32,596 bases of DNA from Chlorobiaceae bacterium (GTDB lineage: Bacteria; Bacteroidota; Chlorobiia; Chlorobiales; Chlorobiaceae): positions 1 to 32,596 of the forward strand of contig JAFGMZ010000156.1 of NCBI GenBank assembly GCA_016927285.1, given 5' to 3'. Numbering within the stretch: position 1 is the stretch's first letter; each line of letters starts with the position of its first letter. Shown here in pieces: positions 1 through 32,596 of this stretch. The position numbers and the translations under genes are program-made. Under the pieces are notes generated by a model. It searched no databases, was not told the DNA's origin, and saw only the letters and a program-made list of their open reading frames with translations.

Positions 1-1703
1 GGTTCGATAGCGACGTCGTCAATTTTGGTAAAAAGTATTTCGGAACGTTCTCTCAGCTGATGGTCTTGTTTAAGCCGGGGCGCACGCAACTGCTCAAGCA
101 GCGACCGGTCGGGTACGAACGATGCTTCAATTGGCTCATCGAAACCAAGCATGGCAAAAATTCTGCCGGAAGTCTCAGGAATTACGGGGTAAAGCGCAAT
201 GGCAAGTGCATAGCAGAGGTTTAGAGAGAGCGCCATGGTTTTTGCTGCTGCATCAGAATCGGTTTTGATAACCTTCCATGGCTCTGATTCGGTCAGAAAA
301 CGGTTTGCCGCTCTGGCTATGTCCATGCCGAGCGTTGCTGCCTCCCTGAAATGGAACTGCTCGAAGGCATAGTCAAGTTTTTCAATCGTACCGTTCCAGT
401 CGATACCGAGGTCGTGCCACTCTTCGGCAGAGCAACTGCAAGGCACAGCCCCTTCAAAACGCGCATTGGTAAAATCGACCGAACGCTTGATGAAATTACC
501 GAGCGTATCGGCAAGTTCGCCGTTGGTCCGGTTCTGAAAATCCGTCCAGCTGAAATCGGTATCCTTGTTTTCAGGATAGTTCATGGCAATGCTGTAGCGC
601 AGGGTATCTGCCGGAAATTTTTCAAGGAACTCGCCAAGGTAGACTGCGTAATTTCTTGATTTCGAGAATTTCCTGCCTTCGAAATTCATGAATTCAGAGG
701 CTGGCACGTTATCGGCAAGGTTATATATTCCGCTGATTCGTCCCTCGTTCCATGCCATGAGAATGGCCGGAAACATAAGCGTATGAAACACAACGTTGTC
801 CTTGCCGATAAAATTAACGACCCTCGATTGCGGATCCTGCCAATACGACCTCCAGAGCTCATCATCGCCTCGCTCCGCAGCCCACTGCCGGGTAAAAGAG
901 ATATAGCCAAGCACTGCATCGAACCAGACGTAGAGTACTTTTCCTGCGGCTTCGGGCGCATCGAGAGGCACACTGATACCCCAGCTGAGATCCCTGGTAA
1001 TGGCTCTGTCGTTCAGACCCTGCTTGAGCCATGTTCGCGTGTAATTGATAACATTTGACCTCCAGTCCTGCTCATGGGCGGCCACATAGGTCTCGAGCTC
1101 CTGCTGAAACCGTCCGAGCGGAAAATACCAGTGCATGGTTTCGCGCAACTCCGGAGTGGCATCGGATAGTTTGCTTTTCGGGTTCAGCAATTCTGTCGGG
1201 CTCAGATGCGTTCCGCACTGTTCGCACTGATCTCCGTTGGCTTCCGGATTACTACAGATGGGACAGGTTCCGGTTACGTATCGATCGGAAAGAAAACGTC
1301 CTGCGGTCGCGTCAAAAAACTGCTTATCGCTCTTTTTCCTGAGAATTCCTTTTTTCTCGATTTCAAGAAAAAATTCCTTTGCGGTTTCATGATGCTCAGG
1401 CGATGAGGTTCTCCCGTAATAGTCAAAGGAAATGCCGCACTTTCTGAACGCATCATGGTTCATCGTGTGGTACCGATCGACCACATCCTGAGGAGATATC
1501 CCCTCTTTTTCTGCTGTAATGGTAATGGGAACTCCGTGTTCGTCGGAACCTCCTATGTGTATGACGTTCTCTCCTTTCATCCGCTTGTACCGGACATAGA
1601 TATCTGCCGGAAGGTAGACCCCTGCAAGATGGCCAAGATGGACCGGTCCGTTTGCGTAGGGAAGCGCTGTGGTAACGAGGGTACGGGTAACGTTTTGCAT
1701 CAT
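1..1703 (-). CDS. metG: methionyl-tRNA synthetase, 3' part runs off window start
   Basis: Minus-strand translation from ATGATG at 1703/1700 reads MMQNVTRTLVTTALPYANGPVHLGHLAGVYLPADIYVRYKRMKGENVIHIGGSDEHG..., including the class I HLGH motif and the KFSKSR (KMSKS-like) motif. The frame stays open to base 1. Confidence 0.93.
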   Translation of the reverse strand, partial: MMQNVTRTLVTTALPYANGPVHLGHLAGVYLPADIYVRYKRMKGENVIHIGGSDEHGVPITITAEKEGISPQDVVDRYHTMNHDAFRKCGISFDYYGRTSSPEHHETAKEFFLEIEKKGILRKKSDKQFFDATAGRFLSDRYVTGTCPICSNPEANGDQCEQCGTHLSPTELLNPKSKLSDATPELRETMHWYFPLGRFQQELETYVAAHEQDWRSNVINYTRTWLKQGLNDRAITRDLSWGISVPLDAPEAAGKVLYVWFDAVLGYISFTRQWAAERGDDELWRSYWQDPQSRVVNFIGKDNVVFHTLMFPAILMAWNEGRISGIYNLADNVPASEFMNFEGRKFSKSRNYAVYLGEFLEKFPADTLRYSIAMNYPENKDTDFSWTDFQNRTNGELADTLGNFIKRSVDFTNARFEGAVPCSCSAEEWHDLGIDWNGTIEKLDYAFEQFHFREAATLGMDIARAANRFLTESEPWKVIKTDSDAAAKTMALSLNLCYALAIALYPVIPETSGRIFAMLGFDEPIEASFVPDRSLLEQLRAPRLKQDHQLRERSEILFTKIDDVAIE

Positions 1704-1793
1704 GGGTACGAAAGAGTGGAAATAAGACGGCATCCAGCTCCCTCCTTGTCCGGAGAAGAACGCGGGATGCCCCCCTGATTATTACTGATAGCG

Positions 1794-2771
1794 TTAATTC
1801 GAGGTAAAGAGGCTGCGGCACTTGTCGAAAGGGACCCTCCTCCGCTGGTCATTCCTGACATAACGCAACAGTACAAGCTTCTTCTGCATATCGACACTTT
1901 CGACAACCGCCTCCCCTGAGGATGTCGTGACCCTGTCGCCGGGTTTGGGTGGCGAAAATGAAGCCGAGCTGCCCGAGGTAGTCCTGGGATGCCTGGAATA
2001 TCCGAGACAGCATTTCGGACGGTTACAGATACCGGTAATATTGAAGGCATGGCTATCACTGCCGTTGGCATCGGAAGTTACCGATTTGTCGGCAAAGGGG
2101 TTTGCGTGTATTTTAGGCAACCAGCTCGAGCAGCAGAGCAGATAACCGCAAGGGCCGAACGAGTTCGCGCGCCGAGCCTCTTCCCTTGTGGTGATCTGCA
2201 CCATCTGAATTCTTGCCTTGAACTCGCCGGCCAGGTCACGTACGAGAGAACGGAAATCCACCCGATGAGCGGAGGTGTAGTAGACCGAAAGTTTCTGCTG
2301 ATCCATACGAAGCTCCACATCAACCAGCTTCATATCGAGATCGTGTTTTTTCACCTTTCCCAGACAGGCATCCCTTATCTCCTTTTTCCGGCCTTTAAGT
2401 TCAATGATTGCCTGCGAGTCATCTTCATTCGCCTGACGAATGATTGCGAGACGTTCGGCTTCAGGCTTGTCGAGACCTTTGAGTTTCAGTTTTTTCAGGG
2501 CTATCCGGCCTGTCGAGTAAACGACCCCGTAATCATACCCCCCATCGGTGGCGACGATGACCTGCTGACCAACGGCAAGAGGCAATTGATCCGGATTGTC
2601 GAAAAACTCCCTGCGGCACCCCTGAAGCTCGACTTCGCAAATAAAGCGGTTCGCTTCATTGGCAGGATCTTCGCCGTAGAGCTCTTCAACCTCGCTGTGC
2701 AGCAGCTGCGACAACCGAAGCCTGACTTTTGCGTTGTCACCAAGCAGGCAACTGCAGATAACATTACTCAT
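1794..2771 (-). CDS. PSP1 C-terminal domain protein, RicT/YaaT-like
   Basis: 325-aa ORF containing EARRANSFGPCGYLLCCSSWLP and CNRPKCCLGY, characteristic of the PSP1/YaaT family. Confidence 0.85.
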   Translation of the reverse strand: MSNVICSCLLGDNAKVRLRLSQLLHSEVEELYGEDPANEANRFICEVELQGCRREFFDNPDQLPLAVGQQVIVATDGGYDYGVVYSTGRIALKKLKLKGLDKPEAERLAIIRQANEDDSQAIIELKGRKKEIRDACLGKVKKHDLDMKLVDVELRMDQQKLSVYYTSAHRVDFRSLVRDLAGEFKARIQMVQITTREEARRANSFGPCGYLLCCSSWLPKIHANPFADKSVTSDANGSDSHAFNITGICNRPKCCLGYSRHPRTTSGSSASFSPPKPGDRVTTSSGEAVVESVDMQKKLVLLRYVRNDQRRRVPFDKCRSLFTSN

Positions 2772-2836
2772 AAGAATGGTGTAATTAAATTAAGAGCGTC
2801 CGCTTTGGACCTCCATCGGCAAACCGACGGATACGC

Positions 2837-3598
2837 TCATCTACCAACCCCCAGCATGTTGCGATACCGCTCGATCTTTTTGTTAATCGATTCGCGACCC
2901 CGAACAAGAATCTTCGCGTCATCGAGCGTACGGCTCATTACAGACTCTTTCAACCCGTCAAGATGATCTTCCGTTTCTCGCCGCATCATCGAAGTCAGCT
3001 CGTCTGAAGAAGGCGACTCACCCGGATAGAGCAACTCGGGAGCCCTGAATGAAACAAACAGTTCGGGCTTTTGTTCTTCAAGATATTCAATCCTGCTGAC
3101 AACTGAAACAAGGTAGAGCGGGCTGTTTTTCTGAAAAACGCGGGAAACGATGCCAGCCGTTCCTTTATAGAAAAAAAGAGGCCGTTCGTCGACGTGAACA
3201 ATCCTGCCCTGAGGAAAAATCCAGAGGGCGTTCTGACGGTCCGAGGGTTGAAGCAGCAGTTCGGATGCGTAGTCGATGGTTCGCAATGCGCTTCTCGGAT
3301 TCGAGCGGTCAATCGAAAAGGCTCCGATACGGGTAAAGAAGCGGTGCTGGTTGAGTTGCTGGTATTCGATGATGATATGGAGATTCTGACGGAAATACTC
3401 CTCCGTACAGAGCTGCGACCAGAAGCCGTCCCACCAGTAGGCGTGATTACAATAAAAAATAACGGGAATGCCGGACTCCATCCTCGGTACCTGCGCATCC
3501 ATAAAGACGCGTAACGTATTGAAATATCGCCGGAACTGCCTGCGGGAATACCATCCGAACCACAAGGTATAGAGACTGCTCCGGCGAACTTTCAGCAT
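2837..3598 (-). CDS. PlsC-like lysophospholipid acyltransferase family protein
   Basis: 253-aa ORF with FYCNHAYWWDGFW (NHxxxxD-like) and WIFPQGRIVHVDERP motifs. Confidence 0.75.
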   Translation of the reverse strand: MLKVRRSSLYTLWFGWYSRRQFRRYFNTLRVFMDAQVPRMESGIPVIFYCNHAYWWDGFWSQLCTEEYFRQNLHIIIEYQQLNQHRFFTRIGAFSIDRSNPRSALRTIDYASELLLQPSDRQNALWIFPQGRIVHVDERPLFFYKGTAGIVSRVFQKNSPLYLVSVVSRIEYLEEQKPELFVSFRAPELLYPGESPSSDELTSMMRRETEDHLDGLKESVMSRTLDDAKILVRGRESINKKIERYRNMLGVGR

Positions 3599-3607
3599 AG
3601 GAAAACC

Positions 3608-4816
3608 TTACTGGAAAGCTTTCCTGATACGGTTAACGGCCTCCTCGAGCGAAGAAATGGATGCTGCGTAGGATAAGCGCAGATTTTCAGGCGCTCCGAA
3701 CGCATCGCCGGGAACCGTGGCTACGTAATGCTCCTTGAGCAGGTATTCTGCCACGTCTGCCGAATCGTTCATGATCGCCCCGTTGAAGCTTTTTCCGAGC
3801 ACGCCGCTTATCGAGGGAAATATGTAGAACGCCCCCTGAGGCAGTGCTGTCCTGAAGCCGGGAATGCTGTTCAGGGCTTCGTACATGTAATCGCGACGAC
3901 GCTCGAATTCGCGACGGCGCTCCTCAACGACGCTCTGATCACCCAGAAGCGCGGCTACGGCGGCTTTCTGAGCCACAGCATTGGGATTCGAGGTGGTCTG
4001 CGACTGGATTTTGTCGCAGGCATCGATCAGCCATTTCGGACCGGCCAGATAGCCGATACGCCATCCGGTCATGGCGTAAGTTTTAGAGACTCCGTTGCTC
4101 ACGATCACCCACTCTTTCATTTCAGGAATACGGGCAGGCGAAAAAGGACGAACATCGCCGTAGACGATCATGTCGTACATTTCATCCGACAGGACAAAGA
4201 TGTTGCGACCCTCGAGCACCTTCATAAGCGCCCTTACTTCCTGTTCACTGTAGACTGCGCCCGTAGGGTTTGACGGAGAGTTCAGTACCAGTATTTTGGT
4301 TTTCGGCGTGATAGCCGCATCGAGCTGAACAGGAGTGATCTTGTACTCGGTTTCGATCGTAGTATTGACGATAACCGGTTCGGCACCGGCAAGACGGACC
4401 ATTTCAGGAAAACTTACCCAGTAAGGGGCCGGTACGATAACTTCGTCGCCTTCCTCGCAAAGCGCAAGAAAGGTATTGGCAAGCGTCTGCTTCCCTCCGT
4501 TGCTGACGATAATCTGATTTTCCTGGAATTCGAGCCCATTATCGCGGCGAAATTTCTCCAGAATAGCTTTTTTAAGTTCGGGCATCCCCGAGTTGGCCGT
4601 ATATCGGGTAAATCCTGCATTGATCGCATCGATTCCTGCCTGATTGACATGGTCAGGAGTCGGAAAATCCGGTTCACCTGCAGAGAGGCTGACAATATCC
4701 TTTCCTTCGGCTTTCATTTTATTTGCCAGACCCGTGATGCGCATGGTCTGGGATTCCTGCATGCTGAGCACCCGGCGGGTAAGGTATTGCTCTCCGGGAA
4801 CGGTTGAATATGACAT
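3608..4816 (-). CDS. aspC: aspartate aminotransferase (class I/II PLP-dependent)
   Basis: [27 protein letters not shown]...[15 protein letters not shown]...[12 protein letters not shown]...[22 protein letters not shown] (PLP lysine). Likely start is M35 of the supplied ORF. Confidence 0.9.
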
Positions 4817-4832
4817 AATTAATATAAATAGT

Positions 4833-5333
4833 TTATTTTTTGTGTTTTGATTCATCGAGTTTCCGGTGCAGCATATCCAGCACATAGGGATGGACGAATT
4901 TCGACACATCGCCGCCAAGCATCGCTACCTCCCTGATGATAGACGATGCCACATAGGTATATTTTACGTTCGGCATTAAAAACACGGTAGTTACCTCGGG
5001 ATAGAGATGCCTGTTGAGCAGCGACATCTGAAATTCGTATTCGAAATCCTTGACCTGCCGTACGCCACGTACGATGGCTCGAGCTCCCTGTTGACGGGCA
5101 TAATCGGCAAGAAGCCCGTCATGGAGCACCTCAACGCTTACCGAAGAGTAGTCCTGCACCACCTTGCTTATCATCGTAAATCGCTCTTCAAAACTGAACA
5201 GGGTCTTTTTCTGGCTATTTTCAGCTATGACTACGACAACTTCCGAAAAAATGTTCAGCGCCCGTTCCAATACATCGAGGTGCCCGTTCGTAAATGGATC
5301 GTACGTGCCAGGGTAAATTGCTTTTTGTGTCAT
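4833..5333 (-). CDS. coaD: phosphopantetheine adenylyltransferase
   Basis: [25 protein letters not shown]...[36 protein letters not shown]; classic CoaD motifs. Confidence 0.95.
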
Positions 5334-5881
5334 GTGCTATCGTGTTGATGCTTAAAAAAAGTGACCCTGGTCATACCATAATCCTTGTGCATGAGGTAGT
5401 GTGGAGAGGCATGAAAACACAACGTTGCGCTATGCTCTACAAGCAGCAGTCCGTCGTCGGCAAGCAGAGATGTTCCCGCTATCCGTTCGATCAGGATGTC
5501 GTAATCAGGCCATGTGTAGGGCGGATCGCAGAACACCAGATCAAAACGCTCGCTGGTACGATCGACAAATGCCTGCACATCCGACCTTGCGATATTTACC
5601 TGATCGAGTACACCGAGCTGCCTTGCCGTCTCCTGCATGGAGTTGAGGGCTTCGGTGTGACGATCAACGAAATAAACGAAACCAGCTCCCCTGCTGAGTG
5701 CCTCGAAACCCATATTGCCGAATCCGGCAAAGAGGTCGAGCACCACGATTCCCTCGAAATCAATCCTATTTTCAAGCGTGTCAAAAAGCGACTTCTTGAC
5801 CCTGCTGCTGCAGGGACGGATATCGCGCGACGACGTGCTTTTTATTTTCCGACCCCGGTATGTACCGGCAATAATCTGCAC
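5330..5881 (-). CDS. rsmD: 16S rRNA (guanine(966)-N(2))-methyltransferase RsmD
   Basis: [15 protein letters not shown]...[45 protein letters not shown]...LVFCDPPY. Overlaps the coaD start by 4 nt. Confidence 0.93.
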
Positions 5882-5889
5882 CCGGCTTT

Positions 5890-6807
5890 CTATGCCTCGA
5901 AATCGCCGAAACGGGTTTCTCCCAGAACGGCAAGAGCTTTCTCGGCTTCATCCATCGATGGCGGTTTTCCGTGCCAGTTTGAACCATCGGCCATAGTACC
6001 CTCGAAAAAAGGAACGCCCCTGCCCATGAGAGTAGAAGCAAGCACGACCGTCGGTTTCGTGCGATCTTCAAGAGCAAGAATACCTTCCAGTGTCGCAAGA
6101 ACATCCTCGATGCTGTTTCCGTCGCAACTATAGACATCCCAGCCGAAAGCGCTCCATTTATCGGCAAATGGCTCGATGTTCATGATCTTGTCGACCTCTC
6201 CGTCGATCTGCTGATTGTTGTAATCGACAATGCCTATCAGATTGCCGAGACCGTAATGCGCCGCACTCATTGCCGCCTCCCATATCTGTCCTTCCTGACA
6301 CTCGCCGTCACCCATGAGGCAAAACACCCGGTTCGTGCGTCCATCGATGCGATGGCCAAGCGCCGCTCCTGTCGCCGCTGAAAGCCCCTGACCAAGAGAA
6401 CCCGAGGCTATCCTGATACCGGGCAATTTCGATTCTGAAGTCGGATGTCCCTGGAGGTAAGAGTTGAGCTGACGAAGCGATTTCAATTCGCTGAGCGGGA
6501 AATAACCGGCTCGCGCAAGCACGCTGTACCAAACCGGTGCGATATGGCCGTTTGAGAGAAAGACCACATCTTCGTTGTCGTGTTCCCGGAAACCATGCGG
6601 ATTGTGACGCAATATCCTGAAATAGAGCGCCGTAAAAATATCGGCCATTCCAAGCGATCCACCGGTATGACCGGAATTTGCCAGGGCAAGCATTCTGATG
6701 ATGTCTCTGCGAACCTGCCGAGCCATGGTGTTAAGATCTTCGATAGATGCGAGTTCGAGCAACTCGCCTTTCCTGTCTGCCGGATAGAGTGCTAAATCTT
6801 TTGCCAT
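5890..6807 (-). CDS. transketolase, N-terminal subunit (split form)
   Basis: RRDIIRMLALANSGHTGGSLGMADIFTALYF...GSLGQGLSAATGAALG...GDGECQEGQIWEAAMSAAHYGLGNLIGIVDYNNQQIDG; TPP-binding N-terminal half only. Confidence 0.9.
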   Translation of the reverse strand: MAKDLALYPADRKGELLELASIEDLNTMARQVRRDIIRMLALANSGHTGGSLGMADIFTALYFRILRHNPHGFREHDNEDVVFLSNGHIAPVWYSVLARAGYFPLSELKSLRQLNSYLQGHPTSESKLPGIRIASGSLGQGLSAATGAALGHRIDGRTNRVFCLMGDGECQEGQIWEAAMSAAHYGLGNLIGIVDYNNQQIDGEVDKIMNIEPFADKWSAFGWDVYSCDGNSIEDVLATLEGILALEDRTKPTVVLASTLMGRGVPFFEGTMADGSNWHGKPPSMDEAEKALAVLGETRFGDFEA

Positions 6808-6892
6808 TGTTGATATGGAGAACAACATTCTTGAGAATTAAAATACCAGAACACGAAGTTAACGGGCCGGAAACATAAATAATAAAAAAAAC

Positions 6893-7537
6893 TTACTCAT
6901 GAGCCTGTTTTCTTTCATTGAAGAACCTCCAGCCCGCAAAAACGAAGACTGCGAGAAAAATAACGGTAACCGGTATGCTGTACATGGCAGCATACATTCC
7001 GATGGCGCTCCAGTTATTTCCGAGCACAAGGCCTCCGGAAATAAGGAGAATATTCCAGACCGTCGCGCTGAACGTCGCAGCAAGAAAAACCCGTGTTATG
7101 CTCAGATGCATCAGTCCGGCCATAACCGATATGACCGCCCTTGAGCCGAAAAGAAAACGGTTGACCATAACGGCAAAATACCCGTGTGCCGAAAACTTTC
7201 TGCGCAGCAGCGCCATATCCGAAGGCGGAAAAAAACGATGGAAGATATCAGAAAACCTGTGTGGCACCTGACCGATTCCTTCACCATAAAGCTTCATGCC
7301 AAAATGACGGCTCAAGAGAAACACCAGCATGAACCCGGCTGTCGATCCCAGAGAAGACCAGAACAACGCTTCAGGAAACGAAACCACGCCGAAAGAAATG
7401 AGATACCCGATGAATGCAACAGGTACATCACCGGGTATCGGAGGTATAACGTTTTCAAAAAATGCTATTAAAAACAAAAACATCCCGATGCTCAGGGAAT
7501 CAGCATGCTGCAGATAGGTAATGATCGAATCAAGCAT
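6893..7537 (-). CDS. DedA family (SNARE-associated) membrane protein
   Basis: FFENVIPPIPGDVPVAFIGYLISFG and FGSRAVISVMAGLMHLS; DedA-type motifs and multiple hydrophobic segments. Confidence 0.85.
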   Translation of the reverse strand: MLDSIITYLQHADSLSIGMFLFLIAFFENVIPPIPGDVPVAFIGYLISFGVVSFPEALFWSSLGSTAGFMLVFLLSRHFGMKLYGEGIGQVPHRFSDIFHRFFPPSDMALLRRKFSAHGYFAVMVNRFLFGSRAVISVMAGLMHLSITRVFLAATFSATVWNILLISGGLVLGNNWSAIGMYAAMYSIPVTVIFLAVFVFAGWRFFNERKQAHE

Positions 7538-7566
7538 AGGCTGTCCTTGACATCGCTGCCGTTATC

Positions 7567-8277
7567 TCAGTCCAGTTCGAGAACTCGTCGCTGCACCTCG
7601 CTATATGCGTCTTCTACACCGCCAAGATCGAACCGGAACCGGTCCTTATCCATCTTTTCGTTTGTTTCGAGATCCCAGAACCTGCAGGTATCCGGGCTTA
7701 TTTCGTCACCAAGAAGAATTTCATCGTGGTATCTGCCAAACTCAAGCTTGAAATCGACAAGCTTGAGTTTTCTCTCGGCAAAAAATGATTTCAGCACCCC
7801 GTTGATAACTTCGGCTCTGGCTTTAAGCGTGGATAGCTCATCGTAGGATGCGACACCGAGCGCTACGGCATGCGACTCGATCATGAGCGGATCGTCAAGA
7901 TCGTCGTCTTTCAGATAAAACTCCACAAGCGGCTGCTCAAGCACTGTCCCCTCAACAAAACCATATCTTCTGACAAGGGAGCCCGCGGCAATATTGCGTA
8001 CCACAACCTCTACCTTTATGATGTCGAGACGGCGACAGAGCATATCGCGCTCCGAGAGCTTTTCGACGAGATGAGTTTTAACGCCGTGCGCTTCAAGAAG
8101 AGTGAAAAGCTTGCACGATATAGCGTTGTTGACAACGCCCTTATCGGCAATCGTACCTTTTTTCTTGTTATTGAAGGCAGTTGCATCGTCTTTGAATTCC
8201 TGTATAACCAGATCATTATCTTCGGTCAGAAATACTTTTTTAGCCTTGCCTTCGTGCAGCAGCGTTGTTTTTTGCAT
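7567..8277 (-). CDS. purC: phosphoribosylaminoimidazole-succinocarboxamide synthase
   Basis: MQKTTLLHEGKAKKVFLTEDNDLVIQEFKDDATAFNNKKKGTIADKGVVNNAISCKLFTLLEAHGVKTHLVEKLSERDML...VVRNIAAGSL. Likely start is M28 of the supplied ORF. Confidence 0.95.
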   Translation of the reverse strand: MQKTTLLHEGKAKKVFLTEDNDLVIQEFKDDATAFNNKKKGTIADKGVVNNAISCKLFTLLEAHGVKTHLVEKLSERDMLCRRLDIIKVEVVVRNIAAGSLVRRYGFVEGTVLEQPLVEFYLKDDDLDDPLMIESHAVALGVASYDELSTLKARAEVINGVLKSFFAERKLKLVDFKLEFGRYHDEILLGDEISPDTCRFWDLETNEKMDKDRFRFDLGGVEDAYSEVQRRVLELD

Positions 8278-8369
8278 ACCCTGTATTTGAATGAATTGAT
8301 AATGAAACCGCGCGCCGGTATAGCCTCCGCAGTCTTTCTGATAAACGTAAACGGTCAATCCTTAAAAGG

Positions 8370-8774
8370 TCAAGCGATTCCGTTCCCCCCGGAAGCTGCT
8401 TGCTGAACGGCGCCTGTCAGTACAATGGTAATCTGCTCATCAGTCAGTCCCTTGTCTTTAAGAAAACTCATGAATCTGAAGACGCCAAGATCGGAGAGCA
8501 TAGCTCTGGTAAGGTCGCTTCCGCTGAGCCCCCTGGTTCGCCCATACTCAAGCGACGTATTGATCCAGTCCTCAATGAACTCTTCGTTTTTTCCTTTTTC
8601 AAGAAAATAACCGGTTATGATCCGCTCGACGTCATGGTGACCCGGCTCAGGATGGGCCTGAAGCAACAGCTGCATCTCTTCGGAAATTCTGGCAAGGACA
8701 ATAACAGCTTCCCTGTCGAGCGTTTCTTCGAGAATATCCTTTGCCTGCTTCTTGACATCTGTCATATGAACCAT
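8370..8774 (-). CDS. conserved hypothetical protein
   Basis: 134-aa ORF in series with purC on the same strand, with a normal soluble-protein composition. Confidence 0.6.
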   Translation of the reverse strand: MVHMTDVKKQAKDILEETLDREAVIVLARISEEMQLLLQAHPEPGHHDVERIITGYFLEKGKNEEFIEDWINTSLEYGRTRGLSGSDLTRAMLSDLGVFRFMSFLKDKGLTDEQITIVLTGAVQQAASGGNGIA

Positions 8775-8885
8775 ACTTTTTTCATGGTCGTTGAATAGAG
8801 AAAACCTGGATCATAACGCTGAAAAATCCGGAATAACCCTACATTTTACAATAGTAAAGAAAAAATCTTGCAAAGATAAGCGAAT

Positions 8886-9029
8886 ATGAAGAAAACCCTG
8901 TTACTTGTTCTGCTCTTTTTTGAAGTCCTGCCGCATCAGCGACCCGGCCTGCATGCAGAAGAAAAACAAGGCCGCGAGTTGGCCATTCTGTGGTGGAATG
9001 TAATGCAGTGGAGACAGATCGTTCTATAA
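8886..9029 (+). pseudogene. orphaned 5' fragment of the EEP-family gene (native signal peptide) left of the integrated element
   Basis: MKKTLLLVLLFFEVLPHQRPGLHAEEKQGRELAILWWNV followed by element-encoded MQWRQIVL*. Joining 8886-9001 to 17564-18479 gives an intact 343-aa EEP ORF in frame. Confidence 0.88.
8985..9001 (+). repeat. attL core, 17-bp direct repeat
   Basis: ATTCTGTGGTGGAATGT, identical to 17547-17563. It contains ATTC-7nt-GAAT inverted arms. Confidence 0.9.
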
Positions 9030-9086
9030 TAATGACTTATAGCAGCAACAAACCGGCACAAACAACAAGAGAGCAACAAAACTACA

Positions 9087-9114
9087 CAAAAAAGCCGGGA
9101 ATTACGCTCCCGGC
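9087..9114 (-). terminator. Rho-independent terminator for the minus-strand transcripts at the element left end
   Basis: Minus strand reads GCCGGGA-GCGTAAT-TCCCGGC followed by TTTTTTT (plus-strand stem 9094-9100/9108-9114, A-tract 9087-9093). Confidence 0.8.
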
Positions 9115-9159
9115 AATCATCCTGAACCTTGGCAGAACCTTAGTATATTCTCAACTCAA

Positions 9160-9429
9160 CTACCCCACGCCGTCCCTCTGAATCCTCCGTTGCCGGAAGT
9201 ACTCCTCAAGCCTCTGAAGGTTCTGCCGCCGCCTGATCCTATCCTCGATCTGTCGAAGCACAGCCTCCCTTCTCTCAGCATGCTCAACGATATTGCTGCC
9301 GGCCACGATCCCCACCCACGGCTCAACCTTGCTCTTGCGCCGTGCCTCAACAATATCCATCCGCTTCTCGACAATAACCACTTCATCAAGCAATATCAGG
9401 GTTTCGGCATCATCTCGGCAACTTCTCAT
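9160..9429 (-). CDS. hypothetical small charged protein
   Basis: 89-aa ORF MRSCRDDAETLILLDEVVIVEKRMDIVEARRKSKVEPWVGIV..., co-directional with the other element genes and just upstream of the terminator. Confidence 0.5.
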   Translation of the reverse strand: MRSCRDDAETLILLDEVVIVEKRMDIVEARRKSKVEPWVGIVAGSNIVEHAERREAVLRQIEDRIRRRQNLQRLEEYFRQRRIQRDGVG

Positions 9430-9557
9430 GGCACAACTCTATTAAATCATCTAAAGCATCTTTCAGGTATAATCAGGCATTGCTCACAAAAAACATCACC
9501 GCCAAAGGAAACACTATGTATCGGGCACCTGCTCATGCGCATTCTCCCAGATTGTTG

Positions 9558-10004
9558 TCAATTATCACCATCACCAGTTATCTGTGCAGCAGGTACAGTT
9601 AAGGATTGCTCTCGCCGTGTATATTCAAGAACATCATCCCAAAATCCTTGTTCTCCCGTTTTCTGGCGAGGTAGTTCCTCGATGATAGCCGCAGCTTTCT
9701 CTGGCTTAGATGCGACATTCTCTGAAGCTGGCGCAATTTCATCAGTAGCCGATGCACTCTCGTCGGGTCGAGGAGCGACTTCCTCAGCATCAGGAGCAGC
9801 TTCTTCAGTATTATTTGGTGCCGCGTAATCCTCAACACGCCTCTGCTTCCCACCGACAACCAACCATATCTCACCGGTCAATCTATCAACTTTGTACATA
9901 CGCCCATTGCCAACATTGTGATATTCGTATCTCTGGCCGCATGCCGATACGACCACAAGACTTGCGATCATCATGGCATTTCGAAAAAACTTTCCAACTG
10001 TCAT
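9558..10004 (-). CDS. putative lipoprotein with low-complexity Ala/Glu/Pro-rich region
   Basis: MTVGKFFRNAMMIASLVVVSACGQRYEYHNVGNGRMYKVDRLTGEIWLV: signal peptide with lipobox VSAC, then a compositionally biased linker. Confidence 0.65.
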   Translation of the reverse strand: MTVGKFFRNAMMIASLVVVSACGQRYEYHNVGNGRMYKVDRLTGEIWLVVGGKQRRVEDYAAPNNTEEAAPDAEEVAPRPDESASATDEIAPASENVASKPEKAAAIIEELPRQKTGEQGFWDDVLEYTRREQSLTVPAAQITGDGDN

Positions 10005-10100
10005 TCCAATTCATTGAAAAGGTTATTGATTCTATTCACAAAGTATTGATTCTGAAGTAACTTCGCAGAACACATAAAGCCCAAAACCTCACCATTTTAT

Positions 10101-11275
10101 TGCCCCTTTTTATGGACTTCAGAAATCCCAGAATGTCCAGAAACCATGCAAACCACTTCGTAATAAGGGTAAGGACAGGGGGCATAGAAAGAGGATTGGA
10201 GGCCTGTTCTCACTTCCCGTGGTTTATTTCAAGCAACTTCCTTTTCTCAGCCTGAAACTCTTCTTCAGTTAGGATGCCACGCGCCTTAAGATCAGCAAGC
10301 TTTTTCAACTCTGCGTATACATCGACCTGCTTCTCGACACGAACAACAGTGTCTCTCGCTGTTGGCCTGCCTTCAGCGTCATACGCTTCTTGAGTTGATA
10401 CTGCTACCGTCGGATTACTTGCGACCCCTTCTGTTCCAGGGCGCACAAGACGGAACTTAAGATCTACCTGCGGCCACTTAGCAAAACCGGCTCCGATCTC
10501 ATTCACAGACACAACTTCCGCAACCATACCTTTGCTCGCCGCAAATTCGTTAGCCTTCTTGTATGCTTGCGCTCGAAGAGTCCCGACAGGCGTAAAACCA
10601 GTTGTACCTGTCTTTGTAACAGTGTAGACTTCACCAGCGGAAAGCATGATTGGTGAAGTAGTAGAACATCCACTCTGCAAAAGCAGAGTGGTGAGCACTG
10701 CGTTAACTGTAAGCATGACTTTCAACGTCGCAATTAGATTCCAACCAGTTTTTTTCATGTTAGTATGGGGGCTATGTTATGTTTGTTACGCTGAGGAAAT
10801 TTTTTTCAATATACGAATCGCTGTTTTCCGTAGAATATTATTGTGCAATACCGGTATCGAAAAACTCCTTCATAGCCTCACGCTGCTCCCGAAGCAACGC
10901 GTTCATCATCTTTGACTGCTCACGGTATTTCAACCATGTCCCGCCCTTATAAGCGTTTCTCGACGCTGCCGCCTTTCCGCTTTCTGTTACCGGCCCGAAG
11001 CCTTAACATTTGTCAACAATCTCGGATACACCCTTGTCCTGATCTTGCCCCTTTTTTATGGCTTCGGAAAACTCGGGATAGTGCTCTTTTTTATGGACTT
11101 CAGAAATTCCGGATAGCCCGTAATCCTCCCCAAATCCTCCCCATTTCCTTGCCCTTTTTATGGCCTCCAGAAAGTCCAGAATCTTTCCCAAAACCTTAGT
11201 ATTTCCTTAGGTGTTTTTCTGCCCCGAACCTTGCTAAAACCTTGCCCTTTTTATGGCCTCAGAAAACCCGGTGTA
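10101..11275. repeat. cluster of five degenerate direct repeats, TTGCCC(Y)TTTTTATGGMYTCAGAAANYCCRG
   Basis: Copies begin near 10101, 11046, 11082, 11149 and 11242, all sharing ...CYYTTTTTATGG.CTYC.GAAA... on the plus strand. One copy is separate; four lie within about 230 bp. Confidence 0.7.
10210..10758 (-). CDS. putative lipoprotein with C-terminal SHOCT-like domain
   Basis: Lipobox LLQSGC. C-terminus LKKLADLKARGILTEEEFQAEKRKLLE matches the SHOCT pattern. Confidence 0.75.
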   Translation of the reverse strand: MKKTGWNLIATLKVMLTVNAVLTTLLLQSGCSTTSPIMLSAGEVYTVTKTGTTGFTPVGTLRAQAYKKANEFAASKGMVAEVVSVNEIGAGFAKWPQVDLKFRLVRPGTEGVASNPTVAVSTQEAYDAEGRPTARDTVVRVEKQVDVYAELKKLADLKARGILTEEEFQAEKRKLLEINHGK

Positions 11276-11390
11276 GCGCTTCTGAATAACAGGTTTTGAC
11301 AGGTTCGCCCGCTTTTGGATTAGAACTTTTTACAACCACCCTGACAGAGCGACCCTTGCCCTGATCTCGGCCTTACCGTCCGCGCCGGAA

Positions 11391-11441
11391 GTTGAGTTTT
11401 GTTGAGTAGCTCGACCGGCCCAAATCTTAACAAAACTTAAC
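11391..11441. other. 16-bp imperfect inverted repeat / potential hairpin
   Basis: GTTGAGTTTTGTTGAG (11391-11406) and CTTAACAAAACTTAAC (11426-11441). The two mismatches would be G-U pairs in plus-strand RNA; loop of 19 nt. Confidence 0.6.
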
Positions 11442-11599
11442 CATTCCCTTTGTCCGGAGCTATCCGTTTCATGCCTCAATATCATAATCAGAATACCTGC
11501 TTTTACCGACACTAAAAACTATTAAGTCAATCAGTTCTGAATCATCAAAACCCATGTATATATCAATTCTTTGCCGCATTGCTTGCCTCTACTGCAACG

Positions 11600-11824
11600 T
11601 TATCGCAGAAATATCCACACTGCATCAACGAATAGAATATCGCTATAACGCTGACGTATGAGCCTGTTTTGTTGATCGGATGTGCCCGACCACCTACAAG
11701 AGATAATCCCGCCGATCTGCGGAATACCGCCGCGCCGGACACTCTCCCGGATCTCACCCGCCGGAACCTGAAAAAACCCCGCCATAAACGGCTCAGGTTG
11801 AACGATCTCCCGCCGCCTATACAT
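11600..11824 (-). CDS. possible small protein overlapping the end of the DUF6371-like gene
   Basis: 74-aa ORF whose start overlaps the 11817 stop region. Alternative ORF at 11563-11757 competes. Confidence 0.25.
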   Translation of the reverse strand: MYRRREIVQPEPFMAGFFQVPAGEIRESVRRGGIPQIGGIISCRWSGTSDQQNRLIRQRYSDILFVDAVWIFLR

Positions 11825-12722
11825 TGATAGCCTGCTCTCTCAGGATAAAATCAGCAAGGTCAAGGCCTGCGACCCGATCCTCTTCACTTGCCCGCCGTTC
11901 AAGCACATCCGAAACCCTCACGCCCGGCATCTGATCCACTGCAGCCTTCCACTTCTCGAACGCGCCAAGGTCAGGGAACAGTGTTACTTCCCGGCCTCTC
12001 AGAAGGCCCAGTTTCACTACTTTGAGATTGCCTTTTCCGGCTGTCGCAGTCCAGATATATTCCGGCATGAACCCGGCTGCAACTATCGCCGTCTTTTCGC
12101 TCTCCACAACAGCCACCGGCTTCACGGGATCCGCTGCTAACAGATGCTCCCCGAACAGGCACTGCCTCAAGTGATACAGCTCGATCTTCAACGCCTTGTG
12201 AACCCAGGTAACATGATTGAACGGCTCTTTCACTCGCCGGCCTGTCACCGCATCATACAGCATGATCTTTCCACCCCTGATCTTGCCGGTAACGTCCTGC
12301 TGCCAGAATATCGAAGCTCCCGGCCAATGCCTCGACGTGCCGACGTGATAGGCATCGACAAGCCGGAAGGCTATCTCTTCGCCGAATACGCTGCATAGCC
12401 ACAAAGCGAAATTGTTATGCCCGTAACCCGTCAGGCTCCGGCCCGCTGTCTCTGCATCAATGGACGACGGTTCAGGCTCCGGCATCGGCTCCTTTCGTCT
12501 CGCTGCTGCTGTCGGCGGTTTCGTGCCAGTTTGCCGGAAATACTCGCTCGGTCTCAGGTGATAGCCACATGAATCTTCCCTGTCACACCTCCCGACCTCA
12601 TCGGCAACCTGTTCGCCGGTCAAGGTATCGACATACCGGACGAACCTCCGCTGTTGTCGGCAAGCAGGGCAAGCGTACTTTACGCCACCCCGCTCAAGCC
12701 TATACCTGAAATCGCCTGTCAT
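11817..12722 (-). CDS. DUF6371-like zinc-ribbon/Toprim-type replication protein
   Basis: YACPACRQQRRFVRYVDTLTGEQVADEVGRCDREDSCGYHLRPSEYF (zinc-ribbon-like cysteines), then VVESEKTAIVAAGFMPEYIWTATAGKGNLK, the pattern seen in Bacteroidetes/Chlorobi mobile-element DUF6371 proteins. Confidence 0.75.
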   Translation of the reverse strand: MTGDFRYRLERGGVKYACPACRQQRRFVRYVDTLTGEQVADEVGRCDREDSCGYHLRPSEYFRQTGTKPPTAAARRKEPMPEPEPSSIDAETAGRSLTGYGHNNFALWLCSVFGEEIAFRLVDAYHVGTSRHWPGASIFWQQDVTGKIRGGKIMLYDAVTGRRVKEPFNHVTWVHKALKIELYHLRQCLFGEHLLAADPVKPVAVVESEKTAIVAAGFMPEYIWTATAGKGNLKVVKLGLLRGREVTLFPDLGAFEKWKAAVDQMPGVRVSDVLERRASEEDRVAGLDLADFILREQAINV

Positions 12723-12742
12723 TATTACGCTTCTTTTCTTGT

Positions 12743-12785
12743 GGAAAAAAGATGTTTTCAGAATGTCCGAAATGTCGAAATGTCG
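12743..12785 (+). repeat. 43-bp inverted repeat, copy A
   Basis: GGAAAAAAGATGTTTTCAGAATGTCCGAAATGTCGAAATGTCG; the reverse complement is at 14157-14201 with two substitutions and two extra A. Confidence 0.9.
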
Positions 12786-12794
12786 AAAACAGTG

Positions 12795-14300
12795 CTAAAA
12801 CGGAACCGGATCCAAGCGCCTAACACAACCGAACCCCCATCCCGTGCGCTTCACCTTCTCAAGTCCACAGGCCTCCAAGCGCTTCGAGAAATTCTGTTTC
12901 CCTAATGGCCTGTACCCGTCATCAGCGCAAAAGCTCTTATAGCCTTTGTAGAGTTCTCCTAACGTCTCGAAGCCGACACCTGAAGGCTCAAGCGCTTGTT
13001 CATCGACGAACATCTGAACGGAATCACTTTCCCGCTTATACTGGTCAACCGCACACCGTGCGGCATCGCATTCACTGAACCGACCCTGCTGGAGTAATCG
13101 CCGCAGCCCTTCCAGTGCCCAGTTCAAAACTCCCGGTAGTTCCGAAGCAATGATCTTGCCGGCAAGCCCTTTGTCCTGCTCCGCCTCAGGAATCGTAACC
13201 GTGAAGGGGATAATCAGGAACCGCCGAAAATATGCGTTCGTATGTTCGACATCTCTCGGCAGTTCGTTTGCATTAAAAATCAGCTTCGCATAATCTCTCA
13301 TAATGAACGGCTTTTCGTAAGGCAAGCGCCCTTCTACTGGCTCCCCTGAGACAAGCTGTTTAAACAAGCTCGCTTCAAGCTTGCCGTTTATCTCTGAAGC
13401 GTAATTCACAAGCTTGTCAGCTATCATCGCCCGGTAGTAACCGTTCCGGCTGTCGGTCAGGCTCGACAAGCTGTAACTGCTCGCGTTCTCCGCGCCAAGC
13501 AAGGCAAGCAGTATATCGAACCAAACACTCTTGCCGTTTGCGCCGGTGCCGTAAAGTAGCAGCGCCTTTTCAAGCTTCATGCCTCGAACGAACACGTAAC
13601 CCACAAACTCCGCTAAAACCCGCTGCGAATCTGTATCCGGAAGAACCCTCTCAAGGAATGAGCGGAACAAAGGCGCCTCAGCGTTCTCCCTGTACTCGAA
13701 CGGCAAAACATGCGTCAGGAAATCCGCGCTCCGGTGCTCACGCAGCCGGTGCCCATCGGCATCTATTTCAAGTGTGCCGTTCTGCAGGTTGATAAGGGTT
13801 CGCACCGTGCTAACGTCCGGCTGTGTCAGGTGCGCTTCGCTGTGGAACTGCTCAAGCAAGTCCTTCCGAAACTTGTAATCGTCGGCTCGATACCTCGGAA
13901 CGCCCGATCTCAGCGCCGCCGCCCCCAAAAATGCCTTCATATCATCAGGATCGACCCTCCGCCAATGCGCCCCGGTGTACACGTAAACGTTGCCGTTCTT
14001 TTTACAAACTCCCCAACCCTTATGTTTGGCTAAGTGAACTATATTCTTTACCGAGTATATTCGGTGATGAACCGCTCTCACTTCCTCGCCGCCGGCGACC
14101 CTGGCAAAATCGACCGGCTCGATCTCCTCAAGAAGCTGCCCAAGAATCTCACTTGCCGACATTTCGACATTTCGGACATTCGCAAAACATCTTTTTTTTC
14201 CTGATAATTGTGCAGTATTACCCGTTTCGGCACCGCCCTTGCTGCCGTCCAGCTGCTTGTTGGAAAACCCTGCCCTGATCTCATCAATGGTGCTGCTCAT
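12795..14300 (-). CDS. P4/D5-family primase-helicase (SF3 ATPase)
   Basis: LLLYGTGANGKSVWFDILLALLG (Walker A), KLVNYASEINGKLEASLFKQLVSGEPVEGRLPYEKPF, KLIFNANELPRDVEHTNAYFRRFLIIPF (SF3/D5 signature). The alternative start ATGTCGGCAAGT near 14163 is possible. Confidence 0.9.
   Translation of the reverse strand: MSSTIDEIRAGFSNKQLDGSKGGAETGNTAQLSGKKRCFANVRNVEMSASEILGQLLEEIEPVDFARVAGGEEVRAVHHRIYSVKNIVHLAKHKGWGVCKKNGNVYVYTGAHWRRVDPDDMKAFLGAAALRSGVPRYRADDYKFRKDLLEQFHSEAHLTQPDVSTVRTLINLQNGTLEIDADGHRLREHRSADFLTHVLPFEYRENAEAPLFRSFLERVLPDTDSQRVLAEFVGYVFVRGMKLEKALLLYGTGANGKSVWFDILLALLGAENASSYSLSSLTDSRNGYYRAMIADKLVNYASEINGKLEASLFKQLVSGEPVEGRLPYEKPFIMRDYAKLIFNANELPRDVEHTNAYFRRFLIIPFTVTIPEAEQDKGLAGKIIASELPGVLNWALEGLRRLLQQGRFSECDAARCAVDQYKRESDSVQMFVDEQALEPSGVGFETLGELYKGYKSFCADDGYRPLGKQNFSKRLEACGLEKVKRTGWGFGCVRRLDPVPF
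14157..14201 (-). repeat. 45-bp inverted repeat, copy B
   Basis: Minus strand GGAAAAAAAAGATGTTTTGCGAATGTCCGAAATGTCGAAATGTCG; partner of copy A at 12743-12785. Confidence 0.9.
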
Positions 14301-14391
14301 AATACCAGCCTCCTCGCGAAAACACTGGCTCGTGTGAGGACATACCGCAGCCTTAGGATAACCTGGCTGACTGTTCGTTTGATTTGGTATC

Positions 14392-14700
14392 TCATCGCTG
14401 CCCTCCTTGCTCTTTTGTGCATCGAATGCAGCCGTTCCGATCCACGTAGTAGCTGAACCTGAGCTTTGACGGGAAGTCCTTCAGGAGCACATACGCATCA
14501 CTACAGGCGCGCCGGACATTCCGCCTGTAGGCATCAAGATCGAAGGCTTTGAGATTGTCGGAAGGAATTGTATCTTTCTTTTGTGCTCGATCATTCGCCC
14601 GATCTTCACGATTCTGGTTTTGCCCTCTCGGACTCGCCCCCGGAAGGGCACTACTGTTTCCAGTCATTTTGCACCCTCCTTCACGGCTATGTGAGTACAA
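14392..14700 (-). CDS. hypothetical protein
   Basis: 102-aa ORF, co-directional with and overlapping the HTH gene end, consistent with translational coupling. Confidence 0.5.
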   Translation of the reverse strand: MYSHSREGGCKMTGNSSALPGASPRGQNQNREDRANDRAQKKDTIPSDNLKAFDLDAYRRNVRRACSDAYVLLKDFPSKLRFSYYVDRNGCIRCTKEQGGQR

Positions 14701-14963
14701 GCCGCCGCTTCGATCTCTTCAGCCGTAGCCTTGCGTCCCCGAAGCATCCATGCCTCAAGCTCCTCGCGATTGAAATAAATCGCCTTACCTGTCGGTTTGT
14801 AACACGGGATTCCGTTTGTGCTGGTGAGTTTGTAGAGATGAGACAGCGATAACCCTGTGAGAATTGCTGCTTCGCGCATGGTGAGAACAGTCTTGTTTGC
14901 CACAAGTAGTCCCTCGATACGCTCCAAGCGCTCATTCATCTGGTCAAGTTCAGGTAATGCCAT
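14664..14963 (-). CDS. helix-turn-helix / excisionase-like DNA-binding protein
   Basis: VLTMREAAILTGLSLSHLYKLTSTNGIPCYKPTGKAIYFNREELEAWML is the MerR/Xis-type winged HTH pattern. Confidence 0.85.
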   Translation of the reverse strand: MALPELDQMNERLERIEGLLVANKTVLTMREAAILTGLSLSHLYKLTSTNGIPCYKPTGKAIYFNREELEAWMLRGRKATAEEIEAAACTHIAVKEGAK

Positions 14964-14964
14964 T

Positions 14965-15017
14965 TTGCCTGTAAGGTTTGATTAACAAACTCAGTCTTTG
15001 TGACTGATTACAGGCAA
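14965..15017. promoter_or_regulatory. nested palindrome immediately upstream of the HTH gene; candidate operator or cruciform
   Basis: Perfect 10-bp arms TTGCCTGTAA (14965-14974) and TTACAGGCAA (15008-15017), with an inner CAGTC-TTTGT-GACTG hairpin. Confidence 0.6.
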
Positions 15018-15060
15018 CTTCATAAAAGAAATGAAGTGTGAGAATAGACAGGACTTACAT

Positions 15061-15096
15061 GTAAAGGGGTGTAAAGGATGTAAAGGATGTAAAGGA
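15061..15096. repeat. 9-bp tandem repeat GTAAAGGAT (three copies plus one degenerate copy)
   Basis: gtaaaggggtgtaaaggatgtaaaggatgtaaaggat, just downstream of the stop of the 331-aa ORF. Confidence 0.85.
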
Positions 15097-15102
15097 TGAA
15101 CT

Positions 15103-16098
15103 CTATCCGCGATCAGTAATCCGACTAACGATTTCATGAATCATCGGCCCTTTGTCTGGGACACCTTTTTTACCAGTATTCAAACCCCCGGATAAAGTAG
15201 TATTGTTATCTTTGTAGTTACTCCTTGCCTGCCTCAGGTTGCTGAATGTTTCCGGGTTACCATCTGCCGAATAATCACCATTAAAGAAACGCGACCCGAT
15301 AAGACGGTCTGAAGCGCTCTTCTTTTTTACTAAACCGTTTTCTTTCAGAATCTCAAAAAGGTATGCAAGTAGAGTAATTTCATCTCGCCATTCACAAGGT
15401 TCTTCTACCACTCGTCTCGCCTTATCGAACTGTCCTTCGAAGGCTTCAGCACTGGCAATGAACCTCTCCTTTTGCAGCTCAGCTGTAAGCCGATCCAACT
15501 GTTCAGCTGTGCCCATCCACCCGATAAACTTCCGCGCTTGCAGTTCACCCGCCGCCGGTTCTCCGGCCTGCTCTGCTGGATCATCCTGCCCAACTCGCTC
15601 CGAAATCATGGCTTGAAGCTTCTGGAGAACAATAATCTTTCTCAATAAATCATCATCGCCAACCCATTCAGGGCAGCAAAAATCGTAACAAATGCGAGTA
15701 AAGTATGGATTCCCGGAACCATCCCATATGTCTGAAGGCCATTTCCCACCGAGCCGCTTGAAACATGCGGTCAAATATCGGTTCACCATTCCCGTGATAT
15801 ACCCCTGATACTCCTCTGGACTGCTCTGTACCTGATTGAGAATGGCTTCAAGAGACTTCCCCATCCAATCAGCGGGAGCATCCATGTAACACAGTGGTAT
15901 TTGAGGAAAGTTACGACCATCCTTTAAAAGCCCTTGCATATACTCGCCATATTCATCAGGGGCGGTTATCATCCATTGTTGACGGCGGTTGGCCTCCTTC
16001 GACGCCTCAGCAGGCCAATCTATCTCCCTTGCATTGCACAATTCAGCTCTAAGATCTCCCTCCGAAGGAGTCCATTCCGATCTATCAAATTCGCCCAT
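15103..16098 (-). CDS. hypothetical protein between integrase and HTH genes
   Basis: 331-aa ORF on the same strand as the other element genes, with normal protein composition. No family recognised. Confidence 0.65.
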   Translation of the reverse strand: MGEFDRSEWTPSEGDLRAELCNAREIDWPAEASKEANRRQQWMITAPDEYGEYMQGLLKDGRNFPQIPLCYMDAPADWMGKSLEAILNQVQSSPEEYQGYITGMVNRYLTACFKRLGGKWPSDIWDGSGNPYFTRICYDFCCPEWVGDDDLLRKIIVLQKLQAMISERVGQDDPAEQAGEPAAGELQARKFIGWMGTAEQLDRLTAELQKERFIASAEAFEGQFDKARRVVEEPCEWRDEITLLAYLFEILKENGLVKKKSASDRLIGSRFFNGDYSADGNPETFSNLRQARSNYKDNNTTLSGGLNTGKKGVPDKGPMIHEIVSRITDRG

Positions 16099-16111
16099 GT
16101 TCTCGCCCTTG

Positions 16112-17275
16112 TTAAATGTTCAGCCCTGAAAGCTCAGGAATCCGCGCCGTCATCGCTTCCCTTCTTGTCTTGTCCAGAATATCGGCATAGATAGCCGTTA
16201 CCTCTATCTCCCTGTGGCCTAATAGCCGGCTCAGGGTGTAAATGTCCGTCCCGTTCTCAAGCTGCAACACGGCGAAGGTATGGCGGCCGGAATGAAACGT
16301 CAGGTGCTTGGTAATGCCAGCCTTCAGAGCCCATTCACGGAGAACGATGCTGAGGTAAGCTGAATATGCGCTTATAGCAAAGAACACCCGATCATCGGGC
16401 GCGCCAGATTCCCCCATGAGTTCCCGCGCCTGCTTTGATATGTCGAGATACTGCAACCCTTTTGTTTTTTGCTGGTGGAATACTACCCTCCAGCCTTCGC
16501 CCTGCCGCTGCACCTCGCCCCATGTCAACTTATGGCAATCAGAGAAGCGTAGCCCGGTAAGGCACGAGAACAGGAACATCCGCTTCAGCGTAGGGTTCCG
16601 GCATTCAGCCTTTGCTATTGCCTGAAGTTCGTCGAAGGTCAGGTATTCCCGCTTGTGTGAAATGATCTTTGGGCGCGCCACACCCTTCGCAGGGTCAACG
16701 GAAAGAATCCCGTCCTTTATCGCCTTATTCAAGCAAGCCTTGAACTTCCCGTAATAAGCGCCCTGAGACGCTGAAGAGAGCCCTTTCCCCGTTCTCGTTG
16801 TCGCCTCATCCCGGAGATAGTCCTTGAACCCTTCGCAAAACGCCTTATCGATCTCCCGGAAGGTGATTCTCGAAGAGTACAGCTTCTCGACAAAACCGGT
16901 GAGGTGTTTCAGCGTGCTTGTCCAGTTTCCCGGATCGTCAGGAGTAGCCTTCTTCTCCGCTTCAGCCTTGAAATAAGTGAGAAACAAGGCCTTGTCCTTT
17001 ACTCCTGCATCAAAACCATATTGACCGTTCTTGATCTCAAGTTCCCGCTTTGCCTTGATCGACTTGGCAAGCTCAAGTATATTCTTGTTATGCTCTTTTT
17101 CCGCCGCTGTTCTCGGCTTGTCGTCAAGATACAGGTTCAGGTATTCGTAATCCCTGAGAACCTTCGCTTTCCCGTCAGGCTGTGTAACCGCGCCCTTGTA
17201 AAACTCAAGATACAGGCTTATGCGCCCGCTCTTACCCTGCTTCCGCTTCCGCAAGTGTACGGATGAAACGTCCAT
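16112..17275 (-). CDS. int: tyrosine recombinase / integrase
   Basis: FLFSCLTGLRFSDCHKLTW (catalytic R), HLTFHSGRHTFAVLQLENGTDIYTLSRLLGHREIEVTAIYADI (HxxR, H, Y), plus a Bacteroidetes-type N-terminal arm-binding region MDVSSVHLRKRKQGKSGRISLYLEF. A TTG start at 17311 is also possible. Confidence 0.93.
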   Translation of the reverse strand: MDVSSVHLRKRKQGKSGRISLYLEFYKGAVTQPDGKAKVLRDYEYLNLYLDDKPRTAAEKEHNKNILELAKSIKAKRELEIKNGQYGFDAGVKDKALFLTYFKAEAEKKATPDDPGNWTSTLKHLTGFVEKLYSSRITFREIDKAFCEGFKDYLRDEATTRTGKGLSSASQGAYYGKFKACLNKAIKDGILSVDPAKGVARPKIISHKREYLTFDELQAIAKAECRNPTLKRMFLFSCLTGLRFSDCHKLTWGEVQRQGEGWRVVFHQQKTKGLQYLDISKQARELMGESGAPDDRVFFAISAYSAYLSIVLREWALKAGITKHLTFHSGRHTFAVLQLENGTDIYTLSRLLGHREIEVTAIYADILDKTRREAMTARIPELSGLNI

Positions 17276-17312
17276 GCTCTTTCCCTGTTTGACCTTATGG
17301 AACAGCAACAAA

Positions 17313-18479
17313 ATGGAACGTCAGCAAATCAATTTATATCAGTCACTTAGAGACTTTACTGATAGCCGAAAACGCCCAAAAACCGCCCTTTTCTTGTTGC
17401 TATTTTTGTTGTTACCTCTTCAAAGTAGCAAATCAGCAACAAATAAACCACAAATAACAACAAAATATCAGAAAGAAAGCGCTCTCAAATCAGGTTTAAC
17501 AGCTAATAATAGAAAGGATTACGTAAAGGAAGGAAAAGAACTATTGATTCTGTGGTGGAATGTGGAGAACCTTTTCGACACCATTGATAATCCTGCAACT
17601 GAAGATAATGAATTTACGCCTGCCGGAAAACGGCAGTGGACAGAGAAAAAACTGGCATTGAAAAGGATCCGGATCAGGCGGGTGCTCGAAACTCTCAAAG
17701 TCGATCCGGATGTGGATCGTTACCCTGACATTATAGCATTTGCGGAAACGGAAAACCGCAAGGTTTTCGTGGGTTCGCTTAAAAACATTACCGGCATATC
17801 CTACAGAACCGTCTACTACGAGTCCCCTGATACAAGAGGCATCGATATCGGACTCGCATACAACCCGAAGAGTGTCGGGCTTCGCGCCTCGAAAGCATAT
17901 CATGTGCCAATCGTCAACGATAAACCGACCAGGCATATCATCGCAGCCGGTTTTTCCGCAGGCCGACATCCGTTTCACCTCATCCTCAATCACTGGCCAT
18001 CAAGAGCCTTTGACCGGGAATGGAGCGAACAGAAACGCATTGCAGCCGCAAAGGTAGCACGGCACATCGCTGACAGTCTTCGAACAGTCGACCTCAGTGC
18101 CGATATTATCGTCATGGGAGATTTCAATGACGAACCCCATGACCGATCGGTAAGAGACGTTCTCGGATCTTCCGGCGACAGAAAAAAAGTACTGAAGGAG
18201 TGCCGGGAGCTTTTTTACAACTGCTGGAGTGACTATGAGGGCATCGGCAGCTATTGGTACAGGAATAAATGGGAGCGGATCGACCAGATTCTGATATCTT
18301 GCGGCATGCTGCAGCCGAAAGGATTGTCTGCCGCGCCCAACGCTTTCAGATGCTATCATTTTCCCGACATGCTCACGAGATCGTCGGGAAAACCTTACCA
18401 GACCTACTATAGGGGTCAGTACAAAGGGGGCTATTCCGATCACCTCCCGTTATTGCTCAGGGTTTCTGTCGAGCAATGA
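17313..18479 (+). CDS. EEP (endonuclease/exonuclease/phosphatase) family protein; 5' end element-encoded, remainder host-encoded
   Basis: MERQQINLYQSLRDFTDSRKRPKTALFLLLFLLLPLQSSKSATNKPQ...GKELLILWWNVENLFDTIDNPATEDNEF...HFHLILNHWPS-type region...IIVMGDFNDEPHDRSV...YSDHLPLLLRVSVEQ; EEP motifs WNVEN, NHWPS, GDFND, SDHLP. The att core lies at 17547-17563 within the frame. Confidence 0.88.
   Translation: MERQQINLYQSLRDFTDSRKRPKTALFLLLFLLLPLQSSKSATNKPQITTKYQKESALKSGLTANNRKDYVKEGKELLILWWNVENLFDTIDNPATEDNEFTPAGKRQWTEKKLALKRIRIRRVLETLKVDPDVDRYPDIIAFAETENRKVFVGSLKNITGISYRTVYYESPDTRGIDIGLAYNPKSVGLRASKAYHVPIVNDKPTRHIIAAGFSAGRHPFHLILNHWPSRAFDREWSEQKRIAAAKVARHIADSLRTVDLSADIIVMGDFNDEPHDRSVRDVLGSSGDRKKVLKECRELFYNCWSDYEGIGSYWYRNKWERIDQILISCGMLQPKGLSAAPNAFRCYHFPDMLTRSSGKPYQTYYRGQYKGGYSDHLPLLLRVSVEQ
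17547..17563 (+). repeat. attR core, 17-bp direct repeat
   Basis: ATTCTGTGGTGGAATGT, identical to 8985-9001 and in the same codon phase (ATT CTG TGG TGG AAT GT). Confidence 0.9.
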
Positions 18480-18516
18480 AACAAGGAATTTCCAAAACCT
18501 TCATGACCAAAACCCA

Positions 18517-19329
18517 TCACCCACTACCCATCGCATAACAGTAGAGACACCCATGCCGGCAAGTATCATATTCTCCGATATCCCGGCTTACGGCACACCC
18601 GCAATGCCTGCGCTGACCCCGGTCTTTTGCATTGCTTTTGGGAGATCTGCCGCTGAGCCGGGCAATCAGATTTCGATCGATACAGCTTCCGTGCAGAATG
18701 CCGCAATGAGAGAGATCTTCGGCATGGCCGCATGTGAATAGATCCATGCCGTTATGGTGGGCAATCGACGAAAAATCGCAGGCAAGCGCTGCCATCGCAT
18801 GCCGATCCGGAAGGAAGTAATCGATTTTTCGCATTCGGGTCCTGATTTTTCGGTAATCGTCAAGAAAACTGACGATGCATCTTCCGGTGCTTCCGGCAAG
18901 CTGCTCCGAAATAGTGCGAAACGCAGTTGTATGCCACTCATGATTCATAGCATCGGTCATGATAACAGGATCATACCGCCAGACAACCTTTTCCGGACCG
19001 ATCATATCGGAAAGACGCAAAAAAACATCGATCCTCTGCGACTTGGCCGGCACACCGGGTTCGATCAAGCTGTCGTAAGGGGTGAGGGTAAAAAGAAAAT
19101 AATAGAAATAACCCATGGCATCGATTTCCGGCAAAAGGTCGAACATCGGGGCGGGATTTTTCGTCCAGAACACAAGGGCATCGACATCTTCCGGCAGCAG
19201 TGAAAATCGGCTTGTCTGTTTCGGGTTCACGGGATTTCGCACCGCGACCTCCCCTGCCTGCAGGCAGCTTAATAGCCACTGTCCGTAAAACGCCGGAATA
19301 TCGGTCCGGCGGCTTGCACTGATGATCAT
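18517..19329 (-). CDS. DUF1848-like protein with C-terminal CX3CX2C
   Basis: MIISASRRTDIPAFYGQWLLSCLQAGEVAVRNPVNPKQTSRFSL...DALVFWTKNPAPM...; C-terminus CGCAVSRDIGEYDTCRHGCLYCYAMGSG. Confidence 0.85.
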   Translation of the reverse strand: MIISASRRTDIPAFYGQWLLSCLQAGEVAVRNPVNPKQTSRFSLLPEDVDALVFWTKNPAPMFDLLPEIDAMGYFYYFLFTLTPYDSLIEPGVPAKSQRIDVFLRLSDMIGPEKVVWRYDPVIMTDAMNHEWHTTAFRTISEQLAGSTGRCIVSFLDDYRKIRTRMRKIDYFLPDRHAMAALACDFSSIAHHNGMDLFTCGHAEDLSHCGILHGSCIDRNLIARLSGRSPKSNAKDRGQRRHCGCAVSRDIGEYDTCRHGCLYCYAMGSG

Positions 19330-19342
19330 CCCATGCCTCTTG

Positions 19343-19645
19343 TCACTTCGGAACTCGGCCAGCACCGAGCATACGCTTGCGTTCCTCGGTAAAATTCCAC
19401 CACGGTTCGGCATCATTGCCTTCAATGAAACTCGCAACCGACATAAATACATCAATGACACAGGGATCTTGCGACTTTCCTGTCTTCATGCAAAGGTCCC
19501 GATAAAGCTCAAAGGGGCACCTGCCTTTGAGCTGTTGAGGTTCCGTAATACCAAGCAGCCTGAAATTCCCTGCGAAGGCCATTCCGACGTTTGGAAGATC
19601 GGTCAGTCTGACCAAACGGCTTCGATCAACTTTTGAAGGATGCAT
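19343..19645 (-). CDS. Cdd1/pathogenicity-locus-like helix-hairpin-helix protein
   Basis: MHPSKVDRSRLVRLTDLPNVGMAFAGNFRLLGITEPQQLKGRCPFELYRDLCMKTGKSQDPCVIDVFMSVASFIEGNDAEPWWNFTEERKR. Confidence 0.7.
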   Translation of the reverse strand: MHPSKVDRSRLVRLTDLPNVGMAFAGNFRLLGITEPQQLKGRCPFELYRDLCMKTGKSQDPCVIDVFMSVASFIEGNDAEPWWNFTEERKRMLGAGRVPK

Positions 19646-19993
19646 CGGCTTTTCGAGAAACGGTGTTACGTAAACGGTGACGATATCATTGCAATGTACC
19701 GGATTTCCCCCTCTTTCGATGAAGGATATGCGGATTTTTGAAAAGATTGCCACCCCCCCCAAAAAAACGCAGAAAAGCGTCTGAGGCAAAAAACTTCCAC
19801 TTTGAACTACATGCAATAAATTGTAAATTTTAAAATCGTTATGATTTACAAAGTCATATTACATAACCACAGTGTCGCCTTCTTCCACGGCTTCACGTGA
19901 CTGCAGCCAAAAGGCTTTCCCCGAAGCCTCTCGTAGTTGTTATTGTCCTTCTGTCAGTACCAGGGTTTCAAGCAATTTTCAACAAGAAAAGAC

Positions 19994-22078
19994 ATGGATA
20001 ATCAAACCATCCTCTATGCAATTCCTGTTAGTGGTGTTCTTGCTTTGCTGTATGCCTTTTTCAAAGCCTCCTGGATTTCGAAACAGTCCGAGGGCACTGA
20101 GAAAATGTCAAAAATCGCAGGGCACATCGCCGATGGCGCTCTCGCCTTCCTGAAAAGGGAGTATAAGGTTCTCATTATTTTCGTTATCTCCGTAGCCGTG
20201 CTTCTCGGCTTCGCCAACAGCGGAAGAGAAGGCACCTCTCCAATCATAGCTCTCAGCTTTGTTGTTGGAGCATTCTGTTCGGCGCTTGCAGGTTATTTCG
20301 GTATGAGGGTTGCAACAAAGGCTAACGTCCGCACCACCAACGCCGCTCGCACCGGACTCGGCGAGGCGCTCAACATCGCATTCTCCGGAGGTCTGGTGAT
20401 GGGGCTTTCCGTCGTCGGACTCGGCATTCTCGGCCTCTCGACACTCTTTATCATCTATTCGCAGATGTTCCCCGCCCTGACCCAGGTCAGTGAAGTCATC
20501 AACCTGATTTCCGGCTTCTCGCTCGGCGCATCGTCCATCGCGCTTTTTGCCCGTGTCGGCGGCGGTATCTACACCAAAGCTGCGGATGTCGGAGCCGATC
20601 TTGCAGGAAAAGTGTATGAAGGTATTCCCGAAGACGATCCGCGCAACCCGGCAACCATCGCAGACAACGTAGGCGACAACGTAGGCGACGTAGCCGGTAT
20701 GGGAGCCGACCTCTTTGAAAGCTATGTAGGCTCGATTATCGGAACCATGGTGCTGGGAGCGGCCTTTGTCCCTGTCTTCAACAGCATGGGCATCAACCCT
20801 GTGGCTGCAGTGACGCTTCCGCTGATCATCGCCGCGGTCGGCATTCTCGTCTCGATCGTCGGTTCGTTCTTCGTAAAAGTGAAAGAGGGCGGCAACCCCC
20901 AGGCAGGACTCAACATGGGCGAATTCGGCGCCTCCATCATCATGGCCGTGCTCAGCTACTTTATTATCGATTACTTTCTTCCCTCAAGCTGGACGGTAGA
21001 CGGCTTCACCTACACCTCGCTGAATATCTTCTTCGCGGTCATTATCGGTCTTGTTGCCGGCGTGCTGATCGGCATGATTACCGAATACTACTGCTCTACC
21101 CACAACAAGCCGGTTATCGAGATTGCCCGTCAGAGCATCACCGGTGCGGCGACAACCATCATCTCCGGACTTGGAATAGGCATGATGTCCACCGGTCTGC
21201 CGGTGCTGGTGCTCTCCGCAGCTATCGTGGCGTCCCACTATTTCGCCGGACTTTACGGCATCGCCATTGCTGCGCTCGGCATGCTGTCCGTAACCGGCAT
21301 CCAGCTTGCCGTCGATGCGTACGGACCGATTTCCGACAACGCCGGTGGTATTGCCGAAATGGCCGGCCTGCCTGCGGAAGTCCGCGAAAGAACCGACACA
21401 CTCGATGCCGTCGGCAACACCACGGCCGCTATCGGTAAAGGCTTTGCCATCGGAAGCGCCGCGCTCACCGCGCTTGCCCTCTTTGCCGCATACCGTCAGC
21501 AGGCGCATGTCACTTCGCTTGACATCTCCGAGCCCATCATCATGGCCGGTCTGCTTATAGGAGCCATGCTGCCCTTCGTTTTCAGCGCCATGGCCATGGG
21601 CGCCGTTGGTCGCGCAGCATCCGATATGATCAACGAGGTCGGCCGTCAGTTCAGGGAAATTCCCGGCCTGCGGGAAGGCACCGCCGAAGCAGAGTTCGCG
21701 CACTGCGTCGATATCTCCACCAAGGCAGCAATCAGGGAGATGATCCTTCCCGGCCTCATGGGCGTACTGGTGCCTGTTGTCGTAGGCTTCATTTCCAAGG
21801 ATATGCTTGGCGGCCTGCTTGCCGGCGTCACCTCTTCGGGCGTGCTGATGGCTATCTTCCAGTCCAATGCCGGCGGAGCCTGGGATAATGCCAAAAAGCG
21901 TATCGAAGGCAAAATCGAGTTCGACGGCGTTGTTTACGGGAAAGGATCCGATGCGCACAAGGCTGCGGTTGTTGGCGACACCGTCGGCGACCCGCTCAAG
22001 GATACAAGCGGACCGAGCCTCAATATCCTCATGAAGCTCATTGCTGTCGTGGCGCTTGTGATAGCCCCTCTGCTTTGA
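19994..22078 (+). CDS. hppA: membrane-bound ion-translocating pyrophosphatase
   Basis: [52 protein letters not shown]...[16 protein letters not shown]...[18 protein letters not shown]...[22 protein letters not shown]. Confidence 0.97.
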
Positions 22079-22105
22079 TTAATCAGAAGCTTTTCGTACA
22101 ATTCC

Positions 22106-22139
22106 AGCGGCCTTCTCCAATGAGGGCCGCTTTTTTTTT
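22106..22139 (+). terminator. Rho-independent terminator after hppA
   Basis: AGCGGCC...GGGCCGCT followed by nine T. Confidence 0.85.
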
Positions 22140-22166
22140 ACCACTCAGCAGCGTACGAAAGAGATT

Positions 22167-22739
22167 ATGAAACTTATCATCGGACTCGGTAATCCTGAAG
22201 CCCGGTATACGGGTACGAGGCATAATGTCGGATTCGACGTGATCGACAGGCTTGCGGCACAATTCCAGGCCGTATTCAGCTCGGGCAAGGGTAAATTCCA
22301 CTGGACAAAAATCAACTGGAGGAACACCCCGATCATTCTGCTCAAACCCATGACCTATATGAATCTGTCAGGCCATGCCGTCATTGCTGCCATGAACTTC
22401 TGGAAGATACCGCGTCAGGATATCCTCGCTGTCTGCGACGATCTCAATCTCCCCTCGGGAAGCCTGAGGCTCAGGGCAAAAGGATCGGCAGGGGGACAGA
22501 ACGGCCTTAAGCATATCATCGAGTGCCTTGGAAGCGACGAGTTCGCGCGGCTGAGAGTGGGCATCAGACTTGATGAACAGCTGCCGGGACCTTTTTCTTC
22601 GTTTGTTCTGGGAAAATTCAGCGAAGAAGAAAAAAAAACAATGGAAAAAATTTTGCCACTCTGTTCCGACGCTGCGCTTGATTTTGCGGTAAACGGCATC
22701 GAACACGCCATGAACCGCTACAATAAAAGCGCAGTCTAA
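22167..22739 (+). CDS. pth: peptidyl-tRNA hydrolase
   Basis: MKLIIGLGNPEARYTGTRHNVGFDVIDRLA...KPMTYMNLSGHAV...VCDDLNLPSGSLRLRAKGSAGGQNGLKHIIECLGSDEFARLRVGI. Confidence 0.96.
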   Translation: MKLIIGLGNPEARYTGTRHNVGFDVIDRLAAQFQAVFSSGKGKFHWTKINWRNTPIILLKPMTYMNLSGHAVIAAMNFWKIPRQDILAVCDDLNLPSGSLRLRAKGSAGGQNGLKHIIECLGSDEFARLRVGIRLDEQLPGPFSSFVLGKFSEEEKKTMEKILPLCSDAALDFAVNGIEHAMNRYNKSAV

Positions 22740-23575
22740 CAGGCGACTAACTGGGCAATACCTGCCTCACAGGAGCATCCCGTAACCTCAGGGTTCATGC
22801 GCTTCAAAAACGCTATGGCGCGGGCGTTGAATTCACGCGGCTGATCGACATTACAGACATGACCTGAATTATCGATAACTTCAAGCCAGGAATTGGTATG
22901 CCTGGTTATAATGATACGCACCGCAGGAAGAAACATATGATCCTCTTCACCCATCAGGTAAAGGGTGGGAATGCCGGTATCTTTCTCCTCGAAATACTTC
23001 AGAAGCGGCGTTAATTCATAGGTAAGCCTGAACCAGCGCATAAACTCCTTCTGGGCAACCTTCTTGGCTTCGTTAACAAACAGCAGACGCGACTTTTTAT
23101 GGCGTTCGCGAGGCATAATTATCCATGCGAAAAAGCTGTAGAGCCACATATAGGGTACGACCCGCTTGAACATATTTCCTAACGTCACCAGCACCTTTGC
23201 TCGCACATTCAGCCTGATTATGGCCCCGCCCATGATCATCGAGCTTACCCGCTCAGGAGCGATTTCGCTCATATTGCGGATCAGGATGGTACCCAGAGAG
23301 ATTCCAACGAAATGCGCTTTATCTATCCTCAGCATATCAAGCACTTCAATGATATCCCGGGTGATATCTTCGAAATTGTAATGCCGATCCTCCTTGTGCG
23401 CCACAATATGCTTTGACTTTCCATGCCCTCTCAGATCGACAAGCAGTACATTGAAGTGTTTTATAAACTCTTTAATCTGCAGAAACCAGATCGATGAACT
23501 GCCGCCTGCTCCGTGTACGAATACCACCCAGGGTGCAGAGGTATCGGAAAGTTCATATGTTTTGTAGTGAAGCAT
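22736..23575 (-). CDS. alpha/beta hydrolase
   Basis: VVFVHGAGGSSSIWFLQ (oxyanion HG), DLRGHGKSK, HFVGISLGTILIRNM (GxSxG), DNSGHVCNVDQPREF (catalytic His). Confidence 0.85.
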   Translation of the reverse strand: MLHYKTYELSDTSAPWVVFVHGAGGSSSIWFLQIKEFIKHFNVLLVDLRGHGKSKHIVAHKEDRHYNFEDITRDIIEVLDMLRIDKAHFVGISLGTILIRNMSEIAPERVSSMIMGGAIIRLNVRAKVLVTLGNMFKRVVPYMWLYSFFAWIIMPRERHKKSRLLFVNEAKKVAQKEFMRWFRLTYELTPLLKYFEEKDTGIPTLYLMGEEDHMFLPAVRIIITRHTNSWLEVIDNSGHVCNVDQPREFNARAIAFLKRMNPEVTGCSCEAGIAQLVAC

Positions 23576-23641
23576 CGAAGAACACGTTTAAAGACTATTA
23601 AACTCTATTGAAAGAAAGAAACCGGAAAAACCATTAAATAG

Positions 23642-24181
23642 TTACATCCCGCTGCGCACGACCCTGACGAGCTCGAACAGTGCAATGCCCGCAGCAACAG
23701 CCACATTAAGCGAATGCTTGGTCCCGTACTGCGGAATTTCAAGCACCTCGTCGCAATGCATAAGAACCTCGTCCTCGATTCCCTGAACCTCATTGCCAAC
23801 CAGAAGACAGACCGGAAAATCATTTTTTCGCATAACCGTATACGGCCTGCTGTTTTCAGTGATTTCAAGACCGCATATTCTGAAACCGGAGGCCTTCATG
23901 AGAGCTATAGCTTCAAGCGGATCGGACCGGTACTCCCAACGTACGCAATCCTGGGCTCCCAGTGCGGTTTTATCGATCTCTTTCCGGGGTGGGGTGGCTG
24001 TATACCCGGTAATGAACATTTTTTCTATGCCTGCCGCATCGGCAGTACGGAACATGGAGCCGACATTCCACATGCTCCGTATGTTGTGAAGCATCAGGCA
24101 AATCGGATGACGCGGCGCATCGTGAAGATTTTCAGGAGATATCCGGTTCATCTCCGGGGCCTCCAGCTTCCTGAAACTCAT
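23642..24181 (-). CDS. TrmH/SpoU-family RNA methyltransferase
   Basis: HNIRSMWNVGSMFRTADAAGIEKMFITGYTATPP...CLLVGNEVQGIEDEVLMHCDEVLEIPQYGTKHSLNVAVAAGIALFELV. Confidence 0.9.
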   Translation of the reverse strand: MSFRKLEAPEMNRISPENLHDAPRHPICLMLHNIRSMWNVGSMFRTADAAGIEKMFITGYTATPPRKEIDKTALGAQDCVRWEYRSDPLEAIALMKASGFRICGLEITENSRPYTVMRKNDFPVCLLVGNEVQGIEDEVLMHCDEVLEIPQYGTKHSLNVAVAAGIALFELVRVVRSGM

Positions 24182-25251
24182 GTATGCATCGTTCTGAGTT
24201 TCTCAAGCAGCCGGTCGTTTTCATCACGCATTCCAACGTTGAAGCGCAGACAATTCTCCATCAGCGGATAACCCGATACGTTGCGGACGAGAATACCCGA
24301 AGCGCTCAGATCGCGAAACGTCCTTGCAGCATCATGCACTCTGATGATGAGAAAATTGGTATCGCTTGCAAAAACCTCAATCCCCGCTATACCATCGATC
24401 TCGGCATAGACCCTGTCGCGCTCGGCCAGAATATATGCCACAGAATCGGTAACAAGATAAGAGTGTTTCAATATATGCAGCAAGGTGATTTCGGCGAGCC
24501 TGCCCGACGAAAACGGTATTTTTGGCTTGGCGATTTCTCCCAGCAGTACCGGGTTCGCGATTGCAAAACCGATACGCATGCCTGCAAGCGCAAGCGCTTT
24601 GGACATAGTACGAAGCACGACAAGATTCGGATGTTCTTCGATAAGGCCAAGCACGGACTTCTCGCGCGAAAACTCAATATATGCCTCGTCAACCAGAACG
24701 ATTGCATCGGACTCCCCGATTATACGACAGACATCGTCGTAAGGAAGCGATTTGCTGGTAGGATTGTTCGGCGTCGAAAGCACGATAAAATCAACCTCCT
24801 GCTCCCTGGCCTTTGCGATAATGGCTTCGGTATCAAAATCAAGACCCGGATGCATGGGCACAGAAACCACTTCCGCCTGCAGAAGCAGGGCGATTTTTTC
24901 GTAAAGCGAGAAAGATGGTTCCGGAATGAGGATCTTTTTACCTGGTCCGAGACATGCAAGGAAGATCGTATAGAGCATCTCGTTGGAACCGTTGCTCATA
25001 ATGACGGAATCCCGGGCAATACCGAGAAAATCCGCATAGGCATCCATAGCCCTGAACGGAAGGATATCCGGGTAGCGATTCCAGGACTCATTGCGAAATT
25101 CATCGAGAATGGTCTCTTTCAGCCATAACGGCAAATCGAAGGGGCTCTCGTTCTGATTAAGCTTTATTTCAGCTTCCTGTCCCCCATCAACCTTGTAGAC
25201 CGCAATGCTGCGCAGGGCCGGATTTAGCAGATCCCGTATATCTCTTTTCAT
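24178..25251 (-). CDS. hisC: histidinol-phosphate aminotransferase
   Basis: KLNQNESPFDLP...NGSNEMLYTIFLA...STPNNPTSKSLP...LVDEAYIEF...RTMSKALALAGMRIGFAIA...LRFNVGMRDENDRLLEKL. Confidence 0.92.
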   Translation of the reverse strand: MKRDIRDLLNPALRSIAVYKVDGGQEAEIKLNQNESPFDLPLWLKETILDEFRNESWNRYPDILPFRAMDAYADFLGIARDSVIMSNGSNEMLYTIFLACLGPGKKILIPEPSFSLYEKIALLLQAEVVSVPMHPGLDFDTEAIIAKAREQEVDFIVLSTPNNPTSKSLPYDDVCRIIGESDAIVLVDEAYIEFSREKSVLGLIEEHPNLVVLRTMSKALALAGMRIGFAIANPVLLGEIAKPKIPFSSGRLAEITLLHILKHSYLVTDSVAYILAERDRVYAEIDGIAGIEVFASDTNFLIIRVHDAARTFRDLSASGILVRNVSGYPLMENCLRFNVGMRDENDRLLEKLRTMHT

Positions 25252-25432
25252 TTAAGCTAGTTACTGTTTACCATCAACGATGGAAAAATGAGATGCTGCC
25301 ATCAGGAGTACAAACATCACTAAAAAAACATCTTTTTAAGATTTTTTTATAAAAAAAACTGGACATTCCTCAATTTTTTTATACTTTAATCAAGGACTTA
25401 TTTTATCCTATATATCTAAAACCGAAACGAAA

Positions 25433-25855
25433 ATGGCACCGACTAATAAAACACCGATCGAGTTGCTGGATAACATATACAGTTTGGCATACTGGATGAC
25501 CGGCAACGAAGCAGAATCGCGCGATCTCGTCAATACAACCTATCTGAATGCGGGCATCGAGACTCCGGAAATCGAACTACTCAAAACTTTCCGTAACTGT
25601 TATGTTGACCGCTACGGCCAGGAAACGGAGTTCTGTATAAGCGAAAAATCATGCAAGTCGGGAAACGGACTTGCTAAATCGATAGCCAGGCGGGCCGCTG
25701 ACGTAAAACTAACGGTTCTCCTCAGTGAATTGTCCGGCCTCAAGCATGCCGATATATCGGATGTGCTCGAAAAACCGGTTAATACAATACGTACCTGGCT
25801 CTTCTGGGGAAGGAAACTTCTTGTTCAGGATGACATCATGAAAGCCTCCGCGTGA
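25433..25855 (+). CDS. short degenerate ECF sigma-factor-like protein
   Basis: LLDNIYSLAYWMTGNEAESRDLVNTTYLNA resembles sigma region 2; LTVLLSELSGLKHADISDVLEKPVNTIRTWLFWGRKLL resembles sigma region 4. Confidence 0.6.
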   Translation: MAPTNKTPIELLDNIYSLAYWMTGNEAESRDLVNTTYLNAGIETPEIELLKTFRNCYVDRYGQETEFCISEKSCKSGNGLAKSIARRAADVKLTVLLSELSGLKHADISDVLEKPVNTIRTWLFWGRKLLVQDDIMKASA

Positions 25856-25873
25856 TAGATGCACTCCATGCAG

Positions 25874-25909
25874 AAGGCCGTTGTTAACCGCAACGGCCTT
25901 TTGTTTTTC
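25874..25909 (+). terminator. Rho-independent terminator
   Basis: AAGGCCGTTG-TTAACCG-CAACGGCCTT followed by TTGTTTTT. Confidence 0.85.
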
Positions 25910-25966
25910 TGCGCCGTGCTTCATATTTTCAGTTACCGTTTTTCTGAAAACCTATATCAGTACGAC

Positions 25967-26977
25967 ATGATCGTCATTACCGGAGGCGCCGGATTTATCG
26001 GCAGCGCCATGCTATGGATGCTGAATATGCTTGGTCGTGACGACATCATCATCGTTGATACGCTTGGTCTGGCTGCGAGAGGGAAATGGAAAAATCTCTC
26101 GGGACTCCGGTTTGCTGATTTCATCCCGAGAGACCAGTTTCTTCCGCTTCTGGAATCAAAAAAAATCTCAGGCATCACCGATCTGATCCACATGGGCGCA
26201 ATCAGCGCAACAACAGAAACCGACGCAGACCTGCTCATCGAAAGAAATTTTGCCTTCTCGAAACGCATTGCAACCTGCTGCATGCAGCAGAACATCCGCC
26301 TGATCTATGCTTCGAGCGCGGCAACCTATGGCAACGGCGCATCCGGATATACCGATGACGAAAAGACAATCGATACACTCAGGCCTTTAAACATGTATGG
26401 CTACTCGAAGCAGCTTTTCGACCGCTGGGCCTTGCGCAACGGGGTGCTCGAGAAAGCGACCGGACTGAAATTCTTCAATGTCTACGGACCGAACGAATAC
26501 CATAAAGGGGATATGAGCAGCGTGATCTTCAAGGCTTTCCGGCAGATCACGGAAAAAGGCTGTGTCAATCTCTTCAAATCGCACCGCCCGGACTATCGAG
26601 ACGGCGAACAGTTGCGTGATTTTGTCCATGTACGCGACTGTACCGCCATTATAGCCTGGCTTATAGAGAACCCCGCAGCAACGGGACTGTTCAACGTGGG
26701 CAGCGGAACAGCCAGAAGTTTCAATGATCTGGTCAACGCGGTTTTTACCGCTCTTGATAAGGAACCTGCCATCACCTATATCCCGATGCCAGAGCACCTG
26801 CAGGGGGGATATCAGTATCACACCTGCGCAGATATGGCCAAATTACAGCAGGCTGGCTACCGGAATGCCATGACATCTCTCGAAGCCGGCGTCAGGGATT
26901 ATGTACGGAACTATCTTGCCTCCCCGGAACCTTATTATGATCTGTACCGACATACAACAAATTCAGGAAACTCTTGA
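25967..26977 (+). CDS. hldD: ADP-L-glycero-D-manno-heptose-6-epimerase
   Basis: MIVITGGAGFIGSAMLWMLN...HMGAISATTETDADLLIERNFAFSKRI...YASSAATYGNG...YSKQLFDRW...KFFNVYGPNEYHKGDMSSV. Confidence 0.92.
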   Translation: MIVITGGAGFIGSAMLWMLNMLGRDDIIIVDTLGLAARGKWKNLSGLRFADFIPRDQFLPLLESKKISGITDLIHMGAISATTETDADLLIERNFAFSKRIATCCMQQNIRLIYASSAATYGNGASGYTDDEKTIDTLRPLNMYGYSKQLFDRWALRNGVLEKATGLKFFNVYGPNEYHKGDMSSVIFKAFRQITEKGCVNLFKSHRPDYRDGEQLRDFVHVRDCTAIIAWLIENPAATGLFNVGSGTARSFNDLVNAVFTALDKEPAITYIPMPEHLQGGYQYHTCADMAKLQQAGYRNAMTSLEAGVRDYVRNYLASPEPYYDLYRHTTNSGNS

Positions 26978-27933
26978 CCACTGAAAAGAAAATTGAAATA
27001 CAGGGTATTGAACCGGTTATTCTCTTCGGCCCGTTCGATGCCTACCTGAAAACGATCAGGAACGCATACCAGGATGTTCAGATAACAGCAAGAGGATCCA
27101 CTATTCATCTCAAGGGCAACGATGAGGAGGTTGCCGTACTCGAAAAGATTTTCAGGGAGATGATCTTTCTCGCAGATAAAAACGGCGAAATACTGGAAAA
27201 CGATATTAAAGCGCTCATCAACCTCGCCCTGTCCCCGGCTCCAGGTATAAAACCTGCAGCACCCGGAGATGAAGACATCATTGTCGCCTCTGCCGATTAT
27301 GCCGTACGGGCAAAAACAAACGGGCAGCGAAGGATGGTTGCTGAAGCAAGGAACAACGACATTCTATTCGCAATCGGTCCAGCAGGAACAGGAAAAACCT
27401 ATACCGCCGTGGCAATTGCCGTTGCCGCATGGAAAGCAAAACAAGTCAAAAGGATCGTACTCGCCCGTCCGGCTGTAGAGGCCGGCGAAAGCCTCGGCTT
27501 TCTTCCTGGCGACCTTGCGCAGAAAATCGATCCATACCTCCGCCCTCTCTACGACGCGCTTCAGGATATGCTTACGGCTGAAAAGCTCAAATTGCTCACC
27601 GAACGCAGGATTATAGAAATCGTACCGCTTGCCTATATGCGAGGAAGAACACTGAATAACTCCTTCATTATCCTCGACGAAGCGCAGAACGCATCGGGTA
27701 AACAGATGAAAATGTGCCTTACCCGTCTTGGCATAAACTCGAAAGCCATTATTACCGGAGACGTCACCCAGATCGATCTACCGACGACCATGGAATCGGG
27801 CCTCCCCAGTGCGGAGAAAATTCTTAAAAACATCAAAGGCATCAGCTTCGTTTATCTCGACAAATCAGACGTCGTTCGACATAAACTGGTCAGGGACATC
27901 ATCAATGCCTATGAAATTCATGAAAGCAAATAA
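26974..27933 (+). CDS. PhoH-like ATPase
   Basis: FAIGPAGTGKTYTAVAIAVAAWK, RPAVEAGESLGFLPGDLAQKIDPYLRPLYDAL, EIVPLAYMRGRTLNNSFIILDEAQNAS. Probable TTG start overlapping the hldD stop. Confidence 0.94.
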   Translation: MTTEKKIEIQGIEPVILFGPFDAYLKTIRNAYQDVQITARGSTIHLKGNDEEVAVLEKIFREMIFLADKNGEILENDIKALINLALSPAPGIKPAAPGDEDIIVASADYAVRAKTNGQRRMVAEARNNDILFAIGPAGTGKTYTAVAIAVAAWKAKQVKRIVLARPAVEAGESLGFLPGDLAQKIDPYLRPLYDALQDMLTAEKLKLLTERRIIEIVPLAYMRGRTLNNSFIILDEAQNASGKQMKMCLTRLGINSKAIITGDVTQIDLPTTMESGLPSAEKILKNIKGISFVYLDKSDVVRHKLVRDIINAYEIHESK

Positions 27934-28056
27934 GGCCGGTCTCCTGCTGCGGAACTTTGTCGTTAACCGGCAGGTTTGATTCTTGTGACGACATTGGTAA
28001 TATTGCTCGTCATCGTTTTTTTTATCTGAACAACACAAAACAAGCAGAAAATAATC

Positions 28057-28245
28057 ATGGCACATCGAATCAGTGAAGAATGCACCTACTGCGGAGCATG
28101 CGAACCAGAATGCCCGGTCAACGCAATTTCAGCCGGTGACGACATCTATATCATCGACGAGAATGTCTGTATCGATTGTGTTGGCTACCACGATGAAGCG
28201 GCCTGCGTAGCGGTCTGCCCGGTAGACTGCATTTCCATGGTCTGA
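28057..28245 (+). CDS. 2[4Fe-4S] ferredoxin
   Basis: MAHRISEECTYCGACEPECPVNAISAGDDIYIIDENVCIDCVGYHDEAACVAVCPVDCISMV; two CxxCxxCxxxCP-type clusters. Confidence 0.95.
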   Translation: MAHRISEECTYCGACEPECPVNAISAGDDIYIIDENVCIDCVGYHDEAACVAVCPVDCISMV

Positions 28246-28562
28246 ACAGGCAGGAAACCTGTCCGCTTTCCACCTGACGGCAATCTGCCCTTCCCGAAAA
28301 AGCCTCCGTTGCTTCACTGTTGCAAATGGAAAATATCTGTCCGGAAAGATACTTTACTATGCGCAATAAAGTAACGGGGGCATCCTGAACATGTCCGAAC
28401 CATTCCGTATATTTCGTGACATGATCTTAGCGAATCAGTCTTTGACGAACCGCAATCGTTATTCCGGAATCAGCATATCCGCGTAAGCTTCAACCGGAAG
28501 ATTACAACTGATCGTTCAGAAAGGCTGTCCTTTTCGCCACAACCTCTTTCCGGGCCTGCACG

Positions 28563-30008
28563 ATGCGTATCCTGTTCGTCAATCCAAATGAAATCAGGCA
28601 TATCGAATATTCGGATTATGCCATGGGTGGTTATATCCGTCCGTTTTTCTCCCCTGCTCTCGGCATGCTCATTTCCATGACGCCGAACCATCACGATCTC
28701 GAATACATCGATGAAATCATAGGAGAACAGGTCGATTTCAAGCAGCGATATGATCTTGTTGCCATTACAACGACATGGACCATCCAGGCGCAGCGCGCCT
28801 ACCAGATCGCCGATGGATTCGCAAAAAAAGGGGTTCCCTGCATCATCGGAGGAAACCATGCATCGCTCTGCATCGAAGAGGCGGCCAGGTACGCGAGCGT
28901 AGCATCGGGAATGGCGGAAAACATGTGGATACAAATACTCGAAGATGCCGAACGACGTTCGCTTCGTCCTGTGTACCGGGCAGATGAGTTCCCCGAAGTG
29001 AAAGAGTGTGCCTGGTTCGATTACCTCAAGATCAAAAAAGCGATCGACAATACGCAGGCCGCTATCGATCCTATCAACGGACTGGCAAGAAACATGCGCC
29101 CTTTTCCGATTCTCACCAGCCGCGGCTGCCCGCATACCTGTAAAATGTGCGTTACCCCGGAAATCTACCACAGGAGCTATTTTGCCATCGACCCCGAACT
29201 GCTTGAAGAGCAGATTGCCATAGCGGAAAGGCATTTCAAACCGTTCATGTACATGTTCATCGACGAATATTTCGGTCACGATCCCCGGCACACATCGGCA
29301 TGTCTGCGTAAATTCAGGGAAGCCCGAGTAAAGTACGGCGTACAGGTCACGCCGAATCTGCTCTGCGAGGGGGATCTCGCAAAAGAACTTGCCGAGACAG
29401 GATGCGTTGTCGCAAGCATCGGTCTCGAATCCCTGAACACCGAAGTGCTCGACGAAGATTTCGGAAAAGGCGAGCCAAGCATTCAGGAGGGGATGGAGCT
29501 GAACGACCGGAACATCGAAACCACCTATCTTGCGGCTATCCGGAAGTGTCAGGAAGCCAAATTGCCATTCATGCTCTTCTGGCTGATCAATCCTGTCAGA
29601 AACACCATCGAGGACATGGAAAAAATCGTCGCCTTCTCAAAAAAAAGCGGCGCGGTACTTTCGTCGCTTAACTTTGCCGTTCCATTGCCCGGCACGAAAT
29701 TTTTCAAGGAACAGAAGGCTAAAGGCAACATTCTATCCTACGATTGGAGCCTGTACAACACATTCAACATCCTGTTGAAACCCTCAGGCGGCATTACAGC
29801 CGAAGCGTTCCAGAAAGCCATGCACGACAACTTTCTCAAACTCTATCCGATCGGCAACATACCGGGCCATCTCATGGGAAACGCATCATTCAGTATCGAA
29901 GTACTCCCCTACATGGTAACCTCCGTTGCCGTCAGACTTGAATACCTGAAAAAACTGGTAGAAAAAACACTGCCATTTCCTTTTCCTCTTCCCTTTATGC
30001 CGAAATAA
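28563..30008 (+). CDS. radical SAM protein with B12-binding-like N-terminal domain
   Basis: MRILFVNPNEIRHIEYSDYAMGG...; PILTSRGCPHTCKMCVTPEIYHRSYF (CX3CX2C). Layout resembles the BchE/P-methylase superfamily. Confidence 0.88.
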   Translation: MRILFVNPNEIRHIEYSDYAMGGYIRPFFSPALGMLISMTPNHHDLEYIDEIIGEQVDFKQRYDLVAITTTWTIQAQRAYQIADGFAKKGVPCIIGGNHASLCIEEAARYASVASGMAENMWIQILEDAERRSLRPVYRADEFPEVKECAWFDYLKIKKAIDNTQAAIDPINGLARNMRPFPILTSRGCPHTCKMCVTPEIYHRSYFAIDPELLEEQIAIAERHFKPFMYMFIDEYFGHDPRHTSACLRKFREARVKYGVQVTPNLLCEGDLAKELAETGCVVASIGLESLNTEVLDEDFGKGEPSIQEGMELNDRNIETTYLAAIRKCQEAKLPFMLFWLINPVRNTIEDMEKIVAFSKKSGAVLSSLNFAVPLPGTKFFKEQKAKGNILSYDWSLYNTFNILLKPSGGITAEAFQKAMHDNFLKLYPIGNIPGHLMGNASFSIEVLPYMVTSVAVRLEYLKKLVEKTLPFPFPLPFMPK

Positions 30009-30125
30009 CCCACACCCCGAGCATGCTTTTTTTTGCCGGCTCAAAAAAAAGTTTATATTTTCGGAATTCTATGGAATTGTTCTTTCTTCCTTATTCACAA
30101 CCAACATTTAGAAAGGAACTTGGAT

Positions 30126-30314
30126 ATGGCACTCTACATTACTGAAGAATGCACCTACTGCGGCGCTTGCGAGCCGGAATGCCCGGTCAACGCAATTTCA
30201 GCCGGTGACGACGTTTATGTCATCGACGCCGGTTCGTGCACCGAGTGTGCTGGTTATGCAGATGCTCCTGCATGCGCCGCAGTCTGCCCTGCAGAGTGCA
30301 TCGTTCAGGGATGA
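30126..30314 (+). CDS. 2[4Fe-4S] ferredoxin
   Basis: MALYITEECTYCGACEPECPVNAISAGDDVYVIDAGSCTECAGYADAPACAAVCPAECIVQG. Confidence 0.95.
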   Translation: MALYITEECTYCGACEPECPVNAISAGDDVYVIDAGSCTECAGYADAPACAAVCPAECIVQG

Positions 30315-30338
30315 TCTGAAATCCGCACGACTACTTAA

Positions 30339-30376
30339 TAAAAAAGCGGCGTGAAGCAATTCATGCCGCTTTTTTA
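30339..30376. terminator. bidirectional-looking Rho-independent terminator after the second ferredoxin
   Basis: AAAAAAGCGGCGTGAA-GCAA-TTCATGCCGCTTTTTT. Confidence 0.8.
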
Positions 30377-30483
30377 TTACCTGCGCCGAACATCCGAAGA
30401 AAAACCTCCAACCATTCACTCATTCCTCCATCGATGCCTTCCCCGCTCATCACTCAGTACTGAATGATGTCCCATTCTCCCCC

Positions 30484-30786
30484 TCAAACCTCGTAATCCA
30501 CAACCGCCCGTTCAGCGGAAGCCCCGGCAATAAAAGCCTTGACCGCTTCATGTTCGGGATGAACCTGATAGGCATCGAGAGCACTCCTGTCGGAAAACAA
30601 CGAATTAAGCACAACATCGTATGACGCCGGCGAACAACTGAAATCAATTCCCGCCTCGATGCTGAGCAAACCAGGAATGCGCCCGGCAAGTCTTTCCAGC
30701 TTTTCCTTGAACAGCCTGGCGTTCTCTGCCCTGTCGTATCCGTGAGCGCTCTCTTTCAGGCGCCACATCACAATGTGTTTTACCAT
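30484..30786 (-). CDS. Dabb (stress-responsive alpha/beta barrel) family protein
   Basis: MVKHIVMWRLKESAHGYDRAENARLFKEKLERLAGRIPGLLSIEAGIDFS...YQVHPEHEAVKAFI. Confidence 0.85.
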   Translation of the reverse strand: MVKHIVMWRLKESAHGYDRAENARLFKEKLERLAGRIPGLLSIEAGIDFSCSPASYDVVLNSLFSDRSALDAYQVHPEHEAVKAFIAGASAERAVVDYEV

Positions 30787-30790
30787 AACC

Positions 30791-31690
30791 TTACCTTTTC
30801 CATGGACGATAGTTGACATCGATGCCTTCATTAGCCGCATAATCGCGCCCGGACTGTTTCGCAAAAGCCTTTTCGAACATCTCTTCGGCAATCAGCCACC
30901 GGTCGCCCTGTGCGTTGAGCATGACCAGCAAAAGATCGCGGTTCTCCTTCTGTGCCCTCGCAATCAGACACTTTCCCGCCCTTCGGGTGAATCCGGTCTT
31001 GATGCCAACAGCATAAGGGTACTTTGCAAGAAGCTTGTTGTGGGTTTTCAGGAGTATCATCTTTCTGCTGTTCAGCTCGGTCACCAGTACTGATTCAAGC
31101 TGGGCTATCTCATTAAACAGATTGTTCCTGATTGCATATTCCGTGAGGACCAGCAGATCTTCGGCCGTTGAAATGTTTCCCGCATAGATACCTTTGTCGA
31201 ATCCGGCAGGGTTGGTGAAATTCGAACGCTTCATGCCGATCTTTTTGGCCCGGTAGTTCATTGCGGTAACGAACCGTTCTACGCTTCCGCTCAGATGGAT
31301 GGCTATTGCGAAAGCCGCGTCATTGCTTGAACTGACCATCGCCGCTTTGACCAGATCTACCAGCTTCACCCGATCACCCGGCTTGAAACCCGCCTTCGTC
31401 GGCTCCACCAGCGTAGCCTCTTTTGCAATAAGCACCTCCTGATCAAGCTTGCCACTCTCGATGGCAATGATGGATGTCAGAATTTTCGTAAGACTTGCCG
31501 GCTGGATGATCCGGTCTGCGTCTTTGGTCATATAAACCTTTTTCCCGTCGGTCTGTTTGACGATATACGCCGCGATATCCGGATAGTACATGCTCGAATC
31601 GACACCAGGAGCGTAAGCCAACGCCTGTCGAGATCCGAATGAGAGCATGATCAGGAATAAAGCCGAATAAATAAAACATCTCATTATCAA
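30791..31690 (-). CDS. D-alanyl-D-alanine carboxypeptidase (S11 family)
   Basis: IIQPASLTKILTSIIAIESG (SxxK), MVSSSNDAAFAIA (SxN), AVGIKTGFTRRAGKCLIA (KTG). Confidence 0.92.
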   Translation of the reverse strand: MIMRCFIYSALFLIMLSFGSRQALAYAPGVDSSMYYPDIAAYIVKQTDGKKVYMTKDADRIIQPASLTKILTSIIAIESGKLDQEVLIAKEATLVEPTKAGFKPGDRVKLVDLVKAAMVSSSNDAAFAIAIHLSGSVERFVTAMNYRAKKIGMKRSNFTNPAGFDKGIYAGNISTAEDLLVLTEYAIRNNLFNEIAQLESVLVTELNSRKMILLKTHNKLLAKYPYAVGIKTGFTRRAGKCLIARAQKENRDLLLVMLNAQGDRWLIAEEMFEKAFAKQSGRDYAANEGIDVNYRPWKR

Positions 31691-31906
31691 TTCCGTTTTA
31701 CAGTGAAAACCGGCATCGTCAACGCATCGTATACAAAGCAGGGATACCCGTCAAAATCTGTTAACAAGCTATATATTGTCTATGTAAAGAAAAAACAACC
31801 ATGTTTCCAAGACCCTCATACTATCTTTTTACTTGACCAGCAAACGGGATGGCGAGATCGCTGATCATCACCCAGTAATCATTACTAATCACACCCCGCC
31901 GATCTC

Positions 31907-32596
31907 CTAATTCAGCATCAGCAAGCTGACAGCCATTATCACCATTCCGAGGATCAGGCCTGAAATGGCTATATGGTGTTCTCCGTACTCCTCCGCAGCG
32001 GGGAGCAGTTCGTCGAGCGAAATGTAGACCATGATGCCGGCAACGGCGGCCAGAACGCTTCCGAAAACAACGGGAGTAAGAAATGGTTTGAGCAGCGCGT
32101 AGCCGATGATGGCGCCAAGCGGTTCGGCAAGGCCGGAAAGAAACGAGTAGCTGAATGCCCGCATACGGCTTTTGGTAGCAAAATAGATCGGAACGGCTAC
32201 AGCCATACCTTCAGGAATGTTGTGCAGGGCAATGGTTGCCGCGATCACCACGCCAAGGTTCTGATCGGAAAGCGCGCTGAAAAAGACAGCAAGACCTTCA
32301 GGAAAATTGTGAATTGCTATCGCTACTGCTGTAAAGATGCCCATACGGTGGAGGCGGGCCTCTTCAATCGGAGCCGTATTCATGGTTCCGATCATCGACA
32401 TTTCGTGCGGGTTTTCAAAATCGGGCACCAACTGGTCGATCAGCCAGATAAAGAGCATCCCGCCGAAAAACGCGAGAGTGGTTATCCATGCGGCCATCTT
32501 TTCCGGCATCTCCTCCCTGATGACCATCCCCGATTCCGGCATGATTTCCACAAACGAAACATAGAGCATGATTCCCGCAGAAAAACCGAGAGCGAA
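31907..32596 (-). CDS. ZIP family metal transporter, 5' end truncated by the window
   Basis: FALGFSAGIMLYVSFVEIMPES...AIAIHNFPEGLAVFFSAL...ATIALHNIPEGMAVAVPIYFATKS; HNxPEG motifs. The frame is open to the window edge. Confidence 0.9.
   Translation of the reverse strand, partial: FALGFSAGIMLYVSFVEIMPESGMVIREEMPEKMAAWITTLAFFGGMLFIWLIDQLVPDFENPHEMSMIGTMNTAPIEEARLHRMGIFTAVAIAIHNFPEGLAVFFSALSDQNLGVVIAATIALHNIPEGMAVAVPIYFATKSRMRAFSYSFLSGLAEPLGAIIGYALLKPFLTPVVFGSVLAAVAGIMVYISLDELLPAAEEYGEHHIAISGLILGMVIMAVSLLMLN

Follow-up and report, generated by a model that had tools for sequence, protein, structure and literature searches.

A putative replication origin split around the D5-family helicase gene of an integrated element in a Chlorobiaceae genome

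Satellite phage P4 encodes a P4-family helicase, the alpha protein, which in this respect resembles the helicase described here; its replication needs two separated cis regions (ori and crr), and its iterons probably differ in sequence and arrangement from those of our element. NBU1-type mobilizable elements of Bacteroides combine an integrase, small ORFs and a primase gene with a nearby cis sequence needed in excision. For Cch2, an SCCmec helicase of the D5_N family, the C-terminal domain binds a 23-bp repeat with three 5-nt iterons, a putative origin located just downstream of the gene, and helicase activity and unwinding require the iteron (PMC7581432). PICI origins comprise two iteron sets beside rep, and the rep-ori segment drives plasmid replication (PMC6092414).

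We analyzed a window of 32,596 nt, i.e., the whole stretch of DNA under study, in which a 17-bp direct repeat, ATTCTGTGGTGGAATGT, occurs on the forward strand at 8985 (8985–9001) and at 17547 (17547–17563), giving the att cores of the two element ends. The second copy lies within a conserved nuclease/phosphatase gene with matches in 61 of 65 genomes of the genus. Since both window flanks adjoin each other in another genome (G269, L126), the integrated mobile element is the 8.6-kb segment 8985–17563. The insertion sits at a WWNVEN motif of the conserved endonuclease/exonuclease/phosphatase-family gene, the 5′ part of which is cut off from the rest. In another species of the genus (G149), a short contig has the integrase-side end inserted at this very site, with 99.4% identity over 347 bp (window 17200–17546; L127), and no match to the helicase was found in the G149 genome; this suggests that the element moved recently. 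Another locus, L137, matches window 18459–16155 at 84%.

The gene that the earlier note called a primase (12795–14300, reverse strand, as for all genes of the element listed here) encodes a 501-aa protein with D5_N, DUF5906 and Pox_D5 matches. It belongs to the D5/P4 family of helicases, with a TIGR01613 match of 183 bits vs. a curated cut-off of 108.7 that spans the helicase and C-terminal domains, and among solved structures the SaPI5 primase-helicase (7ola) is closest to it in sequence. The adjacent gene (11817–12722) encodes a Zn_ribbon_16 and DUF6371 protein, probably a primase partner. On the other side of the helicase gene lie a small ORF without family match (14392–14700), an excisionase-like HTH_17 protein (14664–14963), a 331-aa ORF without family match (15103–16098) and a tyrosine integrase (16112–17311). 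Set against a PICI phage satellite, only the integrase, the excisionase-like HTH protein and the helicase were found, and no mobilization gene was detected in the window element.

Two arms of 41 nt, 95% complementary to each other (12745–12785 and 14157–14197), form the longest and strongest inverted repeat of the window (self-BLAST, E = 3e-10; 19 kb) and bear out the earlier note's claim of a ~43-bp inverted repeat bracketing this gene. Copy A (12743–12785, forward strand), a putative half-origin of 43 bases reading GGAAAAAAGATGTTTTCAGAATGTCCGAAATGTCGAAATGTCG, falls within the 72 nt that separate the helicase stop (12795) from the start of the next gene (12722), and its A/T tract is followed by three iterons, TGTCC, TGTCG and TGTCG. 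Copy B (14157–14201, reverse strand), the putative inverted half-origin, is the reverse complement of copy A with two bases changed (CA to GC) and two extra A, and lies in the 5′ part of the helicase coding region, within the reading frame (KKRCFANVRNVEMS). The internal iteration that had been described for each copy is present as three ATGTC units. Copy B had also been placed over either the N-terminal codons or an alternative start of the gene. Because the ATG at 14300 is preceded by GAGGAGG and the first residues of the protein resemble those of the relative L006 (MSSTIDEIRAG in the window, MTSIIDEIRAE in L006), copy B is probably translated in frame as part of the helicase gene, and an alternative start is less likely. 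Across the 1.93-Mb assembly (86% complete), a third copy of the 16-nt core with 0 mismatches is absent, and elsewhere the core is matched just once with 1 mismatch and once with 2; a dispersed genomic repeat was rejected, as the genome has only two good copies.

The closest relatives, in which the helicase is 82% (L006/L062) and 69% (L007/L063) identical to that of the window, both have an inverted repeat at these two positions, so that the outcome named as refuting in the earlier note, copies missing or scattered at random in close relatives, did not occur there. The letters of these repeats differ from those of the window, and the arms agree with each other inside each relative, matching at 42 of 42 positions in L007. 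Overall, similar inverted arm pairs were found in ~50 relatives across Bacteroidota/Chlorobiota, with spacings from 12 bp to 8 kb, and arms of the same build also occur in a Legionellales record (L035). Distant relatives retain the pair and its placement shifts: the sequence between the arms is sometimes the helicase gene, sometimes the next gene and sometimes most of the element, and in many relatives the pair encloses no gene. One arrangement has the arms between the helicase and Zn genes with a short loop; in L042 and L099 they surround the Zn gene or part of it; in L087, L104, L105, L118 and L120 the A/T tracts face each other; and in L072, L073, L075, L076, L082, L086 and L096 the arms are found behind the integrase gene and close to the element's far side. 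Coding sequence contains arms in the window, L042, L046 and L104. At some helicase loci the sequence searched, for many of them just 1.5 kb to either side, contained no arm pair. Plasmid relatives were too distant, with <35% identity among the matches listed, and a scan of viral contigs returned three distant relatives. A third arm that closely duplicates one member of the pair was seen in L073 (at +3780 and +3843 from the helicase stop) and in L099 (at +1072 and +1243).

We examined the build of the arms in a set of 76 arms from 38 elements, chosen as inverted repeats and not for periodicity. Each arm consists of an A/T tract and three short iterons ~9 bp apart. Compared to shuffles, the 9-bp periodicity of the 76 arms reached z = 27 at lag 9 and z = 12.8 at lag 18, and a 25-mer alignment resolved three cores, each built around CA, in steps of 9 bp. 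Arms of the same element agree at 19.4 of 25 positions vs. 12.7 between elements, and none of 20,000 re-pairings reached the within-element agreement. The window iterons deviate from this pattern, with cores GTCC, GTCG and GTCG, steps of 9 and 8, and no CA. The register of the EM alignment was wrong for WIN, L063, L083 and L047; WIN, L063 and L047 were placed by hand, and L083 was excluded from covariation tests. In many relatives, e.g., L052 and L041, the spacers between iterons differ or are permuted between the two arms.

Iteron similarity between elements tracks the C-terminal part of the helicase (partial r = 0.26, p = 0.0005, given the SF3 core), and the C-terminal term had p = 0.003–0.004 in multiple regressions with D5_N and the SF3 core. 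It tracks neither the SF3 core nor the HTH protein, and with the helicase included in the model it does not track the integrase either. In the 29-element subset also having an integrase, D5_N outweighed the C-terminal part, and the C-terminal effect stood at p = 0.074 after close relatives were removed. When helicase columns were scanned for the base before CA, the column of the wing residue K484 (codon 12849–12851, reverse strand) ranked first. Counted per iteron, arginine in this column goes with 100 A, 27 G, 16 T and 1 C before CA, lysine with 47 T, 6 G and 1 C, and valine and threonine together with 21 C and 3 T. Among 15 elements fetched later, with iteron lists taken from an automatic scan, checked by eye and in some cases including one arm only, all 11 iterons of lysine-bearing elements had T, and 55 of the 63 iterons of arginine-bearing elements had A or G. 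In a model whose confidence is modest (mean pLDDT 65.5), K484 is placed between the predicted recognition helix (468–477) and a wing strand (493–495). Relatedness inflates such column scans, and other proteins give high columns too; path-disjoint K/R pairs on the best tree gave 6 for and 1 against (p = 0.125), and a formal independent-pairs test had only 2 to 3 pairs on supported branches.

We read the two arms as half-origins because of the published work on Cch2 (PMC7581432) and PICI (PMC6092414). Our main reading, to which we assign a probability of roughly 70%, is that the element's own self-loading helicase binds them and that they jointly form a replication origin split around its gene. 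The suggestion of initiator iterons or an origin in the earlier note is supported, since iteron pairs of this kind are found again in ~50 relatives and track the helicase C-terminal domain. Like Cch2, the window element has a D5_N-family helicase, a putative specific site next to its gene and three iterons, and this anatomy (three short iterons in ~23 bp) is present in the arms; three iterons in the 23 bp of Cch2 would be at a 9-bp step if equally spaced, and its spelling CACTT/ACCAC is close to the iterons of L075/L076. Cch2 has one triplet directly downstream of the gene, whereas the window element has two opposed triplets, one of them inside the gene. With SaPI/PICI, the window element shares two iteron sets and AT-rich DNA beside the rep gene of an integrated element, integrase and excisionase-like genes, and iterons that vary between elements. 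However, both SaPI/PICI sets flank a short AT-rich region directly 3′ of rep, while here the rep gene stands between a 3′ set and one in its 5′ part, the A/T tracts lie on the outer side of the arms, and in relatives other genes may stand between the iteron sets.

From these comparisons we infer binding, hexamer loading, melting, origin activity and direction as follows. The D5-family helicase encoded between the arms would bind them through its C-terminal winged-helix domain, and the covariation supports the proposal that this domain reads them. Each arm would act as a half-origin, with an A/T tract likely to melt beside three short iterons at ~9-bp steps, and the two half-origins would be oriented in opposite directions. 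After excision, the helicase would bind each triplet and assemble as hexamers that melt the A/T tract and then load, so that two opposed loading sites could lead to bidirectional replication. Alternatively, two helicase complexes may be bridged across the gene.

A different function for such sites would be that of operators, through which the helicase or the HTH_17 protein represses or times the replication genes with no origin role. Copy A is just upstream of the next gene, and many relatives have an arm just before the start of the Zn-protein gene or right after the integrase gene. We nevertheless regard this as unlikely, since arms also stand inside the coding sequences named above and close to the far end of the element, the HTH protein is not tracked by iteron similarity, and the arms invariably come as opposed pairs, an arrangement that operators do not require. 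As to the paired operators put forward in the earlier note, arm placement (in coding regions, between genes, near the element end) does not follow promoters, yet the arms may act as operators in a second role, autoregulation, beside the origin. Scans for sigma-70-type promoters (8 found vs. 4.5 expected) and terminators (8 vs. 5.8) were uninformative.

Less probable still would be a role of the arms as cis sites for excision or integration, either arm-type integrase sites or excision-required sequences like those reported for NBU1. One class of relatives does have one arm immediately behind the integrase gene and its partner close to the distal end of the element, but several kb separate the arms from the att cores in the window and in most relatives, and the lack of integrase tracking with the helicase in the model also speaks against it. 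We consider it very improbable that the arms form a long-range RNA duplex, in which the 5′ coding part of the helicase mRNA would pair with the region after the stop and control translation or decay: the nearly perfect complementarity in the window, perfect over 42 nt in L007, would fit, but the spacer differences and permutations of L052 and L041 are tolerable for iterons and not for a duplex, and pairs bracketing most of an element are unlikely to lie on one short transcript. Local RNA structure was not better than in shuffles (z = 0.34 and −0.49), and Rfam gave no match for the arms. Finally, recombination ends, i.e., inversion of the 1.4-kb segment as the earlier note had proposed or a transposon-like unit with terminal inverted repeats, have hardly any likelihood: the inverted arms enclose one gene and the homology of L062 and L063 begins at the left arm, but the helicase gene is in a single orientation, the same as that of the next gene, in the window, L006 and L007, no inverted helicase gene was seen among the relatives read, no recombinase lies between the arms, and many relatives have no gene between them.

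A broader proposal, whose chances we put somewhat short of even, is that the split origin is family-wide: each element may have two complete, opposed half-origins that function at nearly any spacing, even inside coding sequence, a single wing residue may set one iteron base, and origin and helicase may change their shared spelling together. If the arms do form an origin bound by the helicase, the relatives would represent a large natural set of matched helicase/origin pairs for self-loading D5-family helicases, which are common to satellites, plasmids, SCC elements and large DNA viruses. This set would vary widely in arm spacing and offer a residue-to-base rule that can be tested. Replication would also join the life cycle of widespread integrative elements in Bacteroidota and Chlorobiota.

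DNA similarity to close relatives begins at the left arm (window 12058–14200 vs. L062, and 12876–14195 vs. L063), and the upstream genes of the window differ from those of L062 and L063, as if the arm marked the edge of an exchanged replication module. On the far side of the element, window 10077–11260 holds five copies of degenerate direct repeats of 40–55 nt (e.g., CTCCCCAAATCCTCCCCATTTCCTTGCCCTTTTTATGGCCTC). Outside the element, a 176-nt direct repeat (77%) occurs at 28057–28232 and 30126–30301, and one of its copies is contained in a ferredoxin-like ORF (30033–30314).
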